The position numbers were made by a program, and so were the translations under genes. Positions 1-61,437 of a stretch of 61,437 nt of DNA are shown piece by piece (positions within the stretch are counted from its first letter, which is position 1; the number at the start of each line of letters is the position of its first letter). The stretch spans positions 1 through 61,437 of the forward strand of contig JAMCTE010000034.1 in the NCBI GenBank assembly GCA_023381015.1, in the 5' to 3' direction. Under the pieces are notes generated by a model. It ran no database searches and was not told the DNA's origin. It saw nothing but the letters and a program-made list of their open reading frames with translations. The DNA is from Patescibacteria group bacterium (GTDB lineage Bacteria; Patescibacteriota; Microgenomatia; UBA1406; GWC2-37-13).

Positions 1-125
1 CATCTGTTTAATAAATTTTTATATATTTCTAAAGGTTCTTGTGGAGAGGTTAGATCGATGATTCATCTTGGTTTTGAATTAAAATATATCAACGAAGAAA
101 GTTACAAAAATTTATTAAACAGATG
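1..125. repeat. 20-bp perfect inverted repeat at the window start
   Basis: Bases 1-20 are the exact reverse complement of 106-125, separated by 85 bases. Both arms lie in the reading frame of the four-helix bundle gene. A perfect 20-bp match is unlikely by chance. It may be a true stem in the DNA or a fold-back created at a contig end. Confidence 0.7.
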
Positions 126-171
126 CTTGGAAATTTCAAAAATGTTATCTGGATTAATTAAAACTTTATAA
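1..171 (+). CDS. Four-helix bundle protein (23S rRNA IVP family), C-terminal part
   Basis: The reading frame is open from the window edge to a TAA at 169-171. It carries the family signature KGSCGEVRSM near residues 11-20 and ends in CLEISKMLSGLIKTL, the usual C-terminus of the small four-helix bundle proteins related to the 23S rRNA intervening-sequence protein. The N-terminal half lies outside the window. Family members are small, widely scattered and of unknown function, and often move between genomes. The gene converges on the TrpR-like gene, 20 nt away. The first 20 bases repeat in inverse orientation inside the gene, so the extreme 5' end could be an assembly fold-back. Confidence 0.75.
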   Translation, partial: HLFNKFLYISKGSCGEVRSMIHLGFELKYINEESYKNLLNRCLEISKMLSGLIKTL

Positions 172-191
172 ACTTTCTAACTTTAGGAACT

Positions 192-485
192 TTATGAACT
201 GGTTAATACTTTATCGTAACCGCCACAGCCTCGAAACAGCCAATGAGCAGTACGAGTCACAGTCGTTGTTGACACTTTTAACTCCCTAGCAATTTTTTTA
301 TATGACCAACCTTTTTTAAGAAGTCTAGCCATTTCCAATCGATTAGCAAATTCTTCAAACTCTTTGATAGTCAAAAGGTCTCTCAAGAAATTTGCCACCT
401 CTTGTTCTGTTTTTAATTTCAAAAATGCTTTTGCTAAAAACTTTTCCTTGTTGTTTTTCGGCCTGTATGACTGAAAGTTGTTCAT
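192..485 (-). CDS. TrpR/YerC-YecD family transcriptional regulator
   Basis: This 97-residue helical protein has the TrpR-like DNA-binding pattern. FLRDLLTIKEFEEFANRLEM (about residues 34-53) is followed by a helix-turn-helix, KKGWSYKKIARELKVSTTTV (about 57-76). Length and motifs fit the YerC/YecD branch of the Trp repressor superfamily, whose ligand is mostly unknown. It is transcribed divergently from the HAL operon across a 303-bp gap with A/T-rich inverted repeats, so it is a natural candidate regulator of that operon. That link is inference. The C-terminus is cysteine- and glycine-containing (FRGCGGYDK), which is common in this branch. Confidence 0.85.
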   Translation of the reverse strand: MNNFQSYRPKNNKEKFLAKAFLKLKTEQEVANFLRDLLTIKEFEEFANRLEMARLLKKGWSYKKIARELKVSTTTVTRTAHWLFRGCGGYDKVLTSS

Positions 486-525
486 ACTTTATTATATTAA
501 TATATTGCAATGAAATAAAACCCTC

Positions 526-554
526 TTGACATTGCATCGGTCATATATTATCAT
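526..554 (+). promoter_or_regulatory. Candidate promoter towards the HAL operon
   Basis: TTGACA at 526-531 is followed 17 bases later by TATCAT at 549-554. An alternative -10, TATTAT (546-551), has shorter spacing. The -10 directly abuts and overlaps the 553-570 inverted repeat, as expected for a repressed promoter. No experimental start site is known. Confidence 0.45.
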
Positions 555-570
555 ATTAACACGTTAATAT
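553..570. promoter_or_regulatory. Inverted repeat, possible operator
   Basis: ATATTAAC-ac-GTTAATAT gives two perfect 8-bp arms with a 2-bp centre, the size and symmetry of a dimeric helix-turn-helix operator. It lies between the TrpR-like regulator and the HAL operon and overlaps a possible -10 box. A second inverted repeat, TACTTTA-6 nt-TAAAGTA, lies at 579-598. Assignment to the neighbouring regulator is inference. Confidence 0.45.
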
Positions 571-646
571 AAATAGCGTACTTTATTTAATTAAAGTAAA
601 CAAAAACTTATGAAAAAAATAAAATCACAAGTTTCATTGCATCATA

Positions 647-762
647 CCCTGCCGCAGGCGGGGTCGCCTTTTATGTAATTGATAATTAAAAATATTTGAT
701 TACTCTACCCCGCCTATGCCGGCGGGTTTTTCTTTGCCCGCCGAAGTTTAAACGAAGGCGGG
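647..762. repeat. Three GC-rich hairpins between promoter and HAL gene
   Basis: Three hairpins stand in an A/T-rich leader. CCCTGCC/GGCGGGG is at 647-663. CCCGCC/GGCGGG at 709-726 is followed by TTTTTCTTT. CCCGCC/GGCGGG at 737-762 is followed by TTTTATT. The second and third look like rho-independent terminators on the plus strand. The third matches the repeat nested in the glmS ribozyme at 28718-28743 (CCCGCC, 14-nt loop ending ACGAA, GGCGGG), so it belongs to an interspersed family. They could end or attenuate transcription before HAL. Confidence 0.6.
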
Positions 763-788
763 TTTTATTACAAATTTTCAAAAAATTT

Positions 789-2354
789 ATGAAACAAATA
801 AGTCAGGTAACGATCACGGGTGGCGGTTTAACGGTTGAGCAAATTAAAGCTGTCGCTCGGGATTATATTACAGTTGAAATCGGCAAAGAAGCTGCCGACA
901 AATGTAAGCGTGGTTATGACATTTTGCTGAAAAAAATCAATCAAAAAGAAAAAATCTACGGAGTCACCACCGGATTCGGGGAATTTTCTCAGGTATTTAT
1001 CGATCCGGAAAAAGCCGCCCAACTACAGTTGAATCTCATAAGATCACACAGCACCGGCGTCGGCGACCCAGCTAAAGAAGATGCTGTCCGTGCCACCATG
1101 CTCTGTCGAGCTAATTACTTGGCGTCGGGAATGTCGGGAGGCCGGCCGATTCTTCTGCAAACGCTAGTCGAGATGTTAAACAAAAAAATCACTCCCTTGG
1201 TCCTCGAACAAGGATCGGTTGGATCAAGCGGCGACCTGGCGCCTCTTGCCATGATGACTTTACCGATGATTGGCGAAGGCGAAGCTTTTTTTCAAGGAAA
1301 AAGAATGCCGGGGAAAAAAGCCATGAAAAAAGCCGGAATTCCTCTCGTCAAACTTCAGGCCAAAGAAGGACTCGCCCTTATCAACGGCGATACTTTTATG
1401 GCTGGACTCGGCAGTCTTGAACTCTACGACGCGCTTCAATTAGCAAAAGTTTCGGAAATCTCCTGTGCGATGACGATGGAGGCGATCGAAGTCGTTCTCC
1501 AGGCCATGGACGAAAAAATTGCCAAAGCCAGGAAATTTTCCGGGCAGGTAATTGCTGCTAGAAATCTGAGGAAGCTAATGAACAAAAGCGAAATTTTGGC
1601 AGGACCTCCGCAACGAGTTCAAGACGCTTATTCGATCCGCTGCGCTCCTGTGATTTTAGGAGCCAGCCGCGAAGCGCTTCTCTGGATCAAACGTCAATTC
1701 GAGACCGAAATAAATGCTGCTCAAGATAATCCTCTGGTTTTTCTGGAAACAAAAGAAGTGTTGTCGGGCGGAAATTTTCACGGCCAACCGATCGCCATGC
1801 CTTTGGAGACTATGGCCCAGGCGATCCAGGAATACGCCAATAGTTCGGAAATAAGGCAAGAGCGGATGAACAATCCTTATTACAGCAAAATCTTGCCGGC
1901 ATTTTTGATCGAATCAGGCGGTCTAAACTCTGGATTTATGATGCCTCAATATGCGTCAGCCGCACTCGTTAACGAGAATAAAATTCTCTGTTACCCGGGA
2001 ATCGTCGACTCTATCCCCGTCTCCGCCGGACAAGAGGATGACTGTTCGATGGGCACCAACGCCGCCTTAAAAATCCAACGAATCATCCGCAACACCAGAT
2101 ACGTAATAGCGATTGAATTGATGCTGGGTTGCCAAGCTCTTGATTTCAAAAAAGGCAAGAAACCAGGAAAAGGGATCAAAACCGCTTATGACCTGATAAG
2201 ACAAGAAATTCCCTATATTAAACAAGACGTTGTCCTGTACAAAAACGTGGAAAAGATTTTCCAGTTGATTAAAAGTGAAAGATTGGTTCAGGAGGTCGAA
2301 GAAAAGATCGGAAGACTCGAAGAACCAAAAGATCTGAAAAGATCCTATGAATAA
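789..2354 (+). CDS. Histidine ammonia-lyase-like MIO enzyme
   Basis: The 521-residue length and sequence fit aromatic amino acid ammonia-lyases, which eliminate ammonia through a self-made MIO group. The catalytic Tyr loop YGVTTGFG is at residues 57-64 and the MIO segment GSVGSSGDLAPLA starts at 142. YSIRC is at 281-285 and QED at 415-417. The SH pair at 86-87 and QED are HAL-like rather than PAL-like, so histidine to urocanate is the best guess. The MIO triad is Ser-Ser-Gly instead of the usual Ala-Ser-Gly. An upstream start at 696 would translate the hairpin repeats, so ATG 789 is preferred. No other histidine-degradation gene is in the window. It is the first gene of a four-gene operon and overlaps the next gene by 8 nt. 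Confidence 0.85.
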   Translation: MKQISQVTITGGGLTVEQIKAVARDYITVEIGKEAADKCKRGYDILLKKINQKEKIYGVTTGFGEFSQVFIDPEKAAQLQLNLIRSHSTGVGDPAKEDAVRATMLCRANYLASGMSGGRPILLQTLVEMLNKKITPLVLEQGSVGSSGDLAPLAMMTLPMIGEGEAFFQGKRMPGKKAMKKAGIPLVKLQAKEGLALINGDTFMAGLGSLELYDALQLAKVSEISCAMTMEAIEVVLQAMDEKIAKARKFSGQVIAARNLRKLMNKSEILAGPPQRVQDAYSIRCAPVILGASREALLWIKRQFETEINAAQDNPLVFLETKEVLSGGNFHGQPIAMPLETMAQAIQEYANSSEIRQERMNNPYYSKILPAFLIESGGLNSGFMMPQYASAALVNENKILCYPGIVDSIPVSAGQEDDCSMGTNAALKIQRIIRNTRYVIAIELMLGCQALDFKKGKKPGKGIKTAYDLIRQEIPYIKQDVVLYKNVEKIFQLIKSERLVQEVEEKIGRLEEPKDLKRSYE

Positions 2355-3258
2355 TTTGACCCTTGGCGAATCCAACACTCCTCTCTTCCGCTTTCCATTT
2401 CAGATATAATATCTGAAATGGAAAGCGGAAATCTGGGCCAAAGCCGAATATCAAAACCCGACTGGATCTTTTAAAGACCGAGGAAGCATCGCAGAAATTA
2501 CCGAAGCGTTCAACCAAGGTAAAAAAGGAGTCGTTTGCGCCTCGACCGGTAATATGGCCGCCAGCTTGTCGGCTTATGCAGCAAAAGCCGGGTTGGAATG
2601 TTTTGTTGTCGTTCCCAAAAACACGCCAATAAATAAATTAAAACAAGCAACTGCCTGTGGAGCAAAACTGATTGAACTTGCTGGTAACTACGATCAATGT
2701 GTCAAAGAGGCCAAAAAACTATCGGAAGAAAACAATCTTCTTCTTTGTGGTGACTATGAACTGAGAAGACTTGGCCAAAGAAATTTAGGAAGAGAACTGG
2801 CCGAATCAGGAATAAATTTTGACGCTTTTATTGTTCCTGTTGGAAACGGTACTTTAGGTTGTGCCATTATCGAAGGATTCGTTGAAAAAAACAAATGGCC
2901 AAAATTCGTTGGCATTCAAGGAACAGGTTCTGATCCGATTGCAAAAGCGTGGAAAAACAACTCTCAATCACTTCAATTAATCGAAACGCCAAAAACTATC
3001 GCTTCGGCCATGAAAGTCGGCAGTCCTCTGGACGGAAGTCTTACCTTAAGTTGGGTTCGGGAAACCAATGGCATGATGTTATCTGTTGACGATGAAAAAA
3101 TTACAAAAGCTCAACAACTTCTTGCTCAGAAAGAAGGAATCTTCGTTGAAACATCAGCTGCGGCAACCCTTGCCGGACTTATAAAAATAAACAACAAGAT
3201 TAGATCATTAAAAATTGTCCTAATTCTCACTGGAAGTGGGTTAAAGGAAAATCTTTAA
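2347..3258 (+). pseudogene. Threonine synthase-like PLP enzyme, interrupted by one in-frame TAA
   Basis: One continuous frame starts at ATG 2347, inside the HAL stop region, with LGESNTPLFRF. It meets TAA at 2407-2409 and continues in the same frame as WAKAEYQNPTGSFKDRGS, the PLP-lysine motif. Then come ASTGNMAAS and PVGNGTLG (phosphate and PLP binding) and a C-terminal LTGSGLKENL. The length between NTPL and the lysine motif matches the family, so only a single nonsense codon separates the parts. Downstream re-initiation, for instance at ATG 2554, would lose the catalytic lysine. The alternatives are a pseudogene, a sequence error or readthrough. Family relatives use O-phosphohomoserine or other beta/gamma-substituted amino acids; the exact substrate is unknown. 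The next gene starts after one nucleotide. Confidence 0.75.
2386..2430. repeat. 45-bp perfect palindrome inside the threonine synthase-like gene
   Basis: Two 22-bp arms (2386-2407 and 2409-2430) are exact reverse complements around a single central A at 2408. The stop codon TAA (2407-2409) sits exactly at the centre. There is no T-run after it, so it is not a normal terminator. In RNA it would form a very stable hairpin. A perfect palindrome of this size in a coding region is unusual. It may be natural or an assembly fold-back. Confidence 0.85.
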
Positions 3259-3259
3259 A

Positions 3260-4525
3260 ATGAAAATCGAATCTTTACCTAAATCTAATGATACTGTTTT
3301 GGGTTCATTGCCCAAACTCTTTGTTGTTACAGCAAGAGAGCCAGGTTTAGGTCTTAAATCCTCTACGCTCACTTATAAAGAAGCCGATGCCAGATTTTCA
3401 AATTTATTGGATTCATCCGAATATCGACTAGGAATGCAAGCAGTCGACAGAGTTTTTCAGGCTTTTGATTTTCCTGATATTTATAATGGAAAATTACCTT
3501 ACAGACTAATATTCCCTGCAGATGCCTTCAAGACATACCTAGAAATTTATGTTCCACTTTTTGATCCAGGCTCCGAACCTGTTCCTGCAAAAGACGTCTT
3601 TGTTGTGGAAACACCTGATGGGCAAGGATATCTATCAAGAAGCAGTTTTTGGAGTGCAATAATCGACGGCGTTTCCGCCGTAAGGAATAACCAATCTTTA
3701 ATCCTCGATGGAAAAGTAGTAAATGTCGGCGGCGTCCAACCTTGCTTCAGGAACGAAGTAAAAGATGTACGACCCGGATGGAGGGAACTAGGCTTTTTGC
3801 AGGCCGATATAGAATTAGCCGGTCTTACAGACGAAAAAAGAAATAAGAATTGGTTTGACAAAACCGCGATAACACAACTTGTCAAAGCTTTAGAATCCAT
3901 AAATATTCCACGATCAACCATAAATATTAGAGTCAATAATTTTTTCCAAATATTATATGAAGTATTGGGAGATAAGATTGGATTTTTGGAAAAGGAAATT
4001 TTTGGCTTAGATATCATAAATGAAATGGCACCATCAAAACTTATTGGAAATAACGACGAATTTGTTAATCTTCAAAAATCCGCTCTCGCTCAAATTGATA
4101 TTTGGTTATCTGAAGGAAAATTGTCAGAAAATGCAGAAGCTTTTTTAATTGCTCTTATAAATACAGGCAATTATGACGAACAATTGCTTAAAAACTATTA
4201 TCCAAAAGCATTCGAATCTTTGCAAAATTTAAATAAAATTGTTGAGGATATTCAAAGAGAATCACCTGATCTCAAAATTTCCATTGATCCTTTATCCGTC
4301 AGGGCCGGAACACCCGGTTACGACGGAACAACCATGCAGGCCGACGTCATTTCAAATGATAAAGTTTTTCCTGAACTTGCCGGAGGAGGAGCGTATCAAA
4401 AAGCTGCACAAAAAAGCTGGGAAACTCAATTTGATGAAACTCCGCCCGAAAATTTCTATATGGTCGGTTTTGCCCTTGGTTTGCCTAGACTTAATACTGT
4501 ATTAAATTCTATAAACACAGAATGA
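3260..4525 (+). CDS. HisRS-like class II aminoacyl-tRNA synthetase paralog (catalytic core only)
   Basis: The 421 residues show class II HisRS features. A motif-2-like stretch, CFRNE followed by RELGFLQADIELAG, lies near residues 163-189. LAGGGAY near 372-378 corresponds to the HisRS AGGG region, and GFALGLPRL near 404-412 is motif 3. The protein ends right after motif 3, so the anticodon-binding domain is absent. Such cores occur as HisZ or as enzymes that activate amino acids for non-ribosomal chemistry. No hisG or other his gene is nearby, so HisZ is unlikely. Placed beside an HAL-like enzyme, it may bind or activate histidine or a product of it; this is inference. It overlaps the M20 gene by 4 nt (ATGA). 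Confidence 0.65.
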   Translation: MKIESLPKSNDTVLGSLPKLFVVTAREPGLGLKSSTLTYKEADARFSNLLDSSEYRLGMQAVDRVFQAFDFPDIYNGKLPYRLIFPADAFKTYLEIYVPLFDPGSEPVPAKDVFVVETPDGQGYLSRSSFWSAIIDGVSAVRNNQSLILDGKVVNVGGVQPCFRNEVKDVRPGWRELGFLQADIELAGLTDEKRNKNWFDKTAITQLVKALESINIPRSTINIRVNNFFQILYEVLGDKIGFLEKEIFGLDIINEMAPSKLIGNNDEFVNLQKSALAQIDIWLSEGKLSENAEAFLIALINTGNYDEQLLKNYYPKAFESLQNLNKIVEDIQRESPDLKISIDPLSVRAGTPGYDGTTMQADVISNDKVFPELAGGGAYQKAAQKSWETQFDETPPENFYMVGFALGLPRLNTVLNSINTE

Positions 4526-5595
4526 AGAAAGAATTGATAAATATTACAAAAAAATTAGTTGAATTCCAAACTATTTCATCCAATAAGTCTGAATTACAAA
4601 AATGTTTAGAATATATACAAAATTATTTTATATCAACCAAACTATTTTCAAAAATATTTTATTCTAGCGGCTTTCCTTCCCTTTTCATCTCCAATTCGTC
4701 ATCAAAAAAAATGGATCTAATTTTAAATGGTCATATAGACGTAGTTGATGGAGCCAAAATTCAGTTTAAGCCTTTCATCAAAAACAACCGACTATATGGA
4801 AGAGGAACAATTGACATGAAATCTTCAATAGCAATAATGATGATTATTTTGAAAAATGTTGCACAAAATTCAACAAAAAAAATTGGAGCAATGTTTGTTT
4901 GTGATGAAGAAATATTCGGCGAGAACGGAACTAAATATCTTTTAGATAAAGGGTATAGGTCTAAATTTTCTATAATAACCGAAGAGTCAAATTTTGACAT
5001 TGTTACTAAACAAAAGGGTCAAATAACAATCAAATTTGAAGCAAGGGGGAAATCCGGCCACGGGTCTCAACCATGGACAGGTAAAAATGCTATTGAGAAT
5101 CTAATAAGTTCTTATAAACAATTAAGAAGATCATTTCCGAAAGATCAAAAAAGTAGTTGGGAAAAACCAACAATTAATCTTGGAATAATAAAAGGTGGAA
5201 CAGCAGCAAATGTAATACCAGATGAAGCAGAATTATTTTTAGATATTCGTTATCCGTCAATATCAAAATTGGAAACGGTGCTAAAAAAAATGGATAAAAT
5301 TATAGAAAACCATTCTGTCAGCTACTCTATCTTGTCAAAAACTTTTCCAATGTATTCTGGTGACGTTGACAAATATGTCAAAAAATTAATCACAATCACT
5401 AAAAAAATCAAAAATAAGAAATCGAAATTAAAATGGACCAACTACTGTAGCGATGCCCGATATTTTTCTGAAAAGAATATGCCCGTGATAGAATTTGGAC
5501 CAACTGGTGGTGACTATCACTCTGATAATGAATATGTGGAAATCGATAGCTTAATAAAATATTACGGAATTCTTAAAGAATTTATACTTACTTAA
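4522..5595 (+). CDS. M20 family metallopeptidase (ArgE/DapE/carnosinase-like)
   Basis: The 357 residues contain the M20 zinc-site motifs in order: NGHIDVVDG, GRGTIDMKSS, CDEEIFGENG and EESNFDIVTKQKG. A dimerisation-like segment with GKSGHGSQPWTG follows, and the C-terminal histidine motif GGDYHSDNEY. The family hydrolyses N-acyl amino acids or dipeptides with two metal ions. It is the last gene of the HAL operon and starts inside the stop of the HisRS-like gene, so it is probably co-translated. If the HisRS-like protein makes an amide or peptide, this enzyme could cleave or trim it; that is a hypothesis. The substrate cannot be read from sequence. Confidence 0.85.
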   Translation: MKKELINITKKLVEFQTISSNKSELQKCLEYIQNYFISTKLFSKIFYSSGFPSLFISNSSSKKMDLILNGHIDVVDGAKIQFKPFIKNNRLYGRGTIDMKSSIAIMMIILKNVAQNSTKKIGAMFVCDEEIFGENGTKYLLDKGYRSKFSIITEESNFDIVTKQKGQITIKFEARGKSGHGSQPWTGKNAIENLISSYKQLRRSFPKDQKSSWEKPTINLGIIKGGTAANVIPDEAELFLDIRYPSISKLETVLKKMDKIIENHSVSYSILSKTFPMYSGDVDKYVKKLITITKKIKNKKSKLKWTNYCSDARYFSEKNMPVIEFGPTGGDYHSDNEYVEIDSLIKYYGILKEFILT

Positions 5596-5609
5596 ATAGT
5601 ATAGCCTCG

Positions 5610-5628
5610 TTCCACCCGTAGGGTGGAA
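5610..5628. repeat. TTCCACCC-gta-GGGTGGAA hairpin
   Basis: A perfect 8-bp stem with a 3-nt loop lies just after the M20 gene. The same core, CACCCGTAGGGTG, occurs inside two unrelated genes at 20263-20280 and 39882-39899, so it looks like a short interspersed palindrome. It may also act as a weak transcript end, but no T-run follows. The rest of 5596-5781 shows no gene. Confidence 0.55.
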
Positions 5629-5781
5629 AGCGACAGACTTCGAGAAAAATTTGTTGCTGTAATCTTCTGGAGATACTATTTTGTGTAATCTAGTCCATAG
5701 ACAAAAACAGTCATAAAGTCTATAAAATCCTTAAAGCCGTGATCAGAAACAATAGGAAACCCAATAGTTAACAAATGTTAG

Positions 5782-6039
5782 TTGGAAATACCGATTCATT
5801 CCGCAAACGTTTTATTGGACATATTTCAGATAATGCCAAATCATGTTCATGGAATATCAATCATTAAACGAAAACATTCCGTAGGGGTTTCATTTATGAA
5901 ACCCGAAACGATATTTAAAATTTCAAAATCAAATCATCATATGGGTTTGATGAATCAAACCCTTACATTAGAATTGGCCGTCCGTTATTTTAAATCAAAA
6001 TGTTCATACCAAATCCATAAAATAGATTTTAAGAGATGA
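5782..6039 (+). pseudogene. Remnant of a Y1/REP-associated tyrosine transposase (IS200-like, RAYT)
   Basis: The fragment contains IMPNHVHGI, the HUH metal-binding motif of Y1 transposases, and later VRYFKSKCSYQIHKIDFK, the matching helical segment of the REP-associated branch. The N-terminal part before the HUH motif is absent or scrambled, the middle is degraded, and the catalytic tyrosine region is cut short by a stop. RAYT proteins mobilise or maintain small palindromic repeats, and several such repeats are scattered over this window. The remnant suggests past activity. It is unlikely to be functional. Confidence 0.75.
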
Positions 6040-6069
6040 AGAAAATCCAAAGAAAGGAGGTGATTGATC

Positions 6070-6300
6070 ATGACTGATAAAAATCAAATGCAAAAAGAAA
6101 AAATTTCCGGACAGATGTTAAAATTAAAAGGCAAGACGATTTTTTTCGACGTCTATAAGGCAAAAAACGACAGCAATTATTTGAAAATTACCGAATCCAG
6201 GTTCGATAAGGAAACAAAACAGAGTAAAAGATATTCCATAATTCTATTCAACGATGATATTGAAGAATTTAAAAAGATGTTGAATAGTATTTCTTTATAG
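6070..6300 (+). CDS. Pur/DUF3276 family nucleic-acid-binding protein
   Basis: This 76-residue protein contains TIFFDVYKAKNDSNYLKITES followed by a basic strand and FNDDIEEFKKML. That is the single PUR-like beta-beta-alpha repeat of the DUF3276/PurA-related family, which binds single-stranded DNA or RNA. ATG 6070 is chosen over TTG 6064 because an almost complete anti-Shine-Dalgarno match, AAAGGAGGTGA at 6053-6063, lies at normal distance from it. This is the strongest ribosome-binding site in the window. The tRNA gene on the other strand follows. The cellular role of the family is not known. Confidence 0.7.
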   Translation: MTDKNQMQKEKISGQMLKLKGKTIFFDVYKAKNDSNYLKITESRFDKETKQSKRYSIILFNDDIEEFKKMLNSISL

Positions 6301-6333
6301 ACTTTAGACTCTATGACTTTTACTCTTTTTCTG

Positions 6334-6405
6334 TGTCAACAGCAGGATTCGAACCTGCGACCTAGCGCTTATGAAACGCTTGCTCTGCCGCTGAGCTATG
6401 TTGAC
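6334..6405 (-). tRNA. tRNA with anticodon CAU (Met or Ile2)
   Basis: On the minus strand the sequence folds into a full cloverleaf. The acceptor stem is GTCAACA/TGTTGAC, the D-arm GCTC/GAGC, the anticodon stem AGCGT/GCGCT with loop TTCATAA, and the T-arm CGCAGGTTCGAATCCTGC. Discriminator base is A and CCA is not encoded. G1-C72 pairing argues against an initiator tRNA. Elongator Met and lysidine-modified Ile2 cannot be separated here. Confidence 0.9.
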
Positions 6406-6425
6406 TAACTTTGCCTCAGATATTA

Positions 6426-6436
6426 TATAATATAAC
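6426..6436 (+). promoter_or_regulatory. -10 box(es) of the polysaccharide block
   Basis: TATAAT at 6426-6431 is followed by an overlapping TATAAC at 6431-6436. They lie 13 and 8 nt before ATG 6445, leaving little or no leader and no Shine-Dalgarno sequence. Confidence 0.5.
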
Positions 6437-6444
6437 CTATTGTT

Positions 6445-7335
6445 ATGGCAAAAATAGACCTTTCGATTATCATCGTGTCTTTCAACACGAGAAAGATCAC
6501 CGAGGACTGCCTGAAATCCGTCAACCGCTCTCTCTGGAAGTCAAAAATCAGATACGAAATCGTCGTCGTCGACAACGACTCCCACGACGGCTCCCAGGAA
6601 CTTTTGTTGTCGATGGAAAAAGACAGAAAAAACCACCTCATCTACTACCAAACCGGCGGCAATTTGGGTTTCGGATCGGGAAACAACTTCGGCGTCAAAC
6701 GTTCACACGGCAAATACCTCCTTCTTTTGAACTCGGATACGATCGTCCTTGACCGGTCGATCGAAAAACTGCTTGATTTTTACGTAAAAAACGAAAAAAG
6801 CGTCCATTTCCTTGGAGCAAAACTCCTTAATAAAGACCTGACTCCCCAGCCGTCGGCCTGCCGATTCTTCACGCTTCCTGTTGTTTTTGCCACCCTGCTT
6901 CTTAAGGGAGACTATTGGGGATTGACGAGATTCTCCCCAAATGAGTTCAAAAAAGTCGACTGGGTTTCCGGCGCCTGCATCCTCACCAAAAGAACTTCTT
7001 ACAACAAATTGGGCGGTTTTGACAAAAACATCTTCATGTACATGGAAGAAGTAGATCTGCTGTATCGGGCCAAAAAAATCGGTTTTGAAACATATTTTTA
7101 TCCCAAAGCCCAGGTGATCCACCTCGGCAGCGCTTCCTCAGGGGGAAAAACCTTTCCCATTCTCCAGGTCTACCGCGGTTTCCTTTTCTTTTACAAAAAA
7201 CACTACTCCAAACTGTCGCTTTTCGGATTAAGAGTGATTTTAAAATTTAAGGCGATAATTGCCTATTTTATTGGTAAAATAAAAGGTAATCAATACCTGG
7301 TCAAAACCTATGAACAAGCTTTTCGGATTTCTTAA
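6445..7335 (+). CDS. Glycosyltransferase family 2 (rhamnosyltransferase-like)
   Basis: The 296 residues start with the GT2 nucleotide-binding strand LSIIIVSFNTRKITEDCL and EIVVVDNDSHDGSQE. LLLLNSDTIVLD follows with the metal-binding DxD-like acidic pair, then WVSGACILTKR and a GGFDKNIFMYMEEVDL segment typical of WbbL-like enzymes. It should transfer a sugar from an activated nucleotide to a glycan acceptor on the inner side of the membrane. It opens a six-gene block of surface-glycan genes. Its end overlaps the ligase-like gene by 26 nt. Confidence 0.85.
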   Translation: MAKIDLSIIIVSFNTRKITEDCLKSVNRSLWKSKIRYEIVVVDNDSHDGSQELLLSMEKDRKNHLIYYQTGGNLGFGSGNNFGVKRSHGKYLLLLNSDTIVLDRSIEKLLDFYVKNEKSVHFLGAKLLNKDLTPQPSACRFFTLPVVFATLLLKGDYWGLTRFSPNEFKKVDWVSGACILTKRTSYNKLGGFDKNIFMYMEEVDLLYRAKKIGFETYFYPKAQVIHLGSASSGGKTFPILQVYRGFLFFYKKHYSKLSLFGLRVILKFKAIIAYFIGKIKGNQYLVKTYEQAFRIS

Positions 7336-8800
7336 AAAACTGGACGACAACCTGGTCAAGATCCTGTTGGTCGGATTCATTTTTTTCGTGCCTTTATGGC
7401 CGAAGCTTCCGATCAAAACAATCAACTACACCTATATTGCCATCAGGCTGGACGACCTTTACTTGGCACTGATGAGCTTTGTTTTTTTAATCCAGCTTTT
7501 GAGAAAAAAAGCCACTTTGAACCGGACTTTCCTTTGGCTATTTATAGCTTTTTGGGGGGCGGTCTTCCTCGCCACCGGCTGGGGCATCTTCGTCCAGAAG
7601 ACGATCGTCATCGCCAGTCTAGGATATCTGAACGCTTTAAGAAGGGTCGAATACATGATCGTTTTTTTCATCGCTTTTTCGGTCGTCAAAACCAAAAGGG
7701 ATTTTTTCCAACTTCTTAATTTGTATCTTGTCGGAGTCTTGCTGACTGTCCTTTATGGGTTCGGGCAAAAGTTTTTTAACCTGCCGGCAGTACAAACCAT
7801 GAACCCCGAATACGCCAAGGGCTACCTTCTTTATCTGACTCCGGAAGCCCGTCTTTCGTCGACTTTCGCCGGCCACTACGACCTGGCTTCCTACCTGGTT
7901 TTTGCCATTCCGATCATCTTCGGCCTATATTTTTTTTCCAATAAAAAAAGATACCTCGGTCTATTCGTTCTCTCCTTGATCATTCTGATTTATACTTCGT
8001 CACGCATTTCTTTTGGCGCTTATGTCGTGTCGGCTTTCGCCTTCTTGATCTTTATAAGAAAATATTGGTTTGTGGTTTTCGCGGTTTTATTGACTGCCTT
8101 ATTAATGTTTACTACAGGCGAATTGACGAAAAGATTCCTCCAAACCTTCCAAGTACGAAGAATCCTCGTCGACGAAAAAACCGGCGCCGTCTATATCGGC
8201 CAAAAAATCACGACGAAGGACCTGCCGGCCGGAAGCTTTTACGTCAAATTAGGCAACCAACAAGGAAGCAACTTGAATCAATTAAGGCAACAGGTCATCC
8301 AACAACAAGTCAACCAAGCTACCTTGTCAGGTCAGATCAGCCAAGGCCAAGAACAGCAGTATATCGCGACTTTAGCGGCGAACCTCCAACCTGTCAATAC
8401 GGTTGTTTCCGACATTTCTTTCGCTACCCGGCTCCAGATAGAGTGGCCAAGGGCCATTAACGCTTTCAAAAAAAATCCCCTTTTGGGGACAGGACCGTCT
8501 TCGATCACTGAGGCCACCGACAATGATTATTTAAGATGGGTCGGAGAGTTCGGACTTTTGGGAACCGGTCTATTTTTCTTGATCCTCTACGTCTTATATA
8601 GAAAACTTTGGTCAAAAGACTTAGTCAACCTTGGATTTATTTTTGGGCTCGCAGGTCTAATGATCAATGCTACTTACATCGACGTCTTTGAGGCGTCGAA
8701 AGTCGCCTACACCTTTTGGATTATTGCCGGAATCTTTGTCGCTTATAATTCGCTAAATAAACCCGCAAGTCAACCGACCAAAGGAAGAAGGACAAAATGA
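7310..8800 (+). CDS. O-antigen ligase/polymerase-like multi-pass membrane protein
   Basis: The 496-residue protein has about ten hydrophobic segments. A large extracytoplasmic loop (about residues 270-385) is rich in Gln and Asn and is followed by KKNPLLGTGPSS and DNDYLRWVGEFGLLGTG. This is the usual Wzy_C/WaaL region that joins glycan chains to an acceptor. YTSSRISFGAYV in an earlier segment also fits the family. It probably polymerises or ligates the glycan built by the flanking glycosyltransferases. The start overlaps the GT2 gene and the end overlaps the GT39 gene by 4 nt (ATGA), so the three are translationally coupled. Confidence 0.8.
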   Translation: MNKLFGFLKKLDDNLVKILLVGFIFFVPLWPKLPIKTINYTYIAIRLDDLYLALMSFVFLIQLLRKKATLNRTFLWLFIAFWGAVFLATGWGIFVQKTIVIASLGYLNALRRVEYMIVFFIAFSVVKTKRDFFQLLNLYLVGVLLTVLYGFGQKFFNLPAVQTMNPEYAKGYLLYLTPEARLSSTFAGHYDLASYLVFAIPIIFGLYFFSNKKRYLGLFVLSLIILIYTSSRISFGAYVVSAFAFLIFIRKYWFVVFAVLLTALLMFTTGELTKRFLQTFQVRRILVDEKTGAVYIGQKITTKDLPAGSFYVKLGNQQGSNLNQLRQQVIQQQVNQATLSGQISQGQEQQYIATLAANLQPVNTVVSDISFATRLQIEWPRAINAFKKNPLLGTGPSSITEATDNDYLRWVGEFGLLGTGLFFLILYVLYRKLWSKDLVNLGFIFGLAGLMINATYIDVFEASKVAYTFWIIAGIFVAYNSLNKPASQPTKGRRTK

Positions 8801-10227
8801 AAAAACTGGATTTGTTTTTGCTGACGATGATACTGTTAGTCGGCTTAGCCTTAAGGTTGTATAAAATCGACATTCCGCTGGCCGATTTTCATTCTTGGAG
8901 ACAGGCTGATACCGCCGCAGTCGCCAGGAACTTTCTCCGGGGAGGTTTTGATTTGCTCCACCCCCGCTACGACGATTTGAGCAATGTCCAATCTGGTTTC
9001 GAAAATCCCCAAGGCTACCGGATGGTCGAGTTTCCTATCTACAACGCAATTTTTGCCTACGGATATCAACTGATGCCCTCCTTGACCCTTGAAGAATGGG
9101 GAAGATTGGTATCGATATTCTTTTCCCTGGTCATTATCGCCGTTATTTATTACCTGCTCCTCAAGGAAAAAGACCGTCTGGCGGCTTTTTTCGCCTCTTT
9201 CATTTATGCCGTCTTTCCGTTTTTCGTTTTCTTTTCCAGGGTGGTGTTGCCTGAATCGACTGCCCTGGGTTTTACTTTCCTGGCCATTCTGTTTCTTTAT
9301 GTAGGAAACCCGAAAAAAACCGTCAGCTATACTATCTATCTTATTCTCTCCATCATTAGCTTTGCGGTAGCCTTATTGGTTATGCCGACAACGATTTTTT
9401 TTGGTTTGCCGCTCGCCTATATTTTCTTCAAAAACTACAAGTGGAAAACAGTCAAGAATCCTTTGTTCTATCTATATTTTTTGATCGCCGTTGCCCCACT
9501 ATTTTTGTGGCGCAATTACATCAAATCCTACCCGGAAGGAATTCCTGTCAACGAATGGCTTTTTACAAGCGTCAATACCGGAGGAGGATTGCAGAACGTT
9601 TTTTTCAGACCGGCATTTTTCAGATGGATTTTTTTTGACCGGATTAACAACTTGATTCTTGGCGGTTATCTGACGGTCTTTTTTGTCCTGGGGATTGTTG
9701 CCAAACAAAAACGTTGGTTGCCGTTGACGATCCTCTTTGCCTCGATAGTTTATCTTTTTACCTTTCAGGGCGGAAACGTCCAGCACGTCTATTACCAGAC
9801 TCTGATCTTGCCCGGTCTGGCGATATTTACAGGCTTAGGAGTCAGTTTTCTCGCCGAAAACAGAAAGATCGTGGTTCCCTTCCTCGTTTACGTTTCCATT
9901 CCGATAATGTTTGCCTTGTCTTGGTTTTTTTCATTTTATCAAGTAAAGAGTTATTATGATTATTCGGCCGAACTGGTACAAGAAGCTCAGATTATCAACA
10001 GTCTGACCTCCAGTCAAGATAAGATTGTCACCGACCGGATGGGCGACACGACGCTTTTATATTTGAGTGACAGGCGTGGCGCGCCAGCAATCTACAAGGA
10101 TCCAAAAGATCTAAAAAATCTTGGTTATAGTTATTTGGTCACTTCGAGTCAAACCGAAATCAACCTCCTCAAAGACAAATACGAGGCCGTGTTTGAAAAT
10201 GATAAATTCTCGATCTTCAAGCTATGA
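8797..10227 (+). CDS. GT39/PMT-like membrane glycosyltransferase
   Basis: The 476 residues begin with a transmembrane helix, then LYKIDIPLADFHSWRQADTA. The acidic first loop (ADFHSWRQ) is typical of ArnT/PMT-like GT-C enzymes that use polyprenyl-phosphate sugars. About ten further hydrophobic segments and a small soluble C-terminal domain follow. It likely adds a sugar to lipid, glycan or protein on the outer face of the membrane. It overlaps the ligase-like gene by 4 nt. Substrate and acceptor are not visible. Confidence 0.75.
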   Translation: MKKLDLFLLTMILLVGLALRLYKIDIPLADFHSWRQADTAAVARNFLRGGFDLLHPRYDDLSNVQSGFENPQGYRMVEFPIYNAIFAYGYQLMPSLTLEEWGRLVSIFFSLVIIAVIYYLLLKEKDRLAAFFASFIYAVFPFFVFFSRVVLPESTALGFTFLAILFLYVGNPKKTVSYTIYLILSIISFAVALLVMPTTIFFGLPLAYIFFKNYKWKTVKNPLFYLYFLIAVAPLFLWRNYIKSYPEGIPVNEWLFTSVNTGGGLQNVFFRPAFFRWIFFDRINNLILGGYLTVFFVLGIVAKQKRWLPLTILFASIVYLFTFQGGNVQHVYYQTLILPGLAIFTGLGVSFLAENRKIVVPFLVYVSIPIMFALSWFFSFYQVKSYYDYSAELVQEAQIINSLTSSQDKIVTDRMGDTTLLYLSDRRGAPAIYKDPKDLKNLGYSYLVTSSQTEINLLKDKYEAVFENDKFSIFKL

Positions 10228-10257
10228 TCTCTTTCTTAAACTCGAAATTAAATCACG

Positions 10258-10263
10258 TATAAT
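10258..10263 (+). promoter_or_regulatory. -10 box of a probable leaderless transcript
   Basis: TATAAT ends only 6 nt before ATG 10270, so the expected transcription start falls at or next to the A of the start codon. No Shine-Dalgarno sequence is present. Confidence 0.5.
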
Positions 10264-10269
10264 CTAAAT

Positions 10270-11484
10270 ATGAAGATTTTGATGCTGACTCCATACGTTC
10301 CTTATCCTCCGTCTTCTGGAGGCCAGGTGCGAACCTACAACCTTCTGAAACATCTTTCTAAAAGCAATGAGATAACCCTGATCTGTTTGTACAAAAATCC
10401 CGACGAAAAAAAATACCTCGACAAACTGAAGCCATACTGCCACGCCGTCTATTTTTGCCAAAGATCACCTCATCCTTGGACATTGAAAAACATTTTTAAG
10501 TCGGTTTTTAGCCTTAAACCATTTTTGATTGTCAGGAACTATTCAAAAGAAGCCGAATCCATCTTGAAAGAAATCCTAAACAACCAGAAATTCGACATCA
10601 TCCACGCCGAAACCTTTTATATTATGCCCCATCTACCGAAAACGAGGATTCCCATTTTTCTTCTGGAACAGACGATCGAATATCAAGTCTACCAGCACTT
10701 TGTCAATTCGCTGCCTTTTTTCGCCAAGCCAGCTTTTTCCCTCGACATCCTGAAACTAAAGATCTGGGAAAAAAATTATTGGAAAAAGGCCTATCTGGTC
10801 GGCGCCGTTTCCAACACCGACAAACAGATTATCAACCGCCTTGACCCTGCCATCAAACCCGTGATCATACCCAACGGCGCCGGGGAAGACATGATTGCCG
10901 ACAGGCTGGCCGATAAAAACCTGAAAAACCCTGTCGTTCTTTTCCAAGGCAACTTTTTTTGGCTGCAAAATACCGAAGCTGCAAATTATCTGATAAAAAA
11001 AATCATCCCAATTGCCGAAAAAAAACTGCCCATCCTGAAATTCGTCATCGCCGGTCAAAATGCCGCCAACAAAATAGGCAATCCCAGGATTGATCGCCTC
11101 GAAATCATCGACATCGGTCCTAACCAAAGCGAACTGGTGAAACAGACCTATCAAAACGCCACTATTTTCGTGGCACCAATCTTCGGACCGGGAGGAACGA
11201 GGTTAAAAATATTGGCGGCGATGGCTTCCGGAATACCGGTAATTTCCACCAAAACCGGAGTCACGGGATTGACCGTCAAAAACAACTCGGACGTCCTCAT
11301 TGCCAATACGCCTGAAGAATTTATCGAATCGATCGGAAAAATCATCAAAAACAAGGAACTTTACCAAACGATCAGGTCCAATGCCTATTCCTTGATCAAA
11401 AAAAAATACAACTGGCAGTCTATCGCCCAAAAACTAGAGTCCATCTATAAAACTCTTGCTCCGCACAAGAGTGATATAATATGA
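10270..11484 (+). CDS. Glycosyltransferase family 4
   Basis: The 404 residues start with MKILMLTPYVPYPPSSGGQV, the GT-B acceptor-domain start with its glycine-rich loop. The donor domain has FVAPIFGPGGTRLKILAAM followed by SGIPVISTKTGVTGL, the family EX7E-like region in the variant common to PEP-CTERM/exosortase-type GT4 enzymes. It should transfer a sugar from a nucleotide donor during glycan assembly. The gene follows its own TATAAT, so it starts a second transcription unit in the block. Confidence 0.85.
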   Translation: MKILMLTPYVPYPPSSGGQVRTYNLLKHLSKSNEITLICLYKNPDEKKYLDKLKPYCHAVYFCQRSPHPWTLKNIFKSVFSLKPFLIVRNYSKEAESILKEILNNQKFDIIHAETFYIMPHLPKTRIPIFLLEQTIEYQVYQHFVNSLPFFAKPAFSLDILKLKIWEKNYWKKAYLVGAVSNTDKQIINRLDPAIKPVIIPNGAGEDMIADRLADKNLKNPVVLFQGNFFWLQNTEAANYLIKKIIPIAEKKLPILKFVIAGQNAANKIGNPRIDRLEIIDIGPNQSELVKQTYQNATIFVAPIFGPGGTRLKILAAMASGIPVISTKTGVTGLTVKNNSDVLIANTPEEFIESIGKIIKNKELYQTIRSNAYSLIKKKYNWQSIAQKLESIYKTLAPHKSDII

Positions 11485-11490
11485 AGATAT

Positions 11491-12588
11491 ATGATGATAG
11501 GAATCGACGGCAACGAAGCCAACGTGGAAAAAAGAGTCGGCGTTTCTGTCTATGCCTTGAATCTTCTGAAATATTTCAGAAAAAAGGCCGATTCCACTCT
11601 CCGGTTTAAAATATTTCTCCGCTCTGCACCAGTTGACCTACCGGGAGAAACCGAATTTTTCAATTACGAAGTTATCCCCGGCAAGTATCTCTGGTCACAG
11701 ATTTTCTTACCCTGGCGTTTGAATAGAAAAAAAGACGTCGACGTTTTCTTTTCCCCGGCCCACTACCTGCCGCGATTCTGCCCGGTACCGTCTGTCGTCA
11801 CCATCCACGACCTTTCATATCTATACTTTCCCGAGGATTTCCTAAAAAAAGACCTCTTTCAACTGAAGAATTGGACCAGTTATTCCCTCCAACAGGCCAA
11901 AAGAATTATCGCCGTCTCTAAAACCACCAAAAAAGACATTGTCAAATCGTATGGAATCCCTAACGAAAAAATAGAAGTCGTCTACAACGGATACGAAAAA
12001 ACCGTCAAACACCAAATCCCCAATATCAAGATGGAGCACCTTAAACACCCATATATCCTTTATGTCGGCACCCTTCAACCGAGAAAAAACATCTCTAGCC
12101 TGATCAAGGCATTTGACCAGTTTAAAAAACTCTACCCAGAGTTCAAATTGACGATCGCCGGAAAAAAAGGCTGGCTTTACGAACAAATCTTCTCTCAGGT
12201 GACCGATCTGGGTTTGGAAAACGACGTTTATTTCACCGACTTCGTCACCGACAATCAGCTGATGTTCCTTTATAAAAATGCTTTCTGCTTCGTTTTGCCT
12301 TCTTTTTACGAAGGATTCGGCATTCCCATCCTTGAAGCGATGAGCTTCGACTGTCCGGTAATCGCCTCTTTTTCTTCATCGCTTCCCGAGATAGGCGGTG
12401 AAGCCTGCCTTTATTTTGATCCGAGTAACGCTTTTGACTTGCTGGAAAAAATCAAACTGCTCAAAGACGATCAGAAACTAAGATTGGAACTGGTCAAAAA
12501 AGGTCGGCAAAGAATCAAAGAGTTTTCTTGGGAAAAATGCGCCGGGCAGACTCTCGACGCCATTAAGAGTACCACAAAGTCTATTTGA
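11491..12588 (+). CDS. Glycosyltransferase family 4 (mannosyltransferase-like)
   Basis: The 365 residues show IGIDGNEANVEKRVGVSVYA at the N-terminus, TIHDLSYLYFPEDF and IAVSKTTKKDIVKSYG in the acceptor domain. The donor domain has YVGTLQPRKN and the clear EX7E motif PSFYEGFGIPILEAM. These match GT4 mannosyltransferases. A TATAAT at 11475-11480 lies 10 nt before the ATG chosen; the second ATG at 11494 is equally possible. It continues the surface-glycan block. Confidence 0.85.
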   Translation: MMIGIDGNEANVEKRVGVSVYALNLLKYFRKKADSTLRFKIFLRSAPVDLPGETEFFNYEVIPGKYLWSQIFLPWRLNRKKDVDVFFSPAHYLPRFCPVPSVVTIHDLSYLYFPEDFLKKDLFQLKNWTSYSLQQAKRIIAVSKTTKKDIVKSYGIPNEKIEVVYNGYEKTVKHQIPNIKMEHLKHPYILYVGTLQPRKNISSLIKAFDQFKKLYPEFKLTIAGKKGWLYEQIFSQVTDLGLENDVYFTDFVTDNQLMFLYKNAFCFVLPSFYEGFGIPILEAMSFDCPVIASFSSSLPEIGGEACLYFDPSNAFDLLEKIKLLKDDQKLRLELVKKGRQRIKEFSWEKCAGQTLDAIKSTTKSI

Positions 12589-12619
12589 CAGTTATTATTT
12601 GTTATTCAATATTTAATCA

Positions 12620-13531
12620 GTGCATCCTCTCCAATCCGAAACTTGGGAAAAAGCCAGACGGGCTATGGGAATAGAAACCAGTCGCCTCGACGGTTATTTG
12701 TTAACTTTCCATAACATTCCTCATACGCCTTACAAAGTCGGTTATCTGCCGCGTTCAACCATGCCGGAAAAACCGGTTTTGGAAAAGCTATACCGGTTAG
12801 GCAGACAAAACCGCGCCATTTTCATCAAGATCGAGCCATACGTCGAAAAAGGCTCAAAACTAAAAATCATGAATCAAGAATTGGTTAGTTCTCCGCATCC
12901 CCTCTTTCCGAAATGGACTCAAATACTCGACCTGACGAAATCAGAAGAAGATCTTTTCAAGAATCTCCACCCAAAAACACGTTACAACATCCGCCTGGCT
13001 GAAAAAAAGGGCGTCAAAGTCTTCGAAGAATCAAATGACATTGGCTTCAAGGATTTCGCCAAGCTTTATTTTGAAACTACAAAAAGACAACGCTATTTTG
13101 GCCACACCATGAAGTATCACCAAACCGTCTGGGACAATCTCAAAAAAGATTCCGGGCACATTCTGGTCGCTTATTATGACAATGTTCCGCTCGCCGCTTA
13201 CCAACTGTGGTATCGGGACGGCATCATGTACTATGTCTATGGAGGCACTTCCGACCAGATGAGAAACCTGATGGCTTCGAACCTGCTGATGTGGGAAGCG
13301 ATCAAGCTGGGAAAAAAATTGGGGGCGAAAAAATTTGACATGTGGGGTTCGCTACCGCCAAACTACGATCAATCACATTCGTGGGCCGGTTTCACCAGGT
13401 TTAAAAGCGGCTACGGAACCAAATTTGTGGAGTTTGTCGGCAGTTACGATCTTGTCATCAATCCTTCGCTTTATTACTTATACAATATTGTCTACCGTGT
13501 CAGAGAATTGATCCTTAAACTTCGGGCTTAA
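12620..13531 (+). CDS. FemAB-like aminoacyl/peptidyl transferase (GNAT fold)
   Basis: The 303 residues start at GTG 12620. They contain KNLHPKTRYNIRLAEKKGVKVF, the core motif of FemX/FemAB proteins, and later MASNLLMWEAIKLGKKLGAK with DMWGSLPPNYD and a FKSGYGTKFVEFVGSYD segment close to the C-terminus. FemAB enzymes add amino acids from aminoacyl-tRNA to the peptidoglycan stem peptide, so this may build cell-wall cross-bridges. Its stop region overlaps the convergent lon gene by 4 nt. Confidence 0.85.
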   Translation: MHPLQSETWEKARRAMGIETSRLDGYLLTFHNIPHTPYKVGYLPRSTMPEKPVLEKLYRLGRQNRAIFIKIEPYVEKGSKLKIMNQELVSSPHPLFPKWTQILDLTKSEEDLFKNLHPKTRYNIRLAEKKGVKVFEESNDIGFKDFAKLYFETTKRQRYFGHTMKYHQTVWDNLKKDSGHILVAYYDNVPLAAYQLWYRDGIMYYVYGGTSDQMRNLMASNLLMWEAIKLGKKLGAKKFDMWGSLPPNYDQSHSWAGFTRFKSGYGTKFVEFVGSYDLVINPSLYYLYNIVYRVRELILKLRA

Positions 13532-15879
13532 TTTGATTTTTTTTCCTTGAGAGCAACTTTTAAAACCTGATCCATGTGCTCGACAAAAACAAAATTCAGG
13601 TCTTTGAGGACGTAGTCGGGTATTTCTTCAAGGTCTTTTTTGTTGTCTTTGGGCAAAATGACGGTTTTTATGCCGGCGCGGTGGGCGGCGATGACTTTCT
13701 CTTTGACCCCGCCTATTTCCAAAGCCCGTCCCCTCAAAGTGATTTCCCCTGTCATCGCGACAGTCCTGTGAGTCGGTGTCTTGGTGAGGGCTGATATCAT
13801 TGCCGTCGTAATCGCCAGACCGGCCGATGGCCCGTCCTTGGGAACCGCCCCTTCGGGAACGTGGACATGAATATCGATCTTGTGGAAAAAGTCTTCTTTC
13901 AAACCGAACTTCTTGTAACGGGCCCTGACATATGACAAAGCCGCCTGGCAAGACTCTTTCATCACGTCACCCAAGTGACCGGTCAGCGTCAAACTGCCTT
14001 TTCCTGGCATGATGGCGACTTCGATAAACAAAATGTCTCCGCCAGCTTGAGTCCAAGCTAAACCGGTCGAAATGCCGACCGTGTCTTTTTCCTCGATCAT
14101 CTGTGAAGAATATTTGTATGGGCCCAGATATTTGGAAACGTCGCTGACGCCGACAGACTTGTTTTTGACTTTTTTCTCGACAATTTCCCGGGCAATCTTC
14201 CTGAAAATGGTGGCAATCTGTCTTTCCAGTTCCCGAACACCGGCCTCCCTGGTATATCGCCTTATGATCGTCTTCAAACCGCTATCGGTGATGTCGGCCT
14301 CTTTGTTTATCAAGCTATGGGCCTCCAGTTGTTTTTTGACCAAATGGCTCTTGGCGATGTTAAACTTTTCGTCTTCGGTATACCCGGGGAAATGGATCAC
14401 TTCCAACCGATCTAACAGTGCATCAGGAATGGTATCAAGGATATTGGCGGTGGTAATGAAAAAAACGTCCGACAGATTAAACGGTACTTCGAGATAGTGG
14501 TCGGAAAAAGAGTGGTTCTGTTCCGGGTCAAGGGCTTCCAAAAGGGCGGCCGAAGGATCACCCCGGTAGTCGCGACCGAGCTTGTCGATTTCGTCGAGCA
14601 TAAAAACCGGGTTTTTTGTTCCTGCTTGTTTGATACCCTGAATCATCCTTCCGGGTAACGCGCCGACATAAGTCCTCCTGTGGCCCCTGATTTCGGCTTC
14701 GTCCCTGATCCCTCCTAAGGAAATTTTGATGAATTTCCTGCCCAGCGATCGGGCGATGGAACGGCCAAGGGACGTCTTGCCGACTCCTGGCGGTCCGACA
14801 AAACAAAGGATCGTCGGCTGGCGACCTTTTTTCTTTTTCATCTTTCCCATTTCCATGACGGCCAGGTATTCGAGAATCCTTTCTTTGATTTTCTTCAACC
14901 CGTAATGGTCTTCGTTGAGAATTTTTTCCGCGTCCTTGATGTTGATTTCGTTCGGGGAGACGACTGACCAAGGCAGTTCGACCAGCCAATCGAGATAGGT
15001 CCTGACGTAGGATGACTCTGGATTGAACTGGGACATCTGTTTGAGCCGCTTTAATTCTTTAAGGGCTTTTTCTCCGACTTCCTTCGGCATCTGGGCTTTC
15101 CTGATTTTTTCATCGTATTCGACCAAATCCTTGTCTTCGCCTTTTTCCCCTAATTCTTCCTCGATCGTCTTCATCTTTTCCCTCAAGATGCTTTCCCTCA
15201 TTCCTTGTTCGAATTTCTTTTGGGTCTTTGACGATAACTTCTGTTCTATCTCCAAAATCTTGATTTCACGATTGACGTAGTCGACTTCTTTTTTTAGTTT
15301 GACTTTTATGTCTGTTTCCTCCAATAGGTTTTGTCGCTCGTCAATTTTTAGGTCTAGAACGATTGCCATCTGGTTGGAAAAACTGACCGAATCGTTGGTA
15401 TTGAGTATATTCATCAAGAATACGAAGTCGACCGTCTTTCCTAGATTGATCGCCTTTTTAATCTGGGCGGAAATATACTTGACCATCGCCTCTATTTCCT
15501 CGCTCTTGACTGAAGTCTCCTTTACCACCTCGTATTTGGCCATAAACCAATCTTTTTCCTGGGTGAACGACAGCACCTTGACCTTCTCTATTCCTTTAAC
15601 CAAAGCATTGATTTCGCCCCTTTCACCGACAGAAGTTTTCTCGATAGAAACCAGGACGCCAACCCGATAAAGATCATCGGCCTTAGGATCGTCAATGGTA
15701 GAATTTTTTTGCATCAACAGAATTAGCTTCTTGTCTTTCTTTAGGGCGACATTGATGGCGCTGACGCTTTTTGGCCTTCCGAAGACTAATACGTTTTCCG
15801 TTCCTGGAAAAACTATGCCGTCGCGCACGGCTGATACTGGATGAACAGATTGTTCTGACGCCCCGATTAAAAATGCCAT
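13528..15879 (-). CDS. lon: ATP-dependent protease Lon
   Basis: The 783 residues contain an N-terminal LAN substrate domain (about 1-200), a coiled-coil linker and an AAA+ domain with Walker A GPPGVGKTS and sensor/arginine elements. The C-terminal serine protease domain has Ser685 in PKDGPSAG and Lys728 in GGVKEK, which form the catalytic dyad. Length is normal for LonA. It degrades misfolded and regulatory proteins in the cytoplasm. It is the last gene of a long minus-strand block, with a 127-bp gap to the oxidoreductase gene. A TAGACT box lies about 10 nt before the ATG. Confidence 0.97.
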   Translation of the reverse strand: MAFLIGASEQSVHPVSAVRDGIVFPGTENVLVFGRPKSVSAINVALKKDKKLILLMQKNSTIDDPKADDLYRVGVLVSIEKTSVGERGEINALVKGIEKVKVLSFTQEKDWFMAKYEVVKETSVKSEEIEAMVKYISAQIKKAINLGKTVDFVFLMNILNTNDSVSFSNQMAIVLDLKIDERQNLLEETDIKVKLKKEVDYVNREIKILEIEQKLSSKTQKKFEQGMRESILREKMKTIEEELGEKGEDKDLVEYDEKIRKAQMPKEVGEKALKELKRLKQMSQFNPESSYVRTYLDWLVELPWSVVSPNEINIKDAEKILNEDHYGLKKIKERILEYLAVMEMGKMKKKKGRQPTILCFVGPPGVGKTSLGRSIARSLGRKFIKISLGGIRDEAEIRGHRRTYVGALPGRMIQGIKQAGTKNPVFMLDEIDKLGRDYRGDPSAALLEALDPEQNHSFSDHYLEVPFNLSDVFFITTANILDTIPDALLDRLEVIHFPGYTEDEKFNIAKSHLVKKQLEAHSLINKEADITDSGLKTIIRRYTREAGVRELERQIATIFRKIAREIVEKKVKNKSVGVSDVSKYLGPYKYSSQMIEEKDTVGISTGLAWTQAGGDILFIEVAIMPGKGSLTLTGHLGDVMKESCQAALSYVRARYKKFGLKEDFFHKIDIHVHVPEGAVPKDGPSAGLAITTAMISALTKTPTHRTVAMTGEITLRGRALEIGGVKEKVIAAHRAGIKTVILPKDNKKDLEEIPDYVLKDLNFVFVEHMDQVLKVALKEKKSN

Positions 15880-15918
15880 TATATTTAGCAGTCTATCAGA
15901 TTAATTGCTAACTGTCAA

Positions 15919-15958
15919 GGGCTATTTTTATAGGCTAAACCTATAGTATTGATAGCCC
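15919..15958. repeat. Nested inverted repeats between korB-like gene and lon
   Basis: GGGCTA (15919-15924) pairs with TAGCCC (15953-15958). Inside it TATAGG (15929-15934) pairs with CCTATA (15940-15945). The element fills the gap between two minus-strand genes. With no T-run it is not an obvious terminator; an operator for lon or an RNA structure are both possible. Confidence 0.4.
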
Positions 15959-16006
15959 GTCGGTATAATCTAAAGTTTTAAATCCGTATAAATATCTTGC
16001 ACGATT

Positions 16007-16858
16007 TCAGATAAAGTCCTGGTAAAGGTTTTGGAAATCGGCAAACCTCTCCCGAGATACTAGAGTCTGGTCTTTCAGCTGGTCTATCTGGTCGGTGAAA
16101 CTCGGTCTTTCCACTTGATAAAGCACTCCCAAGGGGAACTTCTCCTGACCGACTTCAAGACTTTTGCCAAGCGCTTCTTTTAGATCATCCTTCTTGTAAT
16201 CTTGAGGCAATTTATAGACTCTTTGCAGATAATACTGGAAGGTATTGATTTTGTTGAAAGTAACGCAAGGCTGGAGAATGTTAATCAAGGAAAAACCTTT
16301 GTGGGCAATACCGGCTTTTATCAAAGAAACCATCGTTGCCATATCTCCGGCAAAGCTTTGAGCGACAAAAGTCGCTCCATTGATCAAAGCCAAAGCCATC
16401 GGGTTGATCGGTACCTCGATTATCCCTGAGGGGGTGGATTTGGACTTGAATCCCTTCGCCGCCGTCGGTGCCACCTGACCGGTAGTCAAACCATAGACGC
16501 TGTTGTCATGGACGATAACCGTAATGTCATGATTGCCTCGACAGGCGTGGAGCAAATGATTGCCGCCTTCACCATAACAATCACCGTCACCGACGATGGC
16601 GACAACCGGCAAGTTATGATTGGCCAATTTTATTCCGATGGCGTTCGGCAATGCCCGGCCGTGCAAAGAATGCATTGCATAAGCATTGATGAAGTCATTC
16701 ATGTTTCCTGAACAACCGATGCCGAAAACGACCGCCACCGATGACGGATCATAACCCAGCTGGACAAAAGCCTGCTTGATCGACAAACCGATCCCCCAGT
16801 CTCCGCACCCCGGACACCAAGTCGGATTGTACCCACTAAAATCGTTTATATTTGTCAT
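16007..16858 (-). CDS. 2-oxoacid:ferredoxin oxidoreductase, beta subunit
   Basis: The 283 residues carry WCPGCGDWG near the N-terminus, GIGCSGNMN and ILQPCVTFN. These supply four Cys for one [4Fe-4S] cluster. The thiamine diphosphate motif VGDGDCYGEGGNHL follows. With the neighbouring alpha/gamma subunit it should oxidise a 2-oxoacid such as pyruvate or 2-oxoglutarate to acyl-CoA with reduction of ferredoxin, or run in reverse. No separate ferredoxin-like delta subunit is visible. It lies downstream of the Suf genes that would provide its cluster. Confidence 0.9.
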   Translation of the reverse strand: MTNINDFSGYNPTWCPGCGDWGIGLSIKQAFVQLGYDPSSVAVVFGIGCSGNMNDFINAYAMHSLHGRALPNAIGIKLANHNLPVVAIVGDGDCYGEGGNHLLHACRGNHDITVIVHDNSVYGLTTGQVAPTAAKGFKSKSTPSGIIEVPINPMALALINGATFVAQSFAGDMATMVSLIKAGIAHKGFSLINILQPCVTFNKINTFQYYLQRVYKLPQDYKKDDLKEALGKSLEVGQEKFPLGVLYQVERPSFTDQIDQLKDQTLVSRERFADFQNLYQDFI

Positions 16859-16932
16859 ATTTTCAAATTCTAAATTACAAGTTCAAAATAAATTTAAATA
16901 TTTAAATTTTAAGATTATTTGTGATTTGTTAT

Positions 16933-18660
16933 TTATAATTTAATATTCTCTAGTATATACTCAGCACTTATCGGTCTTCCGTCGTATCTTAAAATTTTCT
17001 CTTTAATCTCGACGCCTGTTTCCGCTAGCAACAATTTACCAAACTGTCCCCAAGAATTGTTTTCTACCAAAATATACCTGATGTTTTCCTTAAAGAGGCC
17101 TTTGACCTTTTCCTTATCCATCGGATAAATATGGGTAAAATGCCAAAAGCCAGTTTTCATGCCTTTTTCCGTCAGCTGTTTCTGTGCTTCCATGATGGCG
17201 CCTTTGTTTGAACCCCAAGAAACAAAAACATCGGTAGCATTGGAGTCTCCATAATATTCCGGCAATCTAAAATCATTCTGCAAGTATGTCTTCCACTTCC
17301 GAGCCCTCTTGTTGACTTGGATGACCCTGGGTTGGACTGCCTCGGTAGTGTGGCCGTCTTCAACGTGTTCGTAGGAATTGGCTTGGAAGTAATATCCGGG
17401 AACACCGGGAATGATCCTCTCCGATACGCCGTCTTCGGCGTCCTTATAGCGAAGATAAATCTGGGTCTTGCCCGAAGGCTTAAGGCTGGTTACGAGCTTA
17501 CCCCGGTTGATTTTGTAGTTGGCAATGAAATCGTCGATGAATTTTTTTGCAAGGCTTTTATGGCCTTCGGAAAGATACATGTCGCTGAGGATGATGACCG
17601 GCAGTTGATAGACGTCGGCCATGTTAAAAGCTTTGCCTGTCAACTCGATCATTTCTTCAACCGTCCCAGGAGAGAAAACTATTTTTGGAAACTCGCCGTG
17701 ACCGGAATGGACGGTAAATAACAGGTCTCCTTGCTCGGTCCAGGTTGGCATCCCGGTGGCCGGTCCGGGCCTTTGGGCAATGAATATGACGACCGGCATC
17801 TCGGTCACACCGGCCAAAGACACCGATTCCACCATCAAAGCGAACCCTCCACCCGACGTCCCGACCGCCGACCTGACGCCGGCGAACGAGGCTCCTAAGG
17901 CAGTATTGATAACGGAAATTTCGTCTTCGGCATGCCTCACCACCATCTTGCTTTTTTTCTGCCAGGCAGCCAAAACCGTCAACACCGTCGACGAAGGAGT
18001 CATCGGATAAGCGCTATACAAACGGCAGTCGGCGATGACGGCTCCCAAAGAAAATGCCTCGTTGCCCGTCAAAACCAACTTCGGTTCCACCGTAGTCATT
18101 TTTGTCAATAATTTATTCGGCGATGGGAATTTTTTTTGGGCGCTGTCGTATCCGGCTTGGGCAAACTGCTTGTTGATGTTGACGACGGCCTCGCCTTTTC
18201 TGGCGAATTGCTCTTCGATTACCTTGAGAAGTTCGTCGATCTCGGCTCCGAGGGTCGCCAAAGAAGCGCCCAAGGCCACCGTGTTTTTCATGACCGCTTG
18301 ACCTTTCAAATCGGTGACGATCTTCTTGAAGGAGACGCTGACTTTCTTATAATCGCCTTCAATCTTGAAATCGTTCTCGTCATAAACGACGATGCTTTCT
18401 TTGTTGAGCCGGTCCGAGTGCTTGTCGAATGTCTCCTTGTTCAAACAGACCAAGACATCGATCGTCGGCTTCAGGTGCCTGATTTCGAAGTCGGCAACGT
18501 GGACCTCATAAGCATTATGTCCTCCACGGATTAGAGACGGATACTCGACATAGTCGAAAATGTGATAACCCAACCTTGTGGCAATTTTGGCAAAAACGAC
18601 GCCGGTCGTCATGATGCCGAAACCGGCTTCTCCTCCGATCATCCAATTAAAGTCTGTCAT
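16933..18660 (-). CDS. 2-oxoacid:ferredoxin oxidoreductase, fused gamma-alpha subunit
   Basis: The 575 residues begin with a gamma domain (about 1-190; GGEAGFGIMTTG, EYPSLIRGGHNAYEV). The pyrimidine-binding alpha domain follows (SAYPMTPSSTVL, GTSGGGFALMVES, FIAQRPGPATGMPTWTEQGD), then the C-terminal transketolase-like domain. Gamma-alpha fusion is common in 2-oxoacid oxidoreductases of the Kor type. Substrate cannot be decided from these motifs. It is separated from the beta subunit gene by a 74-nt A/T-rich gap, and its start lies directly after the stop of the small zinc-ribbon gene. Confidence 0.9.
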   Translation of the reverse strand: MTDFNWMIGGEAGFGIMTTGVVFAKIATRLGYHIFDYVEYPSLIRGGHNAYEVHVADFEIRHLKPTIDVLVCLNKETFDKHSDRLNKESIVVYDENDFKIEGDYKKVSVSFKKIVTDLKGQAVMKNTVALGASLATLGAEIDELLKVIEEQFARKGEAVVNINKQFAQAGYDSAQKKFPSPNKLLTKMTTVEPKLVLTGNEAFSLGAVIADCRLYSAYPMTPSSTVLTVLAAWQKKSKMVVRHAEDEISVINTALGASFAGVRSAVGTSGGGFALMVESVSLAGVTEMPVVIFIAQRPGPATGMPTWTEQGDLLFTVHSGHGEFPKIVFSPGTVEEMIELTGKAFNMADVYQLPVIILSDMYLSEGHKSLAKKFIDDFIANYKINRGKLVTSLKPSGKTQIYLRYKDAEDGVSERIIPGVPGYYFQANSYEHVEDGHTTEAVQPRVIQVNKRARKWKTYLQNDFRLPEYYGDSNATDVFVSWGSNKGAIMEAQKQLTEKGMKTGFWHFTHIYPMDKEKVKGLFKENIRYILVENNSWGQFGKLLLAETGVEIKEKILRYDGRPISAEYILENIKL

Positions 18661-18661
18661 T

Positions 18662-18874
18662 TTAGTCGTAACAACACGGGTCTTTGTACCCGCAATTTTT
18701 ACAGGTCGCGTCCCTACCTCCCGGCATCCCCATCAGACTCTCAAATCCGCATTCCGGGCAATTTCTGATATTATCTTCTAAAAATTCCGGAACGATAATT
18801 TTTTTTGGGCTTGGCAAACCGGCGGAGTCGATGATTCCACCGGGAAAAAAAGCCTTTGCCGCCGAGTTTCTCAT
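18662..18874 (-). CDS. Small zinc-ribbon protein, unknown function
   Basis: This 70-residue protein ends in CPECGFESLMGMPGG followed by CKNCGYKDPCCYD. Two CxxC knuckles can bind zinc, and an extra CC lies at the very end. The spacing resembles the C-terminal tail of B12-dependent ribonucleotide reductases, but the rest of that enzyme is absent. It overlaps sufU by 4 nt and abuts the oxidoreductase gene, so it is part of this operon and might help cluster loading or electron transfer. That role is a guess. Confidence 0.6.
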   Translation of the reverse strand: MRNSAAKAFFPGGIIDSAGLPSPKKIIVPEFLEDNIRNCPECGFESLMGMPGGRDATCKNCGYKDPCCYD

Positions 18875-19227
18875 AATTCCAATTTCTTCACTGCTTCTAA
18901 AGAGAAAATTTTACACTTAATCCGATTGACCCCAAGTTCGATCCCTAACAGCTTAATGATAAATTTTTTGTCGATTTTTTTCAATTCATCTTTTGGTTTA
19001 CCTTTAAGGTAAGCGGTCACCATTGAGGCCGAAGCCTTGGAAATGGCGCAACCTTGACCCTTAAACTTCACGTCTTCGATCCGGCCTTTTTCTATCCGTA
19101 TCGTCAGATCAATTTCGTCGCCGCATAACGGATTGGAAACGTGGGAATGGCCGGTCGGTCGGTTAACCATACCGTAGTTTCTTGGATTCTGGTAATGATC
19201 CAGAATTAATTCTGAATATAAACTCAC
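18871..19227 (-). CDS. sufU: SufU-like iron-sulfur scaffold / sulfur-transfer protein
   Basis: The 118 residues carry the three cysteines of the SufU/IscU fold: NPLCGDEIDL, GQGCAISKAS and RIKCKIFSLEAV. The YSELILDHYQNPRNYG N-terminus is also typical. Family proteins accept sulfur from the cysteine desulfurase through a zinc site or hold a nascent cluster. It is shorter than usual because the region before the last cysteine is reduced. The gene lies 24 nt downstream of sufS in the Suf operon. Confidence 0.92.
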   Translation of the reverse strand: MSLYSELILDHYQNPRNYGMVNRPTGHSHVSNPLCGDEIDLTIRIEKGRIEDVKFKGQGCAISKASASMVTAYLKGKPKDELKKIDKKFIIKLLGIELGVNRIKCKIFSLEAVKKLEL

Positions 19228-19251
19228 GTTAATAGATGTCTAATTATTAAT

Positions 19252-20466
19252 TTATTTTCCCAATACATTCTCGACTTTCTTCAATCCTTTGATAAATTTC
19301 TCGACGTCGGATTCATCGTTATAAATATAGAAACTGGCCCTAACCGAGGCGCTCGCTCCCAATCTGGTATGGAGAGGCATGGCACAGTGGTGGCCGGCCC
19401 TGACGGCGATTCCTTCTTCGTCCAGGATCGAAGCGACGTCATGCGGGTGAAACCTGCCGAATTCGAAAGCGACTACCCCACCTCGATCTTCACTGTTGGT
19501 CGGTCCGAAGATTTTTATCCGGTCACCAAACTGATTTGATAATTCCTGCAAACAAAATTGGACCAATCTTCTTTCGTGCTCTCTTACTTTATCCATCCCC
19601 AGGCTGTTTAAGTAACTAACCGCTTCTTTAAAAGCGATCACCTCGCCGATTGACGGAGTACCGGCCTCAAATTTGTGGGGAGGTTCTTTGAAAACGGTCC
19701 GGTCGACATATACCTCATCTATCATCTCCCCGCCGTACATAAAGGGAAACATGTCTTTTAGGGTTTTTTCTTTCCCCCAGACTACGCCGACTCCGGTCGG
19801 TCCCAACATCTTATGAGAAGAAAACGCCAAAAAATCGCACCCCAGGTCCTGAACGTCAACTTTCAGGTGGGGAACGGCTTGAGCGGCGTCAACGACGACG
19901 ATTATCTCCGGATTAATTTTCTTGGCTTCCCTGACGATATTTTTTATCGGATTGATCGTACCCAAAACATTGGATGCATAAGTCAAGGCGAGGATTTTCG
20001 ATCTTTTTGTAACTACACGATTGATGTTTTTCAAAAGATACCCGTCCTCATCGATGTCGATGACCTTTAAGGCGGCACCGTTTTCGAAAGCTAACTGCTG
20101 CCAAGGGACAAAGTTAGAATGATGTTCCATAATCGAAGTGACTATCTCATCGTTGCCATCAACTATTTTTCGACCCAGGCCGTAAGCGATCAAATTTATC
20201 GATTCGGTAGTATTTCTGGTAAAGACTACTTCATTTTCGCTTTTTGCTTTAATAAATTCCGAGACCACCCTACGGGTGTCCTCGTATTCTTGAGTGGCTT
20301 TTTCCGAAATCTTGTAAACGCCTCTAAAAATATTGGCTGAATATTGAGAATAGTATTCGACGGCCTTATCGATGACCGATCTTGGCTTTAGCGAAGTAGC
20401 GGTCGAATCAAGATAGACTAGTCCTGGGTTATTTTTGAAAATCGGAAAATCCTGTTTTATATTCAT
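19252..20466 (-). CDS. sufS: Cysteine desulfurase SufS
   Basis: The 404 residues have the PLP lysine in SSHKMLGPTGVGV, the aminotransferase V motif VDAAQAVPHLKVD, and the active-site cysteine in VRAGHHCAMPLHTRLG. These are class II (SufS) features. It removes sulfur from cysteine and passes it to SufU. The codons for TRRVV coincide with a short palindromic repeat (20263-20280) that also occurs elsewhere in the window. Confidence 0.96.
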   Translation of the reverse strand: MNIKQDFPIFKNNPGLVYLDSTATSLKPRSVIDKAVEYYSQYSANIFRGVYKISEKATQEYEDTRRVVSEFIKAKSENEVVFTRNTTESINLIAYGLGRKIVDGNDEIVTSIMEHHSNFVPWQQLAFENGAALKVIDIDEDGYLLKNINRVVTKRSKILALTYASNVLGTINPIKNIVREAKKINPEIIVVVDAAQAVPHLKVDVQDLGCDFLAFSSHKMLGPTGVGVVWGKEKTLKDMFPFMYGGEMIDEVYVDRTVFKEPPHKFEAGTPSIGEVIAFKEAVSYLNSLGMDKVREHERRLVQFCLQELSNQFGDRIKIFGPTNSEDRGGVVAFEFGRFHPHDVASILDEEGIAVRAGHHCAMPLHTRLGASASVRASFYIYNDESDVEKFIKGLKKVENVLGK

Positions 20467-20478
20467 AATATAACTTAC

Positions 20479-20555
20479 GTCACCCCGACGAAAGTCGGGG
20501 TCCAGTCGTAAAATTGTTAATTTTTAGTCTGGATTCCGGCCTTCGCCGGAATGAC
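20479..20555. repeat. Pair of intergenic palindromic repeats between sufS and sufD
   Basis: The first hairpin at 20479-20505 has CCCCGAC/GTCGGGG arms and ends in TCCAG. The second at 20528-20555 has ATTCCGGC/GCCGGAAT arms, begins TCTGG and ends ATGAC. The two are in opposite order (GTCA to CCAG, then CTGG to TGAC), so together they form a larger imperfect palindrome. The layout resembles REP pairs. They sit inside the Suf operon and could shape mRNA decay. Confidence 0.7.
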
Positions 20556-20561
20556 AATTTG

Positions 20562-21098
20562 TTAAATAAATTTATTCTTTATCTCATCAATAAAACCTTC
20601 CACTAATAGCTTTTCTGCTTCTTTTTCTTCTAGTCCCCTACTTTTAGTATAAAACATTTGCTCTTTATCTAATCTACCTGTGGTCGACCCATGGGTACAG
20701 AAAACATCGTTGGCAAGAATTTCCAGATATGGCCTGGAGTCAATAAAACAGTCTTTAGACAAAGTCAGATTTTGGTTTTTTTGGTAAGCGTGGGATTTCT
20801 GGGCATCCTTTTCGATCCTGATCAAACCCCGGTAGTAGAATTTCGATGATCCGTAAAAAACTCCTTTTATCAACAAATTTGAAGTCGACGAAGGCGCCCG
20901 ATGAACCTGGACGGTGTTGACTTTAAAATCATCAGATTTATTTCCAACATATAAACCATAGATGTTTAAATTGACGTTTGAGGCGTTGATGTCAAAAACT
21001 AATTCTCCGGAAAGATTTTCAAAAAATACCGCATAGTCTCCTGGTTTATCAAAACTTACTTTTGTTTGTCCAGTTTCGTTTAAATTTATGACATTCAT
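20562..21098 (-). CDS. sufD: Reduced SufD-like protein
   Basis: The 178 residues match only the C-terminal half of SufD: the late beta-helix (YYRGLIRIEKDAQKS, DCFIDSRPYLEI), CTHGSTTGRLDKEQMFY with the conserved His, and the C-terminal helical tail. Normal SufD is about 400 residues. SufB-SufD form the scaffold with SufC, so this short version may still pair with SufB. It overlaps no gene and lies 14 nt after sufB. The start is a normal ATG and the frame is intact, so this is probably true reduction rather than decay. Confidence 0.8.
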   Translation of the reverse strand: MNVINLNETGQTKVSFDKPGDYAVFFENLSGELVFDINASNVNLNIYGLYVGNKSDDFKVNTVQVHRAPSSTSNLLIKGVFYGSSKFYYRGLIRIEKDAQKSHAYQKNQNLTLSKDCFIDSRPYLEILANDVFCTHGSTTGRLDKEQMFYTKSRGLEEKEAEKLLVEGFIDEIKNKFI

Positions 21099-21112
21099 AA
21101 TGTTAAATATTT

Positions 21113-22510
21113 TTATCCCACGCTCCCAGCCATCTCTAAGTTTATTAACCTATTCAATTCTATCGAATACTCCAAAGGTATCTCTTTGGTTACCGGTTCG
21201 ATGAAACCATTGACCAACAGTCCCTCGGCGTCGCTTTTTTTTATTCCCCGGGACGCCAGGTAAAATAATTTTTCTTCTCCCAATTTTTCAACCGTAGCTT
21301 CGTGTTGAACGTCAACCTCTTGATTTTTTATCCTCATCGTCGGGTAGGTATCGCTCCGGGAATCCTCGTCCAAAATCAAAGCGTCACAAGTAACGTACAC
21401 CGAAGACTGTTTAGCAGTCGGGTTGACCTGGACCAAACCTCGATAGGATGTCCTGCCTCCCTGTCCGGAAATCGATTTGGAAATGATTCTCGATGACGTA
21501 TTCGGCGCCAAGTGAATCATCTTGGCTCCGGCGTCCTGATGCTGGTCACGGCTGGCATAAGCAATCGACAGCACTTCTCCCCTGGCTCCCTCTCCTACCA
21601 AATAACAAGAAGGATATTTCATCGTCACGGCGCTACCGAGGTTGCAGTCGACCCATTCCATCACGCCCCGGTCAAAGACCCGGGCCCGCTTCGTCACCAG
21701 ATTGTAGACGTTTTTGCTCCAGTTCTGTACCGTGGTGTACCTGACCCGGGCGTTTTTGGCGACGACTATCTCGACGACTGCGGCGTGAAGGGATGACGTC
21801 GTATAGATAGGCGCAGTGCAGCCCTCAATATAATGGACAAAACTGCCTTCCTCAGCAATGATTAACGTCCTCTCGAACTGGCCGAAGTTTTGGGCGTTGA
21901 TACGAAAATATGCCTGGAGCGGCAGGCCGACTTTGATTCCTGCGGGCACGTAGACAAAAGATCCTCCTGACCAGACCGCCGAATTCAATGAAGCGAACTT
22001 GTTGTCATAGAAGGAAATAATCGTCCCGAAATATTTCTTAACGATTTCCGGATACCTCCTCAAACCAGTATCCATGTCGCAAAAGATCACTCCTTGGCGG
22101 GTCAGTTCTTTTTGGACACTCTCATAAACAACTTCCGATTCGTACTGGGCGGAAACACCAGCCAAAAATTTCTTTTCCGCCTCTGGGACGCCGATCTTGT
22201 CGTAAGTGGTTTTGATCTCTTCCGGCAGATCCTCCCAGGAACTTTTTTGTTCTTCGGTCGGCTTGATGTAATAGTAGATGTCATCGAAATTAATCTTGGA
22301 CAAATCGGCTCCCCAGTCCGGCATCGGTTTCCTTTTGAATTCCTTGAAGGCTTTGAGCCGGAAATCAGTCATCCAACCGGGTTCTTTTTTGATAGCGGAG
22401 ATTTTCTTGACGACCGACTCATCGATCCCTTTTTTTGACTTGTAGACGTTCGCTTCGGGCATGGAAAACCCGTACTTGTAGTCGAAATTGAGCTTAGAGT
22501 TTTTATCCAT
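21113..22510 (-). CDS. sufB: SufB scaffold subunit
   Basis: The 465-residue length is normal for SufB. Family marks include [49 protein letters not shown], the conserved cysteine in [11 protein letters not shown], and [13 protein letters not shown] near the C-terminus with the cluster-site glutamate and histidine. With SufC and SufD it builds [Fe-S] clusters in the cytoplasm. It lies 13 nt after sufC and before the short sufD. Confidence 0.96.
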
Positions 22511-22523
22511 ATGTACTTAAAAC

Positions 22524-23234
22524 TCAAATCATTTCGTAACCATTCCTCTCGACTTCTTCCGCGAGTTTGTAATTGCCTTCCTTGACGATTCTTCCTTCCG
22601 ACAGTACCAATACTTTGTTTGGCTTGATGTATTTCAGGATCCTGTTGTAATGGGTAATCAAAATGATTGTCCGGTTTTTTTTGTATTGGTCCAAAAACTT
22701 GGCAATGGTTTTTAAAGCGTCGACGTCGACTCCGGTATCAATCTCGTCAAAAATCAATACCTTGGGATCGAGGACTACCGCCTGAAGCAGTTCGAGTTTT
22801 TTCTTTTCACCTCCTGATGCGCCGTCGTTTAGTGAACGAGACAGCAGTTCGGACTTGATGCGGAGTTTTTTGGCAATGCCGTCGATTTCCTGTTTAACGG
22901 TCAACGGATCTTTCTTGCCGGACATTGCCAGACGAAGCAGTTGAAATACCGTAACGCCGTTCAAAGATAAAGGAGATTGGAAGGAAAGAAAAATCCCTGC
23001 CTTAGCTCGCTTGTCTGGAGAATCGGCGCTGATGTTTTTTCCGTTTAGATAGATTGATGATTTTTTGTCGACCCTGTAGGCAGGATGACCGGCGATCGTA
23101 TATGCCAGAGTCGATTTCCCAGATCCGTTTGGACCCATCAAAGCGTAAACCTGGTTTTTTTCGAACTTGAAATCGATTTTATTGAGAATAGTTTTGCCTG
23201 AGACAGAGGCTGTCCAGTTTTTCAGTTTCAGCAT
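22524..23234 (-). CDS. sufC: SufC ATPase
   Basis: The 236-residue ABC-type ATPase has Walker A GPNGSGKST, the signature NDGASGGEKKKLELLQ, Walker B KVLIFDEIDTGVDVDAL and the switch histidine in LITHYNRIL. It lacks membrane segments and sits next to sufB, so it is the SufBCD ATPase rather than a transporter part. ATP binding drives the conformational change needed for cluster assembly. Confidence 0.96.
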   Translation of the reverse strand: MLKLKNWTASVSGKTILNKIDFKFEKNQVYALMGPNGSGKSTLAYTIAGHPAYRVDKKSSIYLNGKNISADSPDKRAKAGIFLSFQSPLSLNGVTVFQLLRLAMSGKKDPLTVKQEIDGIAKKLRIKSELLSRSLNDGASGGEKKKLELLQAVVLDPKVLIFDEIDTGVDVDALKTIAKFLDQYKKNRTIILITHYNRILKYIKPNKVLVLSEGRIVKEGNYKLAEEVERNGYEMI

Positions 23235-23250
23235 AGTTTTGGAAAAAAGA

Positions 23251-23646
23251 TTAAACCGCTTGAAGAAGTTTATATCTTCTCAGCTCCTTGCCGAGGATAT
23301 TGGCTAGATTATGTTTTAACAGCGACTTGTGCTGGCAGTACTCGTTCCAAGGACATTGGTAACCTGGCTTCATGCATTTGGTGATTGCCAAATCTCCTTC
23401 AAAAATCTTCAGGTAATCATAAAGGTTTAAGTCTTTTGCCTTGTCGCTCAACCGGTAACCGCCGTCTTTTCCCTCCCGACTTTTCAGGATTTTAGCTTGA
23501 ACTAACTCGGCCGCTATTCTGGCAAGAAACCGCTTGGGCAGCTTGACTTCCTTGAGTAACTCTGACAATGGTATATAGCCTTCTTTATCTTTAAGGTTAG
23601 AAATCAACAGCATTCCGTAATCAGATTGTTTTGTGATGTTTAACAT
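23251..23646 (-). CDS. Rrf2 family Fe-S-type regulator of the Suf operon
   Basis: Starting at the ATG giving MLNITKQSDYGMLL, the protein is 131 residues, normal for Rrf2. A longer frame from 23706 would overlap tsaD. The winged helix (LSELLKEVKLPKRFLARI, with GGYRL in the wing) precedes CMKPGYQCPWNEYC, three cysteines that fit an IscR-like cluster site. It is the first gene upstream of sufC by 16 nt, so it probably senses cluster status and controls this operon. The ligand set is inferred from spacing. Confidence 0.88.
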   Translation of the reverse strand: MLNITKQSDYGMLLISNLKDKEGYIPLSELLKEVKLPKRFLARIAAELVQAKILKSREGKDGGYRLSDKAKDLNLYDYLKIFEGDLAITKCMKPGYQCPWNEYCQHKSLLKHNLANILGKELRRYKLLQAV

Positions 23647-23680
23647 ATACTCCGGCAGTAACAGTTTAACCAAAAAAATT

Positions 23681-24712
23681 TCAAAAATCAAGCGAAGAAA
23701 GATCAAGACGCGGCGCTCTGTCGAGATCGTAAATTTCTTTTATGTACAGGTTTTTCACGGCCTTATAATAACCGACGACGCCGATCATCGCGGCATTATC
23801 TCCTGTCAGATATTTATAAGGCGGAAACAAAACACTACCATGATATTTTTTTGCCAGTCGCCTGGACAACAATCGCAATCTCCTGTTGGCGGTGACTCCT
23901 CCGCCAATCACCAATCGGTTGATTCCTGTCTGATTGATGGCCTTTTCGGTCTTTCTCATCACCGTTTCTAAGACGGCTTCCTGAAATGAACTAGCTAGTT
24001 TAGCAATGTTTCCGGTGACTTCCGGGTGGTTTTTTAAAAAATAAAAGAATGACGTTTTCAATCCGGAAAAAGAAAAGTTTAGGTCGTTGCTTTTTAGCAT
24101 CGGCCTGGGAAAATGGTAGAAATCCCCGTTATCAACCTGCTCGGCCAACCTTTCCAAAACCGGCCCGCCCGGATAACCCAGACCCAGCAGCTTAGCCGCT
24201 TTGTCCAAAGCCTCTCCGGCGGCATCGTCAAGAGTCGAACCGATGACTTCGTATTGCAAATGGTTCTTGAAGATCGCGAATTCGGTATGACCTCCCGAAA
24301 TCACCAAGGCCAGATAAGGAAATGTAAACTGACGGTCCGGATTGCCTTGGCTGTTTTGGACAAAAGGAGAATAGATGTGACCTTCCAAATGATTGACACT
24401 GATCAGTTTCTTATTAAATTTTTTTGCCAACTCTTTGGCTTTCTTGATCCCGACTTCAAGCGCCACTGCTAACCCAGGTCCTTTGGTGACGGCGATGGCG
24501 TCGATCTCGTCGATGGAAAATTTTTTGACGGCCTCCTCGATCACATAATCGATTTTCTCCTCGTGAGCCCTTTTGGCCAAAGACGGATAGATACCTCCCC
24601 AGTTCTTATGGATTAAAATTTGCGAATATATGGCGTTTGACAAAACCCGACGTCCATCAACCACCGCGACCGAAGTTTCGTCAGCCGAAGTGTCAATCGC
24701 TAGGATCTTCAA
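23681..24712 (-). CDS. tsaD: tRNA N6-adenosine threonylcarbamoyltransferase TsaD
   Basis: The 343 residues contain DTSADETSVAVVD, the metal-binding HLEGHIYSPF histidines, LVISGGHTEF, DDAAGEALDKAAKLLGLGYPGG and VIGGGVTANRRLR. They match the ASKHA-fold TsaD, which transfers threonylcarbamoyl from its AMP ester to A37 of ANN-reading tRNAs (t6A). It lies 7 nt after the TsaC-TsaE fusion, which supplies the precursor. No TsaB is in the window. Confidence 0.95.
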   Translation of the reverse strand: MKILAIDTSADETSVAVVDGRRVLSNAIYSQILIHKNWGGIYPSLAKRAHEEKIDYVIEEAVKKFSIDEIDAIAVTKGPGLAVALEVGIKKAKELAKKFNKKLISVNHLEGHIYSPFVQNSQGNPDRQFTFPYLALVISGGHTEFAIFKNHLQYEVIGSTLDDAAGEALDKAAKLLGLGYPGGPVLERLAEQVDNGDFYHFPRPMLKSNDLNFSFSGLKTSFFYFLKNHPEVTGNIAKLASSFQEAVLETVMRKTEKAINQTGINRLVIGGGVTANRRLRLLSRRLAKKYHGSVLFPPYKYLTGDNAAMIGVVGYYKAVKNLYIKEIYDLDRAPRLDLSSLDF

Positions 24713-24719
24713 AATAGAG

Positions 24720-25763
24720 TCAAAAATTGATAACTATTTCCCTTTTGCCTTCATTTATGTATTTCATCTTGACGTAAATTATTTTAGCTTTACTTTTGAT
24801 TAAGTCGTAGATGTCGCCGGTTTTTTCACCCCACTCGAAACATAACGTATTACCGGGTTTCAAAAATTTTCCGATGCCGAGATGTTTAAACTCTTCCTTT
24901 TCCTCGATCTGATAAAGATCAAAGTGATAAAAATTACCGTACTCGTAATAAATGACAAAAGTCGGTGAAATAATGTTGTTTATCCCCAACCTCTCCCCGA
25001 TCCCTTTAATAAAAACCGTTTTACCGACTCCCAGTTCTCCCTCAATGATGAAAACCAATGGTTTATCGCTATACCCACTTTGTTCTTCAAAAATTTTTTT
25101 GGCGATGTCCTTGGTCTTTTTTGGACTGGTACTCAAATACGCCTTTGAGTTGAAAAAGTTGACGTCACCTTGACGGAGAACTTTCACTTCGGGCTGGGTA
25201 AAGTCGATGACGGTTGACGGTTTGTTTCTCGGCAAAACTCCGGCATCGACGATCAAATCGACCGATTGCTGTTTTTTACCTGATAGCGTCGACAGCATCG
25301 TTTCGACCGAATAATGAGGCGCTTGGCTGGAAAGATTGGCCGAAGTCGCCGTCACCGGCTTCGCGAACGATTTGATCAGCGTCTCGACGTTTTTATTTTT
25401 TGGCAACCTAAGCCCCAAGGTTCCTTTTTCCGATTCGATCGCCGGATCGACGAGGTGTTTTGACTTCAAAATTACCGTGTAAGGTCCGGGCAAAATCTCC
25501 TCCAGAATTTTTTCCTGGTTTTTGCTCAGTAAGGCGAGTTTTTTCATCATGTCTAAACCGGAAACAAAAACCGAAACCGGTTTGCCGGCCGGCCGGTTTT
25601 TAAAACCGATCAGCTTGTCGACGGCTTTTTTATCGGTGGCATCTACCAAGAGGCCGTAAACGGTATCGGTCGGAAAAACTACCATCCCACCCCTACGCAA
25701 AACCTTTAAGGTTTCTTTCAGGATTTCTTTGCTATTATTTTCCACCAGTTTTAATTTAATCAT
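24720..25763 (-). CDS. TsaC-TsaE fusion protein (t6A synthesis)
   Basis: Residues about 5-200 are a Sua5/YrdC/YciO domain (RRGGMVVFPTDTVYGLLVDA, GFKNRPAGKPVSVF, LPGPYTVILK, PVTATSANLS). This domain makes threonylcarbamoyl-AMP from threonine, bicarbonate and ATP. Residues about 215-347 are a TsaE ATPase (Walker A GELGVGKTVF, SPTFVIYYEY, HFDLYQIEEKEEF, CFEWGEK). The two are normally separate genes. With TsaD directly downstream, three of the four bacterial t6A activities are encoded in two genes. The linker around residues 200-215 carries no stop or frameshift. Confidence 0.92.
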   Translation of the reverse strand: MIKLKLVENNSKEILKETLKVLRRGGMVVFPTDTVYGLLVDATDKKAVDKLIGFKNRPAGKPVSVFVSGLDMMKKLALLSKNQEKILEEILPGPYTVILKSKHLVDPAIESEKGTLGLRLPKNKNVETLIKSFAKPVTATSANLSSQAPHYSVETMLSTLSGKKQQSVDLIVDAGVLPRNKPSTVIDFTQPEVKVLRQGDVNFFNSKAYLSTSPKKTKDIAKKIFEEQSGYSDKPLVFIIEGELGVGKTVFIKGIGERLGINNIISPTFVIYYEYGNFYHFDLYQIEEKEEFKHLGIGKFLKPGNTLCFEWGEKTGDIYDLIKSKAKIIYVKMKYINEGKREIVINF

Positions 25764-25822
25764 CGATAATCGGTTAAAAATTATTAAGATATTTTAACAG
25801 AATTTCTGCTAAAATAGGCTCT

Positions 25823-27691
25823 ATGGCAGCGACTAACGGCAAGCAAAAACCAAAAGAATTCCAGTTTAACCTAAACCTAAGGAATGTCTTTTTAATCCTG
25901 TTTGTCTTGCTCTTCCTTTTTTACGCTTATAAGGCCGTCAGTTCGGGGATAAAACAAGCCTTGCCGGAGAAACCGCTGACGACCGTCATCCAAGAAGCCA
26001 AACAAGGTAAGATCAAAAAGGTCGAAGTCATCGACAACCGGATCCTTGTCTATTATAAAACTGACAACAGCATGGCCGTTACCTATAAGGAAACGGCCGA
26101 CAGTTTCACAAAAATCCTCCAAGACAACAAGGTAAATTTGAACAGCCTGGAAGTCAGCGTCCAAGACACCCAAGATGCGACGGGTCTGGCTAATTTGCTT
26201 GGCAATCTTTTGCCGACAATTCTGATGGTTGCCTTTTTCATCTTTCTTTTCCGCCAGGCAAAAGGAGCTCAAGATTCGGTATTTTCTTTCGGACAGTCAC
26301 GCGCCAAAAAATTTTCCAAATCGATGACGAAAACAACTTTCAAAGACGTTGCCGGCGTCGATGAAGCCAAAAAAGAGCTGGAAGAAATCGTCGACTTTCT
26401 CAAGCATCCGGAAAAATACAAAAAGCTTGGGGCAAGAACCCCTAAGGGCGTTTTACTTGTTGGACCTTCCGGTTGCGGTAAAACCCTTTTGGCCAAGGCG
26501 GTCGCCGGTGAAGCCAACGTGCCATTTTTTTCGATTGCCGGTAGCGAATTTATGGAGATGTTGGTTGGTATCGGTGCTGCCCGCGCCAGGGATCTTTTTG
26601 ACAATGCTAAGAAAAGCTCTCCTTCAATCATATTCATCGATGAAATCGATGCCATCGGCCGGGCGAGATCGGTAGGCGTCATGCCGGCTCACGACGAAAG
26701 AGAGCAAACCTTGAACCAAATTTTAGTTGAAATGGATGGCTTCACCCCAAACGAGCAGGTTGTCGTCATCGCCGCTACCAACCGGGGCGATTTGCTTGAC
26801 TCTGCCCTTCTCAGACCAGGAAGATTCGACCGGAGGATAGTCGTCGACTACCCCGACGTCGAAGGCAGAAAAGCCATCGCCAAAATCCATGCCCTAGGAA
26901 AACCATTTGACGGTTCGGTCAATTGGGATAAAGTCGCCAAACGCACCGTCGGCTTTTCCGGAGCTGACCTGGAAAATATGCTCAACGAGTCGGCAATCTA
27001 TGCTGCCCGCGCCGGCCGCGATAAAATCAATTCGGAAGACATCGAGGAAGCGGCGACAAAAGTCAAACTTGGCCCGGAAAAAAAACGGCTCCAGTCCGAC
27101 TTCGACAAAAAATTAACCGCTTATCACGAAGCCGGACACGCCATCGTTTCCCATTTCCTGCTCCACACCGACCCTGTCCACCGCATTTCGATCGTCTCCC
27201 GCGGTATGGCTCTTGGCTTTACTTTGATTCCTCCGGCCAATGACAAACTCCACGAAACCAAAACCCATTTGACCGAACAGATTGCCGTCATGATGGGAGG
27301 AAGAGCGGCTGAAGAGGTAGCTTTCAACGAAATCACCACCGGCGCCGCCAATGATTTTGATCAGGCAACCAACATCGCCAAAGCCATGGTCGTTGAATAC
27401 GGCATGAGCAGCCTTGGTCCGATCAACTTCGGACCGACGATGGACGTCACCGAATGGGGAAAATCTTATTTTGACCAATCAACTATCTCCCAAGAAATGA
27501 TGGCCAAAATCGACAACGAAATCAAAAAAATCATCACCGCCGGATACGACCAGGCCATCAATCTGGTCAAAAGTAAAAGAGACCTTTTGGATAAAGTCGC
27601 CGAAACGCTGATAAAAAAAGAAAGCCTCGACGGTGACGAGTTTGAAAAAATTGTCGGCGACAAAAAATTCGTTAACACTTTAACCCGTTAA
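25823..27691 (+). CDS. ftsH: ATP-dependent zinc metalloprotease FtsH
   Basis: The 622 residues have two N-terminal membrane segments (about 16-35 and 130-147), an AAA+ domain with Walker A GPSGCGKTLL, pore loop FMEMLVGIGA, Walker B IIFIDEIDAIG and SRH, and the protease motif HEAGH near 435. Walker A has Ser where most FtsH have Pro. The C-terminus is normal. It degrades membrane and soluble proteins. A TAAAAT box at 25810-25815 lies 7 nt before the ATG, which points to a leaderless mRNA. It is divergent from the t6A genes. Confidence 0.97.
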   Translation: MAATNGKQKPKEFQFNLNLRNVFLILFVLLFLFYAYKAVSSGIKQALPEKPLTTVIQEAKQGKIKKVEVIDNRILVYYKTDNSMAVTYKETADSFTKILQDNKVNLNSLEVSVQDTQDATGLANLLGNLLPTILMVAFFIFLFRQAKGAQDSVFSFGQSRAKKFSKSMTKTTFKDVAGVDEAKKELEEIVDFLKHPEKYKKLGARTPKGVLLVGPSGCGKTLLAKAVAGEANVPFFSIAGSEFMEMLVGIGAARARDLFDNAKKSSPSIIFIDEIDAIGRARSVGVMPAHDEREQTLNQILVEMDGFTPNEQVVVIAATNRGDLLDSALLRPGRFDRRIVVDYPDVEGRKAIAKIHALGKPFDGSVNWDKVAKRTVGFSGADLENMLNESAIYAARAGRDKINSEDIEEAATKVKLGPEKKRLQSDFDKKLTAYHEAGHAIVSHFLLHTDPVHRISIVSRGMALGFTLIPPANDKLHETKTHLTEQIAVMMGGRAAEEVAFNEITTGAANDFDQATNIAKAMVVEYGMSSLGPINFGPTMDVTEWGKSYFDQSTISQEMMAKIDNEIKKIITAGYDQAINLVKSKRDLLDKVAETLIKKESLDGDEFEKIVGDKKFVNTLTR

Positions 27692-27700
27692 CCACTGAAG

Positions 27701-28609
27701 ATGGATACTTTGTTGTTGATTGATGGTAATGCGATCATGCATCGTGCCTACCATGCCCTCCCTCCTTTCAAATCCAAGGATGGCACCTCAACCAACATCG
27801 TTTACGGATTCTTGTCGATGTTATACAAAGTCATCAATGACTTTAAACCTCAATATCTGGCGTCTGTTTTCGATACTCCCAAACCGACCTTCAGGAACAA
27901 ACTCTTTAAGGATTATCAAATCCAGCGGCCAAAGATAGAAGACGACTTTATCGTCCAGATCCCCCTGGTCAAGGAAGCACTGGATAAAGCTGGAGTTTAC
28001 CGTCTGGAAAAAGACGGTTTCGAAGCCGACGACTTGATCGGCACGATCTCACGGGTTTTCGACGACAACAAATTCCGCGTCATCATCGTTACTGGCGACA
28101 AAGACATCTTTCAACTCATCAACGACAACGTCTTCGTCGCCTCACCCCAGCTTGGACTGGCCAACATCAAGATCTTTGACCGCCAGGAGGTCGAGCAAAA
28201 ACTTGACGTTTCACCAGAACACATCGTCGACTATAAAGCCTTATCCGGGGACCCTTCGGACAACTACCCGGGAGCTCGCGGCATCGGGCCGAAGACTGCT
28301 ACTAAACTTATCCACCAGTATGGCAACATCGACAATATCTATGAAAATTTGCCTAAAATAGAATCGGAAAAAGTCAAAGCCATCCTGAAAAAGGAAAAAG
28401 ACAACGTCTATCTTTCCAAGAAATTGGCCACCATCCTTACCGATGTAGAAATCGACCTCGATATCGATAAGCTGAAATTCCACTCTTTCAGTAAAAACCT
28501 AAAAGAATTTTTGGAAAAATACCAAATCGATTCCTTGAAAAAAAGGATTTTCAGTGAAAAAGAAACGAGAGCAGAAAAACCAAAATCAGATCAGATTGGT
28601 CTGTTTTGA
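27701..28609 (+). CDS. Stand-alone 5'-3' exonuclease (Pol I N-domain type)
   Basis: The 302 residues have the FEN/5'-nuclease acidic motifs: LLIDGNAIMHRAYHALP, SVFDTPKPTFR, DGFEADDLIG, VTGDKDIFQL and ALSGDPSDNYPGARGIGPKTA with the helix-hairpin-helix. It corresponds to the N-terminal exonuclease domain of DNA polymerase I without the polymerase, as in many small genomes. It removes RNA primers and flaps. The start is 9 nt after ftsH, so the two are probably co-transcribed. Confidence 0.93.
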   Translation: MDTLLLIDGNAIMHRAYHALPPFKSKDGTSTNIVYGFLSMLYKVINDFKPQYLASVFDTPKPTFRNKLFKDYQIQRPKIEDDFIVQIPLVKEALDKAGVYRLEKDGFEADDLIGTISRVFDDNKFRVIIVTGDKDIFQLINDNVFVASPQLGLANIKIFDRQEVEQKLDVSPEHIVDYKALSGDPSDNYPGARGIGPKTATKLIHQYGNIDNIYENLPKIESEKVKAILKKEKDNVYLSKKLATILTDVEIDLDIDKLKFHSFSKNLKEFLEKYQIDSLKKRIFSEKETRAEKPKSDQIGLF

Positions 28610-28624
28610 ATAATTTGCTATAAT
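28596..28624 (+). promoter_or_regulatory. Promoter of the glmS leader
   Basis: TATAAT at 28619-28624 lies 17 bp after TTGGTC at 28596-28601. The predicted start near 28631 gives a leader of about 235 nt containing the ribozyme. The promoter overlaps the end of the exonuclease gene. Confidence 0.6.
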
Positions 28625-28655
28625 ATAAAAAAGCTCTTTAAAAGTAGTTATTATA

Positions 28656-28815
28656 AACAAAAGCGTATGGACGGGTACCAGTAGGCACCCGTTACGAGGA
28701 GAAGGAAATTCGATTTACCCGCCGGAGTCTTGACGAAGGCGGGAATTATCAGCGGGTACCTTCAAGTTGAGATTGCCAACTTAAATATTTTCTTAAACAA
28801 GAAAATTAGCAATTA
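28656..28815 (+). ncRNA. glmS ribozyme (glucosamine-6-phosphate-activated)
   Basis: The leader of glmS shows the conserved ribozyme core in order. AAGCG comes first, with predicted cleavage between A28662 and G28663. A P2 hairpin follows (ACGGGTACC/GGCACCCGT, about 28671-28692), then TACGAGGAGAAGG, ATTCGA and ATCAGCGGGTACCTTC. These correspond to the family elements GACGAGG, AUCGA and AUCGGCGGGUGCC. P3 (AAGTTG/CAACTT) and P4-like (TTTTCTT/AAGAAAA) helices follow. The family self-cleaves when glucosamine-6-phosphate binds, lowering glmS expression. The loop between ATTCGA and ATCAGCGGG is enlarged by a 26-nt interspersed hairpin. The assignment rests on motif order and the downstream gene. Confidence 0.85.
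28718..28743. repeat. Interspersed hairpin repeat nested in the glmS ribozyme
   Basis: CCCGCC, a 14-nt loop ending ACGAA and GGCGGG form a 26-nt hairpin. The same element, with the same stem and a similar loop, stands at 737-762. Here it occupies a peripheral loop of the ribozyme between two conserved core segments, where the fold should tolerate it. Confidence 0.75.
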
Positions 28816-28865
28816 CTACTTATATTAGAGCTTCTTATAATTTAAATTTTTGATATCTTTATACT

Positions 28866-30638
28866 ATGTGCGGTATTTTTGCTGTCGTCAACGACAAAAC
28901 CAACCAGGCTTCACAAACCGTCCTTGAGGGCTTGAAAAAATTGGAATACCGGGGATACGACTCCTGGGGAATCGCGATCAAATCTGCCGCTTCTAAATTA
29001 GAAGTGGAAAAGCACGTCGGAAAAATAGGCGAAGCCAAAACCAGTTTGCCTGAAGGAAGTCTCGCCATCGGGCATACCCGTTGGGCAACCCACGGCGGTG
29101 TCACCGACGCCAATGCTCACCCTCATCTTGACTGCACTGGAAAATTGGCAATCATACACAATGGCATTGTTGAGAATTATCTAGAATTTAAAGAAGATCT
29201 CATTAAAAAAGGCCATAAATTTTCTTCGGAAACCGATACCGAAACCGTCGCCCACCTGATCGAAGAAAAAATCAAGCGTCTGCCTTTGGAAAAAGCGGTT
29301 TTTGAAACTTTCAACCTCCTCGTCGGCTCCAACGCCATCGGAGTCATTGACATGGAAACTGAGACCATCATCGCTTGCCGCAACGGTTCGCCTCTCGCCG
29401 TCGGCGTCGACGAGGCAAACCAACAGTTTTTCCTGGGAAGCGACGTAACGGCTTTTTTGAAATACACCAATTCCGTCCATTTTCTTGAAGACGGCGAAGC
29501 CGTCGTCATGTCCAGAAGTGGCGTCAAACTCTATGATGTCAAATCAGGCAAAGAAAAACCGCTGACTCTCCAAAAACTTGACTGGAAATTGGAAGACGCG
29601 GAAAAGTCGGGTTATCCCCACTTTCTCCTCAAGGAAATTATGGAACAGAAAGAAACCATTGCCAAAACCGCCGCCCTCAACGAAACAGAAATCATCAAAA
29701 TCTCCGAATCAATAAGGAACGGCGATAAAGTGGTTCTGCTCGGTTGCGGGACTGCCTCGTATTGTGCGCTTGCTGGTAAATATTTCTTGGCTCAAGCCGG
29801 CATAGAATCGCAGGCTTACGGCGGCTATGAATTTTTGCCTTTTTCCGGATTCGCCAACGACAAAACCGTTGTTATTGCCATATCCCAATCTGGAGAAACC
29901 GCCGATACCTTGATTGCCGCCCGAGCTGCCAAAAAAGCCGGAGCCAGGATCGTCAGCATCGTCAATGCCCGAGGCTCGACTCTTGAGCGGTTGTCGGAAA
30001 CCGTCCTTTCGGTCGGCGCCGGCCCGGAAATCGCCGTCGTCTCAACCAAAGCGTTTACCGCTCAACTGGCGACCCTTTATCTGTTGGCAAAGGCGTGCGC
30101 AAATAAGTATGACGAAGGAAAACAACGGATCAAAAATTTTAAGGAAATCTTGGACCGTTGGATGAACCAAGATTTAACCGACAGATTGATCGAATTGGCT
30201 AAAAATCTGATCGACCAAGAACACGCCTATCTGATCGGAAAGCACCTCAACTATCCGGCCGCTTTGGAATTCGCCTTAAAAATCAAGGAAACCGCCTATA
30301 TCCACGCCGAACCGTTCGCCGCCGGTGAACTGAAGCACGGCGTCATCACCCTGATCCAAAAAGGAACACCTTGCTTTGTTTTGGCCAGCAACGATGACGT
30401 CAAAGGAGAAATCCTTTCTTCGGCAGCCGAGTTGAAAGCGAGAGGAGGAAAGATCATCGGTATTGCGCCTTTCCGATCCGAAGAGTTTGAAGAAGCCGTC
30501 CAAACACCCGACCTTGGAGAATTGACGGTTATACCCAACATCATTGTCGGACAGTTTTTAGGTTATTTTCTTGGAGTCGGCCGTGGCGCCGATCCGGATA
30601 AGCCAAGGAATCTGGCCAAAAGCGTAACAGTGAAATAA
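28866..30638 (+). CDS. glmS: Glutamine-fructose-6-phosphate aminotransferase (isomerising)
   Basis: The 590 residues begin MCGIFAVV, with Cys2 as the N-terminal nucleophile of the glutaminase domain. GHTRWATHGGVTDANAHPH follows. Two SIS domains (VLLGCGTASYCALAGKYF, ISQSGETADT, VVSTKAFTAQ, HGVITLIQKG) bind fructose-6-phosphate. It makes glucosamine-6-phosphate for peptidoglycan and glycans. The ribozyme upstream gives product feedback. The last 98 nt overlap a convergent gene. Confidence 0.97.
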   Translation: MCGIFAVVNDKTNQASQTVLEGLKKLEYRGYDSWGIAIKSAASKLEVEKHVGKIGEAKTSLPEGSLAIGHTRWATHGGVTDANAHPHLDCTGKLAIIHNGIVENYLEFKEDLIKKGHKFSSETDTETVAHLIEEKIKRLPLEKAVFETFNLLVGSNAIGVIDMETETIIACRNGSPLAVGVDEANQQFFLGSDVTAFLKYTNSVHFLEDGEAVVMSRSGVKLYDVKSGKEKPLTLQKLDWKLEDAEKSGYPHFLLKEIMEQKETIAKTAALNETEIIKISESIRNGDKVVLLGCGTASYCALAGKYFLAQAGIESQAYGGYEFLPFSGFANDKTVVIAISQSGETADTLIAARAAKKAGARIVSIVNARGSTLERLSETVLSVGAGPEIAVVSTKAFTAQLATLYLLAKACANKYDEGKQRIKNFKEILDRWMNQDLTDRLIELAKNLIDQEHAYLIGKHLNYPAALEFALKIKETAYIHAEPFAAGELKHGVITLIQKGTPCFVLASNDDVKGEILSSAAELKARGGKIIGIAPFRSEEFEEAVQTPDLGELTVIPNIIVGQFLGYFLGVGRGADPDKPRNLAKSVTVK

Positions 30639-31908
30639 GCGCCAAAGGATCGTTAGTCGAACCGATTGGAAATAAATCCGTGTAAAAAAAGATGAAATCC
30701 AAATCAGTATAGACCAAGTCTCCTCTAAAAAAACCATTAATCAAATTTCCCAACAACTTAGCGGCAGAATACCCGGGTTCTCTCTTAAGCCTTGAAAAAT
30801 GTTCTTCTTTGCCCGGAAGCCTTGACTCAATTTCATCGAGTTGTTCTTCGGAAAGCAATGACAAAATCGATGAGGTTTTGTTTAATCCCAGTTTCCTGAT
30901 TTTATTGAAAGTGTTTTTTGGATCAACTAAAAACGCATCGACTAGCTTTCCGACGAACATATTTTTTCTAAGAGTTCCTAAAGCGCTATCAAAAAAAATG
31001 CGATTAACAATCTCCGGAGTTAATTCCGGCATCTTCTTCGGTTCAACTATGTCGAGGCCGTGCCAAACTGACTGCATTATCCCTCTCGCCGCTAATTCAA
31101 TGTAAACTTCTGGCAGCGTCAAAGAATCATTATCCGGAAACTCAATGACATAACGACCGTCGACTTTTTTCGGTAAACTTTGTTCTTCGACTTCAAAAAC
31201 AAGACCGGAACGGTGGCGTGCCCTGACTCTATCGGTAGAAAGACCATCTTTACCTCTAATATCTCTTTGATTATTGCTTTTAACATCAACAGTTACCGAA
31301 CCAGAGAAATCTTTTTCCTGCCAGATTTTTTGGTCGTCAATAACCATCTTTGTTCCTACGGTATATTCCAAACGGGAAAGATTATTTGTCGTCGTTAGCA
31401 AATTCTCGACTGACCAGCCGACTTCCTCGTCACCCCATCCAAAAAAACGCTCGCCTTCACCATCACACCTTAATTTTAATTGACCAGAAATCTTGTCTAT
31501 CATTGTCTGATCGGTAACTTTGATGTCCCAATCTGGTTCGTTAATTTCCGGGTCGGTAATCAATCTAAAAAGATTGAACGAAAGTCTACTCACCTCATCG
31601 ATGTTGATTAAAACTTTCGCCGGTAACGCGCTTAAATCATTTGTTCCCGCGGCTAAAGCGGTACTCTGGAGAGCGTTTTTTACCTGACCTATTAGGTTCG
31701 AAGCATATCCTAAGGCTTGCAGTCTTTGCAGGTGGACAAGATGTTCCTCGGTGATTCTTTTGTCGCATGGAGCAATTATACTCAAGGCCCTAAACCCTCT
31801 CAGGGTTGGATGAAATAAATCAAGGACTTCGGCAAATTGTCTCCGTCCCTGACGATAAACCTCTTTTTTAAATGTAGGCCAAAAGGGACCTTCTATTTTG
31901 TTTATCAT
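30541..31908 (-). CDS. Unknown protein paired with the ATPase-winged-helix gene
   Basis: This 455-residue protein is not recognised. It is mostly helical, with no membrane segment or clear motif. A central part has mixed strands (GSVTVDVKSNNQRD, YVIEFPDNDSLTLPEV). Its start overlaps the stop of the upstream ATPase-like gene by 4 nt, so they form an operon and probably act together. The last 32 or so codons run antisense across the end of glmS. An original stop may have been lost near 30640 and the frame extended into glmS; alternatively the overlap is native. Confidence 0.6.
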   Translation of the reverse strand: MINKIEGPFWPTFKKEVYRQGRRQFAEVLDLFHPTLRGFRALSIIAPCDKRITEEHLVHLQRLQALGYASNLIGQVKNALQSTALAAGTNDLSALPAKVLINIDEVSRLSFNLFRLITDPEINEPDWDIKVTDQTMIDKISGQLKLRCDGEGERFFGWGDEEVGWSVENLLTTTNNLSRLEYTVGTKMVIDDQKIWQEKDFSGSVTVDVKSNNQRDIRGKDGLSTDRVRARHRSGLVFEVEEQSLPKKVDGRYVIEFPDNDSLTLPEVYIELAARGIMQSVWHGLDIVEPKKMPELTPEIVNRIFFDSALGTLRKNMFVGKLVDAFLVDPKNTFNKIRKLGLNKTSSILSLLSEEQLDEIESRLPGKEEHFSRLKREPGYSAAKLLGNLINGFFRGDLVYTDLDFIFFYTDLFPIGSTNDPLALISLLRFWPDSLAYPDRRHGRLQENNLKTVRQ

Positions 31909-33203
31909 AATAAAATATTAAATTGGTACCCTTTTCGTTTGTAAATTTTTATTAAATCAGTTTTAACACCGATTTCTCTTAGTTTGGCACGGATACGGGA
32001 AATGGTTTTATCGATTGCCCAATCGGAATATCTATCAATATATTGCTGGCCCCAAAGTTTTTTGGCGATTTCATCCCTGGACACAATATGATTTTGATTT
32101 TTGAACAAAAATTCGAATATTGTATATTCCGAAGCGGTGAACAATCTTTTTAGATTACATACTCCAAGCATAATTTCCTGGTTGGTGTTTCTCGAGAATT
32201 TCAACGAAAAATTGTTTTCCTTTATGACGTAAGTTAAGATTTCTTGCTCAATGGTAAATTTTTTCTTGTTTTTTTTAATCAATCCTATATCGATAAGATA
32301 ATTCAGGACGAATTTCTCTCTATGATCACTAATTTCCTCACCAAAAATTATTTTCTGCAAGACGATTTTTTCTTGTCCGCCCAACTCTTCAAAATAAACC
32401 CTCATCTTGAGTTGAATTTCTCTTTCATTTAAAAGCTCATCCAAACTATCATTTCCTTTGGATTTAAAAATTCGCAAAACTGCCTTCAAAAGAAGATTGT
32501 TGCCATAAAATGTTTCTAAAATTTTTTTCTGTTTTTTGTTTAAATTAATTTTCCATCTTTGCGTCAAAACATTAATGAAATATTCGGTATCTCTAGTCGA
32601 TGGAATCGGCAAAAAACATATGTTCTGGATCAAAGAAAATGTTTTTTCATTTTTTTCCAACAAGGACAAACTATCCATATTATTGAGATTAAGAATGGTA
32701 TGGATATAATTTCTGTTGAAAAATACTATATTGCTTAGTGCTTGGAACAAGATCTCTCTTGATTTTAAAGGAATGAGTTCTACTTCATTAATTACAAAAA
32801 CTACGTGTATTCCTCGTTTAGTTATTTTTTCGCAAACGCCGTTTATTAAGTCAAAAAGCTCTACTTCATTTTTATCTAAAAGAGAGCTCCTCTTTAAGCT
32901 TGTTTTTTTTGACAAGGATAGGTACATAACTTGAAGAAAACCAAGTATTTTGTTGTCGTTCATTACCATGCTCAAATCAACGGGAACAAAAACAGACTTA
33001 CCATTGTCTCCTTTCAAAACCTGTTTTATCAAGCCGGTGGATGAAAATATTTCCTTTATATTGATGTTTTTTCCCGTCTCCGGAAACCAGATGACCGTAC
33101 ATGACTCGCCGATTTTAATCGGCGAAATAATTTTAAAGGCAAGCTCTCTAATCCAAGGGGCGGGAAAAGCATACACCGAATTACTATTTATGTCAGAATC
33201 CAT
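31905..33203 (-). CDS. ATPase-like protein with C-terminal OmpR/PhoB-type winged helix
   Basis: The last 95 or so of 432 residues form an OmpR-type DNA-binding domain (FTASEYTIFEFLFKNQNHIV, RDEIAKKLWGQ, DKTISRIRAKLREIG, IYKRKGYQF). The N-terminal 300 residues look like a STAND/AAA ATPase: a Walker-B-like HVVFVINEVELIPLKSRE, then a winged-helix-like segment. The P-loop is degenerate (WFPETGKNINI), so ATP use is uncertain. Family context suggests a signal-responsive regulator, with no receiver domain. The partner may be the co-transcribed unknown protein. The start lies in a 79-bp gap divergent from the TRIC-like gene. Confidence 0.7.
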   Translation of the reverse strand: MDSDINSNSVYAFPAPWIRELAFKIISPIKIGESCTVIWFPETGKNINIKEIFSSTGLIKQVLKGDNGKSVFVPVDLSMVMNDNKILGFLQVMYLSLSKKTSLKRSSLLDKNEVELFDLINGVCEKITKRGIHVVFVINEVELIPLKSREILFQALSNIVFFNRNYIHTILNLNNMDSLSLLEKNEKTFSLIQNICFLPIPSTRDTEYFINVLTQRWKINLNKKQKKILETFYGNNLLLKAVLRIFKSKGNDSLDELLNEREIQLKMRVYFEELGGQEKIVLQKIIFGEEISDHREKFVLNYLIDIGLIKKNKKKFTIEQEILTYVIKENNFSLKFSRNTNQEIMLGVCNLKRLFTASEYTIFEFLFKNQNHIVSRDEIAKKLWGQQYIDRYSDWAIDKTISRIRAKLREIGVKTDLIKIYKRKGYQFNILL

Positions 33204-33268
33204 ATAATTTTGGTCAGAATTATATCATTTTTAGACATTTTGGTCAAGCAAGCCGACAACAAATAAAA

Positions 33269-33274
33269 TAGAAT
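33269..33274 (+). promoter_or_regulatory. -10 box before the TRIC-like gene
   Basis: TAGAAT ends 8 nt before ATG 33283, so the transcript is probably leaderless. No Shine-Dalgarno sequence is present in the gap. Confidence 0.4.
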
Positions 33275-33282
33275 TTACGTTC

Positions 33283-33912
33283 ATGATCATCTTTATCATG
33301 GATTTGATCGGAACATTTACTTTTTCACTATATGGAGCAACGATTGCTTTACGGAAAAGTTATGATATTTTTGGCATCATCGTCTGCGCTTTTTTGACAG
33401 CCGTAGGAGGCGGCACAATCCGAGACATGATAATGAATAAAACCCCTTTTTATTTTTTTCAACATATATATCTTTACACCATATTGATGGGAGTCATTAT
33501 GGCTATCGTCTTATTTAAACTTTTTCCTAGATTGGAATGGTTCATCCAAATGTTAGATGCGATAGGCCTTGTTGCGTTTGCTTATATCGGCATGCAAAAA
33601 GCTCTTCTCGCCCACCTTGGTATTACGGCAGCGATTTTTTTTGCGCCTTTAACCGCTGCTGGCGGCGGATTTTTGCGGGATATTGCGATGAATCGAACTC
33701 CAGCAATACTATACACTGATTTTTATGCCGAGCCGGCAATAATTTTCAGCGTCATCTATGCTCTTTCTGGTAAGTTTGTAACCAATCCTGTTTTTTTGTC
33801 ATTCTTGATGTTGGCTATTTTTACTCTTCGTATGATCGCGGTCCGCTATAATTTCATTCCATGGATCCCTCATAAGAATAACTGTTTTAAGTATAGGAAA
33901 ACTAACAAATAA
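33283..33912 (+). CDS. TRIC-like cation channel (UPF0126/YadS family)
   Basis: The 209 residues have about seven hydrophobic helices arranged as an internal repeat. TAVGGGTIRDMIMNKTPFYF in the first half matches TAAGGGFLRDIAMNRTPAI in the second, the glycine-kink signature of prokaryotic TRIC/UPF0126 proteins. The family forms trimeric cation channels in the membrane. There is no functional link to the neighbours. Confidence 0.9.
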   Translation: MIIFIMDLIGTFTFSLYGATIALRKSYDIFGIIVCAFLTAVGGGTIRDMIMNKTPFYFFQHIYLYTILMGVIMAIVLFKLFPRLEWFIQMLDAIGLVAFAYIGMQKALLAHLGITAAIFFAPLTAAGGGFLRDIAMNRTPAILYTDFYAEPAIIFSVIYALSGKFVTNPVFLSFLMLAIFTLRMIAVRYNFIPWIPHKNNCFKYRKTNK

Positions 33913-33934
33913 AACTGACCTTGTTTAAATAATT

Positions 33935-34156
33935 TTATTTTTTCTTCCTCTTGAAAAGATTAAATCCGAAGCTCAAAAAGTAGTAGCCCATACCAATGCC
34001 GGCGACGGCTAACATGCCGGGCAGGGAGACGAAACCGATCGACATGGCTTTAAGGAGTTCTATCGCTCCGAAAACTGCCAGAGCGATTCCAGTTTCACCG
34101 ACGATGACGCCATTTATCCGATCAGGTGTCCAAAAGGGAGGTCTCTTTTCAGCCAT
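33935..34156 (-). CDS. Small two-helix membrane protein, unknown function
   Basis: The 73 residues start with MAEKRPPFWTPDRINGV, followed by two hydrophobic helices (about 17-35 and 44-65) and a KRKKK tail. The basic tail indicates both ends inside. The gene is divergent from the SNase-like gene and shares with it a palindromic -10 element. No family was recognised. Confidence 0.65.
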   Translation of the reverse strand: MAEKRPPFWTPDRINGVIVGETGIALAVFGAIELLKAMSIGFVSLPGMLAVAGIGMGYYFLSFGFNLFKRKKK

Positions 34157-34164
34157 TATATTGT

Positions 34165-34178
34165 TTTAGTATACTAAA
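34165..34178. promoter_or_regulatory. Palindromic bidirectional -10 element
   Basis: TTTAGTATACTAAA is a perfect 14-bp palindrome in a 26-bp divergent gap. It holds TATACT at 34170-34175 on the plus strand and TATACT at 34173-34168 on the minus strand. The plus-strand box lies 7 nt before GTG 34183, and the minus-strand box 11 nt before the other start. Confidence 0.55.
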
Positions 34179-34182
34179 TTAA

Positions 34183-34743
34183 GTGGCCTCAAATGTAAGA
34201 ATCACTAAAAAAAATCTGCTCGTCGTCATAATGGTAGTGCTGATATTGATATGGGATACGGTTTTCGGAAAAAATCTTAACAGCAAAATTGATTGGCGGC
34301 AAACGTCAATTGCCAACAACCAATCGGCGCCAAACCTGTCCGTAAAAGTAACCCGCGTCATCGACGGCGACACGATCATCACTGAAGGCAACAAGAAAGT
34401 CCGCTACATCGGAATCAATACCGCGGAGATCGTCTACCCGACTCCAAAAGGCAAACCCTACTTCGAATGCTATGCCAAGGAAGCCTACGAAGAAAATAAA
34501 AAATTGGTCGAAGGCAAAACGGTCACGCTTATAAAGGACGTTTCCGACGTTGACAAATACGGCCGGCTGTTAAGATATGTTTACGTTGGCGACGTTTTCG
34601 TTAATGATTTTTTGGTCCGCCAGGGTTTTGCTAAAATCATGACCGTCAAACCGGACACGAAATATTACCAGCAGTTCAAAATCGCCCAAAACGAAGCTAA
34701 AGAAAAAAACCTTGGCCTGTGGAAAAACTGTCCTAATGATTGA
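34183..34743 (+). CDS. Membrane-anchored or secreted SNase-like nuclease
   Basis: The 186 residues have an N-terminal hydrophobic segment (about 11-30) and a thermonuclease-like OB fold. VTRVIDGDTIIT, RYIGINTAEIVYP, the catalytic KDVSDVDKYGRLLRYVYV and GFAKI followed by QNEAKEKNLGLWKNC match SNase. Catalytic Asp, Glu and Arg positions appear present. It should degrade DNA and RNA outside the cell, which fits nucleotide scavenging by a cell with few biosynthetic genes. GTG start is chosen from the -10 spacing. Confidence 0.88.
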   Translation: MASNVRITKKNLLVVIMVVLILIWDTVFGKNLNSKIDWRQTSIANNQSAPNLSVKVTRVIDGDTIITEGNKKVRYIGINTAEIVYPTPKGKPYFECYAKEAYEENKKLVEGKTVTLIKDVSDVDKYGRLLRYVYVGDVFVNDFLVRQGFAKIMTVKPDTKYYQQFKIAQNEAKEKNLGLWKNCPND

Positions 34744-34751
34744 TTTTTGAT

Positions 34752-34850
34752 TCATTTACCCATCAAGGCAAAAATAGGAGCGAAGATCAATAAAAAAATC
34801 GAGTCGAACGCCCATTCGCTGATTTCTTCGGAGATGACTTCTTCTGCCAT
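34752..34850 (-). CDS. 32-residue membrane peptide (possible small gene)
   Basis: An intact short frame encodes an acidic N-terminus (MAEEVISEEISEWAF) and a hydrophobic helix (DSIFLLIFAPIFALMGK). It lies in the 154-bp gap between two annotated genes, and on its own strand it follows the 2H phosphoesterase by 47 nt. No clear ribosome-binding site is visible. It could be a real small membrane protein. Confidence 0.4.
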   Translation of the reverse strand: MAEEVISEEISEWAFDSIFLLIFAPIFALMGK

Positions 34851-34897
34851 GTTGGAATTAAATTCCTAACTTCTATATTATAGAACGGCATTCTCGC

Positions 34898-35527
34898 TCA
34901 AGTCAACAACGGCCAAGAACAGACTATTTCCCTGACAGTGCCGAATTCCCTGAGCAATCCCAAATGGATCTGATCGATCTTTATGATTGCTTTTTGTTCC
35001 TTGAGCAGATTCAAGCTTTTTCTTATATCGGTGCGATTTTTCAAACAACTTATCGTCAAGTGGGGCAAATAATTTTTGCCCACCAATAACGACCCATAAC
35101 GTCGGACGTCATCTTTGTCCCCGGGATAAACGTCGTTATCAATTGCCAATAGGCTTTTGTTGACTATCCCTTCCCGCAATGGGTTTAACCGGGACAAGAC
35201 CATTTGATGAAGGTTGATGATGGAAGCGGTTTTCTTGACTCTCCAAAAAATAAAGTTTCCCAAGAACGAATATCTGTCGAGAATAACATTGAAAGGTTTG
35301 ACCGTTTTTGAAATCAATCGCAAGCTATTGTTGATTTCTTTTAAATTACGTTTTGGAAATTCCGCCTGATAAACAGTAACGTGGGGCAAAAAAAAATTTC
35401 CCAAAATAAACTCAACCGGAAGAACCTTGGCGATCGTTTTACTCGCTCTTATGGCAGCTTCGCCGTTGGCGGCGTCCGGAAGCAGGACAACGTTGAAAGA
35501 TTCTGTCAAACCTGATGTTTCTTTCAT
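34898..35527 (-). CDS. 2H phosphoesterase (LigT/ThpR-like)
   Basis: From ATG 35527 the protein has 209 residues and two HxT/HxS motifs, LPHVTVYQ and LPHLTISC, the catalytic pair of the 2H superfamily. The family includes 2'-5' RNA ligases and cyclic phosphodiesterases acting on RNA ends. The longer frame from 35578 would overlap the end of secA by 49 nt. The chosen start lies 2 nt after the secA stop, so the two are co-translated. Confidence 0.8.
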   Translation of the reverse strand: MKETSGLTESFNVVLLPDAANGEAAIRASKTIAKVLPVEFILGNFFLPHVTVYQAEFPKRNLKEINNSLRLISKTVKPFNVILDRYSFLGNFIFWRVKKTASIINLHQMVLSRLNPLREGIVNKSLLAIDNDVYPGDKDDVRRYGSLLVGKNYLPHLTISCLKNRTDIRKSLNLLKEQKAIIKIDQIHLGLLREFGTVREIVCSWPLLT

Positions 35528-35529
35528 AA

Positions 35530-38190
35530 TCAGTTCGGGTAGTGACAGCGCTTGTATTTCTTGCCGCTGCCGCACCAACAGGGATCGTTACGACCAAGAT
35601 TTTTGTGTGAAGAAACTACCGGTTCGATTTTCTCGCTTCCTTGGGGAGACGGTTGTTTTTGAGAAAACGGGTCTGTCGAAGACGCCGATTTATAGATCTT
35701 AGCCTCTTCTTTTTTCTGTTCGACCAGCGGAGTTCCCTGAAGTTCGACTTTCAACAGCCTTCTTGATACCTCAAAGTTAATGTCAGCCAGCAGTTTCTCG
35801 AACATCGAATAGGCGGCATTTTTGTATTCGACCAGAGGGTCGAGTTGGGCATAACCACGCAGGTTTATTCCTTCCCGAAGATCCTCTATCGCCGTCAGAT
35901 GATCCATCCAGTATTTGTCGATCGTCGACAAAAACACCGCTTTGATTACTTCGACCCAAAGTTCTTTGCCCAATTTTTTTTCTTTGTTTTTGAATTCGTC
36001 TTTGATTTTCTCGGCGACGAATTCGATCAATTTTTCCGGGTTTTTATTTTTTATCAAAGAAATTATTTCCTTATCCTGTACGGCGACCAACATACTGATT
36101 TCCTGAATCAATTTTTTTGTGTCTTCGTCGGACAAAATCGAATCGGCCGCCAAATAAGCGTTGACCAGATTGACGACCTCGTCGTTGAAAACCGAATAGA
36201 CCGTATCGTAGAAATCCTTTCCTTCGCTACCCAAAAGGATCTTTCTTCTGAGCGAATAGACGATCTCCCGCTGCTTGTTTAAAACATCATCGTAATCGAC
36301 CAGGTGTTTCCTGGTGTCAAAATTGAATCCTTCTACCTTCACTTGGGCTTGCTCGATCGCCCGGGAAACCATCGAGTGGGACAAGGGCTGGTCTTCGGGA
36401 AAGTTGAGAAAATCCATAATCTTAGTGATCTGCTCGCCTCCAAAAATCCTCATCAGATCGTCTTCCAAAGAAACGAAAAAAGTCGATTGACCGGGGTCAC
36501 CCTGGCGTCCTGAACGTCCTCGAAGCTGGTTGTCGATCCTCCTTGATTCGTGCCTTTCGGTACCGATGACGTAAAGACCGCCCAATTTTATTACTTCGTC
36601 GTGTTTTTTCTGCCAGTCTTTGGTTTTTCCCTGTTCTCCGCCGAGGATAATATCGACGCCTCGACCGGCCATATTGGTCGCGACCGTGACGGCGCCTTTT
36701 TCTCCGGCTTTAGCGATGATCGCCGCTTCCCTCTCATGATTTTTAGCGTTGAGAAGTTCGTGAGGGATGCCTTTTTTGTTAAGAAGCGCGGAAACCAGCT
36801 CGTTCTTTTCGATCGAAGTCGTACCGACCAAGACAGGCCGGCCGACCTTGTAATTGTTGGCGATCTCCTCGACAACGGCATTATATTTTGCCCGTTCGGT
36901 TTTGTAGATCATGTCGGGGTCATCCTTTCTCACCATCGGCAGATGAGTCGTGACGATGACGACATCGGTTTTATATATCTTATGGAATTCTTCGGCTTCG
37001 GTAGCGGCAGTTCCCGTCATGCCGGCCAGTTTCTCATACATCCGGAAATAATTCTGTAAAGAAACCGTGGCCAGCGTTTTCGATTCTCTCTGAATGGCGA
37101 CTTTTTCCTTGGCTTCAATCGCTTGGTGCAGACCCTCGGAAAAACGCCTGCCGTAAAGCAATCTGCCGGTAAATTCGTCGACGATGATCACTTCGCCGTC
37201 CTTGACGATATAGTCTTTGTCCAGCTTAAAAAGCGTCTGTGCTTTCAGGGCCGCTTCGATGTGAAAAAGCGAATCAAAGTCTTGTTCGTAAATATTCTTC
37301 ACCCCCATCAATCCCTCTATCTTTCTGATGCCGTCCTCTGTCAGATTGGCAGTTCTCAGTTTTTCATCAATCACGTAGTCTGTTTTTCCATCCAACTGGG
37401 CGACTATCGTCGAATACTGGTAATATTTTGAAGTGTCTTCGTCAAAGGGTGCGGAAATAATATGGGGCGTTCTTGCCTCATCGATCAACACCGAATCTGC
37501 CTCATCGATGATGGCGTAGTTAAAACCCCTCTGGACAAAATCCTTGGAATTCTGTGCCATGTTGTCGCGAAGGTAATCGAAACCGAATTCGCTGTTGATT
37601 CCGTAAGTAACGTCGGCTTCGTAAGCTTCCCGTCTCGACACCGGCCGCAGATTCGCCAAACGGTAATCAACCGCATCCTTGTCGTTAAACTTCGGGTCGT
37701 ATAAAAAAGATTTTTCAGAAATGATCGAGGCGGTTCTCAAACCGAGAAAATGGAAAACTTTTCCCATCCAGCCGGCGTCCCTCCTGGCCAGATAGTCGTT
37801 GACCGTTACCAAATGAGCTCCTTTGCCAGACAAGGCATTGAGATAAAGGGCGGGCACGGCAGACAGGGTTTTTCCCTCACCGGTTTTTTGTTCGGCAATC
37901 TTGCCTTCGTGGAGGGCGACCGCCGCCATCAGTTGGACGTCAAAATGGCGCTGATTGAGGGTGCGCCTGGCAGCTTCCCTGGCCAAAGCAAAAGCCCACG
38001 CGAGATTTTTGTCGGCGTTGCTTCCGTCGGCCTTGATTAGATCCCGTAGGCGGCCCGTCTCTTTGATAAAATCACTGTCTTTCAGGACCCTTGCCTTGTC
38101 TTCCAATCCGTTTATCTCGACGACTCTCTTTTTTAGCCGGTTGATTTCACGTTGATTATAATCGAATAGTTTGGTGACAAAGTTGAACAT
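35530..38190 (-). CDS. secA: Preprotein translocase ATPase SecA
   Basis: The 886 residues from the ATG giving MFNFVTKLFDYNQREINRL contain the nucleotide-binding DEAD domain (GEGKTLSAVPALYLN, YAIIDEADSVLIDEART), the preprotein cross-linking domain, NBD2 (GTERHESRRIDNQLRGRSGRQGD), and a C-terminal zinc-binding tail DPCWCGSGKKYKRCHYPN. It drives export through SecYEG. A start at 38211 would add 7 hydrophobic residues not seen in the family. Genes for exported proteins lie upstream. Confidence 0.97.
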   Translation of the reverse strand: MFNFVTKLFDYNQREINRLKKRVVEINGLEDKARVLKDSDFIKETGRLRDLIKADGSNADKNLAWAFALAREAARRTLNQRHFDVQLMAAVALHEGKIAEQKTGEGKTLSAVPALYLNALSGKGAHLVTVNDYLARRDAGWMGKVFHFLGLRTASIISEKSFLYDPKFNDKDAVDYRLANLRPVSRREAYEADVTYGINSEFGFDYLRDNMAQNSKDFVQRGFNYAIIDEADSVLIDEARTPHIISAPFDEDTSKYYQYSTIVAQLDGKTDYVIDEKLRTANLTEDGIRKIEGLMGVKNIYEQDFDSLFHIEAALKAQTLFKLDKDYIVKDGEVIIVDEFTGRLLYGRRFSEGLHQAIEAKEKVAIQRESKTLATVSLQNYFRMYEKLAGMTGTAATEAEEFHKIYKTDVVIVTTHLPMVRKDDPDMIYKTERAKYNAVVEEIANNYKVGRPVLVGTTSIEKNELVSALLNKKGIPHELLNAKNHEREAAIIAKAGEKGAVTVATNMAGRGVDIILGGEQGKTKDWQKKHDEVIKLGGLYVIGTERHESRRIDNQLRGRSGRQGDPGQSTFFVSLEDDLMRIFGGEQITKIMDFLNFPEDQPLSHSMVSRAIEQAQVKVEGFNFDTRKHLVDYDDVLNKQREIVYSLRRKILLGSEGKDFYDTVYSVFNDEVVNLVNAYLAADSILSDEDTKKLIQEISMLVAVQDKEIISLIKNKNPEKLIEFVAEKIKDEFKNKEKKLGKELWVEVIKAVFLSTIDKYWMDHLTAIEDLREGINLRGYAQLDPLVEYKNAAYSMFEKLLADINFEVSRRLLKVELQGTPLVEQKKEEAKIYKSASSTDPFSQKQPSPQGSEKIEPVVSSHKNLGRNDPCWCGSGKKYKRCHYPN

Positions 38191-38221
38191 ATATAAAAAA
38201 ATAAAGGTCAAAATTTAAAAC

Positions 38222-38956
38222 TCATTTCATAAAGTATTCTTGGGGAACGATGAGGATCTTATCGACGGAATATGTATTGTCCTTTTCGTTTCCGGTAATT
38301 TTAGCGGTGAAATGAATGCTATCACCTTGGATGATCTTCGAAAAACCTATCCTTTCAATCGCCAAAGTTTTGATGTTGACCATTTCCTGCTTGGTGTAAT
38401 TTTCAATACTCAAAGTATAGACTGTCTTATCCGAAGTGACGACTTTGATGTCATAGTTTTCTTTATCGACTTCGCTGATCTTGCCGCTATCGACCAAATA
38501 CGGCTGATCGATGTAAACGGCGTTGGCGGCGATCGTCTTATCGTTGATTACTCCTTCGGCGATCACGTAACCGCCTTTTTTGATATCTTGAAGTTTGATC
38601 TCTTTTTCTGTCGTACCGAGAATCTGATAGTATTTCGTCAAGGCATCGTCAAGTTTAATTTCGTAGCCTGTCTTGTCTGCGGTAGTGATCGATATCGAAG
38701 CCGAGGAAACGTCAGTCACCGTTCCGGCAATCGCCCGATTATTTTCTTTTCTTATCTGCTCGACTTTATTGGCGACTTTTTCTTTCAACTGCTCGATTGC
38801 GCTGCTATCTGACGCGCTTGGTGACAAAGTCGAAGAAGGCGTAGCCGTCACCGTCTGCCCAAAAGAAACGGTATAAGACATAAAGTACAAAACACAGAGT
38901 AAAACAATAAAAACAACCAGCTTAATACTTGATTCTCTTTTTAAGATTTTTTTCAT
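38222..38956 (-). CDS. Exported protein with DUF5666-like repeats
   Basis: The 244 residues have a signal anchor (about 11-30) and a Ser/Thr-rich linker (TATPSSTLSPSASDSS). Two related beta-rich segments follow (AGTVTDVSSASISITTADKTGYEI and DSGKISEVDKENYDIKVV), resembling DUF5666 domains. It should sit on the outside of the membrane. The start overlaps the next upstream gene by 4 nt. Function unknown. Confidence 0.6.
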   Translation of the reverse strand: MKKILKRESSIKLVVFIVLLCVLYFMSYTVSFGQTVTATPSSTLSPSASDSSAIEQLKEKVANKVEQIRKENNRAIAGTVTDVSSASISITTADKTGYEIKLDDALTKYYQILGTTEKEIKLQDIKKGGYVIAEGVINDKTIAANAVYIDQPYLVDSGKISEVDKENYDIKVVTSDKTVYTLSIENYTKQEMVNIKTLAIERIGFSKIIQGDSIHFTAKITGNEKDNTYSVDKILIVPQEYFMK

Positions 38957-39387
38957 AACTGCTCCTGCAAATAATAAACTTTAAAAGCTTTTTCCTGGAC
39001 GTTGAGGTCTTTGTTTTTCGGATAGGTAGTGACCTTGATGACGTTCTCGCCCAAAACTAACGGAAAATCTACTTGGAACTGGACCTTGTCGTTGTTGAAG
39101 ACCATATCCTTGACGGGCGATTGGATGACGATCAGCGAGTTCGGGGTCGTCGAACCTTTGATGGTAACCGAGTCTTGACTGACGATGGCACCGTCGTTGG
39201 GTTGGCTGATATCCAGTTGCTGGAAATTATTGTCGTTTTGGGAAGGACTGCGCAAATCAGTTCCCGTCGGCGCGATTACTTTGTTGGCGTTGAGTTGGAG
39301 CTCCTTGTTTTTTGAAATCAAAAAAAGGCCCAACACGCCACCGAATGCTATCCCCAAAAAAATTGCGAATAAAGCTTCTTTTTTCAT
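38953..39387 (-). CDS. Membrane-anchored Ig-like domain protein
   Basis: The 144 residues have a transmembrane helix (about 6-24) and an Ig-like or glucodextranase-B-like domain (ISQPNDGAIVSQDSVTIKG, VLGENVIKVTTYP). Such single-domain anchored proteins are common in small-genome bacteria and may bind surface glycans or proteins. It overlaps nnrD and the DUF5666-like gene by 4 nt each, so all three are coupled. Confidence 0.65.
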   Translation of the reverse strand: MKKEALFAIFLGIAFGGVLGLFLISKNKELQLNANKVIAPTGTDLRSPSQNDNNFQQLDISQPNDGAIVSQDSVTIKGSTTPNSLIVIQSPVKDMVFNNDKVQFQVDFPLVLGENVIKVTTYPKNKDLNVQEKAFKVYYLQEQL

Positions 39388-40241
39388 ATCGTTATTTCTT
39401 TCAGTGTCTCCGGCAATCCATTGATTATATCACTAATATTATACCAATAGGCTTTCTTTTGGAAAAGCCTGTCGGAAGTTAATTTTAGCAAAAGGGAAGC
39501 GAAAATGGCAGCCTGAAAAGAACTATTTTGGCAATAAAAAGACGTCGTCAACCCGGCCAGGACGTCTCCCGTCCCTCCCTTGGTCAGGCCGGCGTTGCCT
39601 CCTTCAACAACGGTCAGGTCGTTTCCGTCGGAGATGATGTCGACAATCGCCTTGAGAAGTATGGTGATGTGGAATTTGTGCGCGGTTTCCTTGACGATCA
39701 ATTTCTTTTCCTCCAGTTTTTTATCCAACAACGGAATGCCGAAAAGCCCCTCGAACTCCTTTTGGTGAGGCGTAACGATCGGGCTGACTTTGAGTTTTAA
39801 CAACTGATTCTTATCCATCATCTGCAGGGCTCCGGCGTCAAAAACAAATCTTTTTCCGGGAAATTTTTCAATTAACTCCCCGACCACCCTACGGGTGTAC
39901 TCGCCTTCGGCACCATCTCTCATCAATCCTGGACCAACCAAAATCACATCGTCTTCTTCCACATAATGATCCAATTCCTTTTGAGAAACTATTATTCCGT
40001 TGCGGAAAGTTTTTTTTAGTTCGTGGAAAATCTTTTCGTTCTCCACAGTCGAAGAGTAGTGGACCATATCGACGAAATGGCTGCAGACTTCGGCCGCCCA
40101 AAGGGAAGCGGCATGAAATAAAGACGAACCGCCGATGATCAGGACCTTGCCGTTTTGACCTTTATGACTATTAGACTTAGGTAGAATGATTTTTTTAAAA
40201 AAAATTTTGACTTGATTAATATTGGACGTTTCTATATTCAT
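39384..40241 (-). CDS. nnrD: NAD(P)H-hydrate dehydratase (YjeF C-domain)
   Basis: The 285 residues contain KVLIIGGSSLFHAASLWAA, DVILVGPGLMR, FVFDAGALQMM, IVTPHQKEFEGLFG and GGTGDVLAGLT, the ribokinase-like NnrD motifs. It repairs hydrated NAD(P)H with ADP or ATP. The epimerase domain NnrE is not fused. One stretch (TRRVV) coincides with the short palindromic repeat also found in sufS. Confidence 0.9.
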   Translation of the reverse strand: MNIETSNINQVKIFFKKIILPKSNSHKGQNGKVLIIGGSSLFHAASLWAAEVCSHFVDMVHYSSTVENEKIFHELKKTFRNGIIVSQKELDHYVEEDDVILVGPGLMRDGAEGEYTRRVVGELIEKFPGKRFVFDAGALQMMDKNQLLKLKVSPIVTPHQKEFEGLFGIPLLDKKLEEKKLIVKETAHKFHITILLKAIVDIISDGNDLTVVEGGNAGLTKGGTGDVLAGLTTSFYCQNSSFQAAIFASLLLKLTSDRLFQKKAYWYNISDIINGLPETLKEITI

Positions 40242-40330
40242 TTTTTGTTATTTTGTCAACGGGTCAACCTACTTCGTGTTTTAAAACTCTTTAACACGCT
40301 AAGCTCGTTAACCGATAAACAGTTTAATGA

Positions 40331-40336
40331 TATAAT
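40331..40336 (+). promoter_or_regulatory. -10 box of leaderless alaS transcript
   Basis: TATAAT lies 8 nt before ATG 40345, so the transcript starts at or within a base or two of the start codon. No Shine-Dalgarno sequence is present. The rest of 40242-40344 has degenerate short repeats around GTTAAC-like words. Confidence 0.55.
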
Positions 40337-40344
40337 TTTACATT

Positions 40345-42132
40345 ATGAAACTAACCTATGTCGATCTGAGAAATAAATACTCCGATTTCTGGAAAAAACG
40401 AAACCATAAAGAAGTGCCGCCGATTCCTTTGGTGCCACAAAATGACCCGACCACCCTTTTTACCGGAAGCGGCATGCAGCAGTTGGTCCCATATCTTCTT
40501 GGCGAAATTCACCCCTTGGGAAACCGCCTTTACAACATCCAGAGATGTTTGCGTGCCCAGGATATCGATGAGGTCGGCGACAATCGGCACGACACTTTTT
40601 TCGAGATGATGGGTAATTGGTCTTTGGGAGATTATTTTAAAAAGGAACAAATAACCTGGTTCTGGGAATTCCTGACAAAAGATTTAGGATTACCCAAAGA
40701 AAAACTTTACGTCACCGTATTTTCAGGCGATGAAAAAAATAAATTGCCCGCCGACAACGAATCAATTTCGATCTGGAAAAACTTGGGAGTTGCGGAAAAC
40801 CATATCTTTAAATACGGTCCGGAAAAGAACTGGTGGTCTCGGGCCGGAATTCCGGATAACATGCCTGCGGGTGAGCCAGGCGGACCTGATTCAGAAGTAT
40901 TTTTTGAGTTCACCCAAATACCCCACGATCCAAAATTCGGCAAAGCTTGTCACCCAAACTGTGATTGCGGCAGATTCATAGAAATCGGCAATTCCGTTTT
41001 CATGCAGTATAAAAAAAATCAAAACGGAACCTTTTCTGAGTTGCCGGCGAAAAACGTTGACTTTGGCGGCGGTCTCGAAAGAATCACCATGGCAGTAGAA
41101 GACAAGAATGACCTGTTTGAAACCAACGTTTTTGCTAATACCATCTCCGCTTTAGAAAAAATCACCAGTAAAAATTATTCTGATAACAAAAAGGAAATGA
41201 GGATAATTGCCGACCATATAAAAAGCTCCGTCTTTCTAATAAAGGAAGGCGTCACCCCGTCCAACAAAGAACAAGGATACGTTCTTCGTCGTTTATTGAG
41301 AAAAGCGGCTTTTAACCTCCACAAAACCGGAGTCGATATCAACCAAATGATTTCTTTTGGTGAACTTTGCCAAAGCGTTATCGACACTTATGGTGAAATT
41401 TATTTCGATACCGAAAACGACCGCAAGAAAATCGAGCCGATAGTCCAAGAAGAGATGAATAAATTCGGAAAAACCTTAACCAGAGGAATAAGCGAAATAA
41501 GAAACACCAAGGACAAGGATTTGGAAAACAAAGCCTTTTATTTCTACCAAAGTTATGGACTGCCGTTAGAAATCATTGAAGAAATCTTTGACTCCCAAAA
41601 CAAAAAAGTCGACAAAAAAGTCTTTAGAGATCAGTTCGAGAAACACCGACAACTTTCCAGGACGGCGAGCGCGGGAAAGTTTAAAGGCGGCCTTGCTGAC
41701 CATTCCGAGCAGACTATCAAATACCACACTGCCACCCACCTGCTTCATCAGGCGCTTTTTGACGTCATCGGCAACGAAGTCAGGCAGGAAGGATCCAACA
41801 TCACCGCAGAAAGGTTGAGATTTGACTTTTACTCGCCGGTAAAACCCTCCCCAGAACAGATCAAAAAAGTCGAATCAATCATCTCCGGAAAAATAAAGGA
41901 GTCTCTCCCCGTCCATTTCGAAATCCTGCCCAAGGAAAAAGCGCTGCAGATCGGCGCCAAATCTTTTTTCCGGGAAAAATATCCGGACATGGTCAAGGTC
42001 TATTTCGTCGGTGGCTATTCCAAGGAATTCTGCGGAGGGCCGCACGTAAAAAACACGTCGGAAATCGGCTCTTTGAAGATCTTCAAATTCGAAAAAATCG
42101 GAAGCAACTTATACCGAATCTATGCCAAATAA
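40345..42132 (+). CDS. alaS: Alanyl-tRNA synthetase, short form
   Basis: The 595 residues hold the class II catalytic domain (FTGSGMQQLVPYLLGEIHP, NIQRCLRAQDIDEVGD, DTFFEMMGNWSLGDYF), the tRNA-recognition region, and the editing domain with HTATHLLHQ and the CGGPHV zinc-site motif. The C-Ala domain of typical 870-residue enzymes is absent, as reported for many CPR bacteria. It should charge tRNA-Ala and clear Ser-tRNA-Ala. The last 24 nt overlap the convergent NUDIX gene. Confidence 0.95.
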   Translation: MKLTYVDLRNKYSDFWKKRNHKEVPPIPLVPQNDPTTLFTGSGMQQLVPYLLGEIHPLGNRLYNIQRCLRAQDIDEVGDNRHDTFFEMMGNWSLGDYFKKEQITWFWEFLTKDLGLPKEKLYVTVFSGDEKNKLPADNESISIWKNLGVAENHIFKYGPEKNWWSRAGIPDNMPAGEPGGPDSEVFFEFTQIPHDPKFGKACHPNCDCGRFIEIGNSVFMQYKKNQNGTFSELPAKNVDFGGGLERITMAVEDKNDLFETNVFANTISALEKITSKNYSDNKKEMRIIADHIKSSVFLIKEGVTPSNKEQGYVLRRLLRKAAFNLHKTGVDINQMISFGELCQSVIDTYGEIYFDTENDRKKIEPIVQEEMNKFGKTLTRGISEIRNTKDKDLENKAFYFYQSYGLPLEIIEEIFDSQNKKVDKKVFRDQFEKHRQLSRTASAGKFKGGLADHSEQTIKYHTATHLLHQALFDVIGNEVRQEGSNITAERLRFDFYSPVKPSPEQIKKVESIISGKIKESLPVHFEILPKEKALQIGAKSFFREKYPDMVKVYFVGGYSKEFCGGPHVKNTSEIGSLKIFKFEKIGSNLYRIYAK

Positions 42133-42636
42133 CGAAGAATAAAAATTCCTTATGACGACGTGGAAGGCGTCTCCAAAAAATTTTGGATTTTCTTTTAATA
42201 TTTTTTTTATTTCCTGACGATAGAATCTTTTCCATTCGACCGACTCGTCGTTCAACTTCGGTTCCTCGTCCGAATATATTTCATAAAGAATAAAGTAATG
42301 ATTTTCGATTTTGTCGTTGACTTCCCGGTTAAAAATGAACTGACCGACTCTTTTGTAGGAAACAACTTTCAAACCGACCTCTTCCATCGCCTCCCTTTTT
42401 AAGGCTTCTATTTCCGACTCGCCCGAGGTGACGTGCCCTCCGACCGGTGAAACGAACTGGCCGGCGTCCTGCTTATGACCAGCCTGCCTCACCAGTAGCC
42501 ATTCTCCTTTTTTGTTAATTACCTCGGCGACAATGGTCGGATGAAGCACTCCCTTGTCATGGGCTTCCTGTTTATCGATCGGATACAAAACCCGCAAATT
42601 TTCATCAACGACGTCGACCTTTTCCATCTTTTCCAT
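42109..42636 (-). CDS. NUDIX hydrolase
   Basis: From ATG 42636 the protein has 175 residues with the NUDIX box GGHVTSGESEIEALKREAME followed by EVGLK. KGVLHPTIVAEVINKKGEWL at the start resembles the IPP-isomerase-like branch. Substrate unknown; a nucleotide-diphosphate is likely. The longer frame to 42744 would run over the divergent tRNA-binding gene and its -10, so it is rejected. Confidence 0.85.
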   Translation of the reverse strand: MEKMEKVDVVDENLRVLYPIDKQEAHDKGVLHPTIVAEVINKKGEWLLVRQAGHKQDAGQFVSPVGGHVTSGESEIEALKREAMEEVGLKVVSYKRVGQFIFNREVNDKIENHYFILYEIYSDEEPKLNDESVEWKRFYRQEIKKILKENPKFFGDAFHVVIRNFYSSLFGIDSV

Positions 42637-42679
42637 ATTGATAATTATACGTTGATACCCTATGATAATAAACAAATCT

Positions 42680-43018
42680 ATGAAAAAACCAACCATTTCT
42701 TTTTTGGATTTCGGCAAGCTCGACTTGAGGGTTGGCGAAGTCAAGGAGGCATCGCTTGTCGAAAATTCAAATCATTTGATAAAACTCGTGGTTGATCTGG
42801 GCGAAGACTACGGAGTAGTTGAGATTCTTTCCGGATTGTACCCAAGCTATTCTCCCGATGATCTGAGAGGAAATAAATATATCGTCTTAGCCAACCTCGA
42901 ACCGAAAAAAATGGCCGGTAGTTTTTCCAACGGCATGATTCTCGTTGCCGACGATCCGGAAAAATTCCAGCTTCTGCCCCTTGACAAAAATTTAAAAAAC
43001 GGTACAGTTATAAGGTAA
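42680..43018 (+). CDS. tRNA-binding domain protein (CsaA/EMAP-II-like)
   Basis: The 112 residues (FGKLDLRVGEVKEASLVENS, GVVEILSGLYPSYSPDDLRG, VLANLEPKKMAGSFSNGMIL) match the OB-fold tRNA-binding domain also found at the C-terminus of MetRS. ATG 42680 is preferred over 42662 because TATGATAAT (42661-42669) overlaps the earlier ATG and looks like its -10 box. Role as chaperone or as a trans-acting MetRS appendage is possible. Confidence 0.85.
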   Translation: MKKPTISFLDFGKLDLRVGEVKEASLVENSNHLIKLVVDLGEDYGVVEILSGLYPSYSPDDLRGNKYIVLANLEPKKMAGSFSNGMILVADDPEKFQLLPLDKNLKNGTVIR

Positions 43019-43060
43019 TTATTGACCATCAATAGTTAATTATTAATTTTATTTTTTAAT

Positions 43061-43876
43061 ATGCCGCGATCAAAAAAACAGGCGTCGCAACCAATGCCTC
43101 AAGCTCCAGTTTATTATTCCCAGCCTAACAACAAGATCCTTTATTTCATGATGGGAATCATTACCCTATTTCTGATCTTTTTGACCATTAAAGTCATGAA
43201 TCTGGAAAAAAATCTTGGATCGGGAAGTTCGGGAACCACAGCTCAAGCCGGAGCAGCTCAACCTTCCCCGCTTGACGTAAACAAAATCAAACAGTACGCC
43301 AAGGACATGGGCCTCAATACTGGCAAATTCAACTCCTGCCTTGATTCAGGAGCAAAAGCCAAAGAAGTCGCCGCCCAGGAAAGTTACGGCACGTCATTGG
43401 GAGTCCAGGGAACACCGGGATTTTTCATCAACGGCAGATTCCTGGCCGGAGCCTTCCCTTATGAGTTTTTCAAGGAAATCATCGACAAGGAACTGGCCGG
43501 CACCGGATCTTCCAACTGCAGCGACTACTCAACCCAGATGCAGCAATATTGCAAAGACCCGCAAAACCAGGCTTTCAACCCGGTTCCGAAAACCATCGAC
43601 ACTTCAAACGCCCAAGTCTCAGGACCAGCCAACGCCAAGATCCAGTTGGTTGAATTTTCCGACTTTGAGTGTCCGTTTTGCATAAGGGCTTATCCGACTG
43701 TTGAAAAAATTTTGAGCGATTATAAAGGACAAGTCAGATTCTATTACTTTCAGTTCCCGTTGACGCAAATTCACCCTCACGCAGAAAAGGCCGCCGAAGC
43801 AGCGCTTTGCGCTGCCGACCAAGGCAAGTTCTGGGACTATTTCCACAAGGTCTTCGGCCTGGAGCAAACCCAATAA
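43061..43876 (+). CDS. DsbA-like thioredoxin-fold protein, domain halves in permuted order
   Basis: The 271 residues have one membrane helix (27-46) and then two pieces of a DsbA fold in reversed order. Residues 71-145 are the usual C-terminal half (LDVNKIKQYAKDMGLNTGKF, GTPGFFINGRFLAG with cis-Pro119). Residues 186-271 are the usual N-terminal half (KIQLVEFSDFECPFCIRAYP with the active-site CPFC at 204-207, ending GKFWDYFHKVFGLEQTQ). In relatives the second piece runs directly into the first. Thus a full thioredoxin fold may form by circular permutation. It would catalyse disulfide formation outside the membrane. A terminator follows, so the end is real. Confidence 0.8.
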   Translation: MPRSKKQASQPMPQAPVYYSQPNNKILYFMMGIITLFLIFLTIKVMNLEKNLGSGSSGTTAQAGAAQPSPLDVNKIKQYAKDMGLNTGKFNSCLDSGAKAKEVAAQESYGTSLGVQGTPGFFINGRFLAGAFPYEFFKEIIDKELAGTGSSNCSDYSTQMQQYCKDPQNQAFNPVPKTIDTSNAQVSGPANAKIQLVEFSDFECPFCIRAYPTVEKILSDYKGQVRFYYFQFPLTQIHPHAEKAAEAALCAADQGKFWDYFHKVFGLEQTQ

Positions 43877-43893
43877 ATTGGTCAGTCTAAATT

Positions 43894-43926
43894 AAAAAAA
43901 ATCCCGCCTTCGGGCGGGATTTTTTG
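43894..43926. terminator. Bidirectional rho-independent terminator
   Basis: A GC stem ATCCCGCC-TTCG-GGCGGGAT (43901-43920) is flanked by A7 on the left and T5 on the right. It ends the dsbA-like transcript and also works for the opposite strand, where the tRNA-Glu gene reads towards it. Confidence 0.9.
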
Positions 43927-43931
43927 TCGGG

Positions 43932-44004
43932 TGATCCCAACCGGACTCGAACCGGTGTTTACAGGATGAGAACCTGCCGTCCTAGACCGCTAGACGATGG
44001 GACC
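43932..44004 (-). tRNA. tRNA-Glu (CUC)
   Basis: On the minus strand the acceptor stem is GGTCCCA/TGGGATC and the anticodon stem GCAGG/CCTGT with loop TTCTCAT, giving anticodon CTC. The T-arm is ACCGGTTCGAGTCCGGT. The discriminator is A and CCA is not encoded. The cloverleaf is complete. Confidence 0.92.
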
Positions 44005-44080
44005 AACTTGACTTCACCAGAAATTTCTAGTATTATTTTATCATTAAATCCCTTCTCTTAGGGAGTTTTTTTTGATCAAA

Positions 44081-44539
44081 ATGAAAAATACCCAGCTGAC
44101 CAAGGAAGGTTTCGAAAACCTAAAAAAAGAGTTGGGTGAGTTGACTAAAGTCAAACGCCCTTATGCCGTCGAACGCCTCCATAAAGCCCGTTCTATGGGT
44201 GATCTTTCTGAAAATAGCGAATACACCGCCGCCAAGGAAGAGCTGGCCTTCGTTGAAGGCCGGATCCAGGAAATCGAAGAAATCCTCAAAAGAGTCGAGG
44301 TCGTCGAAAACCACAATGGCAACAATACAGTTGAGGTCGGAACATCTGTCACCGTCGAAGTCGACGGCAAAAAAGAACTATTCCAGATCGTCGGTGAATT
44401 CGAAGCTGATCCATTGAACAAAAAACTTTCCCATACCTCGCCCATCGGCCAAGCTTTGGTCGGCAAAAAAGTCGGCGACTGGATCGAGGTCCAGGTCCCG
44501 GCAGGAAAAATAAAATACAAAATCGTTGACATTAATTGA
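44081..44539 (+). CDS. greA: Transcription elongation factor GreA
   Basis: The 152 residues show the coiled-coil N-domain (TKEGFENLKKELGELTKVKR, MGDLSENSEYTAAKEELAFVEGRI) with the acidic tip (DLSENSEY), and the FKBP-like C-domain (SHTSPIGQALVGKKVGDWIEV). It rescues backtracked RNA polymerase. A TTG at 44072 lies 6 nt after AGGGAG and could add three residues (MIK); the two starts cannot be separated. The -35 of the next promoter lies in its last codons. Confidence 0.95.
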   Translation: MKNTQLTKEGFENLKKELGELTKVKRPYAVERLHKARSMGDLSENSEYTAAKEELAFVEGRIQEIEEILKRVEVVENHNGNNTVEVGTSVTVEVDGKKELFQIVGEFEADPLNKKLSHTSPIGQALVGKKVGDWIEVQVPAGKIKYKIVDIN

Positions 44540-44553
44540 ATTGCTGTTATAAT
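44526..44553 (+). promoter_or_regulatory. Strong promoter of the T-box operon
   Basis: TTGACA (44526-44531), 16 bp and TATAAT (44548-44553) form a consensus-like sigma-70 promoter. The -35 lies within the end of greA. The predicted start near 44560 is the first base of the T-box leader. Confidence 0.8.
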
Positions 44554-44559
44554 TGATTT

Positions 44560-44871
44560 TCTAAAGACGTTAAAGAAAGACCCAGACGCCATCGGCGTTC
44601 GGCAAGACTTTCTTTACCCCTAAGCGGGGTAAGTCGCGGGAAGAAATGAAACCGTCTTCGGCGGTCAAAGTAGAACCCGACAGGAAAAGCCTGTTACAGC
44701 TTTAAGCAGAGTTTTTTGCTAAGGGTTTTCAAGCGAAATCCGTTGACGAAACGGAATACAAGTTGAAACAAATCAAGGTGGTACCGCGGTTCGACAAGCT
44801 CACCGTAAGCTGAGTAAACGAAACGTCCTTGAGAGATTGTTAGATTAACAGTTTCTCGAGGACGTTTTTTT
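44560..44871 (+). ncRNA. T-box leader (tRNA-sensing riboswitch)
   Basis: The T-box sequence AAGGTGGTACCGCG (44775-44788) forms a canonical antiterminator: AAGG pairs with CCTT (44827-44830), the 7-nt bulge TGGTACC holds the tRNA-end-binding TGGT, and GCG pairs with CGT (44824-44826). The competing terminator pairs 44822-44834 with 44854-44866 and is followed by a T-run (44865-44871). A Stem III hairpin (TCCGTT/AACGGA, 44739-44755) and several upstream hairpins occupy the Stem I/II region. TGGT fits a tRNA with discriminator A. The only aminoacyl-tRNA synthetase downstream is LysRS, so tRNA-Lys is the expected effector. The specifier codon could not be fixed; AAA at 44667-44669 in a purine-rich internal loop is one candidate. 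Confidence 0.92.
44822..44871 (+). terminator. T-box terminator enclosing the first ribosome-binding site
   Basis: Arms of 13 bp (44822-44834 and 44854-44866; one G-U pair) with an inner TGTTA/TAACA stem are followed by seven T. GAGGA at 44858-44862, 9 nt before ATG 44872, is the only Shine-Dalgarno-like site and lies in the 3' arm. The terminator therefore also hides the start region. Confidence 0.88.
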
Positions 44872-45984
44872 ATGGGCCATTTAGAAAATTATGTTGTCAG
44901 CAGCGCAGGACACCCGGGATTTGAAGTCCGGAGTCCTTTACGTGCTTATGGCATTCCGTCAGAAGCTTTGCAAACCCCCGAAGCTCTAGTTTCGGAACAG
45001 AAAAAATTGCTTGAGTTTATGGATGTTTCAAGCGCAAGCAGGAGAGGTGTTTTAAGAGCCAGAACAAATTTGCTAAGTTTAGAATCCGCTTTGGTCGAAT
45101 CGCCGCTAAACCATGGAGAATTAGCAGAGATTGGAGGAACGGATGATTTTATCGTCACTTTTGCCCAGAACAATAAATTGACAAATCCGGAAAAAGTCGA
45201 AATTCAGTCGAAAATGTCTTTTATAACCAAACCGGTCGAGCAACTGCTTCGACCGTCTTTAAGAGTGGAATCCTTACAGAAAACAGGCGAATACTATCTA
45301 TCCGATAAATTGACACAAAAAGATGCTCAAGATCTGATGAAGCTGTGGTGGGTTTTCGGTTGGACTTGGAAAGGCATAAACGATTTCATAGAACAGTTCA
45401 ACGCCTCTGCTAATTCTCCATGGTTTAGCGGCGTCAGGGACAGAAACGGAAGGCTAGTAAGTGCCGTCCAAGGCGACAAAATCGAATACGCCGATCATTT
45501 ATCCGTTGAGGTGACAGAGTTCAGCACCCTCGAAGGACACGAAGGAAAAAGCTTATGTACCGCAGCTCTAACCGGATTGATAGCGCAAATAATTCGTCAC
45601 ACATTGGTAAATGACGACCCGATAAAAGACAAAAATCCAAAAAACTTGCCGGTTTTGATCTATTCGGAATTGAATATAGATTCGACGTCTTTTTACGTCG
45701 CCCAGTCCTTGGGATTCGAGTCACCTTCCATTGAATTAAACGGCAAAATTATTGACCAAACGCTGAGGGAAAACGTTTATGTTCTGGAAAAAACGCCAGA
45801 ACTTGAACAGTTGTGGATGACTTCTACAACCGAAGAACAGGAGGCAATGTTGGCAAATCCTGATTTTTACGAATCCCATTTGAGAAACTTTGTCATGATG
45901 CACATGCCAAGCGCTGTCATCGAAACACTGTTTAATATTGAGGAGGTCGACCAAATATTAAAATTTTATAATCAATTTAATTGA
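44872..45984 (+). CDS. GNAT-like acyltransferase, first gene of T-box operon
   Basis: The 370 residues have a long N-terminal part without recognised motifs and a C-terminal half with a GNAT-like core. FSTLEGHEGKSLCTAALTGL near residues 219-238 resembles the acetyl-CoA pyrophosphate loop, and SELNIDSTSFYVAQSLGFES near 264-283 resembles the later beta-strand/Y-F motif. Similar cores occur in beta-lysine acetyltransferases, though the match here is weak. ATG follows the T-box terminator directly. One nucleotide separates it from the deacetylase gene, so the two are coupled. The acceptor substrate is unknown; lysine or tRNA-linked chemistry is suggested only by context. Confidence 0.6.
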   Translation: MGHLENYVVSSAGHPGFEVRSPLRAYGIPSEALQTPEALVSEQKKLLEFMDVSSASRRGVLRARTNLLSLESALVESPLNHGELAEIGGTDDFIVTFAQNNKLTNPEKVEIQSKMSFITKPVEQLLRPSLRVESLQKTGEYYLSDKLTQKDAQDLMKLWWVFGWTWKGINDFIEQFNASANSPWFSGVRDRNGRLVSAVQGDKIEYADHLSVEVTEFSTLEGHEGKSLCTAALTGLIAQIIRHTLVNDDPIKDKNPKNLPVLIYSELNIDSTSFYVAQSLGFESPSIELNGKIIDQTLRENVYVLEKTPELEQLWMTSTTEEQEAMLANPDFYESHLRNFVMMHMPSAVIETLFNIEEVDQILKFYNQFN

Positions 45985-45985
45985 T

Positions 45986-46981
45986 ATGAAAATCCTGTAT
46001 TCCCAAAAACACCTGTCCCATGTCCCTCATTATGAAATTTTTGATGGTCATCAAGATCATCATGCTGAAGCGCCGTCGCGCGTAGAAAATATTAAAAAAA
46101 GTCTCATTGCCAACGGATTTAAAATCAGTAATCCAATCAAAACAACTCCACTTTATTTAATTAAAGTAGTTCACGACAAAGATTATGTCGATTTTATAAA
46201 AAATTGGTCGGTCTATTCTTATCCTTCGGTTTTCCCATACAACGATTTAAGCAAAAACAGAAGGCTAACCAACCCGCTGGCCAATTTGGGAAAATATTCT
46301 TTTGATTTATATACGCCGATGCACCAAAATGTGTTCGAGGTCGCCCTTGAATCGTCATCTTTGGCTTATGATCTAGCTACCGACGTGGCAAAACAAAGAA
46401 TCAAAGTCGGCTATGCCCTATGCCGCCCCCCCGGCCACCACGCCGAAATCGCCAAAATGGGCGGTTACTGTTATTTCAACAATACCGCAATCGCCGCTCA
46501 ATACCTGTCCGGTTATGGAAAAGTTGCCGTCCTTGACGTCGATTTCCATCACGGCAACGGCACGCAAAACATTTTTTACGGCAGGGGAGACGTTTTGACG
46601 GTTTCGATCCACGCCGACCCCAATTGGAAATTCCCCTTTTATACCGGATTCAAAGAAGAAATCGGCGTCGGAAACGGAAGGAAAAAAAATATCAATTATC
46701 CTATGCCGAAAGGAACTACCGACAACCAGTACCAAAAAACCCTTGAAAAAGCCCTGGTGAAAATAACAGACCATAGACCGGAATATCTTGTTGTCGCCCT
46801 TGGTTTGGATACCCACCGCGACGATTTCTTCTTTGGGTTCAAATTGACAACAAAATATTACACCAAAATGGCAAAAACCATCAATTCGCTGGATTTGCCG
46901 ACGTTGATCGTCCAGGAAGGCGGATATAATACAAAACTCTTGGGAGATAATGTAGTATCTTTTTTAAACGGTTTTATATAA
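45986..46981 (+). CDS. HDAC-like deacetylase (acetylpolyamine amidohydrolase type)
   Basis: The 331 residues carry the arginase-deacetylase zinc-site motifs: CRPPGHHAE (His pair), GYCYFNNTAIAA, LDVDFHHGNGTQ (metal Asp and His), ALGLDTHRDD (metal Asp) and IVQEGGY with the catalytic Tyr. Relatives remove acetyl groups from acetylpolyamines or acetyl-lysine. The gene follows the GNAT-like gene by 1 nt and precedes LysRS, all under one T-box. It may release lysine or polyamine from acetylated forms; that is a hypothesis. Confidence 0.9.
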   Translation: MKILYSQKHLSHVPHYEIFDGHQDHHAEAPSRVENIKKSLIANGFKISNPIKTTPLYLIKVVHDKDYVDFIKNWSVYSYPSVFPYNDLSKNRRLTNPLANLGKYSFDLYTPMHQNVFEVALESSSLAYDLATDVAKQRIKVGYALCRPPGHHAEIAKMGGYCYFNNTAIAAQYLSGYGKVAVLDVDFHHGNGTQNIFYGRGDVLTVSIHADPNWKFPFYTGFKEEIGVGNGRKKNINYPMPKGTTDNQYQKTLEKALVKITDHRPEYLVVALGLDTHRDDFFFGFKLTTKYYTKMAKTINSLDLPTLIVQEGGYNTKLLGDNVVSFLNGFI

Positions 46982-47027
46982 TATTATTTAACTAGTTACT
47001 GATCACCAATCACTAGTCACTAATTTT

Positions 47028-49334
47028 ATGATCTGGGCTGATAGAGAGGCTAAAAGACTAAAAGAACGTAATCTTCCCCTTGAATGGGCCGACGACATGA
47101 AAACGCCTTCCGGCCGGATTCATGTCGGATCGCTCCGCGGCGTCGTCGTCCACGACCTGATTTACAAAGCTTTGAGACAAATCGGGGTCAACAGCCAATT
47201 TTCATACGTCTTCAACGACATGGACCCGATGGACGGCATGCCGACCTATCTGGACCGAAATCAATGGGAAAAATATATGGGTTTCCCCCTCTATAAGATT
47301 CCGTCCCCCGTTTCAGGTTTTGAATCGTTTGCCAAATACTATGCCCAGGAATTCATCGACGTCTTTACGTCATTGAACTGCCACCCAAAGGTCATCTGGT
47401 CGCATGAACTTTACCGGTCCGGCAAGATGGACCCGATCATCAGGCTGTTTTTGGACAACGCCGAAAAAATCAGGGACATTTATAAAAAAGTTGCCAAAGC
47501 CGAGCGCAAACCAGACTGGTATCCGTATAACCCTATCTGCGAAAAATGCGGAAAAATCGGCACCACCAACGTCTACAGATGGGACGGAGAATTTGTTTAT
47601 TACCGATGCGAACCGGCGATGGTAACTTGGGCCAAAGGCTGTTCGCATGAAGGCAAAGTAAAACCAATAAAAGAAAACGGCAAACTGCCTTGGAAACTTG
47701 ACTGGCCGGCTCACTGGAAAGTGATCGGTGTCACGATCGAATCGTCGGGAAAAGACCACATGTCGTCCGGTGGGTCCTACGACATGGCCGTCCATTTCTG
47801 CGAACAGATTTTGCACATCAAACCGCCTGATGCCATGGGTGGCTACGAATGGTTTACCATCGGTGGTAAAAAAATGTCCTCCTCAAAAGGGATCGGCTCG
47901 TCGGCCAAGGAAGTTTCCCAGATCCTTCCTCCCGAAGTTTTCAGATTTTTCCAGGTCAGGATGCCCATTTCCACCCATCTTGACTTCAGCCCTTATGGCA
48001 ACACGATACCGGACTTGTTTGACGACTATGACCGTTGTCTAAACGCCTACTTTTTGAAACTGGAGAACAAAATCCCCAAAGAAAAAGCCGGCGAAGTGAT
48101 GCTCGACTTTGCCAGGATAGCCGAACTGTCCGAAGTCAAACCGTTGCCGAAACAAAGAATTTTTCTTCCAAGATTCCGCACCATCGCCAATTTGCTAAAA
48201 ACGAAAAACAACAATTTCATAATGAGGGACATGGGACAAAAGGGGAGTAGCCTGAGCAAAGAGGAGTCGGAAATCCTCGAAGAAAGAATCAAATACGCCA
48301 AAATCCATTTGGAAAATTACCATGAAAAATCGGAAATCAGGAATCAAAGATCAGGAAGTTTTTCCTTCAGCGAAAAGCAAAAACAATTCTTGAACGTCTT
48401 GGCCAATAATTTAAAAACAAAAAAAGACGACTTCCAGAAAATTGTTTTCGACAGCATCAAGGAAGCAACCATCCAACCTCGGGAGGCCTTTACCGCTTTT
48501 TACCAAACCCTGACGGGAAAACCGTTCGGCCCGAAAGCCGGAGACCTCGTCAAAGAACTTGGAGCCAAAAAAGTCATCGAACTGATCGGACAAAACAGAG
48601 AGGTCAAAAAAGAAACAACTTCCCGCCTCTTCCCGACTTTTGATCGCCATGAAATATTTTCGATCGACCAAACGCTTGCCAAAAAATATCCTACAATTAG
48701 CATCGGCATCGCCGTCATCAAAGGTTTGTCCATAAAGAAATCGCACCCTGGGTTGACCAATGAAATCAACCAATTCATCCAATCGCAATCCCAGCTCAGC
48801 AACGAAATCATCGGCTCGTATCCGGAAATAGTCACCTACAGAAAACTCTATAAAGAAATGGGTTTGGACTGGCACTCAAAACGGCCGTCACCCGAAGCTT
48901 TGCTGAGAAGGATCGCCCTAAAAAAAGGACTCTACGAAATCAATACCTGCGTCGACGCCTACAATTTGATCGTGATGAAACACCACGTCTCGATCGGCGC
49001 TTTTGACTACGACCAGCTAAAATTCCCGACCGTCTTGAGGTTCCCCAAATCAGGCGAAGACATTCTGCTCCTGGGCGACAAGGAACCGACTCTGTACAAA
49101 CCCACCGACCTGGCCTATTTCGATGGGGAAGGTGGTTACAACATCTACTTCAACTACCGCGACGCCCAACGGACCTGCGTCACCGAGCAAACCAAAGATA
49201 TCATTTTAAACATCGACGGCATCAACGGCATAACCCGCGACCAGGTAGAACGGTCGCTCCAAGAAAGCATCGACATCATCACCAAATACTGCGGCGGCAA
49301 AGTCGAAACTGCCGGAATCGCAAGCGCCTCTTAG
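47028..49334 (+). CDS. lysK: Class I lysyl-tRNA synthetase fused to a C-terminal B3/4 domain
   Basis: The first 540 or so of 768 residues are class I LysRS. They show HVGS at 32-35 (HIGH), zinc-like CEKCGKIG, SSGKDHMSSGGSYD, KKMSSSKG near 281, and an alpha-helical anticodon-binding part with QPREAFTAFYQTLTGKPFGP. Residues from about 545 match a B3/4 domain (SIGIAVIKGLSIKKSHPG, LLRRIALKKGLYEINTCVDAYN, YFDGEGGYNIYFNYRDAQR), the fold that edits Tyr-tRNA in PheRS. Class I LysRS is normally about 520 residues. The extra domain could hydrolyse mischarged tRNA-Lys. It is the last gene of the T-box operon. Confidence 0.9.
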   Translation: MIWADREAKRLKERNLPLEWADDMKTPSGRIHVGSLRGVVVHDLIYKALRQIGVNSQFSYVFNDMDPMDGMPTYLDRNQWEKYMGFPLYKIPSPVSGFESFAKYYAQEFIDVFTSLNCHPKVIWSHELYRSGKMDPIIRLFLDNAEKIRDIYKKVAKAERKPDWYPYNPICEKCGKIGTTNVYRWDGEFVYYRCEPAMVTWAKGCSHEGKVKPIKENGKLPWKLDWPAHWKVIGVTIESSGKDHMSSGGSYDMAVHFCEQILHIKPPDAMGGYEWFTIGGKKMSSSKGIGSSAKEVSQILPPEVFRFFQVRMPISTHLDFSPYGNTIPDLFDDYDRCLNAYFLKLENKIPKEKAGEVMLDFARIAELSEVKPLPKQRIFLPRFRTIANLLKTKNNNFIMRDMGQKGSSLSKEESEILEERIKYAKIHLENYHEKSEIRNQRSGSFSFSEKQKQFLNVLANNLKTKKDDFQKIVFDSIKEATIQPREAFTAFYQTLTGKPFGPKAGDLVKELGAKKVIELIGQNREVKKETTSRLFPTFDRHEIFSIDQTLAKKYPTISIGIAVIKGLSIKKSHPGLTNEINQFIQSQSQLSNEIIGSYPEIVTYRKLYKEMGLDWHSKRPSPEALLRRIALKKGLYEINTCVDAYNLIVMKHHVSIGAFDYDQLKFPTVLRFPKSGEDILLLGDKEPTLYKPTDLAYFDGEGGYNIYFNYRDAQRTCVTEQTKDIILNIDGINGITRDQVERSLQESIDIITKYCGGKVETAGIASAS

Positions 49335-49370
49335 ATTGTCTTCTTTCGATTCATATTTACCGGCCACTTT

Positions 49371-50636
49371 CTAATCAATAAACATTGCTTGTACAATATG
49401 TTGAACTGTTTTTTTAGTTCGGTCATCGAAATCTGGACCGGACAATTCGACTATATCTCCTACCACTTTTGAGTTATTTATTTTTATCCCAAATTCCATA
49501 TCCAACTCTTTGCAGATTGATCTGATTTTTTTTAACCCGTGTTCTATATAAAGAACAGACAAACCTTTACCGCCAAGAGTAATCGGATAGTCTAGTATTG
49601 ATCCATCTATCTCACCTGCGAAACCCGTATTTGTAAGAAGATCGTATACCATCCGTGGTACTTGAGAATAAACTGACAACTCTCTCAGGCTGGCCAAATA
49701 TAAAAGAGCATGAAATGGAGAATATTCAATTGCCGTTAAACCGAATATCGCGTTTTTTAGAACGTCTAGGTCTACAGAAAAAACTATATTAGTTATACCC
49801 TCCTGCTTCATCCCGTTAATTTCATCAAACAATATTTTATCCAGAACTTTTTTAGAAAACGACATTGTATGGGGATCGTCGCCGATCAACTCATCTTCTG
49901 TAACGACTTTTATTTTACGTCCGTATTTGCCTATGCCCCAATCCTGTCTGTTTCTTTGGTCAACTTCGATTCTGTCAGGAACTCCAATGACAGTTAATTT
50001 ATCAACCACAGACTTATGCCCTTTATCGTCACCATCAACCAACAATCTTAAAGTATTTGATTTTCTAGGCGTATCCTCATAAGGCCCAGGGTCAGTGTCA
50101 ATGTGAGTGTCAAAAACAAACATACCTATTTTCAGATCGGGATTGGCATCTTTTAAAACCCTCATTAACGGGGTAGTTGTCGCGTGAGTCTCCGAAACAA
50201 TAACTGTTGGACCCTGAGTCTGCAAAAAGTAATGCTTAAAATATTCTTCAAGACTTCTAATATCAACGACCTGGCTTTCCCGATCTTTTGGCATTGGTAA
50301 GTGGGGTATGCCCCGAACATCGGCAAAATTAAAAAAATCACCAATGGCGTCTTGCGATGTCCAAGTATAATCTAATGTATGTTCATACCATTTCCAGGCC
50401 CTATTCAGCAACTCCCTAATGGAAACCATCTTGTACTTTTCTTTATCGTTAAACCCACCAATGTCAACATTATTGACAATATCGAGGTTAGTTTTAATAA
50501 TACTTTTTAATCCAGGTTTAACCGCCCCTCTAAACAACTTAAAATCAGTAGCTTCGTTTGTTTCCGGAATGATAATAACACTTGGAGATTTATTAAATGA
50601 AGGAGTTTTTCTCCCTATTTCTTTAATATGCGACAT
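49371..50636 (-). CDS. Arginase/ureohydrolase-fold protein, divergent member
   Basis: The 421 residues contain VSETHATTT, FVFDTHIDTD and IVFSVDLDVLKNAIFG. These correspond to the first metal His, the DAHxD motif and the SxDxDxxDP motif of arginase-like enzymes. The C-terminus is extended and lacks a clear match. The metal ligands appear intact, so it is likely an active hydrolase of amidino or acetyl compounds, but the substrate is unknown. It converges on the LysRS gene, the end of which is 36 nt away. It has the same fold as the HDAC-like protein of that operon. Confidence 0.65.
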   Translation of the reverse strand: MSHIKEIGRKTPSFNKSPSVIIIPETNEATDFKLFRGAVKPGLKSIIKTNLDIVNNVDIGGFNDKEKYKMVSIRELLNRAWKWYEHTLDYTWTSQDAIGDFFNFADVRGIPHLPMPKDRESQVVDIRSLEEYFKHYFLQTQGPTVIVSETHATTTPLMRVLKDANPDLKIGMFVFDTHIDTDPGPYEDTPRKSNTLRLLVDGDDKGHKSVVDKLTVIGVPDRIEVDQRNRQDWGIGKYGRKIKVVTEDELIGDDPHTMSFSKKVLDKILFDEINGMKQEGITNIVFSVDLDVLKNAIFGLTAIEYSPFHALLYLASLRELSVYSQVPRMVYDLLTNTGFAGEIDGSILDYPITLGGKGLSVLYIEHGLKKIRSICKELDMEFGIKINNSKVVGDIVELSGPDFDDRTKKTVQHIVQAMFID

Positions 50637-50689
50637 AAATAATTATACTATAAGATATATTATAATTCAATTTTCCGCTCGAACTCAGT

Positions 50690-50695
50690 TATAAT
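50690..50695 (+). promoter_or_regulatory. -10 box of the rdgB-serS unit
   Basis: TATAAT lies 14 nt before ATG 50710, with AGGA between, so a short leader is possible. Confidence 0.4.
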
Positions 50696-50709
50696 ATACA
50701 AATAGGACT

Positions 50710-51324
50710 ATGAAAAAACTATTGATCGCCACCCATAATCCGGCCAAAACCATTGAAATAAAATCAGCCCTCAACGAACTGAAAAAACAAGGAGTTGAGC
50801 TTCTCACATTAAACGACGTTGGGGTAGAGAAGGAACCGGAAGAAACCGGGAAAACTTTTCAGGAAAACTCGGCTCTGAAAGCCAAGTTTTACTCCAAATT
50901 AACCAACCTGGCAACGATTGCCGACGACGGGGGACTGATCATCCCCTTTCTTGGTAACGCACCGGGAGTCAGGTCCAGGCGTTGGCCAGGTTACGAAGCC
51001 GGCGACCAGGAACTGATCGACTATACCCTGTCCCACCTGAAAAATGCCGGAGGAGACGAACGGACAGCATTTTTGGAAACCTGCGTCACTTTTTTTTACC
51101 CGCCGACCGGCCAGATATTTTTCGAACAAGAAAAGATCAAGGGCCACATCGCCGAAATTCCCTCTCCGCGGCCGACCAACGGTTATCCTTACCGGGCGCT
51201 TTTTGTCGTCGACGAGTTCGGCAAATATTACGACGAACTAACTCGCGAAGAACACGACAAAATAAATCACAGATATAAAGCGCTGAGGAAATTGACAAAA
51301 AGAATTGAAAATTTGATATCATGA
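50710..51324 (+). CDS. Non-canonical purine NTP pyrophosphatase (RdgB/HAM1-like)
   Basis: The 204 residues contain LLIATHNPAKTIEIKSAL, EETGKTFQENSALKAKFY, TIADDGGLIIPFLGNAPGV and a late HRYKALRKL. They match the ITP/XTP pyrophosphatase family, which removes deaminated purine nucleotides. The gene opens a unit with serS, 60 nt downstream. Confidence 0.9.
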   Translation: MKKLLIATHNPAKTIEIKSALNELKKQGVELLTLNDVGVEKEPEETGKTFQENSALKAKFYSKLTNLATIADDGGLIIPFLGNAPGVRSRRWPGYEAGDQELIDYTLSHLKNAGGDERTAFLETCVTFFYPPTGQIFFEQEKIKGHIAEIPSPRPTNGYPYRALFVVDEFGKYYDELTREEHDKINHRYKALRKLTKRIENLIS

Positions 51325-51384
51325 TAGTTAGAAAATCGTTGTCCTGTTAACGGATTAAAGAGTTAACTGTAATAATCAAATAAC

Positions 51385-52629
51385 ATGCTTTCTTTGGATT
51401 TTATACGTAACAACAAAGAAAAAGTCCTGGATGCGGCAAAAAATAAAAACCGTCGGGTCGATTTGGATAAAATTTTAAAACTAGACGACGAACGGCGGGA
51501 ATTAATCAAAAAAATCCAGGTTCTTCGTGAAGAAAGGAATAAGGCAGGCAAATCAAAGCCCACTCCGGAGATTATCAAACGCGGCAAGGAAATCAAAAAC
51601 GATCTAAAAAAACTCGAGGACCAACTCGTCACCATTCACCAATCACTAGACACTTTGCTTTCTTATGTTCCCAACGTCCCCCTGCCCGAAGTTCCCGTTG
51701 GCAAGAACGCCGATGACAACGTCGAAATCAGGAAATGGGGCGAGCCGAAAAAATTCGACTTCAAACCGAAATCACACATCGAACTGGGAGAATCGCTTGA
51801 CTTGATCGATTTGGAAAGAGGCGCCAAAGTTTCCGGATTCAGAGGATACTTTATCAAAAACCAGCTCGCCAGGCTTCATTTTGCATTGCTATTTTATGTT
51901 TTCAACAAACTGTCCCAAAAAGGTTACACGCCGGTGATCGCTCCGGCCGTCATCAAGGGCTTTGCCCTTTTCGGTTGCGGCCAGTTCCCTTGGGGAGAAC
52001 AAGACGTCTATAAATTAAACGACGACGCCTACCTCGCCGGTACGGCCGAGCAGTCGGTGACGCCTTATTTTTCCGGAGAAATCCTCAACGAAAAAGATCT
52101 TCCCAATAAATTCGTCGCTTTTTCCCCTTGTTTTAGGAAAGAGGCCGGCGCCCACGGCAAAGATACCAAAGGACTCTACCGCCTTCACGAATTTTGGAAG
52201 GTCGAACAGGTAATCATCGCGGCAAACGACGTCGATGGAGCCAAAAAACTTCACGAGGAACTGCAAAAAAATTCCGAGGAGATTCTCCAGGATCTCGAAC
52301 TCCCCTACCGCGTCCTCTTGATGTGTACCGGAGACATGGGCGAACCACAGATAAAAAAATATGACACGGAAACTTGGATGCCTTCAAGGAGTGCCTACGG
52401 GGAAACCATGTCCAATTCGATCATGGGCGACTTCCAAACCAGAAGATTGAATATTAAGTACCGGAAAAAGGACGGTACGACCGAATATTGTTTTTCTTTG
52501 AATAATACGGCTTTGGCGTCACCGCGGATTTTAATCGCCATCCTGGAAAACTACCAGGAAAAAGACGGCAGCGTCATGGTTCCGAAAGTCCTTCAACCTT
52601 TGGTAGGTTTTGAAAAGATAGAAAAATAG
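51385..52629 (+). CDS. serS: Seryl-tRNA synthetase
   Basis: The 414 residues have the N-terminal coiled-coil arm (about 25-100), class II motifs (GTAEQSVTPYFSGEIL, FSPCFRKEAGAHGKDTKGLY, RLHEFWKVEQVI) and C-terminal motif 3 (NNTALASPRILIAILENYQ). Length is normal. It charges tRNA-Ser. It converges on the PBP1A gene. Confidence 0.96.
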   Translation: MLSLDFIRNNKEKVLDAAKNKNRRVDLDKILKLDDERRELIKKIQVLREERNKAGKSKPTPEIIKRGKEIKNDLKKLEDQLVTIHQSLDTLLSYVPNVPLPEVPVGKNADDNVEIRKWGEPKKFDFKPKSHIELGESLDLIDLERGAKVSGFRGYFIKNQLARLHFALLFYVFNKLSQKGYTPVIAPAVIKGFALFGCGQFPWGEQDVYKLNDDAYLAGTAEQSVTPYFSGEILNEKDLPNKFVAFSPCFRKEAGAHGKDTKGLYRLHEFWKVEQVIIAANDVDGAKKLHEELQKNSEEILQDLELPYRVLLMCTGDMGEPQIKKYDTETWMPSRSAYGETMSNSIMGDFQTRRLNIKYRKKDGTTEYCFSLNNTALASPRILIAILENYQEKDGSVMVPKVLQPLVGFEKIEK

Positions 52630-52671
52630 TCTCAAAACTCAAATCCTAATAGGATTCATGATTTAATATTG

Positions 52672-54906
52672 TTAAGGCTTAGGAGTTGGCGTCGGCGTCA
52701 CCAAAGCATTTGCTCCGCAGTCGGCGTTTTTCTCCGTTCCGCTAATAAAATATTCTACCCTTCCGAAAAAGCATGGTTTGGAAACGACGTCACTCGGCTG
52801 TTCGTACCAATGGCTGCCGTTGACGTAATTTTGCAGTAAATAAGACATCATCCTGTTCCAGATCGGAGCCGCTCCGGTGATGCCGGACGCCAAATAAGGA
52901 TTCATGGGCGAATTATTGTTGTTTCCCACCCAAACCAAAACCAAAAAGTCAGGCGTATAACCGATCGTCCAGTTATCCCGTTTGTCGTCGGTGGTCCCGG
53001 TTTTGACGGCAACTTTGTATCCTGGTATTTCCAATGCCGAGTTCGGGCCGAACTCCCACGTCCTGGCTTGGTTGTCAGACAAAATATCCGAGATTATATA
53101 AGCGATACCGGGATCCATTTCCCTTATTTTAAAGGGGTTTAATTCCCTGATCGTCTGTCCGTCGCTATCTTGAATTTTCAAATAATAACTCAGTGGCAGT
53201 TTGTCCCCCATGTTGGCCAAAGTCCCATAGGCTTCCGCCATGTCGACCATGGTGACATCCCCTCCGCCAAGAGTCAGCGACAAACCATACCGAGAAGGAT
53301 CCGTCCACGTGCTAATCCCGAGTTTTTGGGCGAAATTTATGAAGTTGTCGACACCGACGCTGTTGAGGGTTTTGACTGCCGGAATGTTGAACGAATTGGC
53401 CAGAGCATACCGCAAAGGCACTCTGCCGTGAAACTTGCCGTCATAATTGACCGGCTGATAAGGAGGACTACCCGGTGTCTTGAATATCGTCGGGCTGTCG
53501 TCCAAAATCGTCGCCGCGGTGAATCCTTTTTGCAAAGCCAGCGAATACATGAGCGGCTTAATGGATGAGCCGGGCTGCCGAAGCGCCGTCGTGACGTTGA
53601 AAGCGCCGTCTGGCTGTTGGAAATAGTTAGCCGAACCGACCATCGCCAAAATCTCCCCGGTCGACGGCCTGGTCACCAATATGGCTCCGTTAGTCACGTT
53701 AAGATACTTAACCTTGGCCAACTCTTCGCTCAAGATTTTTTCGGCTTCTTTTTGGATGTTGACGTCCAAGGTCGTCGTCACGTTCAACCCACCTTGTTCG
53801 ACTTTTTCTATTCCATAATATGACTCCAGCTGACTCTTCACGTAAAAAACAAAGTGCGGAGCGATGATCGAAGTCTTGGGAGGTACGACGTCCAAAGCAG
53901 CGCTCTCGGCCCGTTTTCTGGTTGTCTCGTCGATATAACCCTGTTTTGCCATCGCTTCCAGAACTTCGTTCCGCCGCCTCAAAGCAGCGTCCGGATTGGT
54001 ATATGGCGAATATTCGGACGGAGCTTGGGGCAACCCGGCCAGCAAGGCCGCCTCCGGCAAATTCAAGTCCTTGGCCGACTTGCCGAAATAGGTTTTGGCG
54101 GCCTCTTCGACTCCGTAAGCCGACCCGCCGTAGGGCACCTGGTTGAAATACATTTCCAAGATCTGATCCTTGCTATAAAGCCTCTCTGCCCAAAGAGCCA
54201 AAATTATTTCCTTGATTTTCCTGGTGATTGTTCTTTCCGGAGTCAAGAGCGAGGTTTTCACCAATTGTTGGGTGATCGTCGAACCTCCCTGGATGCTGCT
54301 GTTCAAGACTATTTCTTTGATTGCCCTGAGGATTCCTCCGACCAAATCGACGCCGTTGTGTTTATAAAAATCTTTGTCCTCGATCGCAATCGTCGACTGG
54401 GCAATGTAGTTGGGCAAATCTTTCAAAGACACCGGCGTCCGGTTTTCGTCACGGTAGATTTCGTAAAGGAGAACGCCGTTACGGTCATAGATGTGGGTCG
54501 ACAGTTGATAGTTGACTTTGCCGATGTTTTTCGGCGACGGCAAATCTTTGACAAACAGATAAGATTGATAGCAGATGATAATGACTCCCGTCGTCAATAC
54601 CCCCATTAAGAAATAACCGGTCCGATTCCAGAAATTAAACCTGGTTTCTTTTTTTATTTTTATCGACGTATATGATTTTCTTTTGAAGGCGACTCTTGGT
54701 AGTCTGACTTGCGGAATTTTTATTGATCTTATTCCGGCGATTAACCATAAAAATTTTTCGAGAAAAAATTTGAGGACAATTTTTAGAAAGCGAAGAAAAA
54801 CCTTGACCGGCCAAAGGGTTACCTCACCGATAAAGATAAAAAAACTAGCCAAATAGTATAGTGGTTTAAACAACAATCTAGAAAGAGATTGCAGCCTTGA
54901 TTTCAT
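52672..54906 (-). CDS. Penicillin-binding protein 1A-type transglycosylase/transpeptidase
   Basis: The 744 residues have N-terminal membrane helices (about 10-60 and 95-115). The GT51 domain has AIEDKDFYKHNGVDLVGG, GGSTITQQLVKTSLLTPERT and YFNQVPYGGSAYGVEEAA. The transpeptidase domain has SxxK in QPGSSIKPLMYSLAL, SFN and KTGTTDDKRDNW. It polymerises and cross-links peptidoglycan. The N-terminal cytoplasmic extension of about 90 basic residues is long for the family. It is preceded by the sortase gene. Confidence 0.95.
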   Translation of the reverse strand: MKSRLQSLSRLLFKPLYYLASFFIFIGEVTLWPVKVFLRFLKIVLKFFLEKFLWLIAGIRSIKIPQVRLPRVAFKRKSYTSIKIKKETRFNFWNRTGYFLMGVLTTGVIIICYQSYLFVKDLPSPKNIGKVNYQLSTHIYDRNGVLLYEIYRDENRTPVSLKDLPNYIAQSTIAIEDKDFYKHNGVDLVGGILRAIKEIVLNSSIQGGSTITQQLVKTSLLTPERTITRKIKEIILALWAERLYSKDQILEMYFNQVPYGGSAYGVEEAAKTYFGKSAKDLNLPEAALLAGLPQAPSEYSPYTNPDAALRRRNEVLEAMAKQGYIDETTRKRAESAALDVVPPKTSIIAPHFVFYVKSQLESYYGIEKVEQGGLNVTTTLDVNIQKEAEKILSEELAKVKYLNVTNGAILVTRPSTGEILAMVGSANYFQQPDGAFNVTTALRQPGSSIKPLMYSLALQKGFTAATILDDSPTIFKTPGSPPYQPVNYDGKFHGRVPLRYALANSFNIPAVKTLNSVGVDNFINFAQKLGISTWTDPSRYGLSLTLGGGDVTMVDMAEAYGTLANMGDKLPLSYYLKIQDSDGQTIRELNPFKIREMDPGIAYIISDILSDNQARTWEFGPNSALEIPGYKVAVKTGTTDDKRDNWTIGYTPDFLVLVWVGNNNNSPMNPYLASGITGAAPIWNRMMSYLLQNYVNGSHWYEQPSDVVSKPCFFGRVEYFISGTEKNADCGANALVTPTPTPKP

Positions 54907-54932
54907 TATCGGATTATATCAAATATTATAGG

Positions 54933-55670
54933 CTAAATCAATCTCAATTTGGCTTTTATGACGAATCTCTGCAACCAGGTTCCCGGAGGAACACAGGTAA
55001 TCAAAGTCAGGTATGAACCGTCTTTTTGCTGATCCAATACGGAAATCTGGTCGGGGTTGATGACATACATATCGTAAACTTGGTAGTCATATTCGATGTC
55101 GTTCATCTTGATCTTTATGATGTCACCTTTGTCCAAAGAAGGCAAGTAGGTGAAAATGGTCTTGTAATCTTTGGGGTTATATAGTTGCGGTAAAGTTGAG
55201 TGACCGAAAATGACGACGTTGCCATATTCTCCGGGCAAACTTTTCGGCAGGTAATGAATCAGGCTTTTTGACAAGTCCTCCCCTCCGACGGTGACATTGG
55301 CGTTCTCAATGTTAAGCTTTGGAATCGACAAGGTATAATGTTTGACCGATAATGTCGACAGAGTATTGGCTTGACTAAGGGATGGGAACCATAAACTGGC
55401 TTGGGTATAATCGCGCAGGTTATTGGAAAAAATATTGAAAGTCCCCAACACCGAGCTTGCTTGCGACAAGGAGGAGGGAGAATCTCCGTCGGGAACCGGG
55501 GTATTGATATCCCTTTTAAGGAAGAGTCTCGAATAGACCTCAAAAGAAACGATCGGATAAAACGACCAAAACAACAACAAAGCTCCGACGATCAAAAACA
55601 AATAGGAAAAATAGTTAATGGCTTTTTTCCTCGGTGAATTGTCTTTCTTGACATAGATGCGGCGGGACAT
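54933..55670 (-). CDS. Sortase
   Basis: The 245 residues have an N-terminal membrane helix (about 19-38) and the sortase catalytic triad: His157 in FGHST, Cys226 in ITCVPPG and Arg235 in QRFVIK. The TCVPPG form fits class D/E-like enzymes. It should attach surface proteins to the cell wall or to pili. No LPxTG-like substrate is encoded in the window. The gene lies between PBP1A and the baseplate-J-like gene. Confidence 0.9.
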   Translation of the reverse strand: MSRRIYVKKDNSPRKKAINYFSYLFLIVGALLLFWSFYPIVSFEVYSRLFLKRDINTPVPDGDSPSSLSQASSVLGTFNIFSNNLRDYTQASLWFPSLSQANTLSTLSVKHYTLSIPKLNIENANVTVGGEDLSKSLIHYLPKSLPGEYGNVVIFGHSTLPQLYNPKDYKTIFTYLPSLDKGDIIKIKMNDIEYDYQVYDMYVINPDQISVLDQQKDGSYLTLITCVPPGTWLQRFVIKAKLRLI

Positions 55671-55681
55671 AAATCTTGATT

Positions 55682-57688
55682 TTATAGACTGGAAATTTTA
55701 AGGCTGATGTTTTTTCTAAACAAAGGCATAAATTTGTTGAGGATAGGCAACGGATCGCTTACCGAAACGTCGTATCCCTGGATTTGGTATTGGGTTTTCA
55801 ATATGTTCTCAAGATTGGTTTGGTTTTGAAACAGGATTTTATTCAAGGCGGCTTCGGAATCAAACTCCTTGACCGCTTTGGCTTTGACGTCAAGATTCAA
55901 ATTCAAGGCATTTTTGTTTTTCTTGACGTCTTTGAAATCATAAACAATATTCTCCGGCTTTAAGTCATAACCCTGTTTGACGTCATTTTTCAAATCATTT
56001 AGCAGTGATTGGAGAAGCGAACTTTTGTTATAGGCGAAATAGGTCGATTCGACCTTGGCTTTCAGGGTGACGCTGTCTGCCTCTTCGCCGACTTCTTTGG
56101 AAAAATTGGTGTCGGCCAAACCGGTATTGGATAGTTGCGTCAATATCACTTCGTCGCTTGAAAAAGACGGGGCGCTGATTTGATTCTTGGCATTATTGAG
56201 GACGGTTTTTTCCAGGTTTTTTTGGTCCTGTAAGGATACTGTCCTGACCTCTTTTTTGCTCCCGCCCGACAAAGACGCGGCATTGATGGCAAAATATAGG
56301 CTTTGTGATTCGTTGTCGATCGCGAAGCGCGTCCCTTGACTGAGATTACTATCAGGACCGATGGCAGCGGCGGTGATTTGTCCATCGCTTTTTCCCGGCA
56401 GTTTTGCCGAGCCGTCTGCAGCCAGAGTCGAAGATGCCACCTTAACGTCGCCGTCCAAAAGAAAAGACAAACCGGCCGCCGTCAAAGTCGTCCCTTTGCT
56501 GAAAATTTTATCCTGGTCGTCGAAGTTATGTATCGTCACTGTCCCCTGCGCCTTATCCCCCACCTCTTTCGTTCCCGTTGTCGTAGCGCTCGCCGAAAGA
56601 TCCGCGGAAACGCTCGCCACCTTATAGTCCACCGACTCCGTCAAAGTTTTTTCGATGGTTTGCGCCGGAAGGTAGACCGTCAGCTGGGCTTTGTGGAAAA
56701 AATATTCGTTAAGAAACAGTCCAAAGACGATAATCAAAATCCCGAAAATTATCCCCACCCTACCCTTAAAAAATGACAGATTAATTTTGGGAAAAGCGAT
56801 CTTGGGCAACTGCGGAATGTTTAATTTGAAATTAGTTTTTGGTTTGGCAACGGGCAGTTCTTCTTCCTGTTTGATATCGCCCGAGATGTCTTCGCCGACG
56901 ACAAAGCCAAAAGCGTTACCGGGCTGGTCTTTTTTCTCGACCGGTGCCGCAACCGGTTGCCTGGCGGCGACCTGGCCGGAAAATACTTCCAAGAAACCTG
57001 CCAGGATCTCCTCCTCCTTGAGGATGCTGATTTTTGGGATCTGGACGAAATAACCTTCTTCAAAACGATGGCTGATAATTTTGGCGGCAACGTCATCGAC
57101 ACTGCCTGAATCATAAATTACGATTTTTGAAGGCAGCAGCGCTTTGCCTTTGATGGCTTGAGTAGCGTTGGTCAAATCGTCGACGATGCTGTCGGTTCTG
57201 GATGAAACGTTTTTGAAGATCATCTTGCCCCCTTTATAGATAAAAACCGCCATCTGCTTTTCATCCAATTCGAGCAAGACCGCCGTCAACGGAGTTTCTT
57301 CTTTTTTTTCCAGATAAAACGTCACCGCTTCAAAACACTCGATATAACCCATCGCTTCCAGTTCAAGATTCTTGACCAAAACCTTGATCTTGTCGAGGTA
57401 AGGTTTTTTGATGTCGTTGGTTTTGTCGTCGACCAGGTGCGAATAGACGAAAAAAATCGTCTTTGCCAACTGGACATTCAGTCTTTTTTCAAAACGGTAA
57501 AGGATTTCGTCGACGTCGTCGCTCAGATTCTCCCAGCCGTTGGTATAGGAAAAATTTTCCTTTTCTTTGATTTCGATATTCTCCCCGTTTTTTACCATTA
57601 CCAAGGCGATGCCTTTTTCTTCTTTGAGAAACAACCCCAGATAAAATTCCTTCTTTTCCGCTGCTTTTGAAAAAAATGGTAGTTTCAT
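55682..57688 (-). CDS. Membrane protein with actin-like N-domain and baseplate-J-like outer domain
   Basis: In the 668 residues, about 1-235 look like a PilM-type actin-like domain (FYLGLFLKEEKGIALVMVKN, TAVLLELDEKQMAVFIYKGG, SKIVIYDSGS). A linker and one helix (about 311-330) follow. The outer part has QGTVTIHNFDDQDKIFSKG and GLSFLLDGDVKVAS, the baseplate-J/gp47-like pattern frequent in CPR bacteria. It may link a cytoplasmic scaffold to a surface machine. The match to both domains is by pattern only. It overlaps the solute-binding gene by 4 nt. Confidence 0.65.
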   Translation of the reverse strand: MKLPFFSKAAEKKEFYLGLFLKEEKGIALVMVKNGENIEIKEKENFSYTNGWENLSDDVDEILYRFEKRLNVQLAKTIFFVYSHLVDDKTNDIKKPYLDKIKVLVKNLELEAMGYIECFEAVTFYLEKKEETPLTAVLLELDEKQMAVFIYKGGKMIFKNVSSRTDSIVDDLTNATQAIKGKALLPSKIVIYDSGSVDDVAAKIISHRFEEGYFVQIPKISILKEEEILAGFLEVFSGQVAARQPVAAPVEKKDQPGNAFGFVVGEDISGDIKQEEELPVAKPKTNFKLNIPQLPKIAFPKINLSFFKGRVGIIFGILIIVFGLFLNEYFFHKAQLTVYLPAQTIEKTLTESVDYKVASVSADLSASATTTGTKEVGDKAQGTVTIHNFDDQDKIFSKGTTLTAAGLSFLLDGDVKVASSTLAADGSAKLPGKSDGQITAAAIGPDSNLSQGTRFAIDNESQSLYFAINAASLSGGSKKEVRTVSLQDQKNLEKTVLNNAKNQISAPSFSSDEVILTQLSNTGLADTNFSKEVGEEADSVTLKAKVESTYFAYNKSSLLQSLLNDLKNDVKQGYDLKPENIVYDFKDVKKNKNALNLNLDVKAKAVKEFDSEAALNKILFQNQTNLENILKTQYQIQGYDVSVSDPLPILNKFMPLFRKNISLKISSL

Positions 57689-59172
57689 TGGCTATTAATA
57701 TTATACTTAGTAAAAACCTGCTTGACACCGTCGCTCGCCGTCTTCAATGCTTCCGAATAACTGACACCTTGCTCCGTGCTGTTGATGGCGTTTTCGATAT
57801 ACTTGGTGATTTCGTCGTCCAATCCATTGTCATAAGTCCGGCTGATCAGAGGCAAAGAAACAAAATTGCCGGCCTCTTTTATCACCGCCCCCAGATAATC
57901 ATTTTGAGCCAAAAGGGGTGCCAAATCAACTCGAGAATACGGCTCGCCAAACGGCCTCAATTTGCTTTCGATTTCGTATAGTTTGGTCATATTATCCTTT
58001 TCCGTCAGATAGCGCAAAAATTTCCAGGCCTCGATCTGGTTTTTGCTGAACCTCGATACTCCCTCGACCCAATAGCTGGCCAAAGAAATGCTCGCCGCTC
58101 CTGGTACGGCCGGTACCGGAGCTACTTTCATGCTGATTTCCGGATTGGCCGTCTTGATCGACAACGCTTCCCACGATGGAGCGATGATCATGGCAACTTT
58201 GCCTTGAATAAAAGCGTTGATGGAATTGGGCATATCGTCCGACCAATAACCCTGGGGAGCTTCGGCGAACTTCCGGTAGATTTCCAGGGCGCCGGCAGCT
58301 TCTGTCTGATCCAGTCTGCTCAAGCTGCCGCCGTTTTGGACCAAGAGCAACCCGAAAATGTCGGAAAAATGTTCGATGTTGCTGGTTGTTCCCATCGCCA
58401 TGCCTGAAGTAATCAGATTTCCCTGGGTGTCTTTGACGGTCAACTTGGGGACAATCGTCGTGATGTCATCCCAAGTCGCCGGTGGCGTCGTAATCCCGGC
58501 TTGTTTGAGCAAACTGTCGTTATAAATCAGCACCAAGCCATCTATCTCCAAAGGCAGGCCATAGTAATAGTTGCCAACTTTAAGGTCGGTTTGTTGGACC
58601 TTATAAAAAGTCTTTTCGAATTCGGCGTTGGTCATGATCTGCTGGGGTAAAGGCGACAGAATCTCTCCCAGTTCGGGAACCCAGGTGTTGTGGAACCTGA
58701 AAATATCAGGTCCTTGCCCTTCTTTGCTCCTGGCAATCAGTTTATCCCGGTAGCTGTCGGTCGACATCTTGACGTAGTTGATCTTGACGTTTGGATTTGC
58801 CTGTTGGTATTGGTCGATCAAAGGCTGCATCACCTGTTGGTCTTCCCAAAGACCCCAATAAGTCAGAGTGACCGGCTTGTTGGCCGAAGAACCGCCGAAG
58901 AAAATCGCCTTGATGATAAGGATGAAAATTATGAAAAAGACGACTCCTCCTCCGGCGATCAGCATAAATTGGTTCTTGCTTTCCTGGTAGACCGGCGGAG
59001 GCAAGTCGTTACCAGGTGGTTCGCCTGGAACTTCCGGGTCGACCACCTCTTCTGGGGTCTCTTCGATTTTAGGCTGCTCTTCCTGCGGGGATTCGACCGG
59101 AACGGTTTCAAAAACCGGCGTGCTGTTTGGATCAATTTGATTTTCTAGAGGTTTTTCATTATTATCATCCAT
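57685..59172 (-). CDS. Membrane-anchored extracellular solute-binding protein, family 1
   Basis: The 495 residues have a long acidic, proline-rich cytoplasmic N-terminus, one transmembrane helix (about 70-92) and a type-1 sugar-binding domain. Marks are LTYWGLWEDQQVMQPLIDQY, DIFRFHNTWVPELG, GLPLEIDGLVLIYNDSLLKQ and WDDITTIVPKL. Normal members are lipoproteins. The membrane anchor replaces this. No permease or ATPase genes are close, so uptake partners lie elsewhere or it has another role, such as adhesion or glycan binding. Confidence 0.85.
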   Translation of the reverse strand: MDDNNEKPLENQIDPNSTPVFETVPVESPQEEQPKIEETPEEVVDPEVPGEPPGNDLPPPVYQESKNQFMLIAGGGVVFFIIFILIIKAIFFGGSSANKPVTLTYWGLWEDQQVMQPLIDQYQQANPNVKINYVKMSTDSYRDKLIARSKEGQGPDIFRFHNTWVPELGEILSPLPQQIMTNAEFEKTFYKVQQTDLKVGNYYYGLPLEIDGLVLIYNDSLLKQAGITTPPATWDDITTIVPKLTVKDTQGNLITSGMAMGTTSNIEHFSDIFGLLLVQNGGSLSRLDQTEAAGALEIYRKFAEAPQGYWSDDMPNSINAFIQGKVAMIIAPSWEALSIKTANPEISMKVAPVPAVPGAASISLASYWVEGVSRFSKNQIEAWKFLRYLTEKDNMTKLYEIESKLRPFGEPYSRVDLAPLLAQNDYLGAVIKEAGNFVSLPLISRTYDNGLDDEITKYIENAINSTEQGVSYSEALKTASDGVKQVFTKYNINSQ

Positions 59173-59205
59173 AGGAATATTTTCCCTTAAAAGGTACTAA
59201 TATCA

Positions 59206-60612
59206 ATGATAGCAAAAAAGAAAATAAAAGTCCTTTTTAATCCTTGGTTTTTCGTCTTTGGAATTATTTTCGCGGTAATAATCGTGGTATTGTGGCGTTT
59301 TGTCCAATACGACAACACTTATTTAAACCGCATCTATCCAAATGTTTACATCGACGGCAAAAATTTTTCCGGAGCCACCAAAAACGAAGTCATAAAATAC
59401 TTTATTGACAAATCGACCCTCTTGCAAAAATCATACTTCACTGTTTTTTTGGACACCCAACCGGTGGCGACTTTTTCCGGGCAACTGCTTAACTTAAGTT
59501 ACGATGGACAAACTGCGGCCGAGCGGGCTTACCGGATTGGCCGCTCGACCTTTCCCCTATCGGCCCTATATCAAAGGGTTTCAGCGCTTTTGAACCGGTC
59601 CCGCTACGATTTTATCAGCAACATCAACTTTGACGACACCGTCGTCAGGGAAAAAATCGAGGCCCTGAAAGATCAGGTCGACGAACCGGCCAAAAATGCC
59701 CTGTTTAAATTCGAAAACGGCAAGGTCGTTAGTTTCCGCAAAGAAGAAAACGGCCGGGAGATTTCCGAGGATTCGGTGATTGCTGACTTCGACAACTCAG
59801 TCCAGTCGCTGAAAAAAAATCCTGGGAGCAAAGAAATCATAATAAAGCCGATCATCCTCAAGCCGGAAATCACCCTTTCTTCAATCAACAGCTATGGCAT
59901 TGAGGAACTGATCGCCGTTGGCCAATCAAATTACAGCCACTCGATACCGGGGCGCATCCACAACGTCATCCTCGCCGCCTCAAAATTCAACGGCGTCCTC
60001 ATCCCGCCGGGAAAGGTATTTTCTTTCAACGACACCGTCGGCGACATTTCGGCGCTGACCGGTTATGAACAAGCTTATATCATCAAGGAAGGCAAAACCG
60101 TTCTTGGTGACGGCGGCGGCGTCTGCCAGGTATCGACGACTCTTTTCCGGGCTGCCCTAAACGCCGGGTTGCCGATCGTCGAGCGGACCGCCCACGCCTA
60201 CCGGGTTTCCTACTACGAAAACGACATGGGACCGGGATACGACGCGACGGTTTTCGCGCCCTCGGTCGACCTCAAGATCAAAAACGACACTCCGGCCTAT
60301 ATCTTGATCGAGACCGAAGTCGACCAAGAAAATAACCTACTATATTTCAAGCTCTACGGCAAAAAAGACAATCGCCGGGTTGAAATCTCCAAGTCGACGG
60401 TCTGGGACGTCGTCCCCGCTCCTGACCCGAAATACCAGGACGACCCGACCCTGAAAAAAGGCGTCGTCAAGCAGGTCGACTTTGCCGCCTCCGGTGCAAA
60501 AGCCATGTTCGAATACAAGGTCTATAAAGGCAGCGGCCTGACGATCGACCAGAAGTTTTATTCCAACTATCAGCCTTGGCAGGCGGTCTATTTAGTCGGA
60601 ACAGCAGACTAG
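59206..60612 (+). CDS. VanW family protein with YoaR-like domain
   Basis: The 468 residues have an N-terminal membrane helix (about 11-29) and a peptidoglycan-binding-like domain (VYIDGKNFSGATKNEVIKYF). The VanW core contains KFNGVLIPPGKVFSFNDTVG, LGDGGGVCQVSTTLFRAALN and VERTAHAYRVSYY. VanW proteins occur with vancomycin resistance and cell-wall genes, but no activity is known. It is divergent from the solute-binding gene across a 33-bp gap. Confidence 0.9.
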   Translation: MIAKKKIKVLFNPWFFVFGIIFAVIIVVLWRFVQYDNTYLNRIYPNVYIDGKNFSGATKNEVIKYFIDKSTLLQKSYFTVFLDTQPVATFSGQLLNLSYDGQTAAERAYRIGRSTFPLSALYQRVSALLNRSRYDFISNINFDDTVVREKIEALKDQVDEPAKNALFKFENGKVVSFRKEENGREISEDSVIADFDNSVQSLKKNPGSKEIIIKPIILKPEITLSSINSYGIEELIAVGQSNYSHSIPGRIHNVILAASKFNGVLIPPGKVFSFNDTVGDISALTGYEQAYIIKEGKTVLGDGGGVCQVSTTLFRAALNAGLPIVERTAHAYRVSYYENDMGPGYDATVFAPSVDLKIKNDTPAYILIETEVDQENNLLYFKLYGKKDNRRVEISKSTVWDVVPAPDPKYQDDPTLKKGVVKQVDFAASGAKAMFEYKVYKGSGLTIDQKFYSNYQPWQAVYLVGTAD

Positions 60613-60618
60613 AGAATA

Positions 60619-61371
60619 TCAATAGTTCTTCATTTTGCCCCTGTACTCGCAGTATTCACAGTCGGGATTCGAATGAGGCATGTCGGCATCATCCAGGCAT
60701 TTTTTGATGGCAACGATCGTCGGCTCGATCCAATCGGTATTCCCACGATAAGGGATGATTTGTAAATCAAACTCCAGACGGGCGTCGAACTTGGCCCGGT
60801 TTTTCCCGGCGTTGGCGTAGACGAAATAGCCCGTATCGTTGACGGAGAAACCTTTTCGTTTGAAGATCCACTGATAGACTTCCATCTGTTTTTTGTAGCC
60901 CTGCTTGTACTCGTCGTCCAAGGAAATTTCTGCCGACGTGCTGGTTGATTTATAGTCAACGATCAGGAGTTCGTTTTTCTTGTTGATCCAGACGTCGTCG
61001 ATGATGCCGCAGATTTCCAGTCCGGTCGACTGGTGGACGACTGATATGCCTTTGTATTGGCGGACGTCGTCGCGCCAGATCGGCAGATCCGGGTGATTGA
61101 AGGGAATCGCATCGATGCCGTATTTGATCATCAGTTCGTGCTTCTCGCCGTTTTTCCGCAGCAGGTCGAACTCGTTTTTCAAGAGGGCGTCGACGGCGGA
61201 GTTGAGCGAGAATCCCGGCATGCTAGGCCTGCCCAGGCCGATTTTCCTGTCCAAGTAAAAACACCTCGGGCACTCCAAAAACAGATCTATCTTCGACCGG
61301 CTGATGCTAAACGGCCTACCTTTCTGGTAAAGGTTCATCCTCCTTTGCCTGTATTTGTTCATAGATATCAT
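60619..61371 (-). CDS. RecB/Cas4-like PD-(D/E)XK nuclease
   Basis: The 250 residues carry SRSKIDLFLECPRCFYLDRK, GIIDDVWINKKNELLIVDYK with the metal-binding Asp and catalytic Lys of PD-(D/E)XK nucleases, YKKQMEVYQWIF, and a C-terminal CEYCEYRG. The N-terminal ECPRC and C-terminal DCEYC supply four Cys, as in Fe-S-binding AddB/Cas4-like enzymes. No CRISPR array or cas genes are nearby, so a DNA repair role is likelier. The remaining bases to 61437 show no gene. Confidence 0.8.
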   Translation of the reverse strand: MISMNKYRQRRMNLYQKGRPFSISRSKIDLFLECPRCFYLDRKIGLGRPSMPGFSLNSAVDALLKNEFDLLRKNGEKHELMIKYGIDAIPFNHPDLPIWRDDVRQYKGISVVHQSTGLEICGIIDDVWINKKNELLIVDYKSTSTSAEISLDDEYKQGYKKQMEVYQWIFKRKGFSVNDTGYFVYANAGKNRAKFDARLEFDLQIIPYRGNTDWIEPTIVAIKKCLDDADMPHSNPDCEYCEYRGKMKNY

Positions 61372-61437
61372 TTTATCAAGCTAATCGGAGATTTTGTAGC
61401 AGATAATCGACTGACAAAAACTAGAATTAATGTTAAA

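Follow-up and report, generated by a model that had tools for sequence, protein, structure and literature searches.

Gene content of the locus

The window, a 61,437-nt stretch of a Patescibacteria contig (JAMCTE010000034.1; genome G000), carries four tightly packed plus-strand frames (Table 1). The original prediction had described them as an operon encoding a HAL-like enzyme, a threonine-synthase-like PLP enzyme, a class II synthetase core and an M20 peptidase. Its spacing of 8, 1 and 4 nt was reproduced, the 1 nt being a gap and not an overlap, and the HAL, PLP enzyme and M20 identities were borne out by profile matches. An intact second frame and a broad conservation of all four genes were not found. 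An in-frame TAA with its inverted repeat had been overlooked, as had the regulatory region at positions 486-788, upstream of the operon coordinates (789-5595).

Table 1. Features of the HAL locus, with positions in the window
Feature	Position	Strand	Remarks
yerC/hisR-like regulator gene, TrpR family	192-485	-	Divergent from the operon; PF01371, E=2e-18
Sigma-70 promoter, TTGACA-17-TATCAT	526-554	+	11/12 consensus matches
Palindrome ATATTAACACGTTAATAT, putative repressor operator	553-570		Over -10/+1
Palindrome ACTTTATTTAATTAAAGT	580-597		Fits core of 20-bp HisR box cacTTTAnnnnnnTAAAgtg; 0 matches expected
Leader peptide MKKIKSQVSLHHTLPQAGSPFM	610-678	+	Tandem His codons at 640-645
Attenuator hairpin 1:2, ACCCTGCC-GCA-GGCGGGGT	646-664	+	Alternative pairing of segment 2 with segment 3
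Segment 3 (ACCCCGCC) and terminator 3:4, CCCGCC-loop-GGCGGG-TTTTT	707-731	+
HAL/HutH-like histidine ammonia-lyase, 521 aa	789-2354	+	TIGR01225, PF00221
ThrC-like fold-type-II PLP enzyme frame	2347-3258	+	PALP PF00291, TIGR00260 (thrC); overlaps HAL by 8 nt
Perfect inverted repeat, 45 bp	2386-2430		21-bp arms, 3-nt loop (TAA); z=-8
Diverged HisRS-core paralogue, 421 aa	3260-4525	+	Lacks anticodon-binding domain; 1-nt gap after ThrC-like frame
M20 family amidohydrolase, ArgE/DapE-like	4522-5595	+	PF01546, TIGR01910; 4-nt overlap with HisRS-like gene

The HAL-like protein matched TIGR01225 over its full length in a profile search (562.4 bits; cut-off 539.2). In an alignment with P. putida HAL (1gkm), all substrate and catalytic residues were found to be conserved, namely Tyr53, His83, Asn195, Gln277, Tyr280, Arg283, Phe329 and Glu414 (1gkm positions), the active-site residues of the P. 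putida enzyme. The MIO triad reads Ser-Ser-Gly in place of the usual Ala-Ser-Gly. HAL catalyses the textbook opening step of histidine breakdown, with the equilibrium on the side of deamination, and we know of no reverse physiological role for this enzyme. Urocanase (PF01175) was detected neither in G000 nor in the 19 other genomes of the genus; since G000 is 84% complete, the missing gene is no proof of absence. The only urocanase among 72 genomes of the family was that of G022, where a true HutU is encoded in a cluster with HAL. No report of HAL in Patescibacteria, or of HAL under a histidine attenuator, was found in the literature.

In this assembly the ThrC-like gene is interrupted by an in-frame TAA at codon 21 (2407-2409), which precedes the codon for the PLP lysine, while the next usual start codon (2554) follows it. 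Codon-by-codon alignment with the G003 and G002 genes revealed that the inverted repeat substitutes N-terminal codons with the length unchanged. The repeat may be an assembly artefact, and the gene is intact in G003, G002, G022, G221, G380 and G177. The motif NSxNPYR, which binds the substrate phosphate in threonine synthases, does not occur in the window protein, where CGDYELR stands at that place; GDYxxR is also found in ThrC-like proteins of ilv operons. Homoserine dehydrogenase (PF00742) was not found in six of the seven genomes carrying HAL with the ThrC-like gene (G000, G002, G022, G177, G221 and G380), G003 being the only one to have it. Judging from these sequences, the enzyme is probably a Thr/Ser dehydratase and not a biosynthetic mutase or a ligase partner; the RidA gene located next after the pair in G022 was counted toward this assignment.

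The third protein gave no match in a Pfam search and a TIGR00443 match at E=6e-4, and its G003 homologue matched PF13393 at E=4e-5. In an hhalign comparison with 20 canonical HisRS sequences, motif 2, the HisA motif and motif 3 could be aligned, with the respective arginines (R164, R348 and R410) retained in this weak profile match. Motif 3 (403-411) closes the protein, with no anticodon-binding domain beyond it. The assignment to the class II cores, made originally on the letters of the DNA, is thus weak but real. The α-amino-binding stretch of HisRS (RPEGT/RYDQT) is replaced by RSSFW in the alignment, and a separate canonical hisS is present elsewhere in G000. With 18.9 bits the protein remained far below the curated HisZ threshold of 271.7, and there is no hisG in the operon. 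An adenylating role would still be compatible with its sequence. The G003 gene has a 62-nt N-terminal deletion. Searches of viral, plasmid, phage and GTDB-contig sequences yielded no relatives besides the G003 homologue, a PDB sequence search gave chance matches only, and an AlphaFold prediction from these two sequences reached a pLDDT of 40. On inspection of the weak matches within the class, that of G299 turned out to be another HisRS paralogue and that of G193 was noise. Protein modification of the EpmA/EpmB type (aminomutase plus synthetase paralogue) was also considered, and no supporting evidence was found. The M20 protein scored 222.6 bits with TIGR01910 (cut-off 217.6), and its nearest solved structure is 2rb7.

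Regulatory region upstream of the HAL gene

The divergent gene encodes a protein of the yecD_yerC family (TIGR02531; 58.4 bits, cut-off 42.2), and such a gene is also the divergent neighbour of HAL in G003, G002, G022, G011 and G014. YerC of B. subtilis is the histidine repressor HisR, whose known targets in Firmicutes are genes of histidine biosynthesis and transport (PMC9413887). The promoter spacing is identical in G003, G002, G022 and G011. The palindrome overlapping the promoter is conserved in G003, G022, G011 and G014, takes the form GTTAACACGTTAATAT in G002, and is confined to the promoter position in all loci fetched. The putative HisR box downstream corresponds in G003 to the exact published consensus, CACTTTAATTAATTAAAGTG (PMC9413887). 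A second match to this box (position 46150 of the window) falls within a coding frame and was not retained.

Leaders with two consecutive His codons also precede HAL in G003, G002, G011, G014 and G380, and a leader with four precedes it in G221. The hisS gene of G000, located elsewhere in the genome, is preceded by an HH leader of the same design, and hisS leaders with HH or HHH were identified in at least eight further genomes of the genus. A scan of 636 kb yielded nine matches to an HH leader followed by a terminator, eight directly before HAL and one before hisS, while control dipeptides were scattered. HAL is under the same control in G010, G011 and G014, whose HAL genes are just 43% identical.

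In a model of ribosome masking, the terminator was predicted at 0.97-1.00 in all eight class leaders with the ribosome at the stop codon, and the antiterminator with the ribosome stalled. For the window leader stalled at its His codons, antitermination was predicted only if the ribosome masks no more than 9 nt beyond the A site. The leader stop codons of G544 and G492 adjoin or overlap the terminator, an arrangement suggestive of the opposite polarity. No obvious Shine-Dalgarno sequence accompanies the ATG of the leader. Neither positions 1-7000 of the window nor the relatives matched the Rfam His leader (RF00514); His attenuators likewise without such a match have been described in Firmicutes (PMC9413887). 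In G177 a 601-base search revealed a T-box match (RF00230) of 34.2 bits (E=6.5e-6), against a gathering score of 93. A T-box reads uncharged tRNA only. The T-box discriminator-base comparison showed A73 in the tRNA-His genes of G544 and G492.

Conservation of the gene neighbourhood

Of the conserved co-occurrence proposed as a check on the operon, only part was recovered. The HAL and ThrC-like genes form a conserved core in seven genomes (G000, G003, G002, G022, G221, G380 and G177), while the four-gene order was found in a single sister genome, Roizmanbacteria GW2011_GWC1_37_12, whose HisRS-like gene carries the 62-nt deletion. The pair is followed by different genes: the HisRS-like core with M20, two aminotransferases, RidA, or canonical hisS. 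In the order, 2 of 83 genomes have HisRS-like and M20 genes in the HAL operon, always together (2/2); both genes are missing from the operons of G002, G022, G221, G380 and G177 and are a late, lineage-restricted addition. A housekeeping hisS lies directly 3' of the pair in G221, G380 and G177, HAL stands beside hisS in four further genomes, and in G682 it comes after a complete his operon. In G010, G011 and G014 HAL has no ThrC-like partner. The hisS adjoining HAL in G221, G380 and G177 resembles the housekeeping locus hisS-EamA-rpmE-prfA (cf. L092 of G193). This arrangement occurs without HAL in G193, and EamA was ruled out as a specific partner.

Selection was assessed by codon-position identity in place of dN/dS because synonymous sites were saturated. 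Between G000 and G003, third positions of all four genes are ~50% identical and second positions 84-93%, which indicates that selection acted over most of the divergence of these genomes. The HisRS-like gene also shows the pattern of purifying selection.

Possible role of the operon and comparison with known systems

The reading that we prefer, tentatively and with slightly more doubt than belief, is that of an operon for histidine limitation, with HAL and the ThrC-like ammonia-lyase at its centre, that serves histidine supply. The regulatory anatomy upstream of HAL is strongly supported, and we infer the direction of the HAL reaction. When histidine is plentiful, HisR (YerC) would occupy its operator and the ribosome would clear the leader His codons, with formation of the terminator. 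When His-tRNA is short, the ribosome would stall at these codons, the antiterminator would form and HAL would be transcribed. The HisR box and the His-codon attenuator therefore predict HAL to be ON at histidine scarcity, the reverse of what is expected of catabolism. HAL might then work in the amination direction (urocanate + NH3 to histidine), pulled by HisRS, with the probable Thr/Ser dehydratase encoded by the ThrC-like gene as the adjacent source of ammonia. Since the ThrC-like gene is stop-broken in the window assembly, HAL may act alone here, as in G010, G011 and G014. In this view, M20 of the two genomes with the longer operon would release histidine from a dipeptide or an N-acyl derivative, and the HisRS-like core would have diverged from a copy of hisS and been inherited together with the other genes. 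The full proposal, in which HAL of Patescibacteria runs backwards and makes histidine from urocanate and ammonia in a single step, being induced by starvation via HisR and the attenuator and fed with ammonia by the co-transcribed dehydratase, is doubtful.

Counted against the supply reading were the deamination-favouring equilibrium, the ordinary HutH residues, the HutU of G022 and the leader geometry of G544 and G492, and further the 9-nt masking limit, the lack of an obvious Shine-Dalgarno sequence and of an RF00514 match, and the T-box below the gathering score.

Ordinary catabolism, with HAL and the dehydratase yielding ammonia and oxoacids by deamination of His and Thr/Ser, and with a tnaC-like leader whose nascent peptide senses free histidine or some other induction by histidine, is rather unlikely. 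It would explain the standard HAL residues, the HutU and RidA of the G022 cluster, and the G544 and G492 leaders, which would be ON with plentiful histidine; in Oscillibacter, moreover, a hisR paralogue clusters with hutH and was interpreted as a specialised utilisation regulator (PMC9413887). However, the geometry of the class leaders is that of a classical attenuator, and hisS, for which only ON at starvation makes sense, is under the same device, while the G177 T-box, although below its gathering score, could read uncharged tRNA only, and no urocanase was found in the genus (PF01175 search; G000 84% complete). The original doubt about simple histidine degradation is upheld by the HisR box, the His-codon attenuator and this lack of urocanase in G000 and its genus. 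Its companion idea, that the enzymes make or remove an amide or non-protein amino acid derived from histidine or urocanate, with the HisRS-like core as an ATP-dependent ligase, gained no direct support and appears quite improbable. The three retained arginines together with RSSFW in the α-amino-binding stretch would suit such a ligase, as would the 4-nt overlap with M20 and the co-occurrence in 2/2 genomes. Yet five operons (G002, G022, G221, G380 and G177) keep the HAL-ThrC pair without either gene, 2 of 83 genomes of the order have them, the G003 copy is truncated, and the two-sequence structure prediction reached only pLDDT 40.

It is distinctly unlikely that the module is merely decaying, the ThrC-like gene having recently become a pseudogene through template switching, with the HisRS-like gene eroding in G003 and HAL alone still mattering. 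The TAA within a perfect inverted repeat, the 62-nt deletion and the solitary HAL of G010, G011 and G014 are as expected from decay, but the codon-position pattern of all four genes points to selection over most of the G000-G003 divergence, and the repeat may be an assembly artefact. Defence against an antimetabolite is the least probable of the alternatives weighed here: a histidine analogue would block HisRS, uncharged tRNA-His would switch HAL on to destroy it, and a variant HisRS would serve as a bypass. This would account for a histidine-destroying enzyme behind an uncharged-tRNA sensor and for the HisRS-like genes nearby, but the hisS beside HAL in G221, G380 and G177 looks like a housekeeping gene and not a spare copy, and there is no toxin or producer context.

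In several families of Patescibacteria, HAL lies behind histidine-starvation switches and beside hisS, a complete his operon or tRNA-His; this repeated finding contradicts a role in breakdown. Under the supply reading, HAL in a candidate-phylum host with a tiny genome may help to make histidine and not to burn it. If HAL indeed aminates urocanate, reduced-genome symbionts would have a one-enzyme histidine source dependent on a neighbour's urocanate, and the catabolic annotation of HAL in such genomes would be wrong.

Compared with known systems, the HAL-like protein resembles HutH (TIGR01225) over its full length and in every substrate-binding and catalytic residue, and differs in its MIO triad (Ser-Ser-Gly versus Ala-Ser-Gly), in lacking adjoining hutU, hutI or hutG in its own genome, and in being under control of the histidine-supply type and not of the hut type. 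The ThrC-like protein shares the fold-type-II PLP architecture and the lysine motif NPTGSFKDRG with ThrC and IlvA, whereas NSxNPYR of threonine synthases is replaced by CGDYxxR, as in the ThrC-like proteins of ilv operons of the same class. The HisRS-like protein, like HisZ and other paralogues without the anticodon domain, is confined to the HisRS catalytic core; unlike the HisZ type, it has no adjoining hisG, keeps the three arginines and carries an N-terminal extension. With the hisL-type attenuator the upstream region shares consecutive leader His codons, an antiterminator and a terminator that exclude each other, and a U-run, and differs in the 2-4 His codons of the class leaders, the missing RF00514 match and HAL as the target. 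As in the HisR (YerC) regulon of Firmicutes, a TrpR-family regulator lies beside its target and a 20-bp palindrome has the same consensus core; the target in the window is HAL, for which the nearest precedent is the hisR-hutH cluster of Oscillibacter.

Regulatory region upstream of HAL

The main finding of the analysis is the regulatory region that separates the gene for a histidine ammonia-lyase (HAL) from the divergent gene yerC/hisR, encoding a TrpR-family regulator. The window is contig C34 of genome G000 (1.06 Mb, 84% complete); other G numbers denote compared genomes and L numbers loci fetched from relatives. Among the matches obtained, the nearest relative with a name was Candidatus Roizmanbacteria bacterium GW2011_GWC1_37_12 (G003; LBST01000006.1), which places G000 in the Patescibacteria (CPR).

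Features of the HAL locus in the window
Feature	Position	Strand	Basis or remark
Regulatory region	486-788		between yerC and HAL
Promoter TTGACA-17-TATCAT	within 486-788		sequence match
HisR-box-like palindrome ACTTTATTTAATTAAAGT	580-597		0 expected in shuffles
Leader frame MKKIKSQVSLHHTLPQAGSPFM	610-678		His-His codons abut segment 1
Hairpin segments 1:2, CCCTGCC-GCA-GGCGGGG	directly after leader His-His codons
HAL	789-2354	+	open reading frame
ThrC-like	from 2347	+	open reading frame with in-frame TAA
Inverted repeat TTCCGCTTTCCATTTCAGATA-TAA-TATCTGAAATGGAAAGCGGAA	2386-2430		perfect 21-bp arms; fold z=-8
HisRS-like	3260-4525	+	open reading frame
M20	4522-5595	+	open reading frame

Among 96 loci, the palindrome ATATTAAYACGTTAATAT was found exclusively at this site, in G000, G003 (the sister genome), G011, G014 and G022, with a variant in G002. 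The G003 counterpart of the HisR-box-like sequence is the exact Firmicutes HisR box consensus, CACTTTAATTAATTAAAGTG. A second exact copy of the window's 18-mer (46150-46167) lies inside a histone-deacetylase-like coding frame and was set aside as probably due to chance.

The tandem His codons of the leader are followed by a putative attenuator: segment 2 (GGCGGGGT) can pair with segment 3 (ACCCCGCC), which doubles as the upstream arm of a terminator carrying U5. Both strands of 636 kb were scanned for short ATG frames with a His-His doublet followed by a terminator. Eight of the nine matches were located immediately 5' of HAL (G000, G003, G002, G011, G014, G380, G544 and G492) and the ninth 5' of hisS in G000 itself; matches for control doublets of other amino acids were scattered, with at most 12 per doublet. 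His-His or His-His-His leaders were also present at the hisS loci of at least eight further genomes of the genus, while the G221 leader carries four His codons in a row and that of G177 is T-box-like. Between attenuator and HAL, a second hairpin (CCGCCGAAGTTTAAACGAAGGCGG, 738-761) is followed by TTTT; similar elements occur after the hisS leader in L085 and before HAL in G010.

In constraint folding of the eight leaders of this class, placing the ribosome at the leader stop gave the terminator (0.97-1.00) in all eight. When the stall was set at the first His codon, six leaders formed the antiterminator at every footprint tested, and those of G000 and G014 did so only at footprints of ≤9 and ≤8 nt, respectively. 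In G544 and G492 the stop codon of the leader directly adjoins the terminator or runs into it, a geometry implying a different regulatory logic. Loci L079 (4438-7206) and L080 (4610-7914), from two Patescibacteria genomes other than that of the window, have a His-rich leader with 7-8 His codons ahead of HAL, tRNA-His and hisS; its stop touches or overlaps the terminator, the reverse of the arrangement in the class leaders.

Proteins encoded by the operon

The four plus-strand frames of the original prediction were borne out, and profile matches agreed with its family assignments. Identity by codon position between G000 and G003 (second, 0.84-0.93; third, 0.41-0.52) shows that the four genes, and yerC beside them, evolved under purifying selection through most of their divergence. 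The window HAL exceeds the HutH equivalog cut-off and, in alignment, keeps all active-site residues of the P. putida enzyme.

The frame of the ThrC-like (threonine-synthase-like) PLP enzyme is interrupted at codon 21 by a TAA (2407-2409), overlooked originally, which forms the loop of the inverted repeat. The gene is uninterrupted in G003. Compared with G003 and G002, the repeat substitutes 24 nt of normal N-terminal codons without altering the length, and would therefore be either a templated (template-switch) mutation or an assembly artefact. This ThrC-like protein shares GDYxxR, in place of the NSxNPYR motif, with LeuA-domain-fused ThrC-like proteins located in ilv operons with RidA. Because of this common motif, and because homoserine dehydrogenase was absent from six of the seven genomes carrying the close subfamily, the simplest reading is a putative Thr/Ser dehydratase releasing ammonia beside HAL. 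Such fused proteins, with a 2-isopropylmalate-synthase-type regulatory domain and encoded in ilv operons with RidA (L039:4815-6689, L040:4481-6397), are probably allosteric threonine deaminases.

The HisRS-like protein is strongly divergent from canonical HisRS, encoded separately in G000 (contig C3, 3295-4479). The window copy gave no match in a Pfam search; the G003 copy, whose gene lacks 62 nt at its start, matches PF13393 (E=4e-5), and the HisZ model matches the window protein at E=6e-4. In hhalign against 20 canonical HisRS, motif 2 (CFRNE...WRELGFLQADIE), the HisA motif (DPLSVRAGTPGYDGT) and motif 3 (GFALGLPRL) were paired, with marginal hmmsearch backing. Three catalytic arginines are kept in the alignment, and the change of RPEGT/RYDQT to RSSFW suggests loss of the acidic residue binding the alpha-amino group. 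This pattern would be compatible with activation of an acid, e.g. urocanate, a reading too uncertain to adopt. Among 83 genomes of the order the protein occurs in G000 and G003 only, and a class-wide search (374 genomes) otherwise gave weak matches only. One, in G299, was rejected as a separate HisRS paralogue; this genome carries two divergent HisRS genes (L091:5876-8719), one being a paralogue with a reduced C-terminal domain.

Conservation of the neighbourhood

Few genomes of the phylum sample encode HAL (13 of 380). It lies directly upstream of the ThrC-like gene in all seven carriers of the close subfamily (>55% identity to the G003 protein: G000, G002, G003, G022, G177, G221, G380). The conserved unit is the HAL-ThrC pair, and the HisRS-like and M20 genes follow it in G000 and G003 only. 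In G002 their place is taken by two unusual fold-type-I aminotransferase-like proteins of 498 and 541 aa (L011:2160-5278); in G022 the pair is followed by RidA, a swivel-domain protein and, further along, a true HutU; and in G221, G380 and G177 by canonical hisS. The order hisS-EamA-rpmE-prfA is present without HAL in G193, which suggests that in these three genomes the pair was inserted at the hisS locus.

More distant HALs (38-44%) are also found near hisS, in the order HAL-tRNA-His(GTG)-hisS in G544 and G492 and divergently oriented in G535; that of G682 lies immediately 3' of a full his operon that runs from hisG to hisIE and includes yerC. A different HAL-like subfamily (L082:5213-10299, L083:2174-7327) adjoins frames which, on a reading of sequence only, are AMP-ligase-like, ThiF/E1-like and nitroreductase-like, possibly a natural-product cluster.

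Predicted direction of the HAL reaction

The HALs of G010, G011 and G014 are just 43% identical to that of the window. Since those of G011 and G014 nevertheless share its genomic location, with the same yerC, operator and leader in front of them, and the leader remaining at the G010 locus, which ends at a contig edge, aligns, HAL itself is predicted to be the regulated function. A histidine-supply role for the operon is favoured, because its predicted control is ON at low histidine and no urocanase was found in the genus genomes searched. HAL would then work in the amination direction, supplying histidine, and the ThrC-like dehydratase would supply ammonia next to it. For G022, the presence of HutU favours catabolism.

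In Bacillus subtilis, HisR is YerC, and DNA binding by the R. gnavus protein was stimulated most effectively by histidine (PMC9413887). Histidine-bound HisR repression and classical attenuation would each mean expression at low histidine, a logic that suits hisS, histidine biosynthesis and transport but would defeat the purpose of an enzyme that degrades histidine.
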